DNA of 64,000 bases from Afifella marina DSM 2698 (GCF_900102695.1 NZ_FMVW01000012.1:1-64000), one strand, 5' to 3'; positions 1 to 64,000 are shown, counted from the first letter of the stretch. The notes: generated by a model not told the origin, from the letters alone. Numbers and translations are program-made.

Positions 1-35
1 GAAGGTCAGAGGTTCAAATCCTCTCCCCGCAACCA
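1..35 (+). tRNA. tRNA-Met (initiator, fMet), 3' part
   Basis: Only the 3' end lies in the window. A T-arm (AGAGG-TTCAAAT-CCTCT) is followed by the acceptor strand CCCCGCA and ACCA. The variable loop AAGGTC and the GCAACCA end match bacterial initiator tRNAs, where A72 cannot pair with C1. The anticodon is outside the window, so identity rests on the 3' half only. CCA is encoded. Confidence 0.85.
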
Positions 36-52
36 TATCAAAACAATCCCCC

Positions 53-80
53 AAAGCCCCGCACACCAAGCGGGGCTTTT
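53..80 (+). terminator. Rho-independent terminator of the tRNA
   Basis: A perfect 10-bp stem AAAGCCCCGC / GCGGGGCTTT with a 7-base loop ends in TTTT, 18 bases after the tRNA CCA end. Confidence 0.85.
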
Positions 81-488
81 GCGCGTTCTGGGGCCCAAAA
101 AGCGGCGCCCCGACAACGCAACAAAATACCCCGCCGGCCCGACCGCTATCCCCGATCCCGCCGCGGCCAGCGCGCAGGCCGCGATTCCGGCCCGTCAGGC
201 ATCGCGGTGGTCTGCCAGCGGGATTGACCCGGGAGGCGCCGCCCTTCTACACTTTCTGATCGCGAATATCGACGAAGTGAGACTTCAGAAAATGTGAAGG
301 GACGGATCCCGCCGGGCCGAGCCTGTGCAAGGTTTTGCTTCGGGACTCGCGACGCGCCTGGCGGGAAGCGACAGGTGATGGGGCCGGCTTTCAAGCGCCG
401 CTCGCGCGCTGAGGGGGAGGCGGAGCGTGGGGCTGCGTCGGGACCTGCCTTGAGCATTGGCTCAACGTAAGACGATGGATGGGTCGTG
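81..488. other. Intergenic stretch without a supported gene
   Basis: About 400 GC-rich bases between the tRNA terminator and the YiiX-like gene. Short open frames on both strands have no recognisable domain and no good ribosome binding site. I see no repeat, RNA motif or attachment site. Confidence 0.5.
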
Positions 489-1220
489 ATGACGACGAAG
501 CTGCGCCGATGTCTTTCCTTGGCCATTGCTGCTGCGGCGGCCATTGCGGCCGCGGCGCTGAGTTTCTCGGTCAGCGCCTTTGCAGAGTCAGGCGAGAGTG
601 TCGTCGAAAGGTACTTTTTCGACAAGATTCCGCCGAGCGGGGCGTTGATCTTCCAGCAGCGCGACGGCCTTGAAGGAACGGCTCTCAGCCTTGCGACGGA
701 GAGCCCCTACACGCATGTCGGGATCATCCGGATGACCGGTGGAGGCCCTTATGTCATGCAATCCTCGCCGGAGACGCTGGGCGTCGACGAAATGCCTCTG
801 GAGGACTTCATAGAGGCGGGCGTCGATCAGAAATTTGCGATCTATGTGACGAAGAAAGATTATCGGCCGGCCGGACAGCTGAACAGTCCCGCCTCGCTCG
901 CGGCCTATGATTATTACTACTTCCCGTACGATGACTTCTATCGGCCGGATTCGGAGGCGATTTACAGCGCGGAGCTGATTTTCAAGATCTTCCGGGATAT
1001 CGGTCATCCGATCGGACATCTGCGCAAGATCGCGGATCTGAACTTCGACACGGAGGCGGGGCGCCGGTTTCTCCTGAACGACTGGCGTGCGCGCCCCGAA
1101 TGCCAATCGGGAGGCATGTCCCGGCAAGCGTGCTGGGACCGCATCCAAGCCGAGGCGATCGTCACGCCGAAGGATCTGGCCGAAGACGGGAAGCTGAAAC
1201 TCTATATGACGACTTTTTAG
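489..1220 (+). CDS. YiiX-like permuted papain-fold (NlpC/P60 superfamily) secreted protein
   Basis: The 243-residue protein begins with Arg residues and an Ala-rich signal peptide (cleavage probably after AFA near residue 31), so it is exported. The mature part resembles the YiiX/YebB permuted NlpC/P60 fold: a 'GALIFQ' strand, a 'PYTHVGI' motif whose His (H76) is the family catalytic base, and the region equal to YiiX 'YCSE'. Here that region reads 'YSAEL', so the expected nucleophile Cys is Ser160. It may be a non-peptidase (lipid-binding or inactive) member. The ATG at 489 directly follows an in-frame GTG (486) that could also start it. It stands alone. Confidence 0.75.
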   Translation: MTTKLRRCLSLAIAAAAAIAAAALSFSVSAFAESGESVVERYFFDKIPPSGALIFQQRDGLEGTALSLATESPYTHVGIIRMTGGGPYVMQSSPETLGVDEMPLEDFIEAGVDQKFAIYVTKKDYRPAGQLNSPASLAAYDYYYFPYDDFYRPDSEAIYSAELIFKIFRDIGHPIGHLRKIADLNFDTEAGRRFLLNDWRARPECQSGGMSRQACWDRIQAEAIVTPKDLAEDGKLKLYMTTF

Positions 1221-1510
1221 ACGCCGGCGGAACGGGGGAACCCGGGGACGAGAGCCGGGGCGCGGTCTCCGATCCGGGTGCGCGGAGACACGACGGGCAT
1301 CAGAGGTTTCGGTGGTGGAGCGACCTGGGGCGTTTCACGGCTCGGAGGTGCTCTCCGAAGGCGCGATGTGGCCATCGGCAGCCCAAAACGCCCGGGCGTC
1401 CGTTCCGATTGCGCCCAATGACGGATCTTCGAGGGCCGGCATCGGATCGGAGCTTCGCCTTCAGGCGTCAGGGGCGAAGGCCCCCGGAGGCATTCTGAGA
1501 GCCTGCGGTC

Positions 1511-2371
1511 TCAGCTCGTTCCATGCTCTTGCGCAAGTGCGGTTTTCAAAGCCTCGATCGTGACGCGGATCCTTTCCACGGCCTTCATGTCGGAGTGAAC
1601 CACCAGCCAGATGTCGCGCCGGAAGACAGGTCCATCGTCGCTCACGGCGACAAGCATCCCGTCTTGTTCGGCCATGAAGTCTGGCAAGATCGCAATGCCG
1701 GCGCCCGCCTTTGCTGCTGCGAGCTGGATTTCCGCAGTGCTGGCGGTGAAGGCGATGGGTCTGCCTGCTGCGATTTCCCGAAGTCTCACCTCTTGCGGCG
1801 CGGTCGCCATGGACCCGTCATAGCCGATGAATGTCCGGTCAGGCTCCGGCGTCTCGTCCAGATAGGACCGGCTCGCATAGAGACGAAACGTCATCACCCC
1901 GAGTTTCGTGATCGTAAATTCGCCCGTTTCGGGGCGGCTCAGCCGGACGGCGATATCGGCCTCGCGTCTTTCCAGGGCGGAACTCCGAAACTCGCCGAGG
2001 AGCCTTATCTCCAGCTTGGGATGGCGTTTTCGCAAGGCTGCGAGCGGCGCGGCGAGCCGAGCGGTCGCGTAAGCCGGCGGTGCGCTGATGACGACTTCTC
2101 CGCTCAGTTCGGCGCGTGCTCCGGCCGCCGCGCGCGCAATCGCTTCGGCGCCCGATTCCATGGTCCGGGCGATGGCCGCGATCCGCTCGCCGTCCGGCGT
2201 CAGTGTCAGACGCCGGCCGCGCCGGTCGACCAGCTTGACCTGAAGATGCGCCTCGAGCGCGGCGATCCGGCGGGCGACCGTTGCATGCTCCACCCCGAGG
2301 ACGCGCGCAGCGCCTGCGAGACTGCCATGGGTGGCAAAAACCGAATAATGGCGCAGGTTCTCCCAATCCAT
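1511..2371 (-). CDS. LysR family transcriptional regulator
   Basis: A 286-residue protein with the usual LysR layout: N-terminal winged helix-turn-helix (about residues 3-62, 'GSLAGAARVLGVEHATVARRI') and a C-terminal periplasmic-binding-protein-like effector domain (about 90-280). It is divergent from a quinone oxidoreductase gene across 92 bp, the classical LysR arrangement, so that gene is the likely target. The inducer cannot be told from sequence. Confidence 0.9.
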   Translation of the reverse strand: MDWENLRHYSVFATHGSLAGAARVLGVEHATVARRIAALEAHLQVKLVDRRGRRLTLTPDGERIAAIARTMESGAEAIARAAAGARAELSGEVVISAPPAYATARLAAPLAALRKRHPKLEIRLLGEFRSSALERREADIAVRLSRPETGEFTITKLGVMTFRLYASRSYLDETPEPDRTFIGYDGSMATAPQEVRLREIAAGRPIAFTASTAEIQLAAAKAGAGIAILPDFMAEQDGMLVAVSDDGPVFRRDIWLVVHSDMKAVERIRVTIEALKTALAQEHGTS

Positions 2372-2414
2372 ATGTCAATATATTCACAGGCCGGGTGCAG
2401 AAAAAGGGAATTTT

Positions 2415-2429
2415 CTCACGCCGTGTGAG
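2415..2429. promoter_or_regulatory. Inverted repeat between LysR and qor, candidate operator
   Basis: CTCAC-GCCGT-GTGAG is a perfect 5-bp inverted repeat in the 92-bp divergent promoter region, 35 bases before the oxidoreductase start. It is a possible LysR site by position only; it does not fit the T-N11-A rule exactly. Confidence 0.35.
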
Positions 2430-2463
2430 CCGTCATCCTCGTGCCGAACAGATGGAGGCCCAG

Positions 2464-3426
2464 ATGGTGGATATTGAGGTTCGGATCGTAGCACCCGGCG
2501 AGCCGGAGATGCTTCAGGTGGTGGAGGCGGAGCCCAGGGCGCCGGGTCCCGGCGAGATTCGGCTGCGCCAGCATGCCATTGGCGTCAGTTTCATCGATAT
2601 CTATCACCGCCGGGGACTTTACCCGTTGCCGGCGCCGGGGATTCCCGGTGTCGAGGGTGCCGGGATCGTCGAGGCCATCGGGCCCGATGTCGAGGGACTT
2701 CGGGTCGGCGACCGCGTGGTCTATGCCGGCGTTCCCGGCGGCTACGCTTCAACGCGGCTCGTGCCCGCCTGGCGGGCCGTTCGGCTGCCGCCGGAGGTCC
2801 CTTTCGAGATTGCCGCGGCGTCGATGCTGCGTGGCCTGACCGCGCATATGTTGCTTACGGTCAGTCATCCGGTGCGGGACGGATCAGTCCTGCTCGTTCA
2901 TGCCGCCGCCGGCGGGCTCGGTGTGATGCTCACCCGCTGGGCCAAAACGCTCGGGGCCGTGGTGATCGGCACCGTCAGTACTGAAGAGAAGGCGGCTTTC
3001 GCCACAACCAATGGTGTCGATCACGTCATCGTCGGACGCACCGCCGATGTGGTGCGCGAAGTTCTGAACCTGACAGGTGGACAAGGCGCCGATTTCGCGA
3101 TCGATGGCATCGGTGGGGACATGCTGCGGCAATCGCTGCGGAGCGTGCGCCCCTTCGGTGCCGTCGCCAGCATCGGCTGGGTGGCGGGTCCGGTGCCTCC
3201 GATTGGGATCGATGAACTGGGAACGGCGACATTGGCGAAACCCAGCGTCATGGCCTATGCGGCCGATCAGGCGCGCTATCCGGAAGCCGCGAAGGCGGTC
3301 ATCGCGGCGTTTGGATCTGGGATCACCGCCGAGATCGGCGGGCAGTACCGGCTGAACGAGGCCGCGAAAGCGCATGCTGAACTCGAGGCCGGCCGCACGA
3401 CGGGCAGCCTGGTTCTTCTGCCGTGA
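2464..3426 (+). CDS. Zinc-independent quinone oxidoreductase (MDR superfamily, Qor-like)
   Basis: Predicted NADPH:quinone reductase of 320 residues, the normal size of the family. Visible are the N-terminal GroES-like domain (about 25-110, 'IPGVEGAGIVEAIG') and the Rossmann domain with 'HAAAGGLGVMLTRWA' for NADPH binding. The structural and catalytic zinc cysteines of alcohol dehydrogenases are absent, as in QOR. I chose the ATG at 2464 because GGAGG sits 5 bases upstream; the upstream ATG at 2452 lacks this. It is transcribed divergently from the LysR gene, which probably controls it. Confidence 0.9.
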   Translation: MVDIEVRIVAPGEPEMLQVVEAEPRAPGPGEIRLRQHAIGVSFIDIYHRRGLYPLPAPGIPGVEGAGIVEAIGPDVEGLRVGDRVVYAGVPGGYASTRLVPAWRAVRLPPEVPFEIAAASMLRGLTAHMLLTVSHPVRDGSVLLVHAAAGGLGVMLTRWAKTLGAVVIGTVSTEEKAAFATTNGVDHVIVGRTADVVREVLNLTGGQGADFAIDGIGGDMLRQSLRSVRPFGAVASIGWVAGPVPPIGIDELGTATLAKPSVMAYAADQARYPEAAKAVIAAFGSGITAEIGGQYRLNEAAKAHAELEAGRTTGSLVLLP

Positions 3427-3488
3427 GGGGCGTCTTGTCGGTCATCGGGCCCGCGACGGCGCGACGTTGACGGGCAGAGCGCCGGATA

Positions 3489-4094
3489 TCATCCCTCCGC
3501 GGAAAGGAGGGCAAAACCGACGGATGCCACCAGCATGACCGCAAAGACGACATTCACGGCGCGTCCGATTGCCGGGTCTGTCAGCATACGTGAGAAGATC
3601 GCACCAAAGGCGAGCCAGGCCGTGTTGACGATCACGATGACGAGCGCGAGTGCGGCGAGCTTGCAGACGGCATCGGCCGTGAGATCGTCCGCAATGACGG
3701 TGTGTCCCGCATAGACGGCTCCGATCGCGGCAAAAGCCTTCGGATTTGCGATCGCCAGACTGAAGCCTGGCACGAAGGCCGGCGCCTCCTCCGCGCGCGG
3801 CGCGAGCGGGCCGACGGGGGCCGTCGCGATTTTCCAGGCGAGATAGAGGATGTAGATCCCGGCGAGGATCGTCAGTGCGGTGAGGAAGACCGGCTGGGCC
3901 AGGATCAGGGTGGTCACGCCCGTCGCGATCATCACAAGGACGCCGGTCGTGCCCACGATGATGCCGACAAGGTAGCCGAGGCTGGCGCGAAAGCCGAAGG
4001 CCATGCCGAGCCCGGCAAGGCTCATCGTGGCGGGTCCGGGACTTCCCATGAGCGGAAGCGCCGCAAGCCAGAGCAGAACAAGGTCATTCGCCAT
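3489..4094 (-). CDS. LysE/RhtB family amino-acid exporter
   Basis: A 201-residue hydrophobic protein with about six membrane segments and the family motif 'GSPGPATM' near residue 16. LysE/RhtB proteins export amino acids or related metabolites from the cytoplasm. The ATG at 4094 lies inside the end of the upstream MFS gene (11-bp overlap), so the two are probably translationally coupled and share one transcript. Substrate unknown. Confidence 0.88.
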   Translation of the reverse strand: MANDLVLLWLAALPLMGSPGPATMSLAGLGMAFGFRASLGYLVGIIVGTTGVLVMIATGVTTLILAQPVFLTALTILAGIYILYLAWKIATAPVGPLAPRAEEAPAFVPGFSLAIANPKAFAAIGAVYAGHTVIADDLTADAVCKLAALALVIVIVNTAWLAFGAIFSRMLTDPAIGRAVNVVFAVMLVASVGFALLSAEG

Positions 4095-5379
4095 AGGCGA
4101 GGCCGATGCGGGGAGCCGCACGCTCCTGAACGAGAAGATGTGCGACGGCCGAGAGGACGCCAAGGCCGATCGCAAGATACCAGATCTGATCGTAACTTCC
4201 GTAGCGGTCGAAGAACAGGCCGCCGAGCCAGACCCCGGCAAAGCCGCCGAGCTGGTGGCTCAGGAACACGAAGCCGAACAGGGTTCCCATCGCGCGCGGG
4301 CCGAACATGGTCAAAACCAGTGCGCTCGTCAGCGGCACGGTCGACAGCCAGAGCCCGCCCATGACGAGCGCGAAGATCAAGACCGAAGCGGGCGTCACCG
4401 GCAGCGAGATGAAGATCAGGATGGCGAGCGCCCGGAGCGCGTAAATCGCGGCCAGCACATAGGGTTTCGGAAATCGGGTGCCGAGATGCGAGGCGAAGAG
4501 CGTGCCGAAGATGTTGGCGAAGCCGGCAAGGGCAAGCGCCTGGAGGCCGAGCGCCCGCAGCTCGGCTGCAGAGGCTGTCGAGACGCAGAAATTCTGCACG
4601 TAGTTCGGAAGGTGGGCGGTGATGAAGGCGAGATGGAAGCCGCAGACGAAGAAGCCGGCGCTGAGCAACGTATAGCTCGAATGTCCGAATGCCTTTCGGA
4701 CGGTCTGCGTGATCGAAGCGCTGTCGGCATCGTCGATCCTCGGACTGCCGTCGGCGACGTGTGCACGAAGAAACGGGATGCACAGGGCCATGGGGGCGAG
4801 GGCGAAGGTGACGACGACCAGCGTCATTCGCCAGTCGAGCCATTCGATCAGCCAGGAGACGAGAAGCGGCAGGACGACCTGTCCGGTCGACCCCATGGCG
4901 GAGGTGATGCCGAGATAGCGGCCGCGTTTTTCGACCGGCGCCGCCCGTCCGACGACGGCGAGGACGACCCCGAACGCCGTGCCGGAAATCCCCATGCCGA
5001 CGAGGAGGCCGGCGCCCAGATGCTGCGCCAGCGGCGTGGTGCCGACGACGGTCACCAGCATCCCGGCGACATAGCAGAGAAAGCCGAGCCACAGGGCGCG
5101 CCGGTCCCCGAACTTGTCGGCGATGATCCCGAAGCCCGGCTGCGCCAGGCCCCAGACGAGGTTCTGAATGGCGATCGACAGCGAGAAGACTTCGATGCTG
5201 CCACCGAACAGGTCGCTCGACAGGGGCTCGATGATGCCGCCGAAGACCGACCGCACGCCGAAAGCCAAGGCGAGGACGACGCTGCCGGCGAGCACGATGA
5301 TCAAGCTGCCGCGATTTTCATTGCCCCGATTGTCACGGGCGCGATTGTCACGGGCGATCGTCGTTCCATTTGCGGTCAT
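4084..5379 (-). CDS. MFS transporter
   Basis: A 431-residue protein with about 12 membrane helices. The loop between helices 2 and 3 reads 'GIIADKFGDRRALWLG', the MFS motif A. The first 24 residues are hydrophilic with an 'ARDNRARDNRGNENRG' near-repeat. It resembles monocarboxylate/oxalate-type or multidrug MFS carriers; the substrate is open. It is first gene of an operon with the LysE-type exporter. Its promoter region carries an 18-bp sequence also found upstream of the LysR gene at 6.2-7.1 kb, which suggests control by that regulator. Confidence 0.85.
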   Translation of the reverse strand: MTANGTTIARDNRARDNRGNENRGSLIIVLAGSVVLALAFGVRSVFGGIIEPLSSDLFGGSIEVFSLSIAIQNLVWGLAQPGFGIIADKFGDRRALWLGFLCYVAGMLVTVVGTTPLAQHLGAGLLVGMGISGTAFGVVLAVVGRAAPVEKRGRYLGITSAMGSTGQVVLPLLVSWLIEWLDWRMTLVVVTFALAPMALCIPFLRAHVADGSPRIDDADSASITQTVRKAFGHSSYTLLSAGFFVCGFHLAFITAHLPNYVQNFCVSTASAAELRALGLQALALAGFANIFGTLFASHLGTRFPKPYVLAAIYALRALAILIFISLPVTPASVLIFALVMGGLWLSTVPLTSALVLTMFGPRAMGTLFGFVFLSHQLGGFAGVWLGGLFFDRYGSYDQIWYLAIGLGVLSAVAHLLVQERAAPRIGLAYGE

Positions 5380-5466
5380 CTCGCGTCCGCCTTCCCTTTG
5401 TCGAACCGCGGGTGTGCAGGTTGATCCGCATATCGGGATTGACGGGAAAGCTAGCAGCGCCCTACA

Positions 5467-5486
5467 CTTTTGAATAACGAATATTC
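5467..5486 (-). promoter_or_regulatory. Shared LysR-type operator candidate upstream of the MFS gene
   Basis: The 18-mer CTTTTGAATAACGAATAT (5467-5484) recurs exactly, in inverted orientation, at 7135-7152 before a LysR gene. It contains the interrupted palindrome GAATA-ACGAA-TATTC (5472-5486). It lies 88 bp upstream of the MFS start. Confidence 0.6.
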
Positions 5487-5638
5487 ATGAACTGCGGATT
5501 TTGACTTCGTGAAGTATGTTAGGTCTTCCAGGTCGGCGCCAGGCGGTTGGGAAAAGCGACGTCCTGAGGGGGAGCGCCTTCACCGGAAAGCGATGCGGCA
5601 GAGGCTTCACCCGATACGAAAGACCCGGACGCTCCCGG

Positions 5639-6103
5639 TCATGAATGGTCGTTCTGCTGCAGGGTGAGGTCGGCGGCGAGACGGGCAATCCTGGCGACAT
5701 CGAGACTGAGGGCAAGTCCGGCGCCGTCCAGTTCGTCGAGGCGAAACCATCGCGCCTCAAGGGCGTCATCGCCGGCGACCGGTTCTCCGGCAAGGTGTTC
5801 GCAGAGGACTGCGATCAGCACGAAATGCCGGCGAAGCCGACCGTTGTCGTCGTGGTCGAAGGCATCGACCGCGGTGAAGACCTGACGCGCCTGCCCAGAA
5901 ATCCCCGTTTCCTCAAAGAGTTCGCGGACGGCGGCGGCCTCGATCGGCTCTCCGGCTTTGATCTTGCCGCCCGGAAAGCCCCAACGGCCGGCATCCGGCG
6001 GATTTGCCCGACGGACCAGAAGAATCCGTCCTTCGTGGAAGACGGCGGCGATCGTGGCGGCGATGGGGAGAGCCCCGGACGTGTGCTGTGTCGTTGGAGG
6101 CAT
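5639..6103 (-). CDS. Nudix hydrolase
   Basis: A 154-residue protein with a complete Nudix box (GGKIKAGE...RELFEETGI, about residues 42-65), in which the RExxEE glutamates bind Mg2+. Nudix enzymes cleave nucleoside diphosphates linked to another group; the size and spacing suit an ADP-ribose pyrophosphatase or MutT-like housekeeping enzyme, but specificity cannot be read. The start at 6103 has a GAGAG upstream; a longer in-frame version would begin at 6193 with low-complexity residues. It lies between the MFS operon and the LysR gene on the same strand. Confidence 0.88.
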   Translation of the reverse strand: MPPTTQHTSGALPIAATIAAVFHEGRILLVRRANPPDAGRWGFPGGKIKAGEPIEAAAVRELFEETGISGQARQVFTAVDAFDHDDNGRLRRHFVLIAVLCEHLAGEPVAGDDALEARWFRLDELDGAGLALSLDVARIARLAADLTLQQNDHS

Positions 6104-6235
6104 AAGATCTCTCGATCGAGGCGGGCAGAGGCAGCGAGACGGTGAGACCTCTCCCTTCGCCGGCATGATCCTTGGTGCGAGACGTCGATGCATCCGATCC
6201 GATGAGGCAGCACCAAACTCATCGGATCGCGGGTC

Positions 6236-7105
6236 TCAGGGCGCGACGCGGTCGATCGTTTCCCGGCGCAGCGCCTCGCAGAGATCGTGCGCGGCGGGCG
6301 TCGCGTTTTGCGACCTGAGCAGCCTCAGTTCGATCGCAGGCAGGCTCGGCAATCCGAGACCGTCGTCGGCACACACAATGTCGCCCGGCAGACCATGTGC
6401 GGTTCTGACCGCGATGCCGAGCTTCGAGCGCAGCGCACCCCAGATCCCGGGCAGGCTCGGTGTCGTCACCGACACGCGCCAGCGCCTGTCTGTCTTATCG
6501 AGCGCGGCGAGCGTCGCCTGCCGAAAGAGGCAGGGATGATCGAACATCACCAGCGGAATCCTGTCGGGCACCGCCTGGTCGGCCAGAGCTTCGTGCATGA
6601 GCCATCGCATCGGCAGGTTGCAGAGATGCTCTCCATCGCCGCCGGCGCCTTCCGGGAAAAAGACGATTGCTCCATCGAGACGTCCGGCCCGGATTTCGTC
6701 ACTCAGAGAATGGTTCGGACCGGCGCGGACCTCCACATGCGCTTCGCGATGATCCGCCGCGAACGAGGAGAGCGTCGCCGGCATGACATCGTCGAAGAAA
6801 TCCTGCGGCAGACCCAGGCGGACGGTCTCCGAGGTCACGGCCGCCCCCAATGTGCGCGCGGCTTCGTCATTGAGGGCGATGATCTGGCGGGCGTAGGCGG
6901 CGAGAGCTTCGCCGGCTTCGGTCGGAACCAGGCCTCTCCCCTTTCGGACGAAGAGCTGGGTGCCGGCCTGTTGCTCCAGCTTTTTGAGCTGCATGCTGAT
7001 CGCCGATTGCGACCGTCCGAGCTCGACCGCCGCCCGCGCGAAACTGCGCAACTCGATGCCGGCCACCACGGCGCGCAAAGCCTCGATATCGAAGGCAGGG
7101 TTCAC
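6236..7105 (-). CDS. LysR family transcriptional regulator
   Basis: A 289-residue regulator with an N-terminal HTH ('RSFARAAVELGRSQSAISMQLKKLE', split here as about residues 19-43) and a LysR substrate-binding domain from about residue 90. It lies between the MFS-LysE operon and the divergent RND efflux genes. The 18-bp sequence 30 bp upstream of its own start is repeated before the MFS gene, which points to autoregulation plus control of that exporter operon. Inducer unknown. Confidence 0.9.
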   Translation of the reverse strand: MNPAFDIEALRAVVAGIELRSFARAAVELGRSQSAISMQLKKLEQQAGTQLFVRKGRGLVPTEAGEALAAYARQIIALNDEAARTLGAAVTSETVRLGLPQDFFDDVMPATLSSFAADHREAHVEVRAGPNHSLSDEIRAGRLDGAIVFFPEGAGGDGEHLCNLPMRWLMHEALADQAVPDRIPLVMFDHPCLFRQATLAALDKTDRRWRVSVTTPSLPGIWGALRSKLGIAVRTAHGLPGDIVCADDGLGLPSLPAIELRLLRSQNATPAAHDLCEALRRETIDRVAP

Positions 7106-7130
7106 TTCTCGATTCCTGAATTGGACGTTT

Positions 7131-7152
7131 GAATATATTCGTTATTCAAAAG
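7131..7152 (-). promoter_or_regulatory. Shared LysR-type operator candidate upstream of the LysR gene
   Basis: ATATTCGTTATTCAAAAG (7135-7152) is the exact reverse complement of the 18-mer before the MFS gene. The palindrome here is two bases wider (GAATAACGAATATATTC on the minus strand). It lies about 30 bp before the LysR start, as expected for an autoregulatory site. Confidence 0.6.
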
Positions 7153-7393
7153 CGTAAGGTGTTGTCGGCTTCAACGTCAATCCCGATGGGCGGGAATTGC
7201 GCCTGCGCGGTCGCCCGGCAACCCTCAACAGCCTCGCAAGATGCGGCGGCTTTCTGCGGTCAGAACAGATCTCGATCCCAACCATCCGGTCGGCGAGGCC
7301 GGTGGCGTCTCCACGAAATCTCCACCGTTTCTCGACCGGGTGTCGAAGGGCGCATGCCAGTGAGGGGACCGGACCCCGAGACGGATATGTTGC

Positions 7394-8554
7394 ATGTCGC
7401 CCCGCCTTTCGATCATCGCCTTTGGCCTTTGCGCCGCCGGGCTGTCGTTGTTTCTGGTGCTTCGAGGCGAGGCGGGTTCGACGCTCGAAAGTGCATCCTC
7501 TGAGGCGCAGGGTCCGACGCAGGTCACCACGATGACGCTTGCGCCGGAGCGCGTCGTCTTGATCGACGAATTGCCCGGGCGCGTGGCCGCCTATCGCAGG
7601 GTCGAGATCCGGCCTCAGGTCGGCGGGATCATCAAGAAACGGTTTGCGGAAGGCGGGACGCAGGTCGAGGCGGGCGACATCCTGTTTGAAATCGATCCGG
7701 CCCTGCTTCTTGCCGATCGCGAAACCGCGCGAGCCGGCGTGACGCGTGCCGAAGGGGCGTTGGAGCATGCGCAGCGCGGCCTGAAACGCGCCGAAAAGCT
7801 CGTGGCGAGCAAAGCGACGAGCCGCAAGGATTACGAAGACGCCCTCAACGAGCTGACCATGGCGCAGGCCAATCTCGCCGAGGCGCGCGCGGTCTTTCAC
7901 CGGCGCCAGCTCGACCTCGATTTTGCCACCATAAGATCGCCGATCAAAGGCTATGTCGGGCGCACGCTCGCCGATGAGGGGGCTCTCGCATCGACTTCCA
8001 GTCAGACGGAACTCGCCGTGGTGCAGGAACTGGACCGCGTCTATGTCGATCTGCGCGTGCCGGCAACCAAGCTCGACGGATTGCAAAGGGCAGCGAGGCA
8101 GGGGCTCGGGCCGGTCGAGATCCTCGATGCGGAGGGCAGGCCGCATCCCCGTCCCGGCAAGCTCGTTTTGTCGGACGTGACGGTGGATACGGGAACCGGC
8201 AACACGACGGTCCGCGTCGAGGTGGAGAACCCCGGCTTGCGGCTCCTGCCTGGAATGTACGTTCGAGCAAGACTGCCGCGCGGGCTCCTGCCCGATGCGT
8301 TGCTGGTGCCGGAAGATGCCGTCGTGCGCAACGGTGCCGGCGAGGCGCAGATCGTGGTCGTCGCGGACGACGGGCGGGCGGAACGGCGCGATGTGGTCCT
8401 GGGCGACGCCATCGGCCGGCGTCTCGTCGTCACGTCCGGGCTGAAGGCCGGAGAAGCCATCGTCGTTCGCGGGCAGGACCGCGTGCAGGACGGGATGAGC
8501 GTGAAAAGGGTCGCCGCCACGCAAGCCGTCTCGCCGGCCACCGGCAAGCTCTAG
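7394..8554 (+). CDS. RND efflux periplasmic adaptor subunit (AcrA/MexE-like)
   Basis: Membrane-fusion protein of 386 residues that joins the inner-membrane pump to an outer-membrane channel. It starts with one hydrophobic segment, then a lipoyl/barrel-sandwich half ('VEIRPQVGGIIKKRFAEGGTQVEAGDILFEID'-type region, about 70-100), a coiled-coil hairpin (about 105-165), the second lipoyl half ('IRSPIKGYVG') and beta-barrel/membrane-proximal domains. No lipobox Cys is visible. The RND pump begins 12 bp after its stop. It is divergent from the LysR gene. Confidence 0.93.
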   Translation: MSPRLSIIAFGLCAAGLSLFLVLRGEAGSTLESASSEAQGPTQVTTMTLAPERVVLIDELPGRVAAYRRVEIRPQVGGIIKKRFAEGGTQVEAGDILFEIDPALLLADRETARAGVTRAEGALEHAQRGLKRAEKLVASKATSRKDYEDALNELTMAQANLAEARAVFHRRQLDLDFATIRSPIKGYVGRTLADEGALASTSSQTELAVVQELDRVYVDLRVPATKLDGLQRAARQGLGPVEILDAEGRPHPRPGKLVLSDVTVDTGTGNTTVRVEVENPGLRLLPGMYVRARLPRGLLPDALLVPEDAVVRNGAGEAQIVVVADDGRAERRDVVLGDAIGRRLVVTSGLKAGEAIVVRGQDRVQDGMSVKRVAATQAVSPATGKL

Positions 8555-8566
8555 AGATCAGATCCC

Positions 8567-11500
8567 ATGCCACAGTTTTTCATCGACCGCCCGGTCTTTG
8601 CCTGGGTGATTGCGATCTTCATCGCGCTCGCCGGAATTGTCGCCATTCCGCAGCTGCCGGTGGCCCGGTTTCCCGTCATCGCGCCGCCGAGCATCAGCAT
8701 ATTCGCGACCTATACCGGCGCGACGGTGAAGACCGTCAACGACAGCGTGGTGACGCCCATCGAGAAGGAGCTCTCGAGCGTCAAGAACGTGCTCTATTAC
8801 GAATCGAGTGCCGACTCGACGGGTGGTGCCAATATCACGGTGACGTTCAAACCCGGAACCAATCCGGAATTGGCACAAGTGGACGTTCAGAACCGTCTGA
8901 AGGACGCCGAACCCCGCCTTCCGGAGGCCGTCCGGCGCGCTGGCATCAGCGTCGAGGCGGCAGAAACCGGCTTTCTCATGGTCATCACACTGAAGTCTCG
9001 CAGTGGCGACACCGAAGAGCTGGCCCTCGGCGACTATCTGACCCGCAATATCAGCGAAGAATTGAAGCGCGTGCCGGGCGTCGGCCGTGTGCAGCAATTC
9101 GGCTCCGAACGCGCCATGCGCGTCTGGGTCGATCCGGCGAAGCTGGCTGCCTACGACCTCACCATGGCCGACGTCACGGAGGCCATCAGGCGCGAAAACG
9201 CACAAGTTTCTCCCGGCCGGGTCGGGGACGAGCCGACAGTACCGGGGACGAAGATCTCGACGCCGCTAACGGTGCATGGCCAGCTGACCACGCCGGAGGA
9301 GTTCGCCGCGATCCCGCTCAGGGCACAACTCGACGGCTCGCGTCTTCTCCTGTCGGATGTCGCGCGGGTGGAACTCGGCGCTCAGACCCTTGCCTTCAGT
9401 GTCAGCAGCAATGGCAAGCCCGCGGCTGCCGCCGCGATCCAGATGGCGCCCGGCGCCAACGCCGTCAGCACCGCCGCCGCCATCGAAAAGCGCCTGGCCG
9501 AGTTGCAGCTCGCGATGCCCCGGGATATGGCGGTCACGATCTCCTACAACACCGCGCCATTCGTAAAAGTGTCGATCAGCAAAGTCGTCCAGACGCTGGT
9601 CGAGGCGATGGTGCTGGTCTTCCTGGTCATTCTGCTGTTCCTACAGAAGATCCGCTATACGCTGATCCCGACCATCGTCGCGCCCATCGCGCTTCTGGGC
9701 ACCTTCGCGGTGATGATGGTGGTGGGCTATTCGATCAACGTCTTGACCATGTTCGGCATGGTGCTCGCCATCGGCATCATCGTCGACGATGCCATCGTCG
9801 TCGTGGAAAATGTCGAGCGGATCATGTCCCGGCAGGGCCTCTCGCCGAGGGACGCCACCCGTCAGGCGATGCGCGAGATTTCAGGCGCCATCGTCGGGAT
9901 CACGCTGGTTCTGGCTGCCGTCTTCATTCCGATGGGGATGGCCGGCGGTTCCGTCGGTGCGATCTATCGCCAGTTCACCGTATCGATGGCGGTATCGATC
10001 CTGTTCTCCGCCTTCCTCGCGCTGACACTGACACCGGCTCTCTGCGCGACGATTTTGAGGCCTTCGAACACGCATGCGAGAGCCGGGTTTTTTGGCTGGT
10101 TCAACAGAAAGTTCGATGCGCTGAGCGCCGGCTACACCGGTGTCGTCGGCTGGATGCTGCGGCGGGGCGGGCGGATGCTGGTCGTCTATGCCGTGCTGCT
10201 GGTGGCGCTCGGCATCGGCTATGCGCGGGTGCCGACGTCGTTCGTGCCGGAAGAGGATCAGGGAAACTTCATGGCGATGTTCGAGCTGCCGGCCGGGGCC
10301 ACGGCCGAGCGCACGCGCGAGATCGTCGCAACCTATGAGGCTCACACCGCGTCCCGTCCCGATATCGTCGAGAGCATCGTCATTCTGGGCTTCGGCTTTT
10401 CCGGCTCCGGTCCCAACGCGGCGCAAGCCTTCACCAGCATGAAGGATTGGAGCGAGCGCAAGACCACGGTGAACGAAGAGATCGCGGCAGCCGAGGCGGC
10501 GATGGCGGATATTCCCGAAGGCACGGCGATGATCATGAAGCCGCCGGCCATCGAATCTCTCGGCACCACATCCGGCTTCGCTCTCAGGCTCGAGGATCGG
10601 GCCAATTCCGGTCCGGCAGCGCTGAAGGCGGCCGAAAACCAGCTGATCGCGCTCGCATCCGAGAGCAGGCTCTTGACCGGCGTGATGACGGAGGGTCTGC
10701 CCGACGGCCAGAGCATCGCGCTCAAGATCGATCGTCAGAAGGCGCTGGCGCTCGGCGTTTCCTTCTCGGCGATCAGCGATATGATTTCGACCGCGATCGG
10801 ATCGAACTACGTCAACGACTTTCCGAACAAAGGCCGGCTTCAGCAGGTGGTGGTGCAGGCCGATGCGCCGGCCCGGATGCATGTCGAGGATGTCCTGCGT
10901 CTTCAGGTCCGCAACATCGAGGGCGGCATGGTGACGTTGTCTGAAGTCGTCGAACCCTTATGGGAGACATCACCCCTGCAATTGGAGCGCTACAACGGCT
11001 ATCCGGCGGCGCGCATCTCAGGTTCGGCCGCGCCAGGGGTGTCGAGCGGCGCGGCGATGGCCGAGATGGAGCGCCTGGCGCAACGTCTGCCAAAAGGCTT
11101 CGCGCTCGAATGGACCGGGCAATCGCTGCAGGAAAGACAATCCGCAGCGCAGGCCCCCATGCTCCTGGGCGCCTCGATGCTGGTCGTATTCCTCGTGCTC
11201 GCGGCCCTCTACGAAAGCTGGTCGATCCCGCTGGCGGTCATGCTGGTGGTGCCCCTCGGCGTCCTGGGCGCGGTCGTGGCCGTGCTGGCGCGCGGGATGG
11301 AGAATGACGTGTTCTTCAAGGTGGGGCTGATCACCATCATCGGGCTTTCCGCCAAGAATGCCATTCTCTTGGTCGAGTACGCCCGACATCTCAGGAATGA
11401 CGGAATGAGCCTCTATCGGGCGCTGCTGCGGGCATCCCGGTTGCGGCTTCGGCCGATCGTGATGACCTCGCTCGCCTTCATCCTGGGCGTCGTACCGTTA

Positions 11501-11659
11501 ATGATCGCACAGGGCGCGGGGTCCGAAATCCAGAATGCCATCGGGACCGGCGTGTTCGGCGGAATGCTTTCCACGACGGTGCTGGCGGTGTTCTTCGTGC
11601 CCGTGCTCTACGTTGCCGTCAGCAAGCTGAGCATGCCGAAATCGTGGCGAAAAACCTGA
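8567..11659 (+). CDS. RND multidrug efflux transporter (HAE1 family, AcrB/MexF-like)
   Basis: A 1030-residue inner-membrane proton/drug antiporter, full length for the family. Hallmarks include the N-terminal 'MPQFFIDRPVFAWVIAI', the TM4 acidic pair in 'GIIVDDAIVVVENVERI' and the TM10 lysine in 'SAKNAILLVEYAR', all needed for proton relay. Two large periplasmic loops follow TM1 and TM7. It pairs with the adaptor upstream. No outer-membrane factor gene lies in the operon, so a TolC-like protein must come from elsewhere. A two-component system follows 55 bp downstream and is the probable regulator. Confidence 0.95.
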   Translation: MPQFFIDRPVFAWVIAIFIALAGIVAIPQLPVARFPVIAPPSISIFATYTGATVKTVNDSVVTPIEKELSSVKNVLYYESSADSTGGANITVTFKPGTNPELAQVDVQNRLKDAEPRLPEAVRRAGISVEAAETGFLMVITLKSRSGDTEELALGDYLTRNISEELKRVPGVGRVQQFGSERAMRVWVDPAKLAAYDLTMADVTEAIRRENAQVSPGRVGDEPTVPGTKISTPLTVHGQLTTPEEFAAIPLRAQLDGSRLLLSDVARVELGAQTLAFSVSSNGKPAAAAAIQMAPGANAVSTAAAIEKRLAELQLAMPRDMAVTISYNTAPFVKVSISKVVQTLVEAMVLVFLVILLFLQKIRYTLIPTIVAPIALLGTFAVMMVVGYSINVLTMFGMVLAIGIIVDDAIVVVENVERIMSRQGLSPRDATRQAMREISGAIVGITLVLAAVFIPMGMAGGSVGAIYRQFTVSMAVSILFSAFLALTLTPALCATILRPSNTHARAGFFGWFNRKFDALSAGYTGVVGWMLRRGGRMLVVYAVLLVALGIGYARVPTSFVPEEDQGNFMAMFELPAGATAERTREIVATYEAHTASRPDIVESIVILGFGFSGSGPNAAQAFTSMKDWSERKTTVNEEIAAAEAAMADIPEGTAMIMKPPAIESLGTTSGFALRLEDRANSGPAALKAAENQLIALASESRLLTGVMTEGLPDGQSIALKIDRQKALALGVSFSAISDMISTAIGSNYVNDFPNKGRLQQVVVQADAPARMHVEDVLRLQVRNIEGGMVTLSEVVEPLWETSPLQLERYNGYPAARISGSAAPGVSSGAAMAEMERLAQRLPKGFALEWTGQSLQERQSAAQAPMLLGASMLVVFLVLAALYESWSIPLAVMLVVPLGVLGAVVAVLARGMENDVFFKVGLITIIGLSAKNAILLVEYARHLRNDGMSLYRALLRASRLRLRPIVMTSLAFILGVVPLMIAQGAGSEIQNAIGTGVFGGMLSTTVLAVFFVPVLYVAVSKLSMPKSWRKT

Positions 11660-11714
11660 AACAGTGGGTCTCAAACGAGTGAAGATGCAGGTGCAGTGTG
11701 TCGGGAATTGAAGA

Positions 11715-12416
11715 ATGGCCATCAACAACGCGTTGATTCTGATCGTCGAAGACGAGCCCGAGATTGCCGACATCATCGCGGCCTACATGTCGCGCGAGGG
11801 TTTTCGGACCATCACCGCGGGCGATGGGCGTGTCGGGCTCGAGCATCATCTGCGCCTGCGGCCCGATCTTGTGGTCCTCGACATCAAGCTGCCGGGACAG
11901 GACGGTTATGAGGTGCTGGCGGCGATCCGCCGGCGCGGCGATACGCCGGTGATCATGGTCACGGCGCTGGCCGAGGATCTTGACAAGCTTCAGGCGCTGC
12001 GCATCGGTGCCGACGATTATGTCGTCAAACCGTTCAACCCGCTCGAGGTCGTGGCCCGCGCCAAGGCCGTGCTGCGGAGAACCATGGGGCGCGGCAGCGA
12101 GCAGGTGCTGCGCGTCGGGCCGCTGAGCGTGGACCCACAGGCTTATCGCGTCGAGGTGGAAAGCCCGACGGGCGCAGTGGCGCTCGAGCTGACGCGCACC
12201 GAGTTTCGTATTCTCGCACATATGGCCGCGAGCCTGGGCAAGGTGTTCGAGCGCTCCGAACTGGTCGATGCCTGCCTGCCGGAAGGGGAGGCGCTCGACC
12301 GGACGGTGGACAGCCATGTCAGCAATTTGCGCCGCAAATTGGCGGCGGTCGGGGCCGACGGGTTGCTTACGGGTGTGCGTGGCGTGGGTTACCGGCTGGA
12401 CAGCCCCCATGGCTAG
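11715..12416 (+). CDS. OmpR/BaeR-type response regulator of the efflux operon
   Basis: A 233-residue regulator: receiver domain (about 8-120) with the acidic pair 'EDE', phospho-acceptor Asp in 'LVVLDIKLPGQDG', Thr in 'VTALAE' and Lys in 'VVKPFNP', then a winged-helix DNA-binding domain (about 135-230). It resembles BaeR/SmeR regulators that sit with RND pumps. Its stop overlaps the start of the histidine kinase by 8 bp. Its position right after the RND genes suggests it controls them. Confidence 0.92.
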   Translation: MAINNALILIVEDEPEIADIIAAYMSREGFRTITAGDGRVGLEHHLRLRPDLVVLDIKLPGQDGYEVLAAIRRRGDTPVIMVTALAEDLDKLQALRIGADDYVVKPFNPLEVVARAKAVLRRTMGRGSEQVLRVGPLSVDPQAYRVEVESPTGAVALELTRTEFRILAHMAASLGKVFERSELVDACLPEGEALDRTVDSHVSNLRRKLAAVGADGLLTGVRGVGYRLDSPHG

Positions 12417-13491
12417 AAACCTGAATTCCCTGATCGTCCGCGCGATGATCGCGTTGACCCTGCTTGCCTTCGCCGTCGTCTATTTCGGGCTGACCGCGTA
12501 TTTTTTCTTCATCTACGAATGGCTCTATCCGGAGTTCACCGAAGACGATTTTCTGCGCACCGGCGACGTCGTCACGTTGGGCCTGCTTCTGGGAATCGGC
12601 ATATCGACCGTCTCATTGCTCGGCTGGATCCTTGCGCGGCGGATCGTGGAACCGTTGAAATCGGTTGCCGGGGCTGCGCGCCGGGTCGCGGAGGGGGATT
12701 TCTCCGCACGCGCCTCCCTGCGCCGGGGCAATTTCGGCGAGGCGGGCGATCTGGTCGACGACTTCAACCAGATGGCGGAACGGCTGCAGCGGGCCGAGGC
12801 CGAGCTGCAATATTCGAATTCGGCAATCGCGCATGAATTGCGCACGCCTTTAACCATCCTGCGCGGGCGATTGCAGGGCCTCCTGGATGGCGCCTTCGCC
12901 CCCAGCGCCGAACTCTATGGAAGGCTCATCGAGCATGTGGACGATCTGTCGGCGATCGTAGAGGAATTGCGGACCTTGGCGCTGAGCAATGCGGGTCAGC
13001 TCGATCTGCAATCTTCGCGTCTCGATCTGGCGGTGGAGGCCGAGGCGGCGCTGACCTCGCTTGAGGACCAGCTCGGCGAGGCCGGGATCGCAACGAGCTT
13101 GGATCTGAGGAGCGCCGTCACGAGCGGCGATCGCTCGCGCCTGCGACAGGCCTTCGTGGCACTTCTCGAGAATTGCTGCCGGTACGCACCGCATAGCACC
13201 GTCAATGTCGAGACCGGGGTCGCGGGGCAGCAGGTCTTCTTCCGCTGCACCGACACCGGGCCGGGCCTCTCCGACGAGGCCCGGCTGCGCGCTTTCGAGC
13301 GGTTCTGGCGTGCCGACGAATCGCGAGGGCGGAGTGGCGGCGGCTCAGGCCTGGGCCTGCCCATCGTCAAGGCGATCGCGCAGGCGCATGGCGGCGATGC
13401 CGTGATCCTTGCGTCGGACGGCCCTGGCCTTGCCGTCGAAATCCGGCTGCCGGTGGAGCGCCTGGGAACGCGGATCGACCGGCGGCCGTGA
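12409..13491 (+). CDS. BaeS/SmeS-type sensor histidine kinase
   Basis: A 360-residue membrane kinase. Two hydrophobic segments (about 8-30 and 55-80) enclose only a short acidic periplasmic loop ('YEWLYPEFTEDDF'), so sensing is probably within or near the membrane. A HAMP linker follows, then the H-box 'AIAHELRTPLT' and an HATPase domain with 'DTGPGLS' and 'GSGLGLPIVKAIA'. The start is the ATG overlapping the response regulator end. Partner: the upstream response regulator. Confidence 0.92.
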   Translation: MARNLNSLIVRAMIALTLLAFAVVYFGLTAYFFFIYEWLYPEFTEDDFLRTGDVVTLGLLLGIGISTVSLLGWILARRIVEPLKSVAGAARRVAEGDFSARASLRRGNFGEAGDLVDDFNQMAERLQRAEAELQYSNSAIAHELRTPLTILRGRLQGLLDGAFAPSAELYGRLIEHVDDLSAIVEELRTLALSNAGQLDLQSSRLDLAVEAEAALTSLEDQLGEAGIATSLDLRSAVTSGDRSRLRQAFVALLENCCRYAPHSTVNVETGVAGQQVFFRCTDTGPGLSDEARLRAFERFWRADESRGRSGGGSGLGLPIVKAIAQAHGGDAVILASDGPGLAVEIRLPVERLGTRIDRRP

Positions 13492-13542
13492 CCCGCATCG
13501 GAGAGGGATGCGCTCTCTGGCCGTTCGCTCTCATGCCCTCGT

Positions 13543-14742
13543 TCAGGTGCGACGTACCTTGAAAACCGAGGCTTTTTCGGGCGTCGCTCGTTTCATGCAG
13601 ATCGTGGCTGCGATGAAGAGCGCGGCGCTTGCGATCAGGAGCGGCGCGTCGAAGGACTGGCTCTGCCGATAGAGCGCATTGGTGACGAGAGGCCCGACGA
13701 TCTGGCCGACGCCGTAGGAGGCCGTCATCACTGCCAGGATGTTGACGCGGGCTTTGGCTGCGATCTTGCGGGCGGCGGGCATGGCGATGGTCACCGTCCC
13801 CATAAAGGTTCCGCCGACGAGAAGCGCGCTTGCGAGAGAGGCCGCCGGCATGTGGATGACGGGCAGGCCGACGCCGACGGCCTGGAGCAGCAGGTTGACG
13901 ACAAGGCTCTTTGCGGTTCCGAGCCGCCGATGAAGGACGTGCCAGAAAAAGCAGGACGGCACGGCGCCGAGCCCGAACACGGCCCAGATATGCAGCGGGT
14001 TGAGGTCCGCAAACGAGGTGCGCACGAGGAGCGGCAGGTAGGTCGCGGTGATGATGTAGCCGAAACCCGCGAGGCCGTAGACGAGAACGAGGCGGCCCGC
14101 TCCGAACGGGGCGGAGGCCTCGCCGTCAGCTTCATGCGGCAGGGTTGGAGCCGGGGCGCCGTCGACGCGGGCCTGCAGGATGATCGTGAGGATCGTGAGT
14201 GCCAGTGCCGCGGCCGCGAGAACGAGCCAGATGGCAGGACTTGGCAGGGTGAGGAGATCGCCCGCGGCGACGAGTTCGGCGGAGACGAGGATGCCGAGGC
14301 CAACGCCGGCAAAGAGGGCCGGGGCGCCGTCGTGATGGCCGCGTTCATGGATCAGCCAATGCGAGGCGGCAACCATGGCGACGGCGCTGAAGATGCCGGC
14401 GAAACCGCGCACGACGACGATGAGCCATTCCGGCAGCGGCAGGCCGAGCGCTGCGAGCGCGGCGACCGTCGCGATGGCGGAAAAGGCACAGAGCTTGCGG
14501 CCGGCTGCGCCCGTCACGAGGCCCAAGAGCAGCGCGCCGATGAGATAACCGGCATAATTGGCGGATGCGGCGTAGGAGCCGCCCTCGACGGAGATCTGGC
14601 CGCTTTTCACCATCAAGGGATAGAGGCCGGTGAAGGCGAAGCGGCCAAAACCCATGCCGATGACGAGGATGAGGGCGGCGGCGATCCCCGCCAGCCGTTC
14701 ATTGCGCGACATCTCACGGCACGGCATCTCAGTGCGGGGCAT
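13543..14742 (-). CDS. YbfB/YjiJ family MFS transporter
   Basis: A carrier of about 399 residues with 12 hydrophobic segments and the family signature 'GMGFGRFAFTGLYPLM' in the first helix. Substrate unknown. The start is uncertain: the reading frame begins with four 15-bp repeats, each opening with ATG (14757, 14742, 14727, 14712). I chose 14742 because it follows the stop codon of the upstream LysR gene by one base, favouring coupled translation; the last ATG would give the most typical N-terminus. It forms an operon with the LysR gene. Confidence 0.85.
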   Translation of the reverse strand: MPRTEMPCREMSRNERLAGIAAALILVIGMGFGRFAFTGLYPLMVKSGQISVEGGSYAASANYAGYLIGALLLGLVTGAAGRKLCAFSAIATVAALAALGLPLPEWLIVVVRGFAGIFSAVAMVAASHWLIHERGHHDGAPALFAGVGLGILVSAELVAAGDLLTLPSPAIWLVLAAAALALTILTIILQARVDGAPAPTLPHEADGEASAPFGAGRLVLVYGLAGFGYIITATYLPLLVRTSFADLNPLHIWAVFGLGAVPSCFFWHVLHRRLGTAKSLVVNLLLQAVGVGLPVIHMPAASLASALLVGGTFMGTVTIAMPAARKIAAKARVNILAVMTASYGVGQIVGPLVTNALYRQSQSFDAPLLIASAALFIAATICMKRATPEKASVFKVRRT

Positions 14743-14757
14743 CTCATTGCGGGGCAT
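14698..14757 (-). repeat. Four 15-bp tandem repeats carrying start codons
   Basis: On the minus strand four units follow one another: ATGCCCCGCAATGAG, ATGCCCCGCACTGAG, ATGCCGTGCCGTGAG, ATGTCGCGCAATGAA. They encode 'MPRNE MPRTE MPCRE MSRNE'. The first unit also supplies the TGA stop of the LysR gene, and TGAG-ATG junctions recur every 15 bases. Confidence 0.9.
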
Positions 14758-15643
14758 CGGGGCTCTCGGCGATGTCCGAGAAAGCACGAAGCGTCTTCCG
14801 AAATTGCAGGACAGCCGGGGTCTTAAAGCCCGGCCTTTCGGCGAGACAGGTCTCGATCGTCATCAACGGCTTGATCGTGAAGCGGCCCGCTTCGGGTACG
14901 AGATCGAGAACGCTGCGCGGCAGCAACGAGAAGCAGGTTCCTGCCGCGGTCAGGGCGATCATGGCGTGATAGGACCTGACCTCCTGAAACTGGAGCCGGG
15001 CGGATCTGGTGCCGCCATCCGTCACCCATTCCTCGGCGAGAAAGCGATAGGTGCAGCCGGGCGCAAATGCGGCAAGCGCGCGGGGCTTGATCTCCTCGGC
15101 GCGTTCGATTTCCGGATGCCCGGGCGGCAGCAGGAGGACGAGCTCTTCGCGGAAGAGCGGCGTCGTCGCCACCTCGTCGGCTCCAAACCACGCTGCGCCG
15201 GGCGGCAGGGCGATCAAGGCGCAGTCGATCCGGTGCGTGAGCAGGGCGTCGACGAGCTGACGGGTCGGCGCAGTCGACAGATCGATCGTCACTTCCGGCC
15301 ATTTCGCGTTGAACTCGGCCAGGGGCAGAGGCAGGCGGGCGGCGACCGTCGATTCCATGGAGCCGACGCGCAGAGTGCCGGCGGGTTCCTTCGGATTGAC
15401 GAGCTGTTGCGCTTCCTCGGCAAGATTGAGGATGCGGTCGGCATAGTCGAGATACGCCACGCCTTCGGCCGTGAGCGTCATGGCCTTCCTGTCGCGCTGA
15501 AACAGCGGCACGCCGATTTCCGCCTCGAGTTGCTGAATGCGCGTGGTGACGTTCGATGGCACGCGCCCGAGCAATTGAGCGGCGCGGGTGATGCTCTGCT
15601 CCCGGGCCACCGTGCGGAAGATGGCGAGCGATGCCAGATCCAC
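14744..15643 (-). CDS. LysR family transcriptional regulator
   Basis: A 299-residue LysR protein: N-terminal HTH ('SITRAAQLLGRVPSNVTTRI', about 16-35) and a substrate-binding domain of about 90-290. Unusually for LysR genes it is transcribed in the same direction as its neighbour, and its stop overlaps the tandem start codons of the YbfB-type transporter. It probably regulates that transporter and itself. The upstream region (15644-15700) is AT-rich, in line with a promoter. Confidence 0.92.
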   Translation of the reverse strand: MDLASLAIFRTVAREQSITRAAQLLGRVPSNVTTRIQQLEAEIGVPLFQRDRKAMTLTAEGVAYLDYADRILNLAEEAQQLVNPKEPAGTLRVGSMESTVAARLPLPLAEFNAKWPEVTIDLSTAPTRQLVDALLTHRIDCALIALPPGAAWFGADEVATTPLFREELVLLLPPGHPEIERAEEIKPRALAAFAPGCTYRFLAEEWVTDGGTRSARLQFQEVRSYHAMIALTAAGTCFSLLPRSVLDLVPEAGRFTIKPLMTIETCLAERPGFKTPAVLQFRKTLRAFSDIAESPDAPQ

Positions 15644-15800
15644 GAAAATTCCCCAATGCGAAATATAGCGGCCAGGTTGTTCATATAAAAAGAATAAGAG
15701 TCAACGGCTTTTTCCGTCCGAAGAACGTTTCTGGCCCGTGCTGGGTATGCGAGACGGTCTGCTAGGGTGTCCGGAAAGATACGGACGCCGCAGGAACGGA

Positions 15801-16976
15801 ATGGATCATCTCGACAGGATCAGCATGGCCGAGGCGCGCCGCATTGCGCTTGCGGCACAGGGTTTTGGTGTCGCCCGTCCGGCCAATCCGAGCTCGGCGA
15901 ACCTGCGCCGGGTCCTCGACCGGGTTCAGCTTCACCAGATCGACAGCGTCAATGTTCTGGTGCGGGCGCATTATCTCCCGGCTTTTTCCCGGGTCGGCGC
16001 CTATGACCGTGATCTTCTCGACAGGCTCGCCTGGGGGCCGAAGCGGCAGCGCAAATTGTTCGAATACTGGGCGCACGAAGCCTCGCTCGTGCCGTTCGAG
16101 GTCCAGCCTTTGCTACGCTGGCGCATGGCGCAGGCCGACCGCGGCGAGGCGGGCTGGACGTCGATGCGCCGATTTGCACGCGAGCATCGGGCGGAGGCCA
16201 TGGCGGTGCTTCAGCGAATCCGTGAGGAGGGGCCGCTTTCCGTCTCCGATTTCGAGGCACACAAGGGCCGTCCGGGCTGGTGGGAATGGAGCGGCACCAA
16301 GCGGGCGCTCGAATGGCTGTTCTGGGCCGGTCATCTGACGACGGCGACGCGGCGGGGAAATTTCCAGCGGGTCTACGACCTTCCCGAGCGCGTTTTACCC
16401 GCCTCTGTCCTCGATCAGCCGACGCCTTCTGAGGCGGATGCCCATCGCGCCTTGATCGAGCGTGCCGCACGGGCGCACGGCATCGCGACGGATCGCGAAT
16501 TGCGGGATTATTTCCGGCAACCGCCGGGGCCGGCACAAGAGGCGATATCCTCGCTTGCCGAGGACGGGGTTCTTTTGCCTGTGAGCGTGCCGGGCTGGCG
16601 GCACGCCTGGCTCCATCGCGAGGCCCGCCGTCCGCGCCGGATCAATGCGACGGCGCTTCTCGCCCCATTCGATCCGCTGGTCTGGGAAAGAGACCGCGCC
16701 GAGCGTCTGTTCGGCTTCCGCTACCGCATCGAGATCTATGTCCCGGCGGACAAGCGGCAGTACGGCTATTACGTGCTGCCGTTCCTGTTCGGCGACAATC
16801 TGGTGGCCCGCGTCGATCTCAAGGCGGACCGACCGAACGCACGGCTTCTCGTGCAGGCGGTGCATTTCGAGGCGGATGCGCCGGACGAAAGCCGCGAGGC
16901 GCTCCTTGAGGAACTCGAAAGAATGGCGGCGTGGCTCGGGCTCGAGGAGGTGTCGTTGCCGTCCGGATGGTCGTGA
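15801..16976 (+). CDS. YcaQ-like winged-helix DNA glycosylase (HTH_42, crosslink repair)
   Basis: A 391-residue protein of the HTH_42/YcaQ superfamily, whose members AlkZ and YcaQ remove bulky or crosslinked alkylated bases. The catalytic motif at residues 46-48 is Gln-Ile-Asp, the Q-x-D form of the YcaQ-like branch rather than the Q-x-Q of AlkZ. Winged-helix segments follow through the protein, and the C-terminus has the typical 'LLAPFDPLVWERDRAERLFGF' region. The ATG at 15801 has AGGA six bases upstream. It stands alone between LysR and GNAT genes. Confidence 0.85.
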   Translation: MDHLDRISMAEARRIALAAQGFGVARPANPSSANLRRVLDRVQLHQIDSVNVLVRAHYLPAFSRVGAYDRDLLDRLAWGPKRQRKLFEYWAHEASLVPFEVQPLLRWRMAQADRGEAGWTSMRRFAREHRAEAMAVLQRIREEGPLSVSDFEAHKGRPGWWEWSGTKRALEWLFWAGHLTTATRRGNFQRVYDLPERVLPASVLDQPTPSEADAHRALIERAARAHGIATDRELRDYFRQPPGPAQEAISSLAEDGVLLPVSVPGWRHAWLHREARRPRRINATALLAPFDPLVWERDRAERLFGFRYRIEIYVPADKRQYGYYVLPFLFGDNLVARVDLKADRPNARLLVQAVHFEADAPDESREALLEELERMAAWLGLEEVSLPSGWS

Positions 16977-17018
16977 CGGCAGGGTGCCGGAATGGGGCCC
17001 GGCACTCTCCCTTGCGTA

Positions 17019-17561
17019 TCAGAGCCCGGCCTTCCTCTCCCATTCCTTGCGCAGGATCGCGTATTGCATGGTGTTTTCGAAGACCGGATTGCCGGCCTCG
17101 TCCTTCATGAACGAGACGTATTCGATGAAGAGGCCCTCCCGGCGCATGCCGAGCCGCTCGCAGAGGTGCTGCGAGGGATAATTGGTGTCCTCCACATAGG
17201 CGTAGAGACGGCGCGCGCCTTTTGTCGTGAAGAGATGCGCGAAGAGGCCGCGGGCGGCCTCCGTGGCAAATCCCGCGCCGGAGAAAGCCTTGTTGAAGTT
17301 CCAGCCAAGCGCATAGGTGTCGTCGCCTTCGAGCACGGCGAAGAGATCGCCGATCATCTCGCCCGTGTCGCGCAGGCAGACGGCGACATCGCTGTCGCTT
17401 TCGGCGCGTCTTTTCACCTCTTCTTCGGCCGCCGCGAGATCGGCAAGCCGCATGGAGAAAAAGCAGCTCACGGCCGGTTCCTTCAAATAGGCGAAGAGCC
17501 CCGGGGCATCGCGCGTCTCGAAGCGCCTGAGGATCAGCCGGTCCGTCTCGATAGGCTCCAT
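17019..17561 (-). CDS. GNAT family N-acetyltransferase (RimJ/RimL type)
   Basis: A 180-residue acetyltransferase. It opens with 'ETDRLILRRFETRDA', the RimJ/RimL beginning, and has the acetyl-CoA pocket region 'NKAFSGAGFATEAARGLFAHLF' (shown in part, about 90-110) and the usual 'NYPSQHLCERLGMRREG' near the end. RimJ/L enzymes acetylate N-termini of ribosomal proteins or small amines; the substrate here is unknown. Single gene. Confidence 0.88.
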   Translation of the reverse strand: MEPIETDRLILRRFETRDAPGLFAYLKEPAVSCFFSMRLADLAAAEEEVKRRAESDSDVAVCLRDTGEMIGDLFAVLEGDDTYALGWNFNKAFSGAGFATEAARGLFAHLFTTKGARRLYAYVEDTNYPSQHLCERLGMRREGLFIEYVSFMKDEAGNPVFENTMQYAILRKEWERKAGL

Positions 17562-17692
17562 TCGTCTCTCTCTGCTTGGTTGGCTCTGTGCCGCGATGAA
17601 AGCGAGGCGTGGCGCGCGATCATGTCAGCGGTGCGGCAGCTCGATCGGTCGGGACGTCCGGTCGCAAGGAAGTTTGCCGGTGCGGCGGCGCG

Positions 17693-18790
17693 TCAGATGT
17701 CGATGCGGTTCAGATCCGCGTCGAGGGCGAGGATTTCATCGACGGTGCGGCCGGGCTCGACCGCCGGGGGGATGAGCCCGATGGCAGCGTTCGGGATGTC
17801 GGTTGCCATGGCGACGGCCTCTTCGAGGGGGAGGCCGACATGCAAGACTGTGTTCCTGAGGCAGGTGAGAAGGTCGACATGGGCGCCGGCAAGGGCGCTA
17901 GCCGCATTCACGAGGGCGCCGTCGCACACGCGAATTTCCTCGCCATAGAGCTCGAAATGGTCGGGCCCGCCGACCGTCGCCATGGCGTCGGAGACGAGGA
18001 AGGTCCGATTTTTGAGCGGGCGGGCGCGGCAGGCGATCGCGACCATCGGCCAGGAAACATGGTGGCCGTCGACAATGATGCCGGCATAGGCGCTGCTTGC
18101 GAGCGCCGTGCCGAGGATGCCGGGAGCACGCGAGGTCATCGGCGGCATGGCGTTGTAAAGATGCGTGAAGCAGGAAATGCCGGCGGCAAGGCCCGCCTCC
18201 GTCTCCGCGGCGTCGGCGGCGCTGTGGCCGGCTGAAACGACGACCCCCATCTCCGCGATCTCACGGATGAGGTTCGGCGGGACGATCTCGGGCGCAAGCG
18301 TCAACATGACCGGGATGCCCGCCGCGCGAAGACGCTCCAAGATCGCCAAGGTGGCGCGATCCATCGGCCGCATATGGGTGGCGTCGTGGGTGCCTTTGCG
18401 CTCCGGGTTGAGATGCGGGCCTTCCAGATGCACGCCGAGGAGACCCGGCATGCCCCAGGCCTCGATGATCGCCTCGGCGGTCGCCCGCATGCGTTCAGCC
18501 GTGGTGGTGATGAGGGTCGGAAGGAGGAAGCCGGTGCCGAGGCGGCGCTGGGCGGCGACGATCGTTTCGATCGCGGCGGGGCTCGCATCGGAATTGAGCA
18601 TGACGCCGCCGCTGCCATTGACCTGAAGATCGGTGAGGGCGGGGATGAGGAGATGCGGCGCGAGATCGGGCGCCTCATGCGGGCCAAGTGGCCGGATGCG
18701 GGCGATCGCACCCGCCTCGATCTCCACGGCAAGGCCGGTCTCAAAGCGGCCATCCATCCAAAGACGGGTCGGGGCGATCAGGCGGGTCAC
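17693..18790 (-). CDS. nagA: N-acetylglucosamine-6-phosphate deacetylase
   Basis: Deacetylates GlcNAc-6-P to GlcN-6-P in amino-sugar and peptidoglycan recycling. It is 365 residues, normal for NagA. Visible are 'LTDLQVNGSGG' at the barrel entry, the metal Glu in 'HLEGPHLNP', metal His residues in 'VSAGHSA' and 'FTHLYNAMPP', the substrate 'DGHHV' and the catalytic Asp in 'LVSDAMAT'. The GTG at 18790 is chosen because GAGG lies about 9 bases upstream and the N-terminus then fits the family. No nagB, nagK or PTS gene is nearby. Confidence 0.92.
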   Translation of the reverse strand: MTRLIAPTRLWMDGRFETGLAVEIEAGAIARIRPLGPHEAPDLAPHLLIPALTDLQVNGSGGVMLNSDASPAAIETIVAAQRRLGTGFLLPTLITTTAERMRATAEAIIEAWGMPGLLGVHLEGPHLNPERKGTHDATHMRPMDRATLAILERLRAAGIPVMLTLAPEIVPPNLIREIAEMGVVVSAGHSAADAAETEAGLAAGISCFTHLYNAMPPMTSRAPGILGTALASSAYAGIIVDGHHVSWPMVAIACRARPLKNRTFLVSDAMATVGGPDHFELYGEEIRVCDGALVNAASALAGAHVDLLTCLRNTVLHVGLPLEEAVAMATDIPNAAIGLIPPAVEPGRTVDEILALDADLNRIDI

Positions 18791-19247
18791 GGAATGAGAT
18801 CCTCTGAGAAAGACCTGGATACGAGCAGTCTGCGGGAGACGCGGCGGCTCAAAAAGACTGAGCGCTGCAGCGCCGCTTCGCGGTCCGAGCGCGAACAGGC
18901 TCGGAGATACGCGCGCGGGCCGATAGCGGCAAGAGCGAGAGGCGGGGAACGCCGCCGGCGAACGCTGCCCGATCCGAGATGCAGGCCGCCCGACGCGCCT
19001 CCTTTTAGGGGCGGGCACGCGATTGCGGTTGCCAATTGCCGCAAGGCGTGGTTCAAGGGCGTGATGACCCCGCGCGTAGAGGCGTTCGTCGCCGTCGGTG
19101 GTCACAAGCAACTTTCCGTATCGATCGTTGCCCCGAAGACGCCCGTTGAGGCGTAAGCTCCCGGCAGCTGATCTACGCAGGCTTCCAAAACCAAGTGACA
19201 CAGCTCGCGCCGGCCGTCTCAGGCTGGCCGCGACGAGAAAGCTCATA
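18791..19247. other. Intergenic stretch, 457 bp, with one hairpin-like element
   Basis: No convincing gene between the divergent nagA and helicase genes. On the minus strand about 18988-19016 reads GCCCGCCCCTAAAAGGAGG..., an imperfect palindrome with a CCCCTAAAAGGAGG core that looks like an extragenic palindromic element. Open frames here are arginine-rich shadows. Confidence 0.4.
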
Positions 19248-20828
19248 TTGACACTTTTCAATGAACTCGGCCTTGCCGAGCCGATCCTTCGTGCCGTTGC
19301 CGCCGAAGGCTATACCAATCCGACTCCGATTCAGGAGCAGGTCATCCCGACCATGCTTGCCGGCCGCGATCTTCTCGGTACGGCGCAGACGGGGACCGGC
19401 AAGACGGCGTCCTTCGTGCTGCCGCTTCTCGACAAGCTCAGCCGCACCATGGTGCCGGCCGCACCGCGCACATGCCATGCCCTCATCGTCGTGCCGACGC
19501 GCGAGCTTGCCCAGCAGGTCGCCGACAGCGTGCGCAATTATGGGCGCTTTGTGAACATGTCCTCGGCGGTCGTCATCGGCGGCGCCCGTCCCGGGCCGCA
19601 GGTGAAGGCGCTGTCGCGCGGCGTCGATTTCATCATCGCAACGCCCGGGCGGCTTCTCGACCATATGCAGACCGGTGCCGTCCGCCTCGACCAGACCGAT
19701 GTCGTCGTGCTCGACGAGGCCGACCAGATGCTCGATCTCGGCTTCATGCCGGCGATCCGCAAGATCCTGGCGAAGATGCCGCGCGAGCGCCAGACGGTGC
19801 TCCTGTCGGCGACGATGCCGCCGGCGATCCGCAAGCTTGCCGGCGATTTTCTCCGCCAGCCGGCGGAAATCTCCGTCGCTCCGGTGTCTCGTCCGATCGA
19901 GCAGATCGCGCAAAGCGTCATCAACGTGGCAAGCGCCGGCAAGCGCGACATGCTCGTCGATATCCTGGGCGCAGCCGACATGGAGCGTGCGATCGTCTTC
20001 ACGCGCACCAAGCGCGGTGCCGACAAGGTGAGCCAGCATCTCGACAAGGCGGGCCTGCGTTCTGCGGCGATCCATGGCAACAAGAGCCAGAATCAGCGTG
20101 AGAAAGCGCTCGGCGCCTTCCGCAACGGCCGTGTGGCCGTTCTGGTCGCGACCGATATCGCAGCGCGCGGCATCGATATCGACGACGTCTCGCATGTCGT
20201 CAATTTCGAGCTGCCGAACGTGCCGGAAGCGTATGTGCACCGCATCGGGCGTACGGCACGTGCCGGCAAGAGCGGCATCGCGATCTCGCTGTGCGATCAT
20301 TCCGAGCGCGGGCTCTTGCGCGATATCGAGAAGCTGATCGGCAAGAGGATCGACGCGCATGGCGCGACACCTCGGCGCGAAGGTGGCGAGGTGGTTGCGA
20401 TGCGCGCGGAGGCCGTCGGCGAAGCCGATGAGGCTCAGGCCCAAAACGGGCGCCAGCAGGCGGGCGAGCGGCGCGACGAAAGATCACGCCAGCCCGGCAA
20501 GCGCAATTCGCCTTCCTGCAATCGCAGGCGCTCGGGCAAACCGGCCGCCTTCGAGGCGCGCAGCGAGGGCCGCAGTGAAGGCCGTAGTGAAGGCCGCAAT
20601 GGCGAGACCCAGAAAGAGGGCCGCAATCGTCGGCCCGAGGGCGCGGAAGCAGGCCGTTCGGCAAAGCGTGCGGACGCCGGAGCGTCCAAGAACCGCAAGG
20701 GTGGCCGCGATGGTCGGCGCGACGGTGGCCGCGGAAACGAGGGCGCCCAGGCCGGTCTGGAACGGATGCTGCGCAAGAGCGGCAAGTCGAACGCCGGCGC
20801 CGGCGACAAGCGGGTCGCCGCGTACTGA
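19248..20828 (+). CDS. DEAD-box ATP-dependent RNA helicase (RhlE-like)
   Basis: A 526-residue helicase that unwinds RNA in ribosome assembly or mRNA decay. All motifs are intact: Q motif near 24-31, Walker A 'AQTGTGKT' (46-53), 'PTRELAQQ', 'DEAD', 'SAT', and in domain 2 'ATDIAARGID' and 'HRIGRTAR'. After about residue 370 comes a basic, low-complexity RNA-binding tail with a three-fold 'RSEG' repeat. The start is inferred as TTG 19248, giving the typical RhlE opening 'MTLFNELGL'; no in-frame ATG fits. A strong terminator follows. Confidence 0.92.
   Translation: MTLFNELGLAEPILRAVAAEGYTNPTPIQEQVIPTMLAGRDLLGTAQTGTGKTASFVLPLLDKLSRTMVPAAPRTCHALIVVPTRELAQQVADSVRNYGRFVNMSSAVVIGGARPGPQVKALSRGVDFIIATPGRLLDHMQTGAVRLDQTDVVVLDEADQMLDLGFMPAIRKILAKMPRERQTVLLSATMPPAIRKLAGDFLRQPAEISVAPVSRPIEQIAQSVINVASAGKRDMLVDILGAADMERAIVFTRTKRGADKVSQHLDKAGLRSAAIHGNKSQNQREKALGAFRNGRVAVLVATDIAARGIDIDDVSHVVNFELPNVPEAYVHRIGRTARAGKSGIAISLCDHSERGLLRDIEKLIGKRIDAHGATPRREGGEVVAMRAEAVGEADEAQAQNGRQQAGERRDERSRQPGKRNSPSCNRRRSGKPAAFEARSEGRSEGRSEGRNGETQKEGRNRRPEGAEAGRSAKRADAGASKNRKGGRDGRRDGGRGNEGAQAGLERMLRKSGKSNAGAGDKRVAAY
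20559..20594 (+). repeat. 12-bp tandem repeat in the helicase tail
   Basis: Three units close to CGCAGTGAAGGC lie end to end and encode 'RSEG' three times. Such repeats commonly vary in copy number between strains. Confidence 0.75.
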
Positions 20829-20854
20829 ACGTCGTCACACCGATTGATTTTAAG

Positions 20855-20889
20855 AGGCCGGCCGCCCTTGTGCGGTCGGCCTTTTTTTA
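20855..20889 (+). terminator. Rho-independent terminator after the helicase gene
   Basis: An 11-bp stem AGGCCGGCCGC / GCGGTCGGCCT (one G-U pair) with a 6-base loop is followed by seven T. It lies 26 bases after the helicase stop codon and separates it from the cobalt block. Confidence 0.9.
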
Positions 20890-21002
20890 TTCCGCAGGAC
20901 GCCGTTCGGCGCCGTCTGTTGCCCGCATAGGCAAGCCATGCCGGACATAGCAGCCAGCACCGCACGGCATTGACAATTGTGACCATTAGCCGGCAGATGG
21001 GG

Positions 21003-21196
21003 GCGTCAATGGTTTCCGGACGCAAAGCGACCGGATTAAAAGGGAACACGGTGAGGCGTACCCAGCAGGGACCAAAACCGTGGCTGCCCCCGCAACTGTG
21101 AGCGGCGAGCAGGGCTTCAAGATGTCACTGGCGCATGGGCGCTGGGAAGACGAAGCCATGCTGTGACCCGCAAGCCAGGAGACCTGCCGCTGACGC
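21003..21196 (+). ncRNA. Cobalamin (B12) riboswitch
   Basis: The region has the cobalamin aptamer landmarks in order: GGTGAGGC about 21050, 'GGCTGCCCCCGCAACTGTGA' (21082-21101), 'CACTGG', 'GGGAAGACGAAG' and the B12 box 'GCCAGGAGACCTGCC' (21174-21188). GCGTCA (21003-21008) pairs with TGACGC (21191-21196) as P1. It precedes a cobalt-type ECF importer, so adenosylcobalamin should shut off cobalt uptake when B12 is plentiful. Confidence 0.95.
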
Positions 21197-21246
21197 GCGA
21201 CGCCGGGCGACCGGTGCCGCACCGCAACGGACGCCGGGGTGAGCGT

Positions 21247-21278
21247 CTGGCGGTGGAACGGCGCCAGGAATCCTTTTT
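21247..21278 (+). terminator. Possible terminator in the riboswitch expression platform
   Basis: CTGGCG (21247-21252) pairs with CGCCAG (21262-21267) and TCCTTTTT follows. It lies between the aptamer and the first gene, as needed for a transcription attenuator. The stem is short, so this is tentative; I do not see the antiterminator with certainty. Confidence 0.45.
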
Positions 21279-21364
21279 GCGCCCAATCCTCGCCAAAACC
21301 CCGATCGTCCTTTCCGCATCGCTGTCGCGGTTCGTCCGCAACAGTCATTGGAGAGACGATACGA

Positions 21365-22162
21365 ATGAAACTTCGTAAGTTTGCCTGTGCCGCCCTCACA
21401 TCGGCGGCCTTCCTTCTTCCCGCAGCAGCCGAAGCGCATTTTCAGCTGATCTACACGCCCGAGGTGAACCTCGCCGAGCCGGGCGACGTGCCGCTGAAGC
21501 TCATCTTCTGGCACCCGTTCGAGAACGGCCATGTCATGGATATGGGTGCGCCGGAAGAGTTCTACGCCCTCTTCCGCGGCAAGAAGATCGACCTCAAGGA
21601 CAGCCTCAAGCCGATCACCTTCGCGGGGCTCGAAAACAGCGCGCAGGCCTTCGATGCCACGCTGCCGGCCAAGCGGGCCGGAGATTACACCCTCGTCGTC
21701 GTGCCTCAGCCCTATTACGAGGAGAGCGAGGACGTCTACATCCAGCAGATCGCCACGGCCTATCTGAACCGGGCGCAATTGCCGACCGATTGGGCCGAGC
21801 CCAAAGGGCTTGCGACGGAAATCGTGCCGCTCGATCGCCCGACCAACATTCTTGCCGGCTCCACCTTCACGGGCCGGGTTTTGTCGGAAGGCAAGCCGGT
21901 CGCGGGGGCCGAGATCGAGGTCGAATACATGGCGGCCGAGCCCTCCATGGCCGACAACAAGCCCTCCGAACCCAAAGCCTCGCCGATGCCGGGCGGCGCC
22001 GTCATCGCGACGAGCGATGAGAACGGCTACTTCACCTTCGGCGTCCCCAAGGCCGGGTTCTGGGGCTTTGCCGCGCTCGGTACGGGCCCGAAGACGGAGT
22101 TCGAGGGCAAAGAGCTCTCGCAGGACGCCGTCATCTGGGTGCGCGCCTACGACGTCGAGTGA
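21365..22162 (+). CDS. DUF4198-family periplasmic protein of the cobalt/nickel ECF importer (NikK-like)
   Basis: A 265-residue protein with a signal peptide (cleavage after AEA, near residue 23), so the mature chain begins with His ('HFQLIYTPE'). A DUF4198 domain follows: beta-rich, with 'FWHPFENGHVMDMG' giving two further His and a Met, possible metal ligands. It equals the NikK component that accompanies NikM-type transporters and may deliver Co2+ or Ni2+ to the permease. It is the first gene after the B12 riboswitch and is followed by cbiM 15 bp later. Confidence 0.85.
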   Translation: MKLRKFACAALTSAAFLLPAAAEAHFQLIYTPEVNLAEPGDVPLKLIFWHPFENGHVMDMGAPEEFYALFRGKKIDLKDSLKPITFAGLENSAQAFDATLPAKRAGDYTLVVVPQPYYEESEDVYIQQIATAYLNRAQLPTDWAEPKGLATEIVPLDRPTNILAGSTFTGRVLSEGKPVAGAEIEVEYMAAEPSMADNKPSEPKASPMPGGAVIATSDENGYFTFGVPKAGFWGFAALGTGPKTEFEGKELSQDAVIWVRAYDVE

Positions 22163-22177
22163 CGGCAGGAGGGATCG

Positions 22178-22810
22178 ATGCATATTGTCGACGGTGCTCT
22201 CGCCAATGACGTCGTCATCGGGGGAACGGTGCTCGCAGTCGGGGGCATCGCTCTCGGCCTCAAATCGCTGACGGCGGAAAAGATGCCGGCTGCCGGCGTG
22301 TTGAGCGCCACATTCTTCGTGGCCTCGCTCATCCATGTCCCGATCGGTCCCTCCAGCGTGCATCTCATCATGAACGGTCTGGCCGGGCTGGTGCTCGGCT
22401 GGGCCGCCTTTCCGGCGCTGTTCGTCGGGCTTCTCCTGCAAGCGGTGTTTTTCGGCTTCGGAGGGCTCACGGTGCTCGGGGTCAATACCCTCAACATCGC
22501 TCTGCCGGCGGTGATCGTCTATTATCTGTGCCGGCGCGGGGTCGCCTCCAACTCGCTGACAACCGCCGCGATTTCAGGCGCCATCGGCGGGGGGCTCGCG
22601 ATCGCGCTGACGACGGCCTTCGTCGCGATCGCTCTGGCGCTGTCCGGCGACGAATTCATCCCGGCCGCCAAGCTCGTCTTCTTCGCCCATATCCCGATCA
22701 TGATCATCGAAGCCCTGGTAACGGGAGCGGCCGTGGTTCTCGCCCGCCGCGTCAAGCCGGAGCTTTTCGCAACCTTCAACCGATCCACCACCGAGGAGGT
22801 CGCGTTATGA
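22178..22810 (+). CDS. cbiM: Cobalt ECF transporter substrate-specific subunit CbiM/NikM
   Basis: A 210-residue S-component with about six to seven helices. It begins 'MHIVDGAL': in this family the free N-terminus and His2 bind the metal, and the 'HIVDG' start is diagnostic. A second conserved part 'VPIGPSSVHLIMNGL' supplies another His. It captures Co2+ (or Ni2+) for the CbiQ-CbiO module. The stop overlaps the next start (ATGA). Confidence 0.93.
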   Translation: MHIVDGALANDVVIGGTVLAVGGIALGLKSLTAEKMPAAGVLSATFFVASLIHVPIGPSSVHLIMNGLAGLVLGWAAFPALFVGLLLQAVFFGFGGLTVLGVNTLNIALPAVIVYYLCRRGVASNSLTTAAISGAIGGGLAIALTTAFVAIALALSGDEFIPAAKLVFFAHIPIMIIEALVTGAAVVLARRVKPELFATFNRSTTEEVAL

Positions 22811-23445
22811 GAAAGCTCTGCGCAGCCCTCGTTTTTCTGGCTTTTCTGCCCGCACCGCAGGCTCTCGCCCACAAGGTCATCGCCTCCGTCTATGCGTCCG
22901 GCGATGTGGTGGAAGGCGAAATCGGGTTTTCCAACGGCGACATGGCGAGCGATGCGACGGTCGAGGTTTTCGACGACGACGGCAACAAGCTCGGCGAGAC
23001 CGTAACCGACGAGACCGGCGCCTTCACCTACAAACCCGAAAAGGCGGTGCCGCTCGTCTTCAAGGCAAATCTCGGCGCGGGCCATGTCGCACAAGTGCGG
23101 ATGTCGGCGGAGGAGCTGCCGGAGATCGGCGGAGCCGAGGCGACGTCGCCGGCGCTTGTCGCGGCCGAAGCCGCGGCCGGTGCCGCGGAGCCTGCGTCTT
23201 CCGCTGCGGCGGCGCCAGGGGCTTCCGCCGGAAGCTCCGGCGTCGATCTCGCCGCGCTTCTTGAAGCGCAGCACAAGATGATCACCGAGGCGGTGCAGAA
23301 GCAGGTGATCCCGCTCAGGCGCGATATCGACGCCTATAAGGAGAAGCACGACATGCAGAGCATTCTCGGCGGGATCGGCTATATCTTCGGCATCTTCGGC
23401 GTCGCCTTCTATATCGCCGCCCGGCGCAAAATGACGGCGGCCTGA
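22807..23445 (+). CDS. NikL/CbiL-like accessory protein of the ECF importer
   Basis: A 212-residue protein with a signal peptide (through 'QALA'), a mature N-terminus beginning 'HKVIASVYASGD', a carboxypeptidase-regulatory-like beta domain (to about 95), an Ala-rich linker (about 100-150) and one C-terminal membrane helix ('GGIGYIFGIFGVAFYIAA'). This is the layout of NikL, which replaces CbiN in Ni/Co importers. No CbiN gene is present. It overlaps cbiM by 4 bp and precedes cbiQ by 2 bp. Confidence 0.82.
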   Translation: MRKLCAALVFLAFLPAPQALAHKVIASVYASGDVVEGEIGFSNGDMASDATVEVFDDDGNKLGETVTDETGAFTYKPEKAVPLVFKANLGAGHVAQVRMSAEELPEIGGAEATSPALVAAEAAAGAAEPASSAAAAPGASAGSSGVDLAALLEAQHKMITEAVQKQVIPLRRDIDAYKEKHDMQSILGGIGYIFGIFGVAFYIAARRKMTAA

Positions 23446-23447
23446 CG

Positions 23448-24230
23448 ATGAGCCACGTTCTCTCCGCCGGACGGCGCGCGCTCACCGATACGGGCGAGGC
23501 CCGGGGCACGCTGATCGATGGCATCGACGTGCGCACCCGCATCGTGGTTGCTGTCGCCTTCGCCATCGTGATGGTGAGCCTGCAGGATCTCGCCGTGCTG
23601 ACGACGGGGCTTTTGGCCGCGTTCTTTCTGATGCTGTCGGCGCGGCTGCCTGTTGCGCGGACGCTCAAACGCATGGCGATGATGGACAGCTTCATCATCT
23701 TCCTCATCGCCATGCTGCCCTTCACCGTGCCGGGCGATGCGATGTTCACCGTCTTCGGGTTTCCTGCCAGTTGGCAGGGGCTGCGGCAGGCGGCAGAGAT
23801 CGCGCTGACGGCGAATGCCGTCATCCTGGCCTTGATGGCGCTCGTCGGCTCCACCGAGCCGGTGACGCTCGGCCATGCGCTCAGGCGTTTGATGGTGCCG
23901 GAAAAGCTCATCTACCTGCTGATGTTCACCGTGCGCTATGTCGACGTGCTGCAGCAGGAATATCAGCGCCTGCGCATGGCGATGAAGGCGCGCGGATTTC
24001 GCCCCTCGAACAACCGGCACACCTATCGCTCCGTCGGCTATCTCGTCGGGATGATGCTGGTGCGGGCGATCGAGCGGTCGGAGCGCATTCTCGGCGCCAT
24101 GAAATGCCGGGGATTCACGGGCCGGATGCCGCTGTTCGACACGCTCGCCTTCACCTACCGCGATGCCGTTTTCGCGACGGGCGTGACGGTCTTCCTCGCC
24201 TGTCTCATCGGCGCGCAGGCGATCCGCTGA
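23448..24230 (+). CDS. cbiQ: Cobalt ECF transporter T component CbiQ
   Basis: A 260-residue membrane protein that couples the S-component to the ATPase. The two diagnostic Ala-Arg-Gly type coupling motifs are present as 'MKARGF' and 'MKCRGF', the second in the less common Cys form. About five to six helices. It sits between the NikL-like gene and cbiO. Confidence 0.93.
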   Translation: MSHVLSAGRRALTDTGEARGTLIDGIDVRTRIVVAVAFAIVMVSLQDLAVLTTGLLAAFFLMLSARLPVARTLKRMAMMDSFIIFLIAMLPFTVPGDAMFTVFGFPASWQGLRQAAEIALTANAVILALMALVGSTEPVTLGHALRRLMVPEKLIYLLMFTVRYVDVLQQEYQRLRMAMKARGFRPSNNRHTYRSVGYLVGMMLVRAIERSERILGAMKCRGFTGRMPLFDTLAFTYRDAVFATGVTVFLACLIGAQAIR

Positions 24231-24241
24231 GGCCATGACGC

Positions 24242-24928
24242 ATGTCTGAACTCATCGCTCTTTCAGATATCCATTTCGCCTATCCTTCGGGGCCGCCGGT
24301 CCTCAAGGGCGTCGATATGTGTCTGATGCCGGGCGAGAGGCTGTGCATCGGCGGGCATAACGGTGCGGGCAAGTCGACGCTTCTGCACATCATCGTCGGC
24401 CTGTTGCGGCCATCGCGCGGCCGCATCACCGCCTTTGGAGCTCCGCGGCGCGAGGAGAAGGATTTCCACGAGGTGCGCTGTCGCGCGGGCTTCGTCTTCC
24501 AGGATCCCGACGATCAGCTCTTCTGCCCGACGGTCGCGGAAGATATCGCCTTCGGGCCGCTCAATCTCGGCAAGAGCCGCGATGAGGCGATGGCGATCGT
24601 CGATGAGGTTTTGGAGCGGCTCGACCTCGTCAGTTTCCGCGACCGCATCACCCACAAGCTCTCCGGTGGCGAGAAGCGCCTCGTCACGCTCGCCGCCGTT
24701 CTGGCGATGGAGCCGGAGGTTCTGCTTCTCGACGAGCCGACCAACGCGCTCGACGTCGACAACAAGGCGCGGCTGAAAGAGATTCTCCTGTCGCTGCCGC
24801 AGGCGATGATCCTCGTCTCGCACGACCACCGTTTCCGCGGCGATGTCTCGACCCGCACCGTCGTCATGTCGCATGGCCGGCTGGTGGAGCGGGACATGCA
24901 TTGCACGGCAACGGACGAGACCGGCTAG
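24242..24928 (+). CDS. cbiO: Cobalt ECF transporter ATPase CbiO
   Basis: A 228-residue ABC ATPase with Walker A 'GHNGAGKST' (38-46), Q-loop 'FQDPDDQLF', signature 'LSGGEKR', Walker B 'VLLLDEPT' and H-loop 'SHDH'. The 'PDDQLF' Q-loop extension is typical for ECF ATPases. It powers Co2+ (Ni2+) import with CbiQ and CbiM. Last gene of the riboswitch-controlled operon; 11 bp after cbiQ. Confidence 0.94.
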   Translation: MSELIALSDIHFAYPSGPPVLKGVDMCLMPGERLCIGGHNGAGKSTLLHIIVGLLRPSRGRITAFGAPRREEKDFHEVRCRAGFVFQDPDDQLFCPTVAEDIAFGPLNLGKSRDEAMAIVDEVLERLDLVSFRDRITHKLSGGEKRLVTLAAVLAMEPEVLLLDEPTNALDVDNKARLKEILLSLPQAMILVSHDHRFRGDVSTRTVVMSHGRLVERDMHCTATDETG

Positions 24929-25061
24929 GCTTCAGGACCGGCTGGCTCGACCGTTCGGTTGCCGGCGTCCAAAACTCCTCACGCTTTCAGCCTCTTAAGC
25001 GGAAATTCCATTCCATTTGCCGGCTCACGAGCGCGGCAAACGGCGCTGAGATTTTCGATTG

Positions 25062-25086
25062 TCCTATCCCCTCCCGGAGGATAGGA
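25062..25086 (+). promoter_or_regulatory. CsoR/RcnR-type operator overlapping the ribosome binding site
   Basis: TCCTATCC (25062-25069) and GGATAGGA (25079-25086) form a perfect 8-bp inverted repeat around CCTCCCGGA; CCTCC-C-GGAGG makes an inner dyad. AT ends with a C/G-run core are the form of DUF156-family operators. The GGAGG half overlaps the Shine-Dalgarno of the repressor gene, so binding should block the repressor-exporter transcript. Confidence 0.7.
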
Positions 25087-25094
25087 TCATTTGC

Positions 25095-25358
25095 ATGAAG
25101 CACGGTTCTCACGGCGACGTCGTCAAGCGGCTGAAACGGGCCGAGGGGCATCTCAGGCATACGATCGAGATGATCGAGGAGGGCCGTCCCTGTCCGGACG
25201 TCGCCCAGCAGCTCCACGCCGTCTCCAAGGCGATCGAGCAGGCGAAGCGCCTCTATATCCACGACCACATCGACCACTGCCTCGACGGCAGCATCGAAGA
25301 CGGGGCGGACCGCGCGAGCCTGGTCGAAGAGTTCAAGGAAATCTCGAAGTACCTGTGA
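25095..25358 (+). CDS. CsoR/RcnR (DUF156) family metal-sensing repressor
   Basis: An 87-residue all-helical repressor that releases DNA on binding metal. Metal positions by alignment to the family: His3, Cys33, His58 and Cys62. C-H-C at 33/58/62 is the copper CsoR pattern, while an N-terminal His adds the four-ligand H-C-H-C set described for the nickel sensor InrS; E. coli RcnR has H-C-H-H. With an RcnA-like exporter 10 bp downstream, a nickel/cobalt sensor is most likely. ATG 25095 chosen because it places His at position 3. Confidence 0.88.
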   Translation: MKHGSHGDVVKRLKRAEGHLRHTIEMIEEGRPCPDVAQQLHAVSKAIEQAKRLYIHDHIDHCLDGSIEDGADRASLVEEFKEISKYL

Positions 25359-25368
25359 GGGGATCGCC

Positions 25369-26268
25369 ATGGATATGAGCGGGATGATCGCCGCGGGCGG
25401 CAGCAATCCGGTCCTTCTCGCGGCCATGGCGCTCGTTCTCGGCGCGCTGCACGGGTTGGAGCCCGGGCATTCGAAGACGATGATCGCCGCTTATATCGTC
25501 GCGATCCGCGGCACGGTGGGGCAGGCGGCCCTTCTCGGCATCGCGGCGGCGCTGTCGCATTCGCTCATCGTCTGGGTTCTGGCGATCCTCGGCATGCGCT
25601 TCGGGTCCGAGTTGATCGGCGAGAAGACAGAACCCTTCTTCGTGATGATTTCGGGCGCGATCATCCTGGCGATCGCGATGTGGATGTTATGGCAGACGCA
25701 ACGATCGGCCAGGACGGCCAGAACACATCCGCATGGGGCGCATGATCACGGGCATGACCACGTGCGTGGGCACGATCACGGGCATGAACATGGGCACGAT
25801 CACGGGCATGGGCACGAGCACCCGCATCCGTACGATCACGCGCACGCTCATGATCACCCGCATGAGCACGATCATGCGGGGCTCGATGCGCATGCCGCCG
25901 CGCATGCGCGCGATCTCGAAACGCGGATCGGGGCGGGCAAGACCTCGACCTGGCAGACGATCCTGTTCGGGCTTTCCGGCGGGCTCATTCCGTGCGCCGC
26001 GGCGATCACCGTGCTGCTTCTCTGCCTCCAGATCGGAAAATTCTGGCTCGGCATCACGCTGGTGGCGGCTTTCAGCACCGGTCTCGCCTTGATGCTCGTC
26101 GCCGTCGGGGCCGTCGCCGCGCTCGGCATCGGCTTCATCTCCGCACGCTCGTCGCGCTTCGACGCGGTGATGGCGAAGGCGCCCTACCTTTCGGCGATGC
26201 TGGTGGCCGCGATCGGCGTCTTCATGATCGTCTCCGGCTGGAGCCATGCCGACATGCACCTCCTCTGA
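25369..26268 (+). CDS. Nickel/cobalt exporter (NicO/RcnA family)
   Basis: A 299-residue membrane protein with six predicted helices. Helix 1 carries 'LHGLEPGHSKTM', the RcnA/NicO metal motif, and a later helix has 'GGLIPCAAA'. Between them lies a cytoplasmic loop (about 122-180) extraordinarily rich in His, Asp and Gly, with dozens of His residues, typical of RcnA. It exports excess Ni2+/Co2+ and forms an operon with the repressor. It sits directly after the cobalt importer, giving import and export in one block. Confidence 0.93.
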   Translation: MDMSGMIAAGGSNPVLLAAMALVLGALHGLEPGHSKTMIAAYIVAIRGTVGQAALLGIAAALSHSLIVWVLAILGMRFGSELIGEKTEPFFVMISGAIILAIAMWMLWQTQRSARTARTHPHGAHDHGHDHVRGHDHGHEHGHDHGHGHEHPHPYDHAHAHDHPHEHDHAGLDAHAAAHARDLETRIGAGKTSTWQTILFGLSGGLIPCAAAITVLLLCLQIGKFWLGITLVAAFSTGLALMLVAVGAVAALGIGFISARSSRFDAVMAKAPYLSAMLVAAIGVFMIVSGWSHADMHLL

Positions 26269-26430
26269 GGGCATCTCCGGTTCAGGCAAGCCTCGCTTGC
26301 GACGATTTCTCTGAGAAAATTTTCCGTCTTCGTCATCCGCGATCTCAATCGCGCACGATCTTGTGCTACGCGGCAGGCGTGGGAGGGCGCCTTCGGATCA
26401 ATCCGCCGCGTGGCGGACACAGGAGACGAA

Positions 26431-27741
26431 ATGACGGACAGAAACGATCCGGTCGTGATGCGCCACAGAAATTTGGAAAAGATCGCCATGACGGCGTTGG
26501 CTGTCGGGCGGACGCTCGTCGAAACCGGGGCGAAGACCGATGTCGTGCGCCAGGGCATGACGATGGTCGCCGAAGGGCTCGGCGCGGATCAGATCCACGC
26601 CCGCATCGGCTTTGCCTCGCTGTCGCTGACGGTGACGAGCGGCGACAACACCATCACCCGCATGCGCACGGTCGGGGCCCATGGCGTCAATCTGCGCCTG
26701 AACCACGGCGTGCGCCGGCTGTGCACGCGGGTGAAGCATCATGACATGACGGTCGCCTCGACCATCGAGGCGCTGACGCATCTCATCACCAAGACGCCGC
26801 GCCATCCCTGGTATCTGGTGGCGCTCGCCGTCGGGCTCGCCTGCGCCTCCTTCGGACGGCTTTTGGGCATCGACTGGTCGGCGTTCATGCCGGTTCTCGT
26901 CGGCGGAGCGCTCGGCCAGGCCGTGCGGCATTTCCTGCTCAAGGCGCACACGAATCCCTTCGTAGTTGCCGCGATCGTCGCCTGCGTCGCCGCCGCCACC
27001 GCCGGGTTCGGCTCGGAGCTTTTGGAAAGCCCGATGTTGCAGACGGCGATGTTCTCCTCCGTGCTTCTCCTCGTGCCGGGCGTGCCCGTGCTCAATGCGC
27101 AGACGGACATCATGGAGGGCTATCCGACGATGGGCAGTGCACGCGCCATGACGGTGTTGATGATCCTCGTCTTCATCACCGTCGGTGTGTGGGCCGCGCA
27201 AATGGCGCTGGGCGTCGGCGGGCCGAAGGCGGCGCCGATCATGCACGGCGTGCTTCATCAGGCCTTCTTCGGGGCGGTGGCGGCCTTCGGCTTCGGCATT
27301 CTCTTCAATTTCGGCTGGCGCACGCTGTTCTGGGCGGCGCTTGCCGGTGGGCTGGCGCTCAGCGTGCGCACAGTCGGGCTGGAGCTCGGCTGGAGCCTCG
27401 CCGCCGCCTCCTTCATGGCGGCCGGGGCCGTCGGCATCGCGGTTCGGCTTCTCAATCTGCTGCCGGAGCGGTTCGAGCCGGCCGGGAACGTTCTGGCGGT
27501 CGCCGGCTGCATCCCGATGGTGCCGGGAAGTGCCGCATCGCAGGGGATCATGGGACTGATGGAATTGACGGCGCAGGCGCCGGTCGATGCCCATGCGACG
27601 CTGCTCTTCACGGTGGAATACACCTTGCGCGCCGTCTTCACGATGGGCGCGATCGGAGCCGGTCTCACCATCGTGACCTCGGTGCTGCGGCGGCCCGATT
27701 TTCCGGCCTGGAGCGAGAAAGTCGGCCTCGGCGCACGGTGA
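26431..27741 (+). CDS. Threonine/serine exporter family protein (ThrE)
   Basis: A 436-residue protein combining an N-terminal ThrE domain (PF06738-like, with a cytoplasmic part including 'TLVETGAKTDVVRQGM') and a C-terminal ThrE_2 domain ('IPMVPGSAASQGIMG'); about ten helices follow from residue 125. ThrE proteins export threonine and serine. I chose ATG 26431 because AGGAG lies 7 bases upstream; an in-frame GTG at 26410 is less likely. Single gene. Confidence 0.88.
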   Translation: MTDRNDPVVMRHRNLEKIAMTALAVGRTLVETGAKTDVVRQGMTMVAEGLGADQIHARIGFASLSLTVTSGDNTITRMRTVGAHGVNLRLNHGVRRLCTRVKHHDMTVASTIEALTHLITKTPRHPWYLVALAVGLACASFGRLLGIDWSAFMPVLVGGALGQAVRHFLLKAHTNPFVVAAIVACVAAATAGFGSELLESPMLQTAMFSSVLLLVPGVPVLNAQTDIMEGYPTMGSARAMTVLMILVFITVGVWAAQMALGVGGPKAAPIMHGVLHQAFFGAVAAFGFGILFNFGWRTLFWAALAGGLALSVRTVGLELGWSLAAASFMAAGAVGIAVRLLNLLPERFEPAGNVLAVAGCIPMVPGSAASQGIMGLMELTAQAPVDAHATLLFTVEYTLRAVFTMGAIGAGLTIVTSVLRRPDFPAWSEKVGLGAR

Positions 27742-27896
27742 GGGGAATAAGAGCGGGCGGTGCCGGGGGTTGGCTGCGGCGGAAATTGGTTTAGGTCGGT
27801 GAGTGACGGCGGCCGGAAGCGGTCGCCGCCCGCTCAGCCTCATACCTTTCTCGCGCTCTTTCCGGTGCCCCAGGGCGCCTTCTCTTTCCGGTGCTC

Positions 27897-29132
27897 ATGC
27901 TTTCCAGACATATTCAATTGTTTCGCGCCGAGCCGCGCATTCTCGCTTTCGGGGCCTCCTCGGCCTTTCTGTCGAGCCCGGGGCAGACCTTCTTCATCGC
28001 GCTCTTCGTGGCGCCGATCGCGGCGAGCCTCAGCTATTCGAGCGCCGAGATGGGCGGGATTTATCTCGCCGCGACGCTGACGTCTGCGAGCCTTTTGCCG
28101 GCGGTCGGGCATTGGATCGACCGGGTCGATCTCCGGCTTTACGTGACGATCGTGCTCGCCGGTCTCGCCGCCGCCTGCCTCTCCGCATCGATGGTCGAAA
28201 ACGGCCTCATGCTCTTTGCCTCTTTCCTGTTTTTGCGGATGTGCGGGCAGGGGCTGATGACGCATATCCAGGCGACATCGGTGGCGCGCTATTTCGTCAA
28301 TCGCCGCGGATTGGCGCTGTCGATCACGGCGATGGGCCTGCCGCTCGCGATCGCCGTCACACCCAATCTCGCCGCCTTTCTGATCAGCGAAATCGGCTGG
28401 CGTGCCGCCTATGCGAGCGTCGGTGTCTTCCTCATCGCCGTTGCCCTGCCATGGCTTTTGTGGCTGACGCGCCATCAATCACGGTTCACGACGCCGCTCG
28501 CCCGTGCGGCGGGGGCGTCCGCACCAAGGGTTCTCGACGGGCTCAAGATCGTCGCCACGACGCGCTATTTCTGGCTGGCGCTGCCGATCCTCATCTACAT
28601 GCCGTTCACGGCGACGGCGCTTACCTTCCACATCGTGCCGATCGGCGAGGCGCAGGGATGGCCGGGCGGATTGATCGCGACCGGCTTCACCCTCATGGCG
28701 GTGGGCGATCTTTGCGGGCTCATCGTCTCCGGTTTCATCGTCGACCGGCTGACGGCGCGGCGCATGGTGCCGTTGATGAATTTGCCGCTGTTCGTCGGGA
28801 TCGCCGTGATGGGATCGTCGTCGAGCACGCTTGCGCTCATCACCTTCTTCATCTGTCTCGGCTTGTCGTCAGGCCTCGTGCAGACGACCTTCGGCTCCGT
28901 CTGGGCGGAGGTCTATGGCATCGCCCGGCTCGGAACGGTGCGGAGTTTTGCGGCCATGCTGATGGTGGCAGGAACGGCTGCGGGGCCCGCCGTGCTCGGC
29001 CTGGCGCTCGACAGCGGCCTGTCGATTGCGACGATCGCGACGGGGTTCGTCGCGCTTGGCCTTGCCGCGGCCTTGCTGGCGGCTTTCGGCGTGTCGCAGA
29101 AAGTGGCGCTGCCGGCCGAGGACATCGTCTGA
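27897..29132 (+). CDS. MFS transporter
   Basis: A carrier of about 411 residues with 12 helices. Motif A-like 'GHWIDRVDLRLY' follows helix 2 and 'GFIVDRLTARRMV' follows helix 8. It resembles monocarboxylate-type or uncharacterised alphaproteobacterial MFS proteins. GTG 27891 is an alternative start two codons earlier; no strong ribosome site is visible for either. Substrate unknown. Confidence 0.83.
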   Translation: MLSRHIQLFRAEPRILAFGASSAFLSSPGQTFFIALFVAPIAASLSYSSAEMGGIYLAATLTSASLLPAVGHWIDRVDLRLYVTIVLAGLAAACLSASMVENGLMLFASFLFLRMCGQGLMTHIQATSVARYFVNRRGLALSITAMGLPLAIAVTPNLAAFLISEIGWRAAYASVGVFLIAVALPWLLWLTRHQSRFTTPLARAAGASAPRVLDGLKIVATTRYFWLALPILIYMPFTATALTFHIVPIGEAQGWPGGLIATGFTLMAVGDLCGLIVSGFIVDRLTARRMVPLMNLPLFVGIAVMGSSSSTLALITFFICLGLSSGLVQTTFGSVWAEVYGIARLGTVRSFAAMLMVAGTAAGPAVLGLALDSGLSIATIATGFVALGLAAALLAAFGVSQKVALPAEDIV

Positions 29133-29174
29133 GGCGGGGTCGCAACACACGATCCAGGAACCCTGGGGGGAAGC

Positions 29175-29531
29175 ATGGACGATCTCAATCCCATACAGAT
29201 CGCCGAATTGCGTCGGCGCATCGAAGATGAACTCGCCGAGCTTAAGGCGCTGTCGGAGGCCGGTTCGGAGGGAAGCCGGCCTGTCGAACTCGACCAGCAG
29301 AGCGTCGGGCGGATTTCGCGCATGGATGCGATGCAGGTGCAGGCGATGGCGCTTGCCTCCCAGAAACGCAGGACGGCCCGCATCGACGGGCTGAAGAGCG
29401 CGCTCGGACGGTTGTCTGAGGGAGAATACGGCTATTGCGCGAGCTGCGAGGAGCCGATCGCTTTCGGCCGTCTGAAGGCCGATCCGATGGCGCGGCTCTG
29501 TCTTGCCTGCGCGCGGCTCGGAGAAACGTGA
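29175..29531 (+). CDS. TraR/DksA-type zinc-finger protein
   Basis: A 118-residue protein with a helical coiled-coil N-terminus and a C-terminal C4 zinc finger: 'CASC' then 17 residues then 'CLAC' (about 91-115). This is the DksA/TraR finger that lies near the RNA polymerase secondary channel. The protein is shorter than true DksA (about 150) and the acidic tip residues are not obvious, so it belongs to the DksA-like small paralogues. Starts 42 bp after the MFS gene, possibly co-transcribed. Confidence 0.85.
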   Translation: MDDLNPIQIAELRRRIEDELAELKALSEAGSEGSRPVELDQQSVGRISRMDAMQVQAMALASQKRRTARIDGLKSALGRLSEGEYGYCASCEEPIAFGRLKADPMARLCLACARLGET

Positions 29532-29540
29532 AAACGGCGA

Positions 29541-29579
29541 AAAACATGAAAACGGCGCCCCGGCAAGGCCGGGGCGCCG
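29541..29579 (-). terminator. Terminator for the cytochrome b561 operon
   Basis: A perfect 12-bp stem CGGCGCCCCGGC / GCCGGGGCGCCG (29553-29564 and 29568-29579) with a 3-base loop. Read on the minus strand it is followed by TTTTCATGTTTT, so it ends the minus-strand operon; it may also stop the plus-strand DksA-like gene. Confidence 0.75.
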
Positions 29580-29588
29580 CAACGCTCG

Positions 29589-30131
29589 TCAAGCGATGTC
29601 GGCGGGGCGGGGGGCACGTTTGCTGCCGCCGATCATAGCTTTGACGAGGTTCTCCTTGTGGCGGTAGCTCCCGAGGAGCACGCCGACGACATGCGCGAGC
29701 ACCATGACCAGCATGATGTTGGCGACGGCTTCATGGGTCTCTTCCACCCAGTCCACGCCCCAATAGGCATCGAGCGTCATCATCCAGCCGGTGACGGCGG
29801 TCGCGGCCATGGCGAGGATGAGAGCGAGGACCATCCAGGCGCCGAGCGGGTTGTGGCCGATGTAGCGGGGCTCATCGCCACGCACTGCCGCCTTGAGGTA
29901 GCGGGTGATATTGCCGGGCGAGCGGACGAACTGGCCGAAGCGGGCATATTTGGGGCCGACGAGACCCCAAAGGACGCGGAAGGCGACGAGGGCGCCGGCC
30001 GCATATCCCGCCCATTCATGCACCGACATCACGTCGTCGCCGGTGAGCCAGGCGATCGTGAAGCTCGCCACCAGGCTCCAGTGAAAGAGCCTGACGAGGG
30101 GGTCCCAGACCTTGATCGTCGGTGCGTCCAT
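29589..30131 (-). CDS. Cytochrome b561-type di-heme membrane protein
   Basis: A 180-residue membrane protein of the cytochrome b561/NiFe-hydrogenase b-subunit family with four helices. Heme-ligand His candidates are in 'RLFHWSL', 'SVHEWAGY', 'ETHEAVAN' and 'LAHVVG'. Such proteins pass electrons between the quinone pool and periplasmic partners. It follows the PepSY gene with a one-base gap (TGA-G-ATG), so the two form an operon facing a two-component system; this set is common in Proteobacteria. Confidence 0.88.
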   Translation of the reverse strand: MDAPTIKVWDPLVRLFHWSLVASFTIAWLTGDDVMSVHEWAGYAAGALVAFRVLWGLVGPKYARFGQFVRSPGNITRYLKAAVRGDEPRYIGHNPLGAWMVLALILAMAATAVTGWMMTLDAYWGVDWVEETHEAVANIMLVMVLAHVVGVLLGSYRHKENLVKAMIGGSKRAPRPADIA

Positions 30132-30132
30132 C

Positions 30133-30417
30133 TCAGTCGCGGTCCCCACGGCCCTGGCGCACCATCTTGAGGGTCTTCGGGTCGAAATAGGCTTCGACGC
30201 GCTTGCCCTGATCGTCGATCGCATAGGCTTCGTAGCAGCCGTCTTCGGTCTTGATCTGGCGGACTTCCCAACCCTTGGTCTCAAGCTGCTGCTGCAGCGC
30301 TTCGCGCGGCTGCCTCTCGGCCATCGGGGCGTTGCAGCGCGCGTCGTCGCTTGCAAAAGCGGTGCCGGCGGTCATCGCACCGAGCGTCAGAACGGTTGCG
30401 GTGATAAGCTTCTTCAT
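30133..30417 (-). CDS. Secreted PepSY-domain protein
   Basis: A 94-residue periplasmic protein: signal peptide to 'TAFA', then a single PepSY domain ('GWEVRQIKTEDGCYEAYAID', 'RVEAYFDPKTLKMV'). Two Cys (in 'ARCNAPM' and 'DGCYEA') may form a disulfide. PepSY proteins of this size often accompany cytochrome b561 and a two-component system; a heme or sensor-modulating role is possible. The ATG at 30417 is chosen because it gives a clean signal peptide. Confidence 0.85.
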   Translation of the reverse strand: MKKLITATVLTLGAMTAGTAFASDDARCNAPMAERQPREALQQQLETKGWEVRQIKTEDGCYEAYAIDDQGKRVEAYFDPKTLKMVRQGRGDRD

Positions 30418-30477
30418 CTTGCTCTCCAGTCGGATCGGCCTGTTCGCATCGGCCATGGGAGCAAGATGGGGGCGGTG

Positions 30478-30527
30478 CCTGAAGCCAGCCTGAAGCACGA
30501 TTTTCTGGGCTTCAGGCTGGCTTCAGG
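30478..30527. promoter_or_regulatory. Perfect 19-bp inverted repeat in the PepSY / two-component promoter region
   Basis: Left arm CCTGAAGCCAGCCTGAAGC (30478-30496) and its exact reverse complement (30509-30527) flank a 12-base spacer. Each arm holds two CTGAAGC units 11 bp apart, the spacing typical for OmpR-family direct-repeat binding. It lies between divergent starts at 30417 and 30576, so it is probably the binding site of the adjacent response regulator. No T-run follows, so it is not a terminator. Confidence 0.75.
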
Positions 30528-30575
30528 TTCCCCCCGTATCGGGGGAAGTTTCGCGCATAAAGTTCGGGGGCGGCG

Positions 30576-31232
30576 ATGCGGGTTCTGCTCGTGGAAGACG
30601 ATCGGCTTCTCGGCGATGCCGTGCATGAACATATTGCCGATGAGGGACATGCGATTGACTGGGTCGAGGCGATTGCGGATGCGGAAGCGGCGATCCATTC
30701 GACGCCTTACGATCTCGTGCTTCTCGATTTGATGCTGCCGGACGGGCCGGGGCTCGGATTGCTGCGTCGGCTGCGCAGCGGCGGAGACGTGACGCCCGTC
30801 ATCATCTTGACGGCGCGCGACCAGATCTCCGACCGGATCGCCGGGCTCAATTCCGGCGCCGACGATTATCTCGTCAAACCCTTCAATCTGTCGGAGCTGT
30901 CGGCGCGGCTTGCGGCCGTGTCGCGGCGCTATGCCGGCAATCCCAATCCGCTCGTCACGCTCGGCGACATCGAATTCGATCTCGCCGGCCGCTCCGTCTA
31001 TCGCGGCGGGCGCCCGGTGGAGGTGACGGCGCGCGAATGGGCGCTGCTTGAAGGCCTTCTCCAGCATCCCGGGACGCTTCTGTCGAAGACGCAGCTCGAA
31101 GAGCGGCTTTATCCCTTCGGGGCGGAGGTGGAGAGCACCACGATCGAGGTGCATATCAGCCGCCTGCGCAAAAAGCTCGGCCATGACGTGATCGAGACCG
31201 TGCGCGGCATGGGCTACCGGCTGAAACGATGA
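30576..31232 (+). CDS. Two-component response regulator (QseB/TctD-like, OmpR family)
   Basis: A 218-residue regulator: receiver (1-115) with 'VEDD', phospho-Asp in 'LVLLDLMLPDG', 'LTARD' and 'VKPFNL', then a winged-helix effector domain (about 125-217) ending 'VRGMGYRLKR'. It is divergent from the PepSY-cytochrome b561 operon across a perfect 19-bp inverted repeat and overlaps the kinase start by 4 bp (ATGA). Confidence 0.94.
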   Translation: MRVLLVEDDRLLGDAVHEHIADEGHAIDWVEAIADAEAAIHSTPYDLVLLDLMLPDGPGLGLLRRLRSGGDVTPVIILTARDQISDRIAGLNSGADDYLVKPFNLSELSARLAAVSRRYAGNPNPLVTLGDIEFDLAGRSVYRGGRPVEVTAREWALLEGLLQHPGTLLSKTQLEERLYPFGAEVESTTIEVHISRLRKKLGHDVIETVRGMGYRLKR

Positions 31233-32569
31233 TGTGGCGGATCTGGACGGGTGCGCCGAGCCTGCAGCGCCGCCTGAGCCTCGGTCTGGCGATCGGGGTC
31301 ACGGCGATGTGGCTGGCGGCAGCTATCGCGGCCGGTCTCGTGATCCGCGAAGAGCTGGACGAGGCCTATGACAGCGCGCTGCAGGAGACCGCGCAGCGGC
31401 TGTTGCCTCTCGCCGTCCTCGATATCGTGGAAAGAAGCGACGGTGCGGGCGGACGCCGGGTCACGCCGATCGGCGAGCACAAGGAGTTTCTGACCTATCT
31501 CGTGCGCGATCCGAAGGGCCGTATCCTGATGCGCTCGCACGATGCCGTCCCGTCCGATTTCCCCGACACGCCGGCGCACGGTTTCCGCACCACGAAGACG
31601 CATCGCATCTATGGCGAGAAGGCGGTGAGCGGCACGATCATCATGGAGGTCGCCGAAACGCTCGAGCATCGCCGCGAGGCGGCGATCGAGGCCGCCGGGA
31701 CGCTGTTCCTGCCGCTCATCGGGCTCGTCCCGGCAAGTCTTTTTGGGGTGTGGTGGTTCGTGCGGGTCAGCATTCGGCCGATCCGGTCGTTTCGCGGTGC
31801 CATCGAAGCGCGCGGGGAAGGTGACCTGTCGCCGATCGCGGCCGCGGGCTTGCCGGCGGAGATCGAGCCGATCGCCGATGCCGTCAACCGGCTGATGGAG
31901 CGGCTGCGGCGGGCGCTCGAAGCGGAACGGAGTTTCACGGCGAACAGCGCCCATGAATTGCGCACGCCGATCGCCGCGGCTCTCGCCCACACACAGCGGC
32001 TCATCGCCGTCAGCAAGGACGAGGCGGTGCGCGAGCGCGGCCACCAGATCGAGGAGGGGCTGACACGGCTCGCATCCCTGTCGGAGAAGCTGATGCAGCT
32101 GGCGCGCGCCGAAGGCGCCGGGCTGATCGCCGAGGCGGAGCAGGATCTGACGACGGTTCTGGAACACCTCATCGAGGAATTCCGCCGTGCCGAGCCGGAG
32201 AACGCCGATCTCAGGCTCGTCGCGAACGGGCGGCTCGTCTCGCATATGGATGCCGACGCGTTTGCGATCTTGATGCGCAATCTCATCGAGAACGCGCTGA
32301 AGCATGGCGATCAGGAGGGGGCGATCGACATCGACGTTCGAAGCGACAATGTCGTGCGGGTCGTCAATGGCGGGCCCATCGTCGGGCCCGACGAGCTGAA
32401 ACGTCTGCGCGGGCGCTTCGAGCGCGGGGCGACGCGCGCCAAGGGCGCCGGGTTAGGCCTCGCCATCGCGCAGGCGATCGCGGCGGGTTCGGGCGCTGTG
32501 CTTACGCTTTCCTCGCCGGCCACGGGGCGCGCGGACGGGTTCGAGGCGGAGCTTCGGTTGCCGGAGTAG
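31229..32569 (+). CDS. Two-component sensor histidine kinase (QseC/TctE-like)
   Basis: A 446-residue kinase: TM1 (about 20-42), a periplasmic 2CSK-type domain of about 110 residues, TM2 (about 155-178), HAMP, H-box 'SAHELRTPIAA' (His near 242) and HATPase with 'MRNLIENALKHG' and 'GAGLGLAIAQAIA'. Coupled to the response regulator by a 4-bp overlap. The signal is unknown; the divergent PepSY/cytochrome genes hint at envelope redox or cation sensing. Confidence 0.93.
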   Translation: MMWRIWTGAPSLQRRLSLGLAIGVTAMWLAAAIAAGLVIREELDEAYDSALQETAQRLLPLAVLDIVERSDGAGGRRVTPIGEHKEFLTYLVRDPKGRILMRSHDAVPSDFPDTPAHGFRTTKTHRIYGEKAVSGTIIMEVAETLEHRREAAIEAAGTLFLPLIGLVPASLFGVWWFVRVSIRPIRSFRGAIEARGEGDLSPIAAAGLPAEIEPIADAVNRLMERLRRALEAERSFTANSAHELRTPIAAALAHTQRLIAVSKDEAVRERGHQIEEGLTRLASLSEKLMQLARAEGAGLIAEAEQDLTTVLEHLIEEFRRAEPENADLRLVANGRLVSHMDADAFAILMRNLIENALKHGDQEGAIDIDVRSDNVVRVVNGGPIVGPDELKRLRGRFERGATRAKGAGLGLAIAQAIAAGSGAVLTLSSPATGRADGFEAELRLPE

Positions 32570-32584
32570 AGAGCCGCTCGGCTC

Positions 32585-34111
32585 TCAGCTGGTCTTTCTC
32601 AAAGAGCGGATCTGGTCGAGGCCGGTGAGGCCGAGTTTCGGCCACATCTCATCGACGCGCGCCTTCACCTCCGGTGACATGTCGAGAACCGTGCCCCATT
32701 CGCGGTGCGTTTCAGCGCCGATCTTATTGGTCGCATCGATGCCGAGCTTGCCGCCGAGACCGAATTCCGGCGAGGCGAAATCGAGATAGTCGATGGGGGT
32801 CGATTCCAGCTGCACGAGGTCGCGAGAGGGATCCATGCGCGTCGACAGAGCCCACAGGACGTCGGCGCCGTTGTGCACGTCGATGTCGTCGTCGACGACG
32901 ACGATGCCCTTGGTGTAGCTGAACTGCGGCAGCATCCCCCACATGCCCATCATGACGCGCCTGGCCTGGCCCGGATAGCGCTTCTTGATGGAGACGATGG
33001 CGAGCCGGTAGGAGCAGGCGTCCGGCGGCAGCCAGACGTCGGAGATTTCCGGCATCTGCTGAATGATGAGCGGCTTGGCGAGATAGTTGAGCGCCTCGCC
33101 CATGACCGAGGGCTCGTCCGGGGGGCGGCCGGTGAAGGTCGAAAGATACAAGGGATCTCGGCGATGGGTGATCGCCGTCACCCGCATCACCGGGAAGGGC
33201 TCGACGGCGTTGTAATAGCCGGTGTGGTCGCCGTAAGGCCCTTCGGGCGCCGTCTCCTCCGCCGACACATAGCCCTCGATGACGATCTCCGCCTCCGCGG
33301 GAACCGGGAGCGGGACCGTGAGCCCCTGCACGACCTTCGGCCTTTCGCCCCGGATGAGACCGGCGAAATCGAGCTCCGACAGAGTTTCGGGGATGGGCAT
33401 CACCGCCGAGAGGAGAGTGGCGGGATCGGCGCCGATGACGATCGCCACCGGCATGTCCTTGCCCTGTTTCGCCCAGGCGCGGTGATGGGCGGCGCCGCCG
33501 CGATGGGCGAGCCAGCGAGTGATGAGATGGGTGTCGTCGAGCACCTGCAGCCGGTAGACACCGACATTGAGCGGCCCGTTGTCGGGCGGGCGGGTGATGA
33601 CGAGAGGCCAGGAGATAAGCGGGGCCGGCTCGCCGGGCCAGCAGGTCTGGATCGGCAGGCGGGAAAGTTTTGCGTCCGCCCCGCGCAGCACTTCCGCCTG
33701 GCAGGGGGCGTTGCGCACATTGTCGGGGCGCGTGTTGAGCGCCGCCTTCAGCATCGGCAGATGCGCGATCGCATCGCGCAGGCCGCTCGGCGGCTGCGGC
33801 GAGCGCAGTGACGCCATCATCTCACCGAGCTCCCCGAGGCGTTCCTTCTTGACGCCGAAGCCGGCGGCGACGCGTTCGACCGTGCCGAACAGATTGACGA
33901 CGACCGGCATCGGGGCCGGCTCGCCGGACGCAACGCGCGCATTGTCGAGCTGCAGTGTCGGTCCGCCCGCCTGCAAGACGCGGCGGTGGATCTCCGTGAC
34001 TTCGTGCACCATGGAAACCGGCGCCGAAATGTGCCGGAAGTCTCCCGCACCTTCGAGATGCCTCAGGAAGTCTCGCAGATTGCGGAAATGTGGCAGGTCT
34101 CGAAAGGTCAC
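32585..34111 (-). CDS. ubiD: UbiD family decarboxylase
   Basis: A 508-residue prenylated-FMN-dependent decarboxylase, full length for UbiD (3-octaprenyl-4-hydroxybenzoate decarboxylase of ubiquinone synthesis). Visible are the N-terminal 'FRNLRDFLRHLEGAGDF' opening, 'NVGVYRLQVLDDTHLITRW', 'GEYV/GYVSAEETAPEGPYGDHTGYY'-type core (the E-GPYGDHTGYY segment) and 'GIVVVDDDIDVHN'. UbiX, which makes the cofactor, is not in the window. It is divergent from ubiT-U-V and shares a promoter region holding an FNR-type site. Confidence 0.94.
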   Translation of the reverse strand: MTFRDLPHFRNLRDFLRHLEGAGDFRHISAPVSMVHEVTEIHRRVLQAGGPTLQLDNARVASGEPAPMPVVVNLFGTVERVAAGFGVKKERLGELGEMMASLRSPQPPSGLRDAIAHLPMLKAALNTRPDNVRNAPCQAEVLRGADAKLSRLPIQTCWPGEPAPLISWPLVITRPPDNGPLNVGVYRLQVLDDTHLITRWLAHRGGAAHHRAWAKQGKDMPVAIVIGADPATLLSAVMPIPETLSELDFAGLIRGERPKVVQGLTVPLPVPAEAEIVIEGYVSAEETAPEGPYGDHTGYYNAVEPFPVMRVTAITHRRDPLYLSTFTGRPPDEPSVMGEALNYLAKPLIIQQMPEISDVWLPPDACSYRLAIVSIKKRYPGQARRVMMGMWGMLPQFSYTKGIVVVDDDIDVHNGADVLWALSTRMDPSRDLVQLESTPIDYLDFASPEFGLGGKLGIDATNKIGAETHREWGTVLDMSPEVKARVDEMWPKLGLTGLDQIRSLRKTS

Positions 34112-34157
34112 CGGCGCCTCCTCTGTGGCTCGATGCGGCAGGGGCAGGGCGGCTGCT

Positions 34158-34171
34158 TTGAGCTAGATCAA
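34158..34171 (+). promoter_or_regulatory. FNR/Anr-type binding site before ubiT
   Basis: TTGAG-CTAG-ATCAA matches the FNR consensus TTGAT-N4-ATCAA in nine of ten fixed positions. It lies 37 bases before the ubiT start and 46 bases before ubiD. FNR control fits genes for O2-independent ubiquinone synthesis. Confidence 0.7.
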
Positions 34172-34208
34172 GGACGTTCCCGTTTGTTTGTCGCTGGATT
34201 GGACGGTG

Positions 34209-34769
34209 ATGCAAACTTCCCCCAATATCGTCGCAGTGCCGGCGCCCGTGCGCCTGCTCATGCGTCCTTTGCCGCTTCTGCCGTTGCGGCTCATGCTGGA
34301 AAGACTGGTTTCCGGGCTGATTCGTCGTCGCCCGGGGCTGTTTCTGCGGCTCGATCATCATGCCGAAAAGGTGTTCCTGATCGACCCGACGGATCTGCCT
34401 TTCGTCTTTCGTCTGAAGCCCGATCCGGAGCATCCGAGCGTGGAGCCGCTGCGGCGTGAACGGGCAGGCGCCTGGGACGGCCGAATCGCCGGCCCGCTCG
34501 GCGCGCTGATGGGCATGATCCACGGCACCTTCGACGGCGATGCGCTGTTCTTCTCGCGCGACATCATCATCGAGGGCGACACGGAGGCGGTGCTGGCGCT
34601 GCGCAATGCGCTCGACGACGCCGAGATCGATTTGATGGAGGAGGCGGCGATCGCCTTCGGGCCGTTCCGCCCCGCGATCGAGCCGTTCTTGCGCAACGTG
34701 ACACCCGTTGCCGCCCGCATCACCGGACTTCCCCTTTCCCGCAGCGATGAGAACGAGGTCTTTACGTGA
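34209..34769 (+). CDS. ubiT: UbiT, SCP2-domain accessory factor of anaerobic ubiquinone synthesis
   Basis: A 186-residue protein with an SCP2 sterol-carrier domain (about 30-130, 'GTFDGDALFFSRDIIIEGD' near the middle). UbiT binds ubiquinone-type lipids and works with the UbiU-UbiV hydroxylase when O2 is absent. The ATG at 34209 is chosen; an in-frame TTG (34188) would extend it by seven residues. Its stop overlaps ubiU by 4 bp. Confidence 0.9.
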   Translation: MQTSPNIVAVPAPVRLLMRPLPLLPLRLMLERLVSGLIRRRPGLFLRLDHHAEKVFLIDPTDLPFVFRLKPDPEHPSVEPLRRERAGAWDGRIAGPLGALMGMIHGTFDGDALFFSRDIIIEGDTEAVLALRNALDDAEIDLMEEAAIAFGPFRPAIEPFLRNVTPVAARITGLPLSRSDENEVFT

Positions 34770-35752
34770 AACCGCTCGAACTCGTCTGCCCGGCCGGTAC
34801 TCCGGCCGCGCTTCGCGCCGCCGTCGAGGCGGGCGCCGATACCGTCTATTGCGGCTTCCGCGACGAAACCAATGCGCGCAACTTCCCCGGCCTGAATTTC
34901 TCGCGGGCCGAGATGGAAGAATCGATCGATTATGCGCATCGGCGCGGCTCCAAGGTTCTCGTCGCCATCAACACCTTTCCCCGCGCCGGCGCGCCCGAAC
35001 TCTGGCGGGCGGCCGTTGACGATGCGGCCCGGTTCGGCGCCGACGCGGTGATCCTTGCCGATGTCGGGTTGCTCGATTACGCCGCCAACCACCAGCCGGG
35101 GCTGCGCCGGCATCTTTCGGTGCAGGCGGCCGCCGCCAATCCCGACGCGATCAATTTCTATGCCGAGACTTTTGGTGTACGGCGCGTGGTGCTGCCGCGC
35201 GTTTTGACCGTGCAGGAGATCGCCGCGATCAACCGCGAGATCGAATGCGAGACGGAGGTGTTCGTCTTCGGCGGGCTGTGCGTGATGGCGGAGGGGCGCT
35301 GCGCGCTGTCCGCCTATGCGACCGGGCGCTCGCCGAACATGAACGGCGCCTGTTCGCCCGCAAGCCACGTGCATTACAAGGAAGAGGGCAGCGAGCTCGT
35401 CTGCGGGCTCGGCGATTTCACCATCAACCGGGTGAAGAAGGACGCGCCGGCGCCTTATCCGACATTGTGCAAAGGCTGCTTCCAGGCCGGCGATTATCAG
35501 GGGCATGTGTTCGAGGATCCGGCAAGCCTCGATGCGGCGACGCTGATCACCGAATTCGCCTCCGCCGGCGTGACGGCGCTCAAGATCGAGGGCCGGCAGC
35601 GCAGCCGCTCCTATACGAAGACCGTGGTGCACACCTTCCGCAAGGCGGTGGAGGCGCAGGCCAAGGGCCTGCCGATCATGGCGAACGAACTCCAGCGGCT
35701 GACGGAGGGACAGACGACGACCTCCGGCGCTTACAGCAAGACCTGGCGCTGA
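34766..35752 (+). CDS. ubiU: UbiU, U32-family Fe-S protein of O2-independent ubiquinone hydroxylation
   Basis: A 328-residue U32 'peptidase' family protein that in truth acts as hydroxylase subunit. Its [4Fe-4S] ligands are clear: Cys172, Cys179, Cys196 and Cys235, exactly the spacing known for E. coli UbiU (169, 176, 193, 232). With UbiV it hydroxylates the quinone ring using an oxygen donor such as prephenate instead of O2. Operon ubiT-ubiU-ubiV. Confidence 0.95.
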   Translation: MKPLELVCPAGTPAALRAAVEAGADTVYCGFRDETNARNFPGLNFSRAEMEESIDYAHRRGSKVLVAINTFPRAGAPELWRAAVDDAARFGADAVILADVGLLDYAANHQPGLRRHLSVQAAAANPDAINFYAETFGVRRVVLPRVLTVQEIAAINREIECETEVFVFGGLCVMAEGRCALSAYATGRSPNMNGACSPASHVHYKEEGSELVCGLGDFTINRVKKDAPAPYPTLCKGCFQAGDYQGHVFEDPASLDAATLITEFASAGVTALKIEGRQRSRSYTKTVVHTFRKAVEAQAKGLPIMANELQRLTEGQTTTSGAYSKTWR

Positions 35753-35786
35753 GCGCCGGTCTCACAAAACGATAAGAGGTGTAACC

Positions 35787-36716
35787 GTGGCCGGACAAGC
35801 ATTGCTCAAGCTCGGACCCGTCCTGTTCAACTGGCCGGTGGAGAAATGGGCGGATTTTTACGCCCGCATCGCCGACGAGGCGCCGGTCGACCGCGTCTGT
35901 CTCGGCGAAGTCGTCTGCTCCAAACGGCTGCCGTTCTACAACGACGTCATCAGCGAAGCGGTGGAGCGGCTGGAGGCGGCCGGCAAGGAAGTCGTCCTGT
36001 CGTCGCTCGCGCTCATCACGCTGCCGCGCGAACGCAAGGCCGGCGCCGGGCTCGCCAAGGACGAGGAGCATGTGATCGAGGTCAACGACCTCACCATGCT
36101 GCGCTATCTGGAGCCGGGGCGGAAGATCGCCGTCGGTCCGCTGGTGAACGTCTACAATGAAGGCACGCTGTCCTGGCTCGCCGGCCGCGGGGCCAAGCAT
36201 GTGTGCCTGCCGCCGGAACTGCCGATCGCCTCGGTGGAGAGCCTGGCGAAGGCGGGTTCTGCCCTCGATCTCGATACGGAAGTGTGGGCTTTCGGGCGCG
36301 TGCCGCTCGCCATTTCCGGGCGCTGCTATCACGCGCGCATCCACAAAGTCTCGAAGGATTCCTGCCAGTTCGTCTGTGGTCTCGATGCCGACGGGCTGCC
36401 GGTGAAGACGCTCGACGGCGGGGATTTCCTTGCCATCAACGGCGTGCAGACGCTGTCGTTCGCCTATGGCAGCGCGCTTGGCGAGCTCGACATCCTGATG
36501 CAGGCCGGCGTCAATTCCTTCCGCCTGTCGCCGCATGATTGCGACATGGTGGCGGTGGCGGAGCTCTACCGCCAGCGCCTCGACCGCAAGATCTCGGGAG
36601 ACGAGGCGCAGGCGAAGCTCGCCGAGCTGTTGCCGGAGGCGGAATTCGCCAATGGATTCCTGTTCGGCGATTACGGCGCGGAAATGGTGAAAAAGGCCGA
36701 GCGTCAGGTCGCCTGA
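35787..36716 (+). CDS. ubiV: UbiV, U32-family Fe-S partner of UbiU
   Basis: A 309-residue U32-family protein. [4Fe-4S] ligands correspond to E. coli UbiV: Cys44 in 'VVCSKR', then the C-x12-C-x3-C cluster in 'GRCYHARIHKVSKDSCQFVC' (split across about 176-194). It forms a heterodimer with UbiU. GTG start at 35787 has AAGAGGTG upstream; no ATG fits. Last gene of the operon, 34 bp after ubiU. Confidence 0.95.
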   Translation: MAGQALLKLGPVLFNWPVEKWADFYARIADEAPVDRVCLGEVVCSKRLPFYNDVISEAVERLEAAGKEVVLSSLALITLPRERKAGAGLAKDEEHVIEVNDLTMLRYLEPGRKIAVGPLVNVYNEGTLSWLAGRGAKHVCLPPELPIASVESLAKAGSALDLDTEVWAFGRVPLAISGRCYHARIHKVSKDSCQFVCGLDADGLPVKTLDGGDFLAINGVQTLSFAYGSALGELDILMQAGVNSFRLSPHDCDMVAVAELYRQRLDRKISGDEAQAKLAELLPEAEFANGFLFGDYGAEMVKKAERQVA

Positions 36717-36747
36717 CGCATCAAAGAGCTTTTCGGCCGGCTGCCTT

Positions 36748-37122
36748 TTATGCGCAGGCGGCCGATTTCGCGCGGCGTCTCTCGCGCTCGTGCCAGAGAT
36801 CGTAGATCATCTGGGCGCGCAGCCAGAACTCCGGCTCATTGTTTGCCGCTTCCGCAAGCCCGAGCGCCGTGCGTGCCGTGATCGGTGCGTCGCCGCGCAG
36901 AATCCGGTGCAGCATCTCGCGGGAAATGCCGGCGATGCGCGCGACGTCGACGACCTTGAGATTGCGCCGCTCCATCACCCAAATGCGGTAAAGCTCGCCC
37001 GGATGCATCGGCGTGACGTCGTCTGCCGAACGGTAATCGGCAAGAATGTCCTCGACGTCCTGCGCCGAGATCTCGTTCAGATCGGCTTCTCGGGCAGGGC
37101 TGATGTCGGTCTCGGCATTCAT
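36748..37122 (-). CDS. HigA-type XRE antitoxin
   Basis: A 124-residue protein. From residue 40 it has the HigA family pattern: 'HPGELYRIWVMERRN', an XRE helix-turn-helix 'VVDVARIAGISREMLHRIL', 'APITARTALGLAEA' and the ending 'PEFWLRAQMIYDLW'. The first 40 acidic residues extend beyond the usual HigA length. The start overlaps the upstream toxin-like gene by 4 bp (ATGA), as in higBA operons, where HigA neutralises HigB and represses the promoter. Confidence 0.85.
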   Translation of the reverse strand: MNAETDISPAREADLNEISAQDVEDILADYRSADDVTPMHPGELYRIWVMERRNLKVVDVARIAGISREMLHRILRGDAPITARTALGLAEAANNEPEFWLRAQMIYDLWHERERRRAKSAACA

Positions 37123-37376
37123 TTGAGGTCTCCGCATACGAACTCGGCATTCTCGATGTAGGGATCGTTCCATCTGAAACGCAGAGAAGCGTTGTTTCCC
37201 ACTCTCACGTAATAACCGTCCGCCTGGTCTTTGATCGGTTGGGCATCCAAGGTCGCAAGCGAGCCCCTTTGCAGGAGGATGTTGATTGCGACTTCAAGCT
37301 CGATGTCGACGCAGCCGTGGCAACGACTGCATGCCGCTCGCCAAGTGCCAAAGTCCGGAACTTGTCTCAACTTCAC
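37119..37376 (-). CDS. Divergent HigB/RelE-like toxin
   Basis: An 85-residue protein directly upstream of, and overlapping, the HigA-type gene. Its C-terminal half ('GSLATLDAQPIKD', 'GYYVRVGNNASLRFRWND', 'NAEFV') aligns by eye with HigB, where 'GQYSIRINDQWRICFRW' is the core. The usual 'PPGNRLE.LKGDR' stretch is shortened and the N-terminal half has Cys residues and no clear HigB match, so it may be degenerate. GTG start; a later start is possible. Called mainly from position and the C-terminal match. Confidence 0.6.
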   Translation of the reverse strand: MKLRQVPDFGTWRAACSRCHGCVDIELEVAINILLQRGSLATLDAQPIKDQADGYYVRVGNNASLRFRWNDPYIENAEFVCGDLK

Positions 37377-37398
37377 GATATCAACGTCCTGGCTGGTG

Positions 37399-37417
37399 TG
37401 TCAACTAATGGTTGACA
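37399..37417 (-). promoter_or_regulatory. Operator candidate of the HigBA-like pair
   Basis: TGTCAAC-TAATG-GTTGACA is a perfect 7-bp inverted repeat 23 bases before the toxin start. On the minus strand it contains a TTGACA -35-like hexamer. HigA proteins bind such dyads at their own promoter. Confidence 0.55.
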
Positions 37418-37437
37418 GAGTGGTTCCGTCCGACATC

Positions 37438-37920
37438 TCAATGGTGGTCTCGCCGAACCGCTCTGATGGTTCGCATCTCTGCGAGCAGCCTCTCGATCTC
37501 AGCACGTTTCGGCCTGATTCCGTGGCGCAGATCGGCGCGTAACGCGAGATTGAGGACGAGTGCGGCGAGTATCGGCAGGAAGCCCGAGACACAGATCCCA
37601 AACGCAAGAAGATTGGGAATCTCAAACCGGGCAAAGAACGCCGCAACAATCAGAAGCGCCACATATAGGCCGACCGTGACGACGCATGCCGCAGCGACGG
37701 TTTCGTCCTTGTCCCGAAAGCGACCGACCCGGTCTTGCAGAAGGCCGGTCGCATCATTGATCCGGGCGCCGATGTCCAGTGACCGCGGAGAAATGCTCTC
37801 CCATATGAGGGAAAGTTCCCGCAGCGCATCTTCTTCGTGGCGGACTGCAGGCGTGCGGATCTCGTGCAGACCCAGATAAATCGTGTTCATCGCAGCGGCC
37901 AATTGGATGACCGACTGCAT
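37438..37920 (-). CDS. Hypothetical membrane protein with two helices
   Basis: A 160-residue protein I do not recognise. Residues 1-70 are soluble and helical ('LHEIRTPAVRHEEDALRELS'), then two membrane helices (about 78-102 and 107-130) and a basic tail ending 'RTIRAVRRDHH'. It lies in a lower-GC patch beside the HigBA-like pair and reads in the same direction, 21 bp upstream of the operator. It may be cargo of the same small islet. Confidence 0.6.
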   Translation of the reverse strand: MQSVIQLAAAMNTIYLGLHEIRTPAVRHEEDALRELSLIWESISPRSLDIGARINDATGLLQDRVGRFRDKDETVAAACVVTVGLYVALLIVAAFFARFEIPNLLAFGICVSGFLPILAALVLNLALRADLRHGIRPKRAEIERLLAEMRTIRAVRRDHH

Positions 37921-38000
37921 ATCGCTCCATTGCAACGCCGCCCCCGCAGTTGAATATTTGACTTTACTGCGAGAGGGCGCGTTTCGGCAAATGCTGTTGC

Positions 38001-38885
38001 CTACCAGGTGGCGGAGGCCTGCATGGTGGGGGTGCCGTCTGCGGCGACCCAGAGGGAGAGACCGTCGTCCTTTTCCGTGGCGTTGAGCGTGGCCGGAACG
38101 CCGTCGAAGAACGGTGTGACACCGCGGAAATCGAAGGTTTTCGGAAGCTCGCCTTTGAGCTCGGCGGCGTAATGCAGGAGCCATGTCGCCTGCATGGGGC
38201 CATGGACGACGAGGCCCGGATAGCCTTCCTCTTCTATGCAGTAGCGGCGATCGTAATGGATGCGGTGGCCGTTGAAGGTGAGCGCCGAATAGCGGAAGAG
38301 GCGCACCGCATCGGCGGTGACCGGTTTTTGCTGCTCCGCCTGCAGGGCCTCACGCGAGGGTTCTGCCGCAGCCTGCTCGGGGCGGGGTGATGCGGCCTGG
38401 TTCTTCGAGGCGGCCTCGCGATAAACGAGATCCTGGCGCTCGCGGATGGCGAGGCCGCGGCTTGTCGAGATCTCGTGGTCGACGGTCACGAAGCAGAGCT
38501 CGCCGGTGCGGCCTTCCTTGCGTACGACGTCGCGCACCAGAGAGCGGCGCTCGACCTCGTCGCCGACGCGGATCGGACCTTCCAATTCGAGGCGACCACC
38601 AGCCCACATGCGGCGCGGCAATGGCACGGGCGGTAGAAAGCCCCCGCGACTTGGATGTCCGTCCGGACCAAGTCCGGACATCGGCACGGTGGCCGGCGCG
38701 AGGCACCAGTGAATTGCGGCGGGGGCCTCATCGCCTGTTTTCGGCGTGCCGGGCTCGACATCCATCGTGGCGCGGAAGGCGGCGACGAGATGCGGGGTGA
38801 CGACGTCGCGCACCGTCTCGCTGCGGCCGATCCATTCGCGAAGATGCTCAAGATCGAGCGTTCCTGCGGCAGTCGATGGGGGCAT
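38001..38885 (-). CDS. FAS1-like/MaoC acyl-CoA dehydratase (mesaconyl-C4-CoA hydratase family)
   Basis: A 294-residue two-hotdog protein. The N-terminal half has 'HWCLAPATVPMSGLGPDGHP' and 'PLPRRMWAGGRLE', typical of COG3777 (mesaconyl-C4-CoA hydratase/itaconyl-CoA hydratase type); the C-terminal half has 'FRYSALTFNGHRIHYD' with the MaoC catalytic His/Asp region and 'GLVVHGPMQATWLL'. A Gln/Ala-rich linker joins them. Exact substrate is open. The in-frame ATG at 38885 gives the usual length. Confidence 0.85.
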   Translation of the reverse strand: MPPSTAAGTLDLEHLREWIGRSETVRDVVTPHLVAAFRATMDVEPGTPKTGDEAPAAIHWCLAPATVPMSGLGPDGHPSRGGFLPPVPLPRRMWAGGRLELEGPIRVGDEVERRSLVRDVVRKEGRTGELCFVTVDHEISTSRGLAIRERQDLVYREAASKNQAASPRPEQAAAEPSREALQAEQQKPVTADAVRLFRYSALTFNGHRIHYDRRYCIEEEGYPGLVVHGPMQATWLLHYAAELKGELPKTFDFRGVTPFFDGVPATLNATEKDDGLSLWVAADGTPTMQASATW

Positions 38886-39311
38886 GAGAGGACCTTTCAG
38901 GCGTTTCCTTTTTATGATGACGCTGTCTAGCCGAAAGGGGACGCGAGCTGAACGGCCTTGGCGATTTATTCTGCGTTCGCCCTTCACCTTAAGATTCAAT
39001 CCGCCAATGGTCGCAGGCGGTAATCACTCAGGAATATTGATCCAGTCATTCAGCCGCAGTAAAAGGCTTATTGCGGCGGGACATAGAAATACAAAAACGC
39101 TCCAGGGGGATATGACCTTCCTTCCAAAGAGCCGGCACGCGTCAGCGGCTCCCGCATTCTATGGAGCAGGGCGAGTGCGGGCCCGCTTCACCGCGACATT
39201 TCATCGATCGGGATCCTGCGCGATCTTTCGTGCCGTAACTGTCTCAAAAGAGGCAAACGAATCAGTTGCGCGACCGTGGCGACATCTCCGTCGTGATGCG
39301 GGGGGGGCGTC
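38886..39311. other. Intergenic stretch, 426 bp, relatively AT-rich
   Basis: Divergent promoter region between the hydratase and GntR genes. It is clearly less GC-rich than the surroundings (39.0-39.1 kb). An ATG at 39112 with AGGGGG just upstream opens a 68-codon frame running into the GntR start, but the product has no recognisable feature. I see no repeat or RNA motif. Confidence 0.4.
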
Positions 39312-40112
39312 ATGCTGACGAAGATCGTCTCCGACGTGGAGTCTTCGACGCCGTTGCGTGCGCGCCTGACGGAGCGGCTGCGCGAGGCCATTGCCTCGGG
39401 CGAGCTGCCGCCGGGAACGCCGCTGCGCGAGCGCCATCTTTGCCAGGCTCTCGGGATCAGCCGGACGTCGCTGCGCGAGGCGCTGCGCGCGCTCGAGAGC
39501 GAGGGGCTTGCCGTCTCTGTGCCGCACAAGGGCGCGATCGTGGCGCCCTGCGGACGGAAGGAAGCCGAAGACATTTACGCGACCCGGGCGGTTCTCGAAG
39601 GATTGCTCGCGGCGCAATTCGCCGAGAAAGCGAGCAAAACCGCCCGCGTCGAGCTCCGCCACATCGCCGACGAGCTTGCCGAGATCGAGCCGCCGCTCGA
39701 CGGGCCGCGGTTCTTCGAAATCGCCGGCCGTTTCGGTGCGACCATCATGGAGGGGGCGGGCAATCGGCTTGCTGCCAGCGCGCTGAGTTCGATCTATCTG
39801 CGGCAGCGGCAATTGCGGGCCGCCGGCGTTGGCGGCGAACGCTATATGGAAGAATGTCTGAGGGGGATGGCGGAAATTTCGTCGGCGATCGGCCGGCGCG
39901 ACGCAATGGCCGCCGAGGCCGCCTGTCACCGCCATTGCGCCAATCTTCTGAGGATCGCCCTTTCCTGCCTTGCGGAGAAGAGCGGCAGCCGCTCCGCCTC
40001 GTCCGACGCGCGGAAGCTCTCCGCCGGGCCACGCAATGATGCGGCAGAAGCTGACGATGCAGACAGAGAAAGCCTGCCTGCCGGTCATTCCGATGTGGAT
40101 GAAATCGCCTGA
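39312..40112 (+). CDS. GntR family regulator (FadR subfamily)
   Basis: A 266-residue regulator: winged helix with 'LRERHLCQALGISRTSLREALRALESEGL' region (about 35-65, shown only in part of the wing) and an all-helical FCD ligand-binding domain (about 85-215). The last 40 residues are hydrophilic and low-complexity. FadR-type regulators sense organic acids. It is divergent from the MaoC-type hydratase, which may be its target. Confidence 0.9.
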   Translation: MLTKIVSDVESSTPLRARLTERLREAIASGELPPGTPLRERHLCQALGISRTSLREALRALESEGLAVSVPHKGAIVAPCGRKEAEDIYATRAVLEGLLAAQFAEKASKTARVELRHIADELAEIEPPLDGPRFFEIAGRFGATIMEGAGNRLAASALSSIYLRQRQLRAAGVGGERYMEECLRGMAEISSAIGRRDAMAAEAACHRHCANLLRIALSCLAEKSGSRSASSDARKLSAGPRNDAAEADDADRESLPAGHSDVDEIA

Positions 40113-40146
40113 GCTGTGATCACGCTGGCGGCGGAAAATCCGCCGC

Positions 40147-40977
40147 TCAGGTCGAGCTGGTGCGGTGCATGCCCTCTTTGGCCGGCTGATAGCGCGGATT
40201 GAGGGTCGAGGCGCGGGCGAAGGAGTTGAACGCCTTCTTGCGGTCGCCGAGGGCCTCCAGCGCCAGTCCCTGATTCGTCCAGGCGATGTAGGAATTGCGA
40301 TCGCGCTTCACGGCTTCATCGAAATCGTCGAGCGCCGTCTTGAAATCGCCGATGGCCATGTAGCTCTGGCCGCGGCCATTGAAGGGCTCGGAGGCGAGCG
40401 GGGAAAGCCCGATCGCCTTGGTGAAGGATTCGATCGCGGCCGTATGGTTGCCCGACGCCTGGTAGGCGAGGCCCTGATTGTGGAAGGCCTGCGGATCCGT
40501 CGGATCGAGGCGCACGGCCGTGCTGTAATCCGACAAGGCCTCGTTGAGGCGGCCCTGCTGGCGATAGATCGTCCCGCGCCCGACATAGGCCGTGGCGTAG
40601 TTCGGGTCGGCCTGGATCGCCCGGCTGTAATCGTTGAACGCCTCTTGGGTATCCCCGCGCAGGCGGTGGATGAGACCCCGATTGGCATAGGCCGGCGCAA
40701 AATTCGGGTCGAGCTGCAAAGCGGTGTTGAAGTCATCCAACGCCCGCTTGTATTCGCCCGCCTTGCCGTACGCTGCGCCGCGCACATTGTAAGCCGCCGG
40801 ATCGCGCGGATTGCGCTCGATGACCGAAGTCAAAGATCCGATGTTGGCTTCCGACCCCGTATCGGGATCGACCGACATGTTCGACAGCCCGTTATTGCCG
40901 AGCGACTGACAGCCGGCCACGGCCAGTGCAAGAGCACCGGCGGCCAGCCAAGAACGCAAAGAGGATGCTTTCGCCAT
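40147..40977 (-). CDS. TPR-repeat lipoprotein
   Basis: A 276-residue protein with a lipoprotein signal (lipobox 'VAGC', Cys23) and about six tetratricopeptide repeats from residue 45 ('AAYNVRGAAYGKAGEYKRAL', 'PNFAPAYANRGLIHRLRG' and so on). Similar to NlpI-like alphaproteobacterial TPR lipoproteins, probably a periplasmic scaffold. The ATG at 40977 gives a clean signal sequence; an upstream frame start at 41022 is less likely. Confidence 0.9.
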   Translation of the reverse strand: MAKASSLRSWLAAGALALAVAGCQSLGNNGLSNMSVDPDTGSEANIGSLTSVIERNPRDPAAYNVRGAAYGKAGEYKRALDDFNTALQLDPNFAPAYANRGLIHRLRGDTQEAFNDYSRAIQADPNYATAYVGRGTIYRQQGRLNEALSDYSTAVRLDPTDPQAFHNQGLAYQASGNHTAAIESFTKAIGLSPLASEPFNGRGQSYMAIGDFKTALDDFDEAVKRDRNSYIAWTNQGLALEALGDRKKAFNSFARASTLNPRYQPAKEGMHRTSST

Positions 40978-41049
40978 AGAAGCGGTGTTCCTCAAGTCGC
41001 GAGCCCAATGGGATAAGGGCAAATAGGGGCGGATGTGTCGAATAGAAGC

Positions 41050-41277
41050 TTAGCGGCCGCGCCGCTTGCCCGGAATAAGGCCTTCGCGCTGTGCCCGCTT
41101 GCGAGCCAGCTTGCGCGCCCGGCGGATCGCCTCGGCCTTCTCGCGCGCCTTTTTCTCTGACGGCTTTTCGTAGAAATTACGCAGCTTCATTTCACGGAAG
41201 ATGCCTTCACGCTGCATCTTCTTCTTCAGCGCTTTCAGCGCCTGATCGACATTGTTGTCTCTGACGACGACTTGCAC
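41050..41277 (-). CDS. rpsU: 30S ribosomal protein bS21
   Basis: A 75-residue small-subunit protein beginning '[20 protein letters not shown]', with '[24 protein letters not shown]' region and a very basic tail ending 'GKRRGR'. bS21 helps 16S rRNA pair with the mRNA. The start is GTG 41277, inferred because it gives the standard N-terminus and has AAAGGA upstream; there is no ATG there. The tail is longer than in E. coli, as usual in Alphaproteobacteria. Confidence 0.95.
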
Positions 41278-41432
41278 GTTGATCCCGTTCCTTTCGTCTC
41301 TTTCACTTGCCACAGAAACCCGCGGCGGAAGTATCGGGCAGGTGACAGACCGCGTCCGCCGCCGCATACGCCCAAAGAATAACAGTTGGAGTGCCCGCTG
41401 CCGCCGTACGACCGGGCGGAGGCGATATAGCT

Positions 41433-42788
41433 CTATTCGCCTGGCTTGTCCACAGCAGCTCCCGTTTCCTCGGAAGGCTGCGTCACTTTCTGCGGAGACC
41501 CCGAAGGCAACCGGTCAGGCTGCTTGGCTTCGGGGCCGTCACTCCCGCTTGGAGAACCGGTCGCCGCGGCGTCAGGTTCCATTTTTCTTTGTGCCGCCGG
41601 CCTTTGCGATGGGCCTTGGCGGTGAGCCGCGTCGGTTCCGGTGGTGGCGGAGGCGGGCTGCGGGGTCGGCACGCCCGGCCATGCGGCCACCCGGGCATCG
41701 GCTTCCTTGCGGATGCCGGAGGGGAGGCCCATCAGCCAGCCTTCCATGAACGGCTCCTTGAGGCCGTGTGAACGGGCGATGAGATACCAGCGCGCGGCTT
41801 CGACCTCGTCCTTTTCCACGCCGAGCCCGTCCTTGAGGAGCTTGGCGTAACGCAATTCGCCCACCGGATTGTCGGCAAGAGCGGCCTGGCGAAACCATTG
41901 CGCCGCCGTCTTCTCGTCTTTCCGCAAGCCCTCGCCGTTGAAAAGCATGATGGCGTATTCGATCTGCGAGGGAATATGGCCGTTGCGGGCCGCGGTCGCA
42001 TACCAGCGGGCGGCTTCGGCCGGGTTGCCGACGACGCCCACACCCTCGCGGTAGAGGCCGGCCAATGCGTATTGCGCATCGCTGTCGCCGGCGCGTGCGG
42101 CATTGCGCAAATGCGCCGCCGCGAGCATCGGGTTCTTCTCGACGCCCTTGCCCTGCAAGAGGAGATAGGCGAGTTCGCGCTCGGCGACCGGCTGTCCGAG
42201 ATCTGCCGCGCGCTGGAAATACTCGGCCGCCTTGGCATCGTCCTGGTCGACACCGCGGCCGTCGAGATAAAGCCGGCCGAGCGCGTAGAGCGCTTCACGG
42301 TCGCCGGCCTTTGCCGCAAGTTCGTACCAGCCCGCGGCTTCCTTGTAGTCCGTCTTGACGCCGAGACCGCGCGACAGGAGCTCGCCGAGAAGCGTCTGGG
42401 CCGCCGTTCTGCCGGCTTCCGCCTGCTGCAGGGCGATCGCGAAGGCGGTCAGAAAATGACCGCGCTGGAACGCGCCATAGGCCCGGTCGACATTGCTGTC
42501 GGGAACGAGGCCGGCATCCTTCAAAGACTGGTCGATGCGGTTTTCGAGCTGCCGGCTGTCGATCTCTTCGGAGGGGATCTGCGCGCCGAGGCCATCGACC
42601 GTCGCGGTTCCGGGCGCTTTCGGGGGAATGGGCGATGGCAGCGTTGCTTTGGGGTGTCCTGGTGCCTGCCCGCCCATCGCATCGGGCGGTGTCAGAGGCG
42701 TCCCGCTTTGGGCGAACGCAGACGATGCAAGGCCGGTCGAAAGGAGCGTTGCGGCAACGACAAAAGCAGGGGCGGAGAGAGGCTTCAT
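41433..42788 (-). CDS. Secreted Sel1-repeat protein
   Basis: A 451-residue protein with a signal peptide (to 'SSAFA', near 26) and a Pro-rich segment, then about seven Sel1-like repeats between 115 and 370 (for example '[30 protein letters not shown]' type units). The C-terminal 80 residues are Pro/Ala/Gly-rich and disordered. Sel1 proteins act as periplasmic scaffolds, often in exopolysaccharide or envelope functions. The start overlaps the ThiE-like gene end by 4 bp. Confidence 0.88.
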
Positions 42789-43471
42789 GCGGCGACCGGT
42801 CGCTGCATGACGATGTCGGAGACGCGCCGCATGGCCTCCGCCGGACCTTCCGGCGCTTCCCAAACGGCGCGGCGAAGGGCGACGAATTCCGCCCCCGTCG
42901 CCACGGCCTCCGGCAGGGTCTCAAGGCTCGCGCCGGCCATGATCACGGCCGGGACCTCCATCATGCTCGCCCACCATTCGGCAAGGGCGAGCGCCTTCGG
43001 ATGCGGCTCGTCGTGGCTGTCGCCGTCGGGTTCGCCGAAGAAGAGATAATCGACGTCGAGTTCGCCGGCGAGCATGGCGATGTCGCGCGTCTTGAGCTTG
43101 CCCGCCCCGACGATGCGCTGCGGGCGAAAGTTTTCCGCGGCCATGACGAGGTTCTGGTGGCCGTTGGCGATATGCACGCCGTCGGCCCCCACATGCCCTG
43201 CCGCGCGGGTGAAATTCTCAAGGAGCGCTGCGGCGCCTGCCGCCTGGATCACCGGGACGAGGCGGCGGGCGCGGGCTTCCGTCTCGCTCTCGCTCGGCGA
43301 GGCGGTGATGAGGACGGCCGCCACGGGTGCGACGGAAAGGGCGGTTTCGAGCGCCTCGACGTCCTTGGTTTCGTCCCCGTAAGACGGCGCGATCAAAAAG
43401 ATCTGCGGAGGGAGCGCTTCGTCTTCCGTGGGCCGGGGGCTCATCTGATCGGCATCGGTTTTCTGGTTCAT
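42785..43471 (-). CDS. ThiE-like TIM-barrel protein (thiamine phosphate synthase family)
   Basis: A 228-residue protein related to ThiE/TenI. It retains 'LIAPSYGDE' at strand 1, 'ADGVHIANG' and 'PAVIMAGASLETLPEAVATGAEFVALRRAV'-type end (family Gly-phosphate region). The diagnostic pyrophosphate loop 'GPxFxTxTK' of true ThiE reads 'FFGEPDGDSHDEP' instead, so thiamine phosphate synthase activity is doubtful. No thiamine genes are near. It forms an operon with the Sel1-repeat protein downstream. Confidence 0.75.
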   Translation of the reverse strand: MNQKTDADQMSPRPTEDEALPPQIFLIAPSYGDETKDVEALETALSVAPVAAVLITASPSESETEARARRLVPVIQAAGAAALLENFTRAAGHVGADGVHIANGHQNLVMAAENFRPQRIVGAGKLKTRDIAMLAGELDVDYLFFGEPDGDSHDEPHPKALALAEWWASMMEVPAVIMAGASLETLPEAVATGAEFVALRRAVWEAPEGPAEAMRRVSDIVMQRPVAA

Positions 43472-43484
43472 CGTCCTGGCACAT

Positions 43485-43511
43485 AAACGAAAGGAGGCGT
43501 CTCCGCCTCCT
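43485..43511 (-). terminator. Terminator after fba
   Basis: AGGAGGCG-TCTC-CGCCTCCT is a perfect 8-bp hairpin between fba and the ThiE-like gene. On the minus strand TTCGTTT follows, a modest T-run, so transcription from fba probably ends here. Confidence 0.65.
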
Positions 43512-43547
43512 CAACGTCGCAAATTCGGCGATTGTTTGAGAGAGGCC

Positions 43548-44576
43548 TCAGGCGGCCTTCTTCTCCTCGGTTTCGCTCCACCGGCCCGTCGCCGCAAGCG
43601 AATTCATGCGCGCCCGGTGGTTGAAGGCCCGCTGACCGGCGGCTTCGTTCTCCATCTTGCCGCCCCAGGCGTTGAGCGCCGCCGTCTGCAGGGCGCGGCC
43701 ATAGGAGTAGGTGAGCTTCCAGGGAAGCTGCCCCATGGCGTTCATGGCGGAGAGATGCGCCGTCGCCTGTTCGTCCGACTGGCCGCCGGAGAGGAAGGCG
43801 ATACCCGGAACGGCCGGCGGCACGCAGGATTTGAGGCAACGCAGCGTCTTCTCCGCGACCTCTTCGACACTCGCCTTCTGACCCGAATGGTCGCCCGGGA
43901 CGATCATGTTCGGTTTCAAGATCATGCCTTCCAGCATGACATTGGCGTCGTAGAGCTCGGTGAAGACCGTCTTCAAGGTCCACTCCGTGACCTCGTAGCA
44001 GCGGTCGATGTCGTGTTTGGCGCGCTCGCCATCCATCAGCACTTCCGGCTCGACGATCGGGAGGATGCCGTTTTCCTGGCAGAGTGCGGCATAGCGGGCG
44101 AGCGCATGGGCGTTCGCCTTGACGCAGTTCCAGGACGGCAGCGGGCCGTCGATGGTGATGACGGCGCGCCATTTGGCGAAACGCGCGCCGAGTTCGTAAT
44201 ATTCCTTGAGGCGGCCGCGCAGACCCGTGAGGCCTTCCGTGACCTTCTCGCCCGGCGAGAGCGCCATGTCCTTGGCGCCCTGATCGACCTTGATGCCGGG
44301 CACCGCGCCCGCATCCTGAATGATCTTGGAAAACGGCGTGCCGTCGCGCGCCGCCTGACGGAGGGTTTCGTCGAAGAGAATGACGCCGGAAATGTAGTCC
44401 TTCATCGCGTCGGCGCGGAACAGCATTTCGCGGTAGTCGCGACGCGATTCCTCCGTCGAGGTGAGGCTGATCGTATCGAAGCGCTTCTTGATGGTGCCGG
44501 TGCTTTCGTCGGCCGCAAGGATGCCCTTGCCTTCCGCCACCATCTTGTTGGCGATGTCTTCGAGGCGTTCCGTCAT
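43548..44576 (-). CDS. fba: Class I fructose-bisphosphate aldolase
   Basis: A 342-residue Schiff-base aldolase interconverting fructose-1,6-bisphosphate with DHAP and glyceraldehyde-3-P. The class I signature 'VMLEGMILKPNM' carries the imine-forming Lys, and 'GILAADESTGTIKKR' is the phosphate-binding N-terminal part. Located after pgk (59 bp) in a glycolysis/Calvin-type cluster; a hairpin terminator follows. Confidence 0.96.
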   Translation of the reverse strand: MTERLEDIANKMVAEGKGILAADESTGTIKKRFDTISLTSTEESRRDYREMLFRADAMKDYISGVILFDETLRQAARDGTPFSKIIQDAGAVPGIKVDQGAKDMALSPGEKVTEGLTGLRGRLKEYYELGARFAKWRAVITIDGPLPSWNCVKANAHALARYAALCQENGILPIVEPEVLMDGERAKHDIDRCYEVTEWTLKTVFTELYDANVMLEGMILKPNMIVPGDHSGQKASVEEVAEKTLRCLKSCVPPAVPGIAFLSGGQSDEQATAHLSAMNAMGQLPWKLTYSYGRALQTAALNAWGGKMENEAAGQRAFNHRARMNSLAATGRWSETEEKKAA

Positions 44577-44635
44577 TCAATCCTCCGTTCCAAGTGCCCG
44601 CAGGATGCAGGCCGGTGTGGCCAATGTTGGGCCGA

Positions 44636-45835
44636 TCAGGCCTTCTTCAAGGCCGTAACACCCGGCAGCTCCTTGCCTTCCATCCATTCCAGGAAGGCCC
44701 CGCCGGCAGTGGAGACGTAGGAAAAATCGTCCGCGACGCCCGCCTGATGCAGGGCGGAGACGGTGTCGCCGCCGCCGGCGACCGAGACGAGCGAGCCGGC
44801 CTTGGTGGCCTCCGCGGCATGACGGGCGCAGGCGACCGTCGCCTTGTCGAAGGGCTTCGTCTCGAAAGCGCCGAGCGGGCCGTTCCAGACGAGGGTTTCG
44901 GCCTTGTCGATCCATTCGTTGACGGCGGCGATGCTCTCAGGGCCGACGTCGAGGATCATGCCGTCGTCCGGCACCTTGTCGAGGGGAAGCGTTTCGCAGG
45001 CCGCGTTCTCCTTGAATTCCTTGGCGACCACGACGTCCTGCGGCAGCACGATGGCGCAGGCGGAGGAGGCGGCTTCCGTCATGATGCGGCGAGCGGTTTC
45101 GGCGAGGTCCGCCTCGCACAGCGACTTGCCGATGGCGACGCCCTTGGCATGCAGAAACGTGTTCGCCATGCCGCCGCCGATGACGAGGGCGTCCACCTTC
45201 TTCACGAGATTGGCGAGAAGATCGATCTTGGTCGACACCTTGGCGCCGCCGACGATGGCGAGGACCGGACGCTTGGGCCGGCCGAGCGCCTTCTCAAGAG
45301 CCTCCAGCTCCTCCTGCATGGCGCGGCCCGCATAGGCCGGCATGTGGTGGGCGAGGCCTTCGGTGGAGGCATGGGCGCGGTGGGCGGCGGAGAAAGCGTC
45401 GTTGACGTAGATGTCGCCGTTCTTGGCGAGCTCGGCGGTGAAGTCGGCGTCGTTCTTTTCCTCGCCGGCATAGAAGCGGGTGTTTTCCAGAAGAACGATG
45501 CCGCCATTGCCGAGGCTGTCGATGGCGTGGGCCGCCTTGTCGCCGATGCAATCCTCGCAGAATTCCACGGGCTTGCCGATCACTTCGGCCACGTCGCCGG
45601 CGATCTGGCCGAGCGACATTTCCGGCACGGGCTTGCCTTTCGGCCGGCCGAAATGGGCGAGGAGGGCGACGCGCGCGCCCTTGTCGGAGAGCTCGCGAAT
45701 GGTGCCCGCCACCCGCTCGATGCGGGTGCGGTCGGTGACGCGCCCGTCATGGACCGGAACGTTGAGATCGACACGCAGCAGGACGCGCTTGCCGGTGATG
45801 TCACCGGCGTCGTCGAGTGTGCGGAAACTGGCCAT
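44636..45835 (-). CDS. pgk: Phosphoglycerate kinase
   Basis: A 399-residue kinase transferring phosphate between 1,3-bisphosphoglycerate and ADP. Seen: '[19 protein letters not shown]' N-domain signature, 'LAHFGRPKG', '[15 protein letters not shown]', and the C-domain nucleotide site 'GGGDTVSAL'. ATG 45835 gives the standard start 'MASFRTLDD'; an in-frame upstream extension exists but is not needed. Upstream of fba. Confidence 0.96.
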
Positions 45836-45904
45836 TAATTTTCCCCCATCGCATGAATATTCGCCCGGGAACATACAGGCAGAACGGGCGAAGGCAAGCG
45901 GCGC

Positions 45905-47845
45905 TCAGGCTTCCTCGGCGGGGGCTGCGCGCGTCGGACGCGGCTCCTTCTGCAGGCTGTCGAGATGGGCTCTCCTGCGCGACTTTCCCTCGTCCTTGCC
46001 CCGGCGAAAGGGTGTGGTGAGCCAGTGCCAGATGCCGCCCACGCTCAATATGGTCACGATGCTCTCTGAAGGCTTCGGCGGGTCGAGGGACACGCCGACA
46101 GAGGTGATGCGCCCCTGCGGATCAGCGTCGCGGACGATGAGCTCGATGTCGCCGAGAACGACGCGGTCGCCATATTCGGGGCTGCCGCCGACCCGCGCCG
46201 TGATGAGTTCCGCGATCGTCCAATCTGCCTCTTCGGCGGCAAGCTCCAGCTCATAGGCCTCCGCCAATTCGCGCACCGGGCGCTGCGGATCGAGGGTGAA
46301 ATCGCCGAAGAATTCGACGTCTTGCGGATCGAGCTCGGCGCGGCTTGCGAAAAGCCGGTCGAGAAGATGCGGAAAGGCGCCCGGAATGACGATGTAGACG
46401 TAATCGCCAGGTTGCAGCCGGCCAGCATCCTGGAAGGAGAGCGAGCGGCCGTCGCGCAGCACCAGAGAGGGGCGCGCCCAGCGCGGAATGCGCTCGCCGC
46501 GCGCCACCGGGCTGTCGGCGATGACACGGTAGGTCAAAAGCTCATGATGGCGCGTGCCCGGCAGATCGAGCGTGATCTTTTCCATCGGGCCGAGGCGTGG
46601 CGGCAGGACGAGACCGAGGCGGCGCGCGACCTTGCCGACCGTCCAGCCCTGTACGATGAGCGAGACGAGCACGATGATGAAGGCGAAGTTGAAGAGGGCG
46701 CGGCCGTTCGGGATCTCCGAGATGAGCGGCGTGATCGCGAGCAGGATGGAGACGGCGCCACGCAGGCCGACCCAGGAGACGAAGGCCGTCTCAGCACGCG
46801 GGAAGCGAAAGGGGATGAGACACAGGGCGACGGCGAGCGGGCGGCCGATGAAGATCAGAAAGAGCCCGATGGCGATCGCGTCGCCGATGATGATCGGAAA
46901 TTGCGACGGGGTGGCGAAGAGCCCGAGGACCAGAAACATGATGATCTGGGCAAGCCAGGTCATGCCATCCTGGAAGCGCAGGAGGCTTGCGGCAGCACGC
47001 AGCCGCGCATTGCCGGCGATCAGCCCGGCGATATAGACGGCAAGAAAGCCGGAGCCGCCGATCGCGCCGGCGGCCGCGAAGACCATCAGGGACAGCGCCA
47101 GAACGAAGATCGGCATCAGCCCGCGGTCGAGGTCGAGCTTTTCAACGAGCCACAGGATGAGCCGCCCGCCGACGAGGCCGCCGGCGACGCCGAGCCCCAT
47201 CTGCACGAGAAAGCCGGTGAGGACGTCGCCCGCGAGCTGTTGCGGCTTGATCGCTTCGCCGGTGGCGAGAACCGAGACGAGCGTCAACGTCAGGAAGATG
47301 GCGATCGGGTCGTTGGAACCGGATTCGACTTCGAGCGTGGAGCGCACGCGGTCGCGGATCGAGATGTTGCCGACGCGCAGCAGAAAGAAGACGGCCGCCG
47401 CATCGGTGGAGGCGACGATGGACCCGAGAAGGAAGGATTCCAGCCAGGAGAAATCGGTCAGGTAATGCGTGCACAGCCCGACGAGGCCTGCCGTCAGCAC
47501 GACGCCGAAAGTGGCGAGCGACAAGGCCGGCAGCGCCGCCTGCTTGAAGGCGGCGACGGGCGTTCGGAAGCCTGAATCGAACAAGACGACGGCAAGCGCC
47601 AGCGAGCCGACGAAATAAGCCAGCGGTGCATTATCGAAATCGAGGCCGAGCCCGTCCGTGCCGGCGGCGAGGCCGATCAGGAGAAAGATGAGCAGGAGGG
47701 GAGCGCCGAAGCGGAAGGCGATGAGGCTCGAAAAGGCCGCGACCAGCACGAGTGCCGTGCCGATGAGGATGACGAGATAGATACCCTGCTCGTAGATGCC
47801 GCCCTCCCTGCCATTGCGCGCCGTGAACCGATACGGCCGATGCAC
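45905..47845 (-). CDS. Potassium/proton antiporter (NhaP2/CvrA-like, CPA1) with RCK_C and CorC_HlyC domains
   Basis: About 646 residues: 12-13 membrane helices (to about 390) with the exchanger motif 'ESGSNDPIAIFL' holding the conserved Asp, then an RCK_C-like domain ('GDYVYIVIPG', about 460-490) and a CorC_HlyC transporter-associated domain (to about 590). It exports K+ or Na+ for protons. The start is unclear because no ATG fits: in-frame TTG 47881 and GTG 47845 are possible, and an ATC with GGGAGGG just upstream lies near 47797. GTG chosen. Confidence 0.88.
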   Translation of the reverse strand: MHRPYRFTARNGREGGIYEQGIYLVILIGTALVLVAAFSSLIAFRFGAPLLLIFLLIGLAAGTDGLGLDFDNAPLAYFVGSLALAVVLFDSGFRTPVAAFKQAALPALSLATFGVVLTAGLVGLCTHYLTDFSWLESFLLGSIVASTDAAAVFFLLRVGNISIRDRVRSTLEVESGSNDPIAIFLTLTLVSVLATGEAIKPQQLAGDVLTGFLVQMGLGVAGGLVGGRLILWLVEKLDLDRGLMPIFVLALSLMVFAAAGAIGGSGFLAVYIAGLIAGNARLRAAASLLRFQDGMTWLAQIIMFLVLGLFATPSQFPIIIGDAIAIGLFLIFIGRPLAVALCLIPFRFPRAETAFVSWVGLRGAVSILLAITPLISEIPNGRALFNFAFIIVLVSLIVQGWTVGKVARRLGLVLPPRLGPMEKITLDLPGTRHHELLTYRVIADSPVARGERIPRWARPSLVLRDGRSLSFQDAGRLQPGDYVYIVIPGAFPHLLDRLFASRAELDPQDVEFFGDFTLDPQRPVRELAEAYELELAAEEADWTIAELITARVGGSPEYGDRVVLGDIELIVRDADPQGRITSVGVSLDPPKPSESIVTILSVGGIWHWLTTPFRRGKDEGKSRRRAHLDSLQKEPRPTRAAPAEEA

Positions 47846-47901
47846 CCTATCCCTTGTTGCGGGAGGGTGTGGCAAAGGCAAGGCCTTGTGGTGTTCACTC
47901 T

Positions 47902-48486
47902 TTACGAAATGTCGACGGGAATGCGCCGGAACAAGGTCGGGTAGTCGAGAACGAGGCCGTCCTCATCGACGGGAAGTTCGACCGTGAAGGAGCGGTCGGC
48001 GGCTTCGTAGCGATAGAGCGATCCCGCCGTCAGGCAGGTGTAGATCTGGTGATCGCGCACTGGCTTGAACGTGTCGAAGGGCACGTAGGCCATGGTGAGG
48101 CTGCCGGAGCATGCGCCTTCTGCGAGCTTCAGGCGGCGGATCGGCAGGGTGTTGGTGAAGGCGGAGCCGGCGAGATCGACGTCGATGGCGCCGTCGAGAC
48201 ATTCGAGCGGGCGTCCGCCGGCCTCGTGCCAATGGCCTTCGCCATCGGAATGGATGTCGATGCTGCGTCCGGAAGTTGCCTTCAGGATCAGCGAGCGCGT
48301 GCGCCACGCATCATCGCAGCTGAGGCGGTAGAAGACGCCGTAAGGAATTCCGCCGCGGTCTCCGATGACGGTGCCACGGATCAGAAATCCGGTCGGGGCC
48401 GGCCCCAAGCTCACATGCTCAAGGCCGATCCCCTGTTCGGGTTGCCAGCGCGCGGCGCGCGCCGGCAAAGAGCGGAAGCCGCCCAT
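47902..48486 (-). CDS. Putative glycolipid-binding family protein (DUF1089, PF06475-like)
   Basis: A protein of about 194 residues matching the PF06475 pattern by eye: 'RWQPEQGIGLEHVSLG', 'SCDDAWRTRSLIL', 'LECLDGAIDVDLAGSAFTNT' followed by 'LPIRRL', and near the end 'DEDGLVLDYPTLFRRI'. The biochemical role is unproven; homologues in other bacteria are linked to glycolipid or lipopolysaccharide binding. No signal peptide, so cytoplasmic. It begins 14 bp after gap, so it is likely co-transcribed. An earlier in-frame start (48522) would overlap gap. Confidence 0.8.
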   Translation of the reverse strand: MGGFRSLPARAARWQPEQGIGLEHVSLGPAPTGFLIRGTVIGDRGGIPYGVFYRLSCDDAWRTRSLILKATSGRSIDIHSDGEGHWHEAGGRPLECLDGAIDVDLAGSAFTNTLPIRRLKLAEGACSGSLTMAYVPFDTFKPVRDHQIYTCLTAGSLYRYEAADRSFTVELPVDEDGLVLDYPTLFRRIPVDIS

Positions 48487-48499
48487 CGCGAAGCTTGGC

Positions 48500-49504
48500 T
48501 TAGATGGTCTTCGCCATGGCAACCGCTGTGTCGTTCATGCGGTTGGAGAAGCCCCATTCGTTGTCGTACCAGGACATGACCCGGCACAGCGAGCCGTCCA
48601 TGACCTTCGTCTGGTCCATGTGGAAGACGGAGGAATGGCTGTCGTGGTTGAAGTCGGAGGAGACGAGCTTCTCGTCCGTGTAGCCGAGGATGCCCTTGAG
48701 GTCGCCATCGGCGGCGGCGCGGATTGCCTCCTGGATCTCTTCCACCGACGTGGAGCGCGACGGCACGAACTTGAAGTCGACGACCGAGACGTTCGGGGTC
48801 GGCACGCGGATCGCGACGCCGTCGAGCTTGCCGTTGAGCTCCGGCAGGACGAGGCCGACGGCCTTGGCCGCGCCCGTCGAGGTCGGGATCATGGAAAGAG
48901 CCGCGGCACGGCCGCGATAGAGATCCTTGTGCAGCGTGTCGAGCGTCGGCTGATCACCCGTGTACGAGTGGATCGTCGTCATGAAGCCCTTGTCGATGCC
49001 GATGGCGTTGTTGATCACATAGGCGACCGGGGCGAGGCAGTTCGTCGTGCACGAGGCGTTGGAGACGACGACGTGGTCGGAGGTCAGCTTGTCGTCATTG
49101 ACGCCGTAGACCACGGTCAGATCGGCTCCGGCGGACGGCGCGGAGACGAGGATGCGCTTGGCGCCGCCTTCAAGATGCAGCGCCGCCTTTTCGCGGGCGG
49201 TGAAGATGCCGGTGCATTCCATCACGATGTCGACGCCGAGCTCGCCATGCGGGAGCTTCGTCGGATCGCGCTCGGCCGTGACCTTGATCGGACCGCGGCC
49301 GACGTCGATGGTGTCGCCGGAGACCTTCACTTCGCCCGGGAAGCGGCCATGGACGCTGTCGTAGCGCATCAAATGGGCGTTGGTTTCGACCGGGCCAAGG
49401 TCGTTGATGGCCACGACCTCGATGTCGGTGCGGCCAGATTCGATGATGGAGCGCAGAACATTGCGCCCGATGCGGCCAAATCCGTTGATGGCAACCTTAA
49501 CCAT
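48500..49504 (-). CDS. gap: Type I glyceraldehyde-3-phosphate dehydrogenase
   Basis: A 334-residue NAD-dependent dehydrogenase of glycolysis/gluconeogenesis. NAD site 'INGFGRIGRNVLR', Asp in 'VVAINDL' favouring NAD, catalytic Cys in 'SNASCTTNCLAP', and the C-terminal 'WYDNEWGFSNRM'. It lies 9 bp after tkt on the same strand. Confidence 0.97.
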   Translation of the reverse strand: MVKVAINGFGRIGRNVLRSIIESGRTDIEVVAINDLGPVETNAHLMRYDSVHGRFPGEVKVSGDTIDVGRGPIKVTAERDPTKLPHGELGVDIVMECTGIFTAREKAALHLEGGAKRILVSAPSAGADLTVVYGVNDDKLTSDHVVVSNASCTTNCLAPVAYVINNAIGIDKGFMTTIHSYTGDQPTLDTLHKDLYRGRAAALSMIPTSTGAAKAVGLVLPELNGKLDGVAIRVPTPNVSVVDFKFVPSRSTSVEEIQEAIRAAADGDLKGILGYTDEKLVSSDFNHDSHSSVFHMDQTKVMDGSLCRVMSWYDNEWGFSNRMNDTAVAMAKTI

Positions 49505-49513
49505 TTGCGTCTC

Positions 49514-51514
49514 CTAATCCGTCTCTTTTGGTTCAAGCCGGGCAAGTGCCTTTTCGCAGATCGCCTCAGCCGTAATCCCGAAATGCCGATATAGCTCCTC
49601 GTAGGGACCGCTCGCGCCGAAGCCCGTCATGCCGACGAAAAGTCCGTGTTCGCCGATGATCGCGTCCCAACCCTGGCGAATGGCGGCCTCGACGCCAATA
49701 CGCAAGGGGGCGGTCCCGATTATTTCCTGGCGATAGACATCGCTTTGCTGCGCAAAGAGATCGAAGGAAGGGATCGAGACGACACGCGTCGGATGGCCCC
49801 GCTCGTCAAGCAGATCCTTGGCCGCAACCGCGATCGCGACTTCCGAACCCGTGGCGAAAAGGCTCACCTCGGCGTCGCCGCTGCAATCTGCGATGACATA
49901 GGCGCCGCGGCGGCAGAGATTGTCTTCCTCATACTCGCCGCGCATGGGCGTAAGGTTCTGTCGCGTCAAAACGATGACGCTCGGCCCGGTCGACGTGGCG
50001 AGCGCAAGCTGCCAGCATTCGGCCGTCTCCACGGCATCGGCCGGACGCAGGACCGTCAGGTTCGGGATCGCCCGCAGCGCCGCCAGATGTTCGACCGGCT
50101 GATGGGTGGGGCCATCTTCGCCGAGACCGATGGAATCGTGCGTCATGACGAAGATGACGCGCTGACGCATCAAAGCGGCGAGGCGGATGGCCGGCCGGCA
50201 ATAATCGGAGAAGGTCAGGAAGGTCCCGGAGAAGGGGATCAGCCCCTTGTGGAGCGCCATGCCGTTCATGGCCGCCGCCATACCGTGCTCGCGGATACCC
50301 CAATGAATGAAGCTGCCGGAGAAATCGCCCGGTGCCACCGCCTTCATCTCGCTGGTGCGGGTGTTGTTGGAGCCGGTCAGATCGCCCGAACCGCCGATCA
50401 TTTCGGGGACGACGGGAACGATGCATTCCAGCACGGCTTGCGAGGCCTTGCGGCTTGCGAGCGTCGGCGGCTCGGCTGCGTATTCCCGCTTCAGCTCGGC
50501 AATGGCGCGATCGAGCCGCGGCGGAAGGTCGCCGGCCATGGTGCGGGCGAATTCGCCGCGCAATTCCGCGTCGAGCCCCTCGAAGCGCTCCTGCCAGGCT
50601 TTGCGGCGCGGACGGGCCCTGAGGCCGGTGATGCGCCAGGCGTCGAGAATGTCGGCGGGGATATGGAAGGGCTCATAGGGCCAGTCGAGCCGCTCGCGCG
50701 CCTCCTGCACTTCCTTTTCGCCGAGCGGGCTGCCATGGGCCGCCGATTTGCCGGCCTTGTTGGGGGCGCCGAAGCCGATGGTGGTGCGTGCCGCAATCAG
50801 GGTCGGCCGATCCGATTGCCGCGCATCCGTCAACGCGCGGTCGATCTGTTCGGGGTCGTGGCCGTCGATGCGCACGGCGTTCCAGCCCGAGGCCTCCACA
50901 CGCGCCACCTGATCGGTGGAATCCGACAGCGAGATGTCGCCGTCGATGGTGATGTGGTTGTCGTCGAAGATGACGATGAGGCGGCTGAGCTTCAGATGGC
51001 CGGCGAGTGCGATGGCTTCCTGGCTGATGCCTTCCATGAGGTCGCCATCGGAGCACAGGACGTAGGTGTGATGATCGATGATGCCGTCGCCGAAACGCGC
51101 ATTCAGCATGCGCTCGGCGAGGGCCATGCCGACGGCATTGGCGATGCCCTGACCGAGCGGGCCGGTGGTCGTCTCGATGCCCGGCGCTTCGCCGACCTCC
51201 GGATGGCCGGCCGTTTTGGAGCCGAGCTGGCGGAAGTTCTTCAGCTCCTCGATCGTCATCTCGTCGTAGCCGAGAAGATAGAGGAGGGAATAAAGCAGCA
51301 TCGAGCCGTGCCCGGCCGACAGCACGAAACGGTCGCGGTCGGGCCAGTTCGGATCGGTGGGATCGAACTTCAAATGTCGGGTAAACAGGACGGTGGCAAT
51401 ATCGGCCGCGCCCATCGGCAGGCCGGGATGCCCCGATTTTGCAGCCTCCACCGCGTCCATGGCGAGCGCCCGGATCGCATTGGCCATGGATGCGTGCTTT
51501 TCGGCCTCTGGCAT
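49514..51514 (-). CDS. tkt: Transketolase
   Basis: A 666-residue thiamine-diphosphate enzyme exchanging two-carbon ketol groups in the pentose phosphate (and, if present, Calvin) pathway. Seen: '[16 protein letters not shown]', the ThDP/Mg motif '[13 protein letters not shown]', '[17 protein letters not shown]' and '[19 protein letters not shown]'. First gene of a minus-strand series tkt-gap-(glycolipid-binding)-(antiporter)-pgk-fba. No phosphoribulokinase or RuBisCO is in the window. Confidence 0.97.
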
Positions 51515-51769
51515 GGGAAACTTCCGAGATGGTGCCGGACATCAGGCCGTTCAGGCGCTGACCCGCGCTTCTTATCGTCCGGCGGGCGCCGCGAGACATA
51601 CACGGCTCTCAATGCGAGTCAACGCCACAGCCACGAAGCAGCTGCGTAGGAAGCATCTTGGGCAGTTGACTGCTCTTTCAAGCGCTGCATAACCTCTTCG
51701 CCCCAATCCGTTGATTTTTGACGGCTCGGGGGTGAACCTTTGGCTCAAAGACGTGCATAGTGTGCTGCC

Positions 51770-52081
51770 ATGGATCCTGCTTCCCCAGCCAATTCGACGC
51801 CCGGCCATGCGCCGAGCCGTTTCGCGCAAGCGACAGAGCTTCTCGAGAAAGCTCTGAGCGAGCTCGAGCTTGCGGTGGAGCGCAGCGAATCGCGCGGCGG
51901 CCATCACGAAACGCTCGTGCAGCAGCTTCACGATTCCGAACAGGACAGGGCGCGGCTCGCCGAGGCGCTGGATGCGGCCGGTGACCGCTCGTCCAAGTTG
52001 GAGCGGGCCAATCACGAAGTGGGCCAGCGTCTCGACCGTGCCATCGCTCAGCTGAAATCGGCTCTCGGAGAGGATTTCTGA
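51770..52081 (+). CDS. DUF4164 family coiled-coil protein
   Basis: A 103-residue protein, almost wholly helical with heptad-like pattern from residue 18 ('QATELLEKALSELELAVERS'). DUF4164 proteins usually lie just before zapA in Hyphomicrobiales, as here (4-bp gap), so it may help the divisome. It opposes tkt. Confidence 0.8.
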   Translation: MDPASPANSTPGHAPSRFAQATELLEKALSELELAVERSESRGGHHETLVQQLHDSEQDRARLAEALDAAGDRSSKLERANHEVGQRLDRAIAQLKSALGEDF

Positions 52082-52085
52082 CATC

Positions 52086-52481
52086 ATGGCGACCGTAACG
52101 GTCAGCATCGGCGGGCGGCGTTTCCGGCTCGCATGCGAGGATGGCGAGGAAGAGCACGTCATGGAGCTCGGCGAGCGGTTGGATCAGACCGTCACCGAGT
52201 TGCGCAGCAATGTCGGCGAGATCGGCGATCAGCGCCTGACCGTCATGGCGGCGATGCTGATGACCGACCGTCTGAGCGAGGCGGAAGGTCGCATCGCCGG
52301 GCTTGAAAGCGAAATCTCCGAACTGCGCGAAAGCCGCAACGAGGCCCTCGACCGCTTCGAGGCGCTGGAGAGCGAGGCGAGCGACGCGATGGAGCGAGCC
52401 GGCCGGCGCATTGCGCGGCTCGCGCGGGCGCTGCGCGGCGGCTCAACGAGCAGTAGCTCATCCGGCGGCGAAGAGGAGTGA
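52086..52481 (+). CDS. zapA: Cell division protein ZapA
   Basis: A 131-residue protein: N-terminal ZapA fold ('VTVSIGGRRFRLACEDGEEEH', about 3-22), 'DQRLTVMAAMLMTDRLSE' and a coiled-coil of about 65-100, then a Ser/Glu-rich tail. ZapA bundles FtsZ filaments at mid-cell. The tail is longer than in E. coli. The 6S RNA that often follows zapA is not seen; a TSUP permease comes 36 bp later. Confidence 0.92.
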   Translation: MATVTVSIGGRRFRLACEDGEEEHVMELGERLDQTVTELRSNVGEIGDQRLTVMAAMLMTDRLSEAEGRIAGLESEISELRESRNEALDRFEALESEASDAMERAGRRIARLARALRGGSTSSSSSGGEEE

Positions 52482-52517
52482 CGTGGCGCAGGCGAGCCTG
52501 ATGCTGCGCGTTCCTGC

Positions 52518-53288
52518 TTGATCCAAGATCCGTTCTTTTATCTGGTGGCGGTTCCGGCCGTCATCATGATCGGGCTTTCCAAGGGCGGCATCGGCGGTGC
52601 CGGGGCGATGCTCGGCGTGCCGCTCGTCACCCTTGCCATCGATCCGGTGCGCGCGGCGGCCATCCTCTTGCCGATCCTCGTCGCCATGGATCTCGTCAGT
52701 CTCTACGCCTGGCGCGGGGTCTATCAGACGAAGAGCCTTGCCATTCTGCTGCCGGGCGCCGCCCTTGGTGTCGGCATCGGCTGGGTGCTCGCCGGCTCGA
52801 TCGGCGAAGAGGAGATCCGCCTCATCGTCGGCGGGATCGGGCTCGTCTTCTCTCTCGATCATTATCTCGGGCATTATTTCGGCGGGGAAGCGAAGCGGGC
52901 GCCGCGCCCGCATCAGCCGGCGAAGGGGATGATCTGGGGTACCGTCGCGGGCTTCACGAGCTTCGTCGCGCATGCCGGCGGGCCGCCATTTCAGATGTAT
53001 ATGCTGCCGCTGCGGCTGCCGCCGCCGGTCTATGCGGGCACGTCCGTGATCTTCTTTGCGGTCGTCAACGCGCTCAAGCTGTTGCCGTATTTCATGCTCG
53101 GACAGTTCTCGGCGGCGAACCTTCAAACCTCCCTGGTTTTGATGCCGCTGGTGCCGGTCGCGACATTGACCGGCGTCTGGCTGGTGAAGGCGGTGTCGCC
53201 GAAGTTCTTCTATGCGCTGAGTTATGCGCTGGTGCTTCTGGTCTCCCTCAAGCTCATCTTCGATGCCGGTATGGCGCTGATGGCCTGA
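52518..53288 (+). CDS. TSUP family permease (TauE/SafE)
   Basis: A 256-residue membrane protein with about eight helices and the two-fold 'GIGGAGAMLGVPLV' / 'FTSFVAHAGGPPFQMYMLP' repeats of the sulfite exporter TauE/SafE family. Substrates are organosulfonates, sulfite or other anions. TTG start 52518. It is convergent with a second TSUP gene of the same size class. Confidence 0.88.
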   Translation: MIQDPFFYLVAVPAVIMIGLSKGGIGGAGAMLGVPLVTLAIDPVRAAAILLPILVAMDLVSLYAWRGVYQTKSLAILLPGAALGVGIGWVLAGSIGEEEIRLIVGGIGLVFSLDHYLGHYFGGEAKRAPRPHQPAKGMIWGTVAGFTSFVAHAGGPPFQMYMLPLRLPPPVYAGTSVIFFAVVNALKLLPYFMLGQFSAANLQTSLVLMPLVPVATLTGVWLVKAVSPKFFYALSYALVLLVSLKLIFDAGMALMA

Positions 53289-53311
53289 GAGGGCGTCCCG
53301 GAACGACGACC

Positions 53312-54046
53312 TCAAAACAGCGCGTCGGCGAAGAGTTTGACGGTGATGACGGCGAGGATCGCGAGGATCAGCCGGTCGAAACTGCCGGGCTTCATGTCGC
53401 GGCCGAGCCATTGGCCGAGGCGCATGCCGAGAAACACCGGCACGAGGGCCGCGATGCTGAGCATGAGGCGCTGCCAGGTGAGGATGCCGGCAAGCGCGAG
53501 CGATGGGAGCTGCGCGACGGCAAAGCTCGTGAAAAGAACCGAGACCGCGAAGACGAATTTCGGACGCTCCAGACGCAGGGCGTTCATGAAGGTGACGCTG
53601 ACCGGAGCGGAGATGCCGGTCGCGCCCTGAAGGGTTCCGGCCAAAAAACCGATGGCCGGGGCGATCGCCGTGGCACGGGCCATTGCGAGCTTCACCTGGG
53701 GGTGCAGGAGGCGGAGCGCGATATAGGCGAGCATGACGAGCGCGAGCCCGAGCGAGAGAAAGCGGGCAGGCAGGCTCGTCAGAAGAAGGGTGCCGGCGGC
53801 AATGCCGATCAGGCTCATCACCACAAGTCGCGGGAGAAAGGGCAGGTCGGCGCTATGGGCGCGGAACCTCCAGACCTGCGAAAGGTTGGCCGTCAGGATC
53901 GGGATGGTCAGGATGGCGATCGCGTAAGGAACGTCGAGAAAAGCCGCAATGCCCGGTATCGCCACGAGCGGCAGTCCCATGCCGGCAACGCCTTTGATGG
54001 TGCCGCCCGCAGCGAGGCAGAAGAAGATGACAAGAAGTTCGTTCAA
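53312..54046 (-). CDS. TSUP family permease (TauE/SafE), second copy
   Basis: A protein of about 244 residues with eight hydrophobic segments and 'GGTIKGVAGMGLPLVAI' plus 'LAGTLQGATGISAPVSVTFM', the TSUP repeat motifs. It is only distantly similar to its convergent neighbour. The start is uncertain; TTG 54046 gives a normal N-terminus, and a hydrophilic extension to TTG 54184 is open. Confidence 0.86.
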   Translation of the reverse strand: MNELLVIFFCLAAGGTIKGVAGMGLPLVAIPGIAAFLDVPYAIAILTIPILTANLSQVWRFRAHSADLPFLPRLVVMSLIGIAAGTLLLTSLPARFLSLGLALVMLAYIALRLLHPQVKLAMARATAIAPAIGFLAGTLQGATGISAPVSVTFMNALRLERPKFVFAVSVLFTSFAVAQLPSLALAGILTWQRLMLSIAALVPVFLGMRLGQWLGRDMKPGSFDRLILAILAVITVKLFADALF

Positions 54047-54254
54047 CGTGGGTCGCTCGTGATGAGTTGTCTCTGGCCTGTCGAATAGGCCGAAGAGGCG
54101 ACCGTTGTCGCTCCACTTGTGTCGCGGGCGGTCGGCAAAGCGGGATATCTTGGAAGTGTTGCCGGCCGGGATATGGTCTGACAAAATGGAGCGAGCTTAG
54201 CGGTTTTTTCATCCTCCCGTCCGATCGTTAGCATGAGAGCATCCGACAGCCAGG

Positions 54255-56543
54255 ATGATGGAGCACGGTTCACACATATATATCGACCGCCGCGCCGAGC
54301 CGGATATCTATATCTCGCTGGTCAATTCCCTCTACAGCTCCATGCGATCTCTCGTCGCAGGGGCGATCGGAGGGACGGCGGCCGTCCTTGTCACGGCGAT
54401 CCAGATCGACGGGTTGCCTCTCTATGTGTGCGCCGCGCTCATTGCCGTTGTCGGCTTCCTTCGCGTGGCCGTCGCCTTTGCCTTCCGCCGACGTGGCGGC
54501 GACAAGCTGCCGGTGGAGCGGCCGGTGCTGTGGGACGTGCTCTACGGCATCGGGGCGTGCGCGTTCTCCTTCCTCCTCGGCGTCTGGTGCTACATCTGTC
54601 TGACGTTCTATGACGATGTGACCGCGCAGCTCGTCGCCGTCTCGGTGACGATCGGTTATTCCGCCGGCATCGCCGGACGCAATGCGGGCCGTCCGCAACT
54701 CGTCTCTCTGCAAATCCTATTTGCCTGTCTGCCGCTCGTCACCGGTTTCGTGGTGCAGGGCGAGCCGCCTTATCTGGCGCTCGGGATGCTTCTCGCTTTC
54801 TTCTTCTGGAGCATGCGCGGCGTTTCGATTTCCATCAGCGAGACGCTGCTTGCGGCATTGCGGGCCGAAAAGGTGATGACGCTGCTTGCGGGGCGTCTGG
54901 AAGCGGCGCTGTCCAGCATGTCGCATGGCGTGCTGATGATCGATGCGGAGCAGAAGCTGCGGGTTCACAATCAAAGGGCGCTCAGTCTTCTCGGTCTTTC
55001 ACCTGAATCGATCCGGCATGGCATGCCGATCAGCGAGCTTGTCCAGGCCTGCGTGCGCGAAGGCGTCTTCTCGCGTTCGGAGCTGAAGCGTTTGCAGGAG
55101 CAGTTCACGGTCGGGCGAACGCTGCAGATCGTCACCAACGACCGGCGCACCATTTCTCTTACCAGCGAGCCGGCGAAGGACGGCGGTTTTGTCATCGTCG
55201 CGGAGGATGTGACGGAGCGCAAACGCACCGAAGCGCGCATCTCCTACATGGCCCATCACGACGAGGTGACGGGGCTGCCCAATCGCGTGCGCCTGAAAGA
55301 GGAGCTGGAGCAGTTCCTGCGCAAGAGCGCCGAGGAAAACTCGGCCTTTGCCGTCTTCTGCGTCGATCTCGATCACTTCAAGAGCGTCAACGATACGCTC
55401 GGCCACCCGGTCGGCGACAGCCTTCTGCGCGCCACGGCGCGGCGGCTTGCCTCCATGACGCGCAAGAGCGACCTTCTCGCCCGCTTCGGCGGCGACGAAT
55501 TCGTGCTTCTCGCCTCAGGCGTCACCGACGCCGAACAGGCGGAGCAATTCGCAACGCGGGTCATCACGGCGTTGTCGCGTCCTTATGCGCTCAACGGGCA
55601 CAGCATCGTTGCCGGCGCGAGCGTCGGTGTCGCCTTCGCGCCCAAGGACGGCTCGAATGCCGACGCCCTCATCAAGAATGCCGACATGGCGCTCTACCGC
55701 GCCAAGGCGAACGGGCGCGGCACGTTCTGCGTCTTCGAGCCGGAAATGGATGTGCGCGCGCAGGAGCGCCGCTCGCTCGAAATGGAATTGCGTAGCGCCT
55801 TCGCCAACGAGGAGCTGGAGCTCTACTATCAGCCGCTCCTCAATGTGCGCAGCCGGACGATCTCCACCTGCGAGGCGCTTTTGCGCTGGCCGCGCGCGGG
55901 GCGGGGGATCGTGTCGCCCGGCGAGTTCATCCCGCTCGCCGAGGAGATGGGGCTGATCGTGGAGATCGGCGACTGGACGCTGGTGCAGGCCTGCCGCCAG
56001 GCGGTGCAATGGCCGCAGCAAATCCGTGTCGCCGTCAACGTCTCGCCGATGCATTTTCGCCGCGGCGACATCGTCCGCTCCGTCGAGGCGGCGCTCAAGG
56101 ATTCCGGGCTGCCGGCCGACCGGCTGGAGATCGAGGTTACGGAATCGGTGCTCTTGGAGCAGACGGAGCGCACGCGTCATGCGCTCGGCGAGCTCGCCGA
56201 GATGGGGATCCGCATCTCGCTCGACGATTTCGGCACCGGCTATTCGAGCCTCGCCTATTTGCAGAACTATCCGTTCCACAAGGTCAAGATCGACCGCTCC
56301 TTCCTCTCCGGGCTCGATGATGATCCGCAGCGTTTGATCATGTTGCGCGGCGTGGCGCGGCTTTCCGCCGAGCTCGGGCTTGCCGTGACGCTCGAAGGCG
56401 TCGAGCGGGACGATCAGCTCGCCATCGTCATGGCGGACGGATACGTCGACGAGGTGCAGGGGTTCCTGATCAGCTGCCCGGTGCCGGCTGAGAAGCTTGG
56501 CCGGCTTTTTGCATCGCGGAAAGAGAAGCAGGCGGCGGCCTAG
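54255..56543 (+). CDS. Membrane-anchored PAS-GGDEF-EAL cyclic di-GMP enzyme
   Basis: A 762-residue bifunctional protein. Residues about 30-205 form six hydrophobic segments; a PAS domain follows (about 210-325), then GGDEF (about 335-500) with 'RFGGDEF' intact near 410 and an RxxD inhibitory site ('RKSD') five residues before it, and EAL (about 510-755) with 'CEALLRW' near 538, 'DDFGTGYSS' near 656 and 'LEGVE'. Both synthesis and breakdown of c-di-GMP look possible. It lies 201 bp upstream of an RpfF-type signal synthase, so it may be the receptor of that signal, as RpfR (PAS-GGDEF-EAL, soluble) is in Burkholderia. Confidence 0.93.
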   Translation: MMEHGSHIYIDRRAEPDIYISLVNSLYSSMRSLVAGAIGGTAAVLVTAIQIDGLPLYVCAALIAVVGFLRVAVAFAFRRRGGDKLPVERPVLWDVLYGIGACAFSFLLGVWCYICLTFYDDVTAQLVAVSVTIGYSAGIAGRNAGRPQLVSLQILFACLPLVTGFVVQGEPPYLALGMLLAFFFWSMRGVSISISETLLAALRAEKVMTLLAGRLEAALSSMSHGVLMIDAEQKLRVHNQRALSLLGLSPESIRHGMPISELVQACVREGVFSRSELKRLQEQFTVGRTLQIVTNDRRTISLTSEPAKDGGFVIVAEDVTERKRTEARISYMAHHDEVTGLPNRVRLKEELEQFLRKSAEENSAFAVFCVDLDHFKSVNDTLGHPVGDSLLRATARRLASMTRKSDLLARFGGDEFVLLASGVTDAEQAEQFATRVITALSRPYALNGHSIVAGASVGVAFAPKDGSNADALIKNADMALYRAKANGRGTFCVFEPEMDVRAQERRSLEMELRSAFANEELELYYQPLLNVRSRTISTCEALLRWPRAGRGIVSPGEFIPLAEEMGLIVEIGDWTLVQACRQAVQWPQQIRVAVNVSPMHFRRGDIVRSVEAALKDSGLPADRLEIEVTESVLLEQTERTRHALGELAEMGIRISLDDFGTGYSSLAYLQNYPFHKVKIDRSFLSGLDDDPQRLIMLRGVARLSAELGLAVTLEGVERDDQLAIVMADGYVDEVQGFLISCPVPAEKLGRLFASRKEKQAAA

Positions 56544-56744
56544 ACCTAGCCACCCCCGGCGGCACTGGACCCAGGAAATCTCAGTCAAATCGCCATTTTG
56601 CGGTGCAGCACGGGTTTTCAATTCACAAGTTAAATGTTAACCTTAACAAAGTGCTACTGGCTTGCCGGTACCCTAAAGTTTATATTAACGTCATGAAGAA
56701 TTTTGTAATAAGTGTCAGTGTTCCTCTGCGGCGGGGGGTGGAAT
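56544..56744 (+). promoter_or_regulatory. AT-rich promoter region of the rpfF-like gene
   Basis: The stretch is far more AT-rich than its neighbours. TGTTAA-CC-TTAACA (56635-56648) is a 6-bp dyad; with another TTAA at 56630 and TATATTAA at 56681 it holds several TTAA motifs, similar to CtrA half sites but not in the TTAA-N7-TTAA spacing. It separates the c-di-GMP enzyme from rpfF, suggesting that rpfF has its own promoter. Confidence 0.45.
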
Positions 56745-57743
56745 ATGGCCAGACTTGAAGCGGCGGCGTGCGACGTGCGCAGCGAAGATATTGTCAGTAA
56801 CGAGCTGAGGGCGCGTACATCGGGTGCGGTCGGCGTCGCGATGCCGGCGAAAGGCTCCGTTGGAAGTGTTCGGGCCGCGATTTCCGAGGTCGCGGAGGAC
56901 GTGCGGGAGGTCGTTCTTTCTTACGAGGCCGAGAATGCGACTTTGTGGTCGACCATGGTGCCGCCCGGACGGCCGTGCTTTACGCGCCGGCTGGTGAGCG
57001 AATACATTCACCTGTTCCAGTCGCTGAATGCCCGCTTCGCAGATGCGGAATCGCTCGCTCTCAAATACATCGTCTATCAATCCGGCACGCCGTCGATCTT
57101 CAGCCTCGGCGGCGATCTCGACCTCTTCTCGCGGTTGATCCGGGCGCGGGACGAGGAGGGGCTGCGCGATTATGCGCATGCCTGCGCCAAGATGACCTAC
57201 CTCAATTCCATCAGCGCCGATCTGCCGATCGTGACGATCGCGCTGGTGCAGGGACAGGCGCTCGGGGGCGGGCTGGAATCGGCGCTGTCGTGCAATCTCA
57301 TCATCGCCGAGAAGAGCGCGACTTTCGGGCTGCCCGAGGTGCTTTTCAATCTCTTCCCCGGAATGGGCGCCTATTCCTATCTGAGCCGCAAGGTGTCGAG
57401 CCGGATCGCGGAAAAGCTGATGCTGTCCGGGCGCACCTATTCGGCGGACGAGATGCTGGAGGCAGGCGTCATCGACGAGGTGGTGGAGGACGGCACCGGT
57501 GAAAAGGCCGTGCGCGACCTGATCGAGCGCTCGCAGCGACGCCACAATGCGCAGGTCGGCGTCTATCGCACGCGCCGCCGCGTCATGCCGCTCAGCTACG
57601 AGGAATTGCGCGACGTCACGGATATTTGGGTCGAATGCGCGCTCGGCATCACAGATCTCGATCTGCGCAAGATGGAGAAGCTGGTGAAAGCCCAGGACCG
57701 GCTCAAGGGCGCCGTGGCCATGCCGGCCGCCGCGCATTCATGA
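56745..57743 (+). CDS. rpfF: RpfF-type DSF signal synthase (crotonase superfamily)
   Basis: A 332-residue crotonase-fold enzyme close to RpfF, which makes cis-2-unsaturated fatty-acid signals (DSF family) from acyl-ACP. Diagnostic: 'FSLGGDLDLFSRLI', 'ALVQGQALGGGLESALSC' and 'GLPEVLFNLFPGMGAYSYL'. Glu178 and Glu198 match the catalytic Glu141/Glu161 of Xanthomonas RpfF with identical 20-residue spacing. The first 55 residues are extra. ATG 56745 chosen (GGGG-rich ribosome site just before). It is followed after 9 bp by a tautomerase gene. Confidence 0.88.
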   Translation: MARLEAAACDVRSEDIVSNELRARTSGAVGVAMPAKGSVGSVRAAISEVAEDVREVVLSYEAENATLWSTMVPPGRPCFTRRLVSEYIHLFQSLNARFADAESLALKYIVYQSGTPSIFSLGGDLDLFSRLIRARDEEGLRDYAHACAKMTYLNSISADLPIVTIALVQGQALGGGLESALSCNLIIAEKSATFGLPEVLFNLFPGMGAYSYLSRKVSSRIAEKLMLSGRTYSADEMLEAGVIDEVVEDGTGEKAVRDLIERSQRRHNAQVGVYRTRRRVMPLSYEELRDVTDIWVECALGITDLDLRKMEKLVKAQDRLKGAVAMPAAAHS

Positions 57744-57752
57744 GGATGATCC

Positions 57753-58277
57753 ATGCCTCTTGCTGAATTGAGACTGACGCGCGGGGCGCTGTCGGACGCA
57801 AAACTCGACATTCTGGCGCGCGATCTGACGGCGATTTTGCTCGAACACCAGGGGGCGCGGCCGGGCAGTGCCGTGGCGCGCTCGATCACGCGTTTGGAGG
57901 TGACGGAGTTCGAGCCGCGCCGCACCTATGTCGGCGGCAATCTCTCCAACGCGCCCTGTTACCGGCTCTCCTACACGGTGCCGCTCGGCGCCCTGAACGA
58001 GGAGAAGAAGCGCTCGCTCGTGGAAAAATCGACGAACGCGATCCTGGCCGCGGAAGGCACGCCTTTCACCGAGGACGACGCCTACCGCGTCTGGTGTCTG
58101 ATCGACGAGGTGCCAGACGGCAATTGGGCGAGCGCCGGCAAGGTCTGGCGCTGGCGCGACATCATGCGCTGGGTCGCCAGGCGCGAGATCGCGGCGCGGC
58201 GACAGGAGCGCGAGGCCGGTGACGGGCAGCTGCCGGAGCGGGAACGCAAGACGGGAAGAGCCGGGATCGCTGCGTGA
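57753..58277 (+). CDS. Tautomerase superfamily protein, two fused 4-OT-like domains
   Basis: A 174-residue protein beginning Met-Pro, so the catalytic Pro-1 of tautomerases is kept. Two similar halves are visible: 'PLAELRLTRGALSDAKLDIL' (from residue 2) and 'PCYRLSYTVPLGALNEEKKR' (from about 67), the second ending 'VWCLIDEVPDGNW', the classical 4-OT pattern. It is therefore a fused dimer unit like CaaD/MIF-size members. A charged tail of 25 residues follows. Co-transcribed with rpfF by spacing; it could isomerise or otherwise process an unsaturated acid. Confidence 0.82.
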   Translation: MPLAELRLTRGALSDAKLDILARDLTAILLEHQGARPGSAVARSITRLEVTEFEPRRTYVGGNLSNAPCYRLSYTVPLGALNEEKKRSLVEKSTNAILAAEGTPFTEDDAYRVWCLIDEVPDGNWASAGKVWRWRDIMRWVARREIAARRQEREAGDGQLPERERKTGRAGIAA

Positions 58278-58311
58278 TCTTCGGAGCTCGAAGCTGACGA
58301 AGCCCGGCTCG

Positions 58312-58332
58312 GCGCGCACGAAATGTGCGCGC
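58312..58332 (+). terminator. Hairpin downstream of the tautomerase gene
   Basis: GCGCGCAC-GAAAT-GTGCGCGC is a perfect 8-bp hairpin 35 bases after the tautomerase stop. No T-run follows, so it may be a Rho-assisted or 3'-end stabilising hairpin rather than a classical terminator. Confidence 0.4.
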
Positions 58333-58520
58333 GAGGCTCAAGAGGCGAAGGCTGCGCCGCCTGAGGCGACGCAGATTGATACCGAGGGGGCCTCGCGTCT
58401 GCGCCGTTTCGGTCGCAACGGACGTCGTGAGGCTGCTGGGCGGGAGGCCGCCTTTGATCCCTGCATCGCCCCTTTCTGCGTCTGTCGTGCCCGGGACAGC
58501 CGGTCGTGCCACCGGGGGCT

Positions 58521-58552
58521 CCCGCCGCAAGTTCGTCCCGCCGCAAGTTCGT
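58521..58552. repeat. 16-bp perfect tandem duplication
   Basis: CCCGCCGCAAGTTCGT occurs twice end to end (58521-58536, 58537-58552) in non-coding sequence. Confidence 0.85.
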
Positions 58553-58756
58553 CTCAAGGCGAGATTTGCCGCTGCGAGATTGCCTGAAGCGGGCCCGGAC
58601 CGGGCCCGGAGCGGGTTGGTCCCCAAAGCGAGACAGGTTGTCGACAATAAAGGGGAAGAGAAAGGGAAGGCGGGCGGCCGAAGACGTTCGGAACGTCCGG
58701 GTCAAGAGGGGCGCTGGAATGGTCGGGACGACCTTGCGCCCCGCGGGCCGTTTTCA

Positions 58757-58795
58757 GTCCTTCCGGCCGGCCCTCAGGCCGCGAGCCGGAAGGAC
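58757..58795. repeat. 11-bp inverted repeat downstream of the YdcH-like gene
   Basis: GTCCTTCCGGC (58757-58767) and GCCGGAAGGAC (58785-58795) are perfect complements around a 17-base GC-rich loop. It lies 24 bases beyond the stop of the minus-strand YdcH-like gene; no T-run follows, so it may be an extragenic palindrome or a mRNA 3' hairpin. Confidence 0.6.
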
Positions 58796-58818
58796 CGGAC
58801 AAGCGTTCGAAAGGGGCT

Positions 58819-59013
58819 TTAGAGAGCGCCTTCCTGCTGGCCTTTCAGACGCGCAATCTCGTCCTTGAGTTGCAGCTTGCGCCGCTTCAGCTCAGCGACT
58901 TCAAGATCGTCGCTGGCCGGGTGGGCCATGGCTGCCTCGATCTCTTTTTCGAGAGCCTCATGGCGCCGCTCGAGCTCGGCAAGGCGCGCTTCAAGGGGCA
59001 TTTGCGTCTCCAT
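58819..59013 (-). CDS. YdcH/DUF465 family small helical protein
   Basis: A 64-residue protein with the DUF465 pattern: 'LAELERRHEALEKEI' and 'VAELKRRKLQLKDEIARL'. These small coiled-coil hairpins are widespread in Proteobacteria and of unknown role. An internal ATG (59001) is an alternative start. A second family member lies 200 bp away in the opposite direction. Confidence 0.82.
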   Translation of the reverse strand: METQMPLEARLAELERRHEALEKEIEAAMAHPASDDLEVAELKRRKLQLKDEIARLKGQQEGAL

Positions 59014-59214
59014 CTATGGTGGGGGATTTAAAGTGTGACATAGCTTCACCGCCCTGTCTAACGGAGCGGCAGGGTCCGTTAATATCTGCTGATCATTTGA
59101 TCACGCATTTTTTTGGCTTCAAGCTGCGGCTTTTCGAACCGTACGCTGGCATCCGCGGCCGATAGGCTGCATGAGACAATTCCTCGTGATAGATTGCCGC
59201 CCCTGGAGGTGATG

Positions 59215-59442
59215 ATGGATGGTAGCGACAACGTCGTGGAGCTGACGCAGAAGGAGATCAGGGCGGAGCTTGCTCTCTTGCGTCAGGAACACCGCGATCT
59301 CGATCATGCCATCGAAGCCCTTCATACGGCCTCGCCGCAGCCCGATTACCTGCAATTGCAGCGCCTGAAGCGCAAGAAGCTCTCCTTGAAGGACCGTATC
59401 CTCGCGCTCGAAGACAGGCTTCTGCCGGATATCATCGCTTAA
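59215..59442 (+). CDS. YdcH/DUF465 family small helical protein, second copy
   Basis: A 75-residue protein with 'LALLRQEHRDLDHAIEAL' and 'LQRLKRKKLSLKDRILALEDRL', the DUF465 pattern. GGAGG lies 5 bases before ATG 59215, which decides between two adjacent ATG codons. It is divergent from its paralogue. Confidence 0.85.
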   Translation: MDGSDNVVELTQKEIRAELALLRQEHRDLDHAIEALHTASPQPDYLQLQRLKRKKLSLKDRILALEDRLLPDIIA

Positions 59443-59603
59443 AGCCTGCTGAAGCGCGGTGTCTTTGCGGCAGGTTCGAAAGCCCCACGCGCGCAGTCTT
59501 TGCCTGATATTTGAGCCGATCAGTTGTCTTGCGGGAGGCTCCGGCATTCGTTAATCCGGCGTCTTTCCGGTTTTCTTTCTCTGCCAACGCGGACATTTTC
59601 GCC

Positions 59604-60104
59604 TTGACCGCATCATCTTCCGTTCCCGTCGCGCTCGTCATGGGCAGTCGCTCCGACTGGGCCACCATGCAGCGCGCGGCCGAAAAGCTCGACGAGCTCG
59701 CCATCGGCTACGAGGCACGCATCGTCTCCGCGCACCGCACCCCCGAGCGGCTTTACGACTTTGCCAAAGGGGCCGAAATGAACGGCTTCAAGGTGATCAT
59801 CGCGGGGGCCGGTGGGGCGGCGCATCTGCCTGGCATGGTCGCCTCCTTGACGCGCCTGCCGGTGCTCGGTGTGCCGGTGCAATCGCGCGCTTTGTCGGGG
59901 CAGGATTCGCTTTATTCGATCGTGCAGATGCCGGCCGGTATTCCGGTGGCGACCTTCGCGATCGGCGAGGCCGGCGCGGCCAATGCCGCGCTTTTCGCCG
60001 CCTCCATCCTGTCGCTCGGCGATGCGGCTCTGGCGGAGCGGCTCGCAACCTTCAGGCTGCGGCAGAGCGATGCCGTCGGCGAGGATCCGCGCGATGACAG
60101 CTGA
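59604..60104 (+). CDS. purE: 5-(carboxyamino)imidazole ribonucleotide mutase PurE
   Basis: A 166-residue mutase converting N5-CAIR to CAIR in purine synthesis. Seen: '[11 protein letters not shown]' phosphate loop near the N-terminus and 'SAHRTPERL' with the catalytic His. Start is TTG 59604, inferred from the family N-terminus; no ATG fits nearby. It overlaps purK by 11 bp. Confidence 0.94.
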
Positions 60105-61203
60105 GCGCACAGGGGCGCTCGCCCCGGGCGCCACCATCGGCATTCTGGGCGGGGGCCAGCTCGGCCGCATGCTGGCGGTCGCCGCCGCGCAGCTGGGCTT
60201 CTCCACGCATGTCTTCTGCCCGGATCCCGACAGTCCGGCGTTTGACGTCTCGGCACATTACACGGTCGCCCCCTACGACGATCCGCGCGCTCTGGAAGCC
60301 TTTGCGGCCGATGTCGACGTCGTCACCTACGAGTTTGAGAATATCGCGGTCGACGCCGCTGAGCTGCTTGCGGCGACCTGTCCGGTGCGGCCTGGACCGC
60401 GTGCGCTCGAAGTGGCGCAGGACCGGCTCAACGAGAAGAGCTTTCTGACGGGCGCCGGCGTGCCGGTCGGCCCCTATGCGGCGATCGACGATCTCGACGG
60501 GCTCAAAGCCGCGCTTCAACATCTGAAGACGCCGGCAATCTTGAAGACGCGCCGCTTCGGCTATGACGGCAAGGGGCAGGTGCGCATCGACGACGCGAAC
60601 GATGCCGAGGCGGCCTATGCGGCAATCGCACGCGCGCCGGCGGTCCTGGAAGCCTTCGTGCCGTTTTCGCGCGAAGTCTCGGTGATTGCGGTGCGTGGCG
60701 CAAACGGCGAGACGGCGGTCTACGACGTGCCGGAAAACGTCCACCGCAACCATATCCTCCACACCTCCACCGTGCCGGCCAATCTCGCGCTTGCGACGCG
60801 GCAGAAGGCGGCGGAAATCGCCGCCACGATCGTGAGGGAACTCGATTATATCGGCGTGATCGGCGTGGAACTCTTCGTCATCGAAACGGGGGGCGGCGAG
60901 CTGCTCCTCGTCAACGAGATCGCGCCGCGGGTGCACAATTCCGGCCATTGGACGCGCGATGCCTGCGTCTGCTCGCAATTTGAAAATCATATCCGGGCGA
61001 TTGCCGGCTGGCCGCTCGGGTCCGTCTCCCGCCACAGCGACGCGGTGATGACCAATCTGATCGGCGAAGAGGCCGAGGATTGGCAGGCGCTTGCGGGCGA
61101 GAACAATTGCTGCGTGACGCTTTACGGCAAGCGCGAAATCCGGCCGGGGCGTAAGATGGGGCATGTGACGCGGCTGCAGCCGCTTACCAAGGCGCCTTGC
61201 TAA
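60094..61203 (+). CDS. purK: 5-(carboxyamino)imidazole ribonucleotide synthase PurK
   Basis: A 369-residue ATP-grasp enzyme making N5-CAIR from AIR, bicarbonate and ATP. Seen: '[14 protein letters not shown]', 'YEFENI', '[13 protein letters not shown]' (ATP-grasp) and '[14 protein letters not shown]'. Coupled to purE by an 11-bp overlap; the pair supplies consecutive steps. Confidence 0.96.
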
Positions 61204-61252
61204 GCCCCGCAAAGTGTGGTGCAAGGCCGCCGATCTCTCGACAGGATTAGCG

Positions 61253-61816
61253 ATGAAAATCAGCGGTAACGACATCCGCCCGGGCAATGTCATCGAATAT
61301 GACGGCACGCTCTGGGTGGCGGTGAAAACCAATAAGGTGAAACCCGGCAAGGGGCCGGCCTACAACCAGGTCGAACTCAAGAACCTGATCGACGGGCGCA
61401 AGCTCAACAATCGCTTCGGTTCCGACGAAAAGGTCGAGCGCGCCCGCATCGAAACCAAGGACTTCCAGTTTCTCTACAAGGATGGAGACGTGCTGGTGTT
61501 CATGGATTCCGAGAGCTACGAGCAGATCAATCTCGCCGAGGAATTCGTCGGAGAGCGCGCCGCCTTTCTGCAGGACGGCATGACGGTGACCCTCGAAATG
61601 CATGAGGAGAAGCCGATCGGTATCGCGCTTCCGGACCAGGTGGTGCTCGCCATCACGGAGACCGAGCCGACCATCAAAGGCCAGACGGCCGCTTCCTCCT
61701 ACAAGCCGGCGATGCTGGAAAACGGTGTGCGCGTGATGGTGCCGCCCTTCATCACGGCCGGTGAGAGGATCGTCGTCGACACCAACGAGATCGCTTACAT
61801 CAAGCGGGCCGAGTAG
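61253..61816 (+). CDS. efp: Elongation factor P
   Basis: A 187-residue three-domain factor that rescues ribosomes stalled at polyproline. The N-domain loop '[10 protein letters not shown]' carries the Lys (K33) that is beta-lysylated in many bacteria. Domains II and III include '[12 protein letters not shown]' and the C-terminal 'ERIVVDTNE'. ATG 61253. The modification genes epmA/epmB are not in the window. Confidence 0.97.
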
Positions 61817-61832
61817 GTACGGCTCACACGAC

Positions 61833-62627
61833 ATGGCAAGATCGGCAATTCTCAATGTGATGGTGCGCGCCGCCACCAAAGCGGGGCGCGTGCTCGCCCG
61901 CGACTTCGGCGAGGTCGAGCATCTCCAGGTGTCGCGCAAGGGGCCGGCGGATTTCGTCAGCGCCGCCGACCGGCGCGCGGAGGAAATCATCCGCGAGGAG
62001 CTCGAGCGTGCGCGGCCCGGCTATTCCTTCCTGATGGAGGAATCGGGCGAGAAGATCGGCGAGGATCCCCAGCACCGCTGGATCGTCGATCCCCTCGACG
62101 GCACCACGAACTTCCTGCACGGCATTCCGATGTTCGCCGTCTCGATCGCGCTGGAGCGCCAGGGGCGGCTGACGGCGGGGGTCATCTACAATCCTGTCAC
62201 GGACGAGCTCTATACCGCGGAGCGTGGTTCAGGAGCCTTCTTCAACGATCGACGCCTGCGCGTCGCCCAGCGCCGCATCTTTGCGGAGACGGTCATCGCG
62301 ACCGGCATTCCGCATTTCGGCCGCGGCGAGCACGGGCCGTATCTGCGCCAGATCGCGGCGGTCATGGCGGAGGCAGCCGGTATCCGGCGGTTCGGCGCGG
62401 CCGCGCTCGATCTCGCCTGGGTCGCATCCGGCCGCTTCGACGGCTTCTGGGAGAGCCATCTGTCGCCCTGGGATATGGCGGCGGGCATTCTCCTCATCCG
62501 CGAGGCGGGCGGTTTCGTCACCGACATCAAGGGCGGTGATGCGATGCTCACCTCCGGCACCATCGTTGCCGGCAACGAGGCCGTGCACCAGCATCTCGCC
62601 GGATTGCTCAAGGGCGCTGGCGGATAA
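61833..62627 (+). CDS. suhB: Inositol monophosphatase family protein SuhB
   Basis: A 264-residue Mg2+-dependent phosphatase. The metal motifs are intact: 'FLMEESGE', 'IVDPLDGTTNFLHG' and 'LSPWDMAAGILL'. In bacteria SuhB hydrolyses inositol-1-phosphate and also acts in rRNA antitermination. ATG 61833 lies 16 bp after efp. Confidence 0.94.
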   Translation: MARSAILNVMVRAATKAGRVLARDFGEVEHLQVSRKGPADFVSAADRRAEEIIREELERARPGYSFLMEESGEKIGEDPQHRWIVDPLDGTTNFLHGIPMFAVSIALERQGRLTAGVIYNPVTDELYTAERGSGAFFNDRRLRVAQRRIFAETVIATGIPHFGRGEHGPYLRQIAAVMAEAAGIRRFGAAALDLAWVASGRFDGFWESHLSPWDMAAGILLIREAGGFVTDIKGGDAMLTSGTIVAGNEAVHQHLAGLLKGAGG

Positions 62628-62710
62628 ATCGCCGGAATCGGCCGCGACTGTTTCGTCCTTCCGGCAAATCACGCTAGATTGGACCAAAGCGCGGCCGAAC
62701 CCTGGATAAT

Positions 62711-63775
62711 ATGGCGAAAGAATACGATCCCTACCGGCTCTCTTCGCCCCGAATCTTTCTGGTTCGGATGCTCATCTTTCTGGTGATCGCGGCTTTCGTG
62801 CCGCTCATCCTGTATCGCCAGATCGCCGTCGGTTTCATGTCCAATCCGGGCCTCAACGGGCTCATCATCGGCGTTCTTCTGATCGGCGTGCTGCTCGCCT
62901 TCCGCAGCGTCGTCATGCTGATGCCGGAAGTTCATTGGGTGAATTCCTTCCGCCGGCAGGAAGTCGGCGTTTCCGATGCTTCACCGCGGCTTCTCGCGCC
63001 GATGGCGACGCTTCTGCGTGACCGGCGCGAGGCGATGCTGTCGACCTCCACCTGGCGTTCGATCCTCGATTCCATCGCCACGCGCCTCGATGAAAACCGC
63101 GAAATCCTGCGCTACCTGACGGGGCTTCTCGTCTTTCTCGGCCTTCTCGGCACGTTCTGGGGGCTGTTGCGCACCGTCGGCTCGGTCAGCGAGACGATCC
63201 AGTCGCTCAGGGTCGATTCCGGCGAGGCGGGGGTCATCTTCGAGGATTTGAAGGCCGGGCTCGAAGCGCCGCTTTCCGGCATGGGCATCGCCTTTTCGTC
63301 CTCGCTTTTCGGTCTCGCCTCCTCGCTCGTTCTCGGCTTTCTCGATCTGCAGGCCGGGCAGGCGCAGAACCGTTTCTATACCGAGCTCGAAGACTGGCTC
63401 TCGACGATGACGGACCTTGAGGATTTCGACCTCGAGGATGCCGAGACCGGCAGTACCGTGCAGGAGATCCGCCTCGCGGTGGAACGCCTGTCGCGCAATA
63501 TGGAGGGCGGGGGACGGCCTTCGATCGCGGCGATGGCCAATCTCGCCGAAGGCATCCAGGGCCTCGTCCAGCATATGCGCAACGAGCAGCAGATGGTGCG
63601 CGACTGGATGGAGGGGCAGGCCGAACAGCGCGAATATCTGCAAAACACGCTCGATGCCATTGCCGAGCGCCTCGGCCATGACGGGGCCGAGGCCAAGACG
63701 CGGCGGATGCGCGAGGAAGACAAGCCTTATCCGCAGCGTATGCCGGGCCTGACGGAAACCGGCAGGGAGCGCTGA
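62711..63775 (+). CDS. MotA/TolQ/ExbB-like membrane protein
   Basis: A 354-residue protein: two N-terminal helices (about 18-36 and 48-70), then a cytoplasmic part, helix 3 ('YLTGLLVFLGLLGTFWGLLRTV', about 137-158 in part) and helix 4 ('GMGIAFSSSLFGLASSLVLGF' region, about 195-215), the proton-channel pair with the family 'GLLGTFWGL' motif. A long coiled-coil-prone C-terminus follows (about 240-330). Followed 3 bp later by an OmpA/MotB-like partner. The pair next to efp-suhB is a conserved arrangement in Hyphomicrobiales and is not part of a flagellar cluster here. Confidence 0.83.
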   Translation: MAKEYDPYRLSSPRIFLVRMLIFLVIAAFVPLILYRQIAVGFMSNPGLNGLIIGVLLIGVLLAFRSVVMLMPEVHWVNSFRRQEVGVSDASPRLLAPMATLLRDRREAMLSTSTWRSILDSIATRLDENREILRYLTGLLVFLGLLGTFWGLLRTVGSVSETIQSLRVDSGEAGVIFEDLKAGLEAPLSGMGIAFSSSLFGLASSLVLGFLDLQAGQAQNRFYTELEDWLSTMTDLEDFDLEDAETGSTVQEIRLAVERLSRNMEGGGRPSIAAMANLAEGIQGLVQHMRNEQQMVRDWMEGQAEQREYLQNTLDAIAERLGHDGAEAKTRRMREEDKPYPQRMPGLTETGRER

Positions 63776-63778
63776 TCC

Positions 63779-64000
63779 ATGGCGCTCGCGCGCGCACGGC
63801 GCATGCAGCGCACGGATTACTGGCCGGGCTTCGTCGACGCCATGGCGACGCTGTTGCTCGTCTTCGTCTTCCTGCTCACCGTCTTCTTCATCGCGCAATT
63901 CTTCCTCTCCCAGGAGATTTCCGGGCGCGACGAGGTGTTGAACCGCCTCAATGCGCAGATCGCCGAATTGACCGAGCTTCTGGCGCTCGAGCGCACCGAC
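63779..64000 (+). CDS. MotB/OmpA-like peptidoglycan-binding partner, N-terminal part
   Basis: Truncated by the window end; 74 residues are visible. A basic N-terminus is followed by one membrane helix 'FVDAMATLLLVFVFLLTVFF' (about 19-38), whose Asp is placed like the proton-carrying Asp of MotB/ExbD, then a coiled coil ('LNRLNAQIAELTELLALE'). An OmpA domain is expected beyond the window. Confidence 0.8.
   Translation, partial: MALARARRMQRTDYWPGFVDAMATLLLVFVFLLTVFFIAQFFLSQEISGRDEVLNRLNAQIAELTELLALERTD

Follow-up and report, generated by a model that had tools for sequence, protein, structure and literature searches.

Which receptor, if any, serves an RpfF-type synthase whose neighbour is a membrane-bound GGDEF/EAL protein? 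This question is raised by a locus of Afifella marina DSM 2698 (genus Afifella, Hyphomicrobiales), which we analyzed within a stretch of 64,000 nucleotides (GCF_900102695.1 NZ_FMVW01000012.1:1-64000; the whole stretch is called the window below). The picture of two core DSF systems comes from reviews of 2015, 2022 and 2026 (PMC4504480, PMC8846402, PMC13220807). The two systems named, both linked to c-di-GMP, are RpfC/RpfG and RpfR (PMC4504480, PMC13220807), and RpfR was noted for Beta- and Gammaproteobacteria (PMC8846402). We consider it probable, at roughly 70%, that the Afifella locus is a DSF-type module in which a membrane one-component c-di-GMP enzyme serves as the receptor. In the openly licensed literature, we found no description of a pairing of rpfF with a membrane PAS-GGDEF-EAL protein in Alphaproteobacteria, the tautomerase link included.

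The Afifella locus and its DSF-family synthase

The three genes of the locus were consecutive on the plus strand and all of their ORFs were intact (Table 1), as the sequence-only reading had described. The genome search for the order of the trio, which that reading had proposed, showed that the proposed receptor gene, rpfF and the tautomerase gene kept the same order in all five Afifella genomes, and the Afifella RpfF proteins were 73–94% identical to that of the window. The spacing in Afifella was 168 bp between the receptor gene and rpfF and 9 to 31 bp between rpfF and the tautomerase gene, which begins 9 bp past the end of rpfF in the window. The receptor gene and rpfF may have separate promoters in Afifella. 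A sigma-70 promoter scan gave no site, terminator-like sites occurred at chance level, and an Rfam search gave no match.

Table 1. Features of the Afifella locus, in positions of the window
Feature	Position	Strand	Basis
Candidate DSF/c-di-GMP membrane receptor, a PAS-GGDEF-EAL protein of 762 aa	54255..56543	+	ORF; Pfam PAS_7, GGDEF, EAL; rpfF adjacency
Short helix ahead of TM1 (residues 16-26; motif DIYxSLVNSL)	54300..54332	+	AlphaFold2 model
Membrane domain of six helices, from residue 30 to about 195	54342..54839	+	Hydropathy, AlphaFold2 model
Loop RNAGRP between TM4 and TM5, residues 142-147	54678..54695	+	Alignment of paired and unpaired proteins
PAS_7 domain, residues 219-326	54909..55232	+	Pfam 2.5e-20; PAS folds in PDB search
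GGDEF domain (residues 333-489) with intact GGDEF motif and RxxD I-site	55251..55721	+	Pfam, residue check
EAL domain (residues 511-741) with intact catalytic residues	55785..56477	+	Pfam, residue check
rpfF, for a DSF-family synthase of 343 aa if read from GTG (other start ATG at 56745)	56712..57743	+	ORF, family scores, residues
Catalytic Glu codon E189 (Xcc RpfF E141)	57276-57278	+	Alignment with 3m6m, 5fus
Catalytic Glu codon E209 (Xcc RpfF E161)	57336-57338	+	Alignment with 3m6m, 5fus
Accessory gene specific to Afifella, for a two-domain protein of the tautomerase superfamily (174 aa)	57753..58277	+	Pfam, MP start, model, fold matches

The best solved relatives of the crotonase encoded by the second gene were RpfF proteins (3m6m, 7zq7, 5fus and 6dgn). 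It scored 204 bits against RpfF 3m6m, compared with 67 bits, or 137 lower, for the top ordinary hydratase (E-values of 2.6e-59 and 1.5e-17, respectively). NCBIfam PRK08788 was matched with 351.7 bits (cut-off 177), and the score of 234.9 bits against the strict NCBIfam RpfF equivalog was below the cut-off of 550, indicating that the protein is a diverged member of RpfF. When aligned with Xanthomonas and Burkholderia RpfF, all of the pocket residues that we checked were conserved (G85, G86, D87, L136, G138, E141, E161, P168, G169, M170, W258 and L276, with numbering as for E141/E161 of Xcc RpfF). An ordinary enoyl-CoA hydratase was therefore rejected by the bit scores and the conserved DSF-synthase residues, and the earlier identification of an RpfF-like crotonase stood on scores and residues rather than on a joint tree. 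The catalytic Glu residues that had been placed at 178 and 198 hold with the start at ATG 56745, the 12th codon, and become 189 and 209 in the 343-aa ORF. Judging from the conserved residues, this RpfF would most likely dehydrate 3-hydroxyacyl-ACP and release a cis-2-enoic acid. RpfF was degenerate in two paired loci of other genomes (G745 and G680), in which E141 was changed to D and the PGMG motif was lost.

The membrane PAS-GGDEF-EAL protein and its pairing with rpfF

The predicted GGDEF/EAL protein with six N-terminal membrane segments and a PAS domain was confirmed by hydropathy, Pfam and an AlphaFold2 model (mean pLDDT 89), in which the membrane helices spanned residues 30–51, 54–79, 90–118, 122–142, 147–168 and 171–221. 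The six-helix (6TM) domain had no relative in Pfam or the PDB, and the fold search matched the PAS part only. Within the short helix before TM1, L22, V23 and L26 were invariant in all 17 rpfF-paired proteins, and the catalytic residues of GGDEF and EAL were retained in nearly all of these 17. The RNAGRP loop was also marked among the paired proteins (A144, R146 and P147 invariant in 17/17), and position 144 was F or Y in 56 of the 58 unpaired family members. We regard this loop as a reasonable candidate for the site where the protein touches the signal or RpfF. It was rejected as a strict mark of pairing: L284, an unpaired protein and the sole one outside the solo clade described below, retains it as RNAARP without rpfF, indicating that the loop marks lineage and not pairing itself. 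The window protein has the three features of the class that we propose, namely adjacency to rpfF, the 6TM domain and an RNA[GA]RP loop.

We surveyed 397 Hyphomicrobiales genomes drawn evenly from the order. Loci in which rpfF stands with an RpfC-type kinase were called type A, and those in which it adjoins a membrane PAS-GGDEF-EAL protein were called type B. The membrane family was searched with the Afifella N terminus as the query, so that very diverged members were missed. rpfF was present in 54 genomes, and 93 had a member of the membrane family. Both occurred in 18 genomes, and the two genes were adjacent in 16 of these. In genome G566 both genes lay at contig ends, which is compatible with adjacency, and in G726 they lay apart and rpfF had a type A partner. 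A further probable type B case, in G607 (L239), was cut by a contig end. The 54 rpfF genomes comprised 16 of type B, 2 of probable type B, 29 of type A and 5 with neither partner; in the other 2, an RpfC-like kinase was accompanied by a REC-kinase. Among 121 distinct RpfF loci, 88 had a type A kinase, 18 including the window were of type B and none had both; the rest had neither partner or ended too early. All six type A control genomes contained the RpfC input domain, vs none of the 18 genomes of type B (the 2 probable ones included), indicating that the membrane type replaces RpfC and does not accompany it. The family search missed Methylorubrum extorquens AM1, where rpfF converges on the gene for a shorter 2TM-PAS-GGDEF-EAL protein.

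The type B pair occurred in three gene orders: convergent (L193-L198 and L213, with 9–58 bp between the stops), tandem with rpfF first (L199-L202, with a 4-bp overlap in L200) and tandem with the receptor gene first (Afifella). In the convergent pair of Methylobacterium radiotolerans JCM 2831, MRAD2831_RS61465 and RS61470, the genes overlap by 12 bp. This adjacency, kept through rearrangement, is the strongest evidence here for a functional tie. The sequence-only reading had made its case depend on a conserved neighbourhood, and such conservation was found, since the partner pair is kept in related families. Its phrase "an alphaproteobacterial variant" has to be narrowed: the membrane partner is conserved, but it is a minority type seen only in Hyphomicrobiales in our samples, and most of the alphaproteobacterial rpfF loci that we examined are RpfC-type. 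Within the family of Afifella, one genome (G009) encodes a 38%-identical membrane GGDEF-EAL protein and has no rpfF, and two other genera, one represented by L020/L021 and the other being Propylenella (L045), have rpfF with a different partner and without the tautomerase gene.

A tree of the membrane family was rooted with type A REC-PAS-GGDEF-EAL proteins, a distant outgroup that carries a long-branch warning. The paired members formed three clades, one for each gene order, and 57 of the 58 unpaired members formed one nested clade, a result that was reproduced with added rows. Taken at face value, the tree would suggest that the pairing is old and that the large solo clade has lost its rpfF. 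In the RpfF tree under a simple model, type B members appeared in four places. A single type B RpfF clade was not rejected by the AU test under a mixture model (p 0.685), in which the tree held to that clade was the more likely; therefore, we do not claim several independent origins of the pairing.

Known DSF systems and competing explanations

The RpfF/RpfR system of Burkholderia, Cronobacter and their relatives resembles the Afifella locus in that an RpfF-family synthase stands beside a single-protein PAS-GGDEF-EAL receptor. The genes are convergent in Burkholderia (PMC4504480), as in several relatives of the window locus, whereas they are in tandem in Afifella. The window protein shares with RpfR the PAS-GGDEF-EAL order and intact GGDEF and EAL domains. 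However, RpfR is soluble and has an N-terminal RpfF-binding domain (PMC6361424), whereas the N terminus of the window protein consists of a short helix and the 6TM domain. No similarity to the window protein was detectable in the RpfR PAS piece, taken from a record broken in three annotated pieces, and the RpfR GGDEF-EAL, as separate pieces of that record and on a long branch, fell outside the membrane family in the tree. A membrane-anchored RpfR was rejected on these two grounds. Thus, of the earlier proposal of an RpfR-like receptor that had become membrane-bound, the membrane PAS-GGDEF-EAL partner was retained, but its relation to RpfR was not supported by sequence.

In most of the alphaproteobacterial rpfF loci examined, rpfF was convergent with two genes, one for an HK-REC-HPT hybrid kinase with domains laid out as in RpfC and one for a REC-PAS-GGDEF-EAL protein. 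Xanthomonas RpfC requires Arg15, Asp17, Ser18, Glu19 and Gln22 to sense DSF (PMC5391125), and the motif R-x-D-x-E-H was present just before the first helix in 37 of 68 type A kinases. RpfF/RpfC/RpfG and its alphaproteobacterial form are like the window system in having RpfF, a membrane sensor and output to c-di-GMP enzymes, but RpfC/RpfG works through a kinase and phosphorelay, whereas in the window the sensor and the c-di-GMP enzyme are one protein and no kinase with an RpfC input domain stands beside rpfF. A DSF-sensing membrane domain common to the 6TM protein and RpfC was rejected, as the hhalign profile comparison of the 6TM domain with the RpfC input domain gave a probability below 1%. 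PA1396 and CqsS use a multi-helix membrane domain for a fatty-acid-like signal, as is proposed here, but both are histidine kinases; the sequence comparison of the 6TM domain covered the RpfC-type input domain, to which no relation was found. Helices IV and V of PA1396 are needed for DSF sensing (PMC6536496), a precedent that makes DSF sensing by membrane helices plausible, and DSF is coupled to c-di-GMP and the control of an EAL enzyme in RpfR (PMC6361424, PMC4504480).

In the mechanism that we propose, the cis-2-unsaturated fatty acid signal would partition into the membrane and would be read by the 6TM domain, the adjoining PAS domain, or both, of the neighbouring protein. Sensing would then shift the balance of GGDEF and EAL activity, and the c-di-GMP level would change. 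The membrane protein would thereby fill the place held in most alphaproteobacterial rpfF loci by the RpfC kinase together with the REC-PAS-GGDEF-EAL regulator, and the tautomerase would be a genus-specific addition to the module. The module appears to be distinct from both RpfC/RpfG and RpfR, and the receptor half of the sequence-only reading is, as an inference, well supported.

The rpfF-less clade argues against this receptor reading, because it indicates that the receptor fold needs no local synthase and that the ligand could be something else. The lack of relation between the 6TM domain and the RpfC input domain and the degenerate RpfF of G745 and G680 also count against it. One explanation in line with the clade is that RpfF makes a DSF-like signal while its neighbour senses another cue, such as redox, lipid state or another ligand, and controls the expression or activity of rpfF. 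The family occurs without rpfF in 75 of its 93 genomes, the top structural matches of the PAS domain, FixL among them, were heme or other non-lipid PAS domains, and neither the RpfC input domain nor the RpfR PAS was similar to the protein. We nevertheless consider this explanation unlikely, since the partner takes the place of the RpfC-type sensor exactly, with no RpfC input domain left, and its adjacency to rpfF persists across three gene orders.

It is also conceivable that the crotonase has the RpfF fold but works in lipid metabolism, for instance as a desaturating dehydratase/thioesterase for membrane lipids, without a part in signalling, and that the pairing ties lipid state to c-di-GMP. 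RpfF chemistry is fatty-acid chemistry, a signalling role cannot be read from sequence, and the tautomerase hints at a metabolic branch. On the other side, every DSF-synthase pocket residue checked was retained, and close RpfF relatives stand beside RpfC-type kinases that carry the DSF-sensor R-x-D-x-E-H motif (PMC5391125), which makes a purely metabolic enzyme quite improbable. That three unrelated genes are neighbours by chance in Afifella is hardly credible; the tautomerase gene, adjacent in Afifella alone, may be a chance neighbour, but for the receptor gene and rpfF chance is excluded, as they adjoin in 16 of 18 genomes that span several families and show three gene orders.

Should the membrane protein prove to be the receptor, it would represent a third architecture of DSF perception, in plant-associated and environmental Hyphomicrobiales, for which M. 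radiotolerans JCM 2831 would offer a harmless host. A widespread orphan family of membrane GGDEF-EAL proteins, to which no function is currently assigned, would also gain a candidate one. More tentatively, and with slightly less than an even chance in our estimation, membrane one-component 6TM-PAS-GGDEF-EAL proteins would constitute a third core class of DSF receptor across several Hyphomicrobiales families, and the rpfF-less sister clade may hear the DSF of other bacteria.

The tautomerase gene of Afifella

The third gene was assigned to the tautomerase superfamily by Pfam (Tautomerase, 9.6e-7) and a conserved MP start. The two-domain tautomerase described earlier, 9 bp downstream of rpfF, was thus recovered; a model of low confidence (pLDDT 60) showed two beta-alpha-beta units. 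The PDB matches of the model included the two-domain fused 4-OT, Cg10062 and cis-CaaD, and the protein has the Pro after Met and, in that low-confidence model, the two beta-alpha-beta units of the fused 4-OT type. It resembles these three in the two units, the N-terminal MP and the fold match, but shares only 11–24% identity with them, the catalytic comparison being confined to Pro1, and they have no known link to DSF. The substrates of cis-CaaD and Cg10062 are short cis-3-substituted acrylic acids, which makes it thinkable that the Afifella tautomerase acts on a cis-2-enoic acid.

A role of this protein in making, modifying or breaking the signal, as had been suggested, was not borne out beyond its proximity to rpfF: within the family to which Afifella belongs the gene is confined to that genus, and no tautomerase homologue was found at the other rpfF loci examined. 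The tautomerase is the least certain part of the locus and is better left outside the definition of the module. Sampling of 385 Alphaproteobacteria yielded only three further genomes with a recognizable relative. In one genome (G153), a relative lies among genes that, by our reading of the neighbours, resemble catabolic ones.

Surroundings of rpfF in Afifella and in other genomes

Two genes for TauE/SafE-family membrane transporters lie directly upstream of the trio (the genes for the membrane PAS-GGDEF-EAL protein, RpfF and the tautomerase) and are conserved in the other Afifella genomes. The closest RpfF proteins outside the genus, at loci L010 and L011, shared 53-57% identity with Afifella RpfF; at these loci, their genes had no receptor-like neighbour. 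The ORF directly upstream resembles glucose-6-phosphate dehydrogenase, as judged by ORF reading only. In genomes G552 and G496, rpfF adjoins genes for an RpfC-like kinase and a REC-containing histidine kinase, the latter standing where a REC-PAS-GGDEF-EAL gene is usual.

Coordinates of the rpfF-associated features
Feature	Location	Strand	Detail
TauE/SafE-family transporter gene	window 52518-53288	+	
TauE/SafE-family transporter gene	window 53312-54184	-	
RpfF genes nearest Afifella's beyond the genus	L010:5036-7855; L011:5965-8849		
rpfF and kinase neighbours, G552	L244:8419-12539		
rpfF and kinase neighbours, G496	L246:2142-6238		
rpfF and membrane GGDEF-EAL gene, Methylobacterium radiotolerans JCM 2831 plasmid pMRAD01	L290:5890-9222		MRAD2831_RS61465 and RS61470
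rpfF and PAS-GGDEF-EAL gene, Methylorubrum extorquens AM1 megaplasmid	L291:6360-9202		
RpfF-like gene and flanks, Methylibium petroleiphilum PM1 conjugative plasmid	L294:5716-8268		
Second, short RpfF-like gene, G571	L200:7395-8099	-	234 aa
Second, short RpfF-like gene, G620	L199:7563-8264	-	233 aa
Diverged RpfF-like partner, G745	L201:7362-8324	-	
Diverged RpfF-like partner, G680	L202:7144-8124	-	

Plasmid-borne loci

The pair of rpfF and the membrane GGDEF-EAL gene was present on pMRAD01, where the two genes are convergent and overlap by 12 bp; therefore, the module can be plasmid-borne. On the megaplasmid of AM1, a strain widely used in laboratories, rpfF is convergent with a PAS-GGDEF-EAL gene whose 630-aa product carries no more than about two membrane helices at its N terminus; this arrangement is a reduced form of the pairing of rpfF with the membrane GGDEF-EAL gene. 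The context is quite different on the PM1 plasmid, where genes for an iron-containing redox enzyme and a ferritin flank the RpfF-like gene.

Short and diverged RpfF-like proteins

In G571 and G620, an intact rpfF precedes the membrane GGDEF-EAL gene, and the short RpfF-like gene at the same locus is convergent to the latter. The short proteins lack the catalytic-Glu region PEVLF and are possibly dead paralogues serving as regulators. The RpfF-like partners in G745 and G680 were strongly diverged (approximately 25% to Xanthomonas RpfF); the PGMG motif was gone, and the catalytic E141 was replaced by D.
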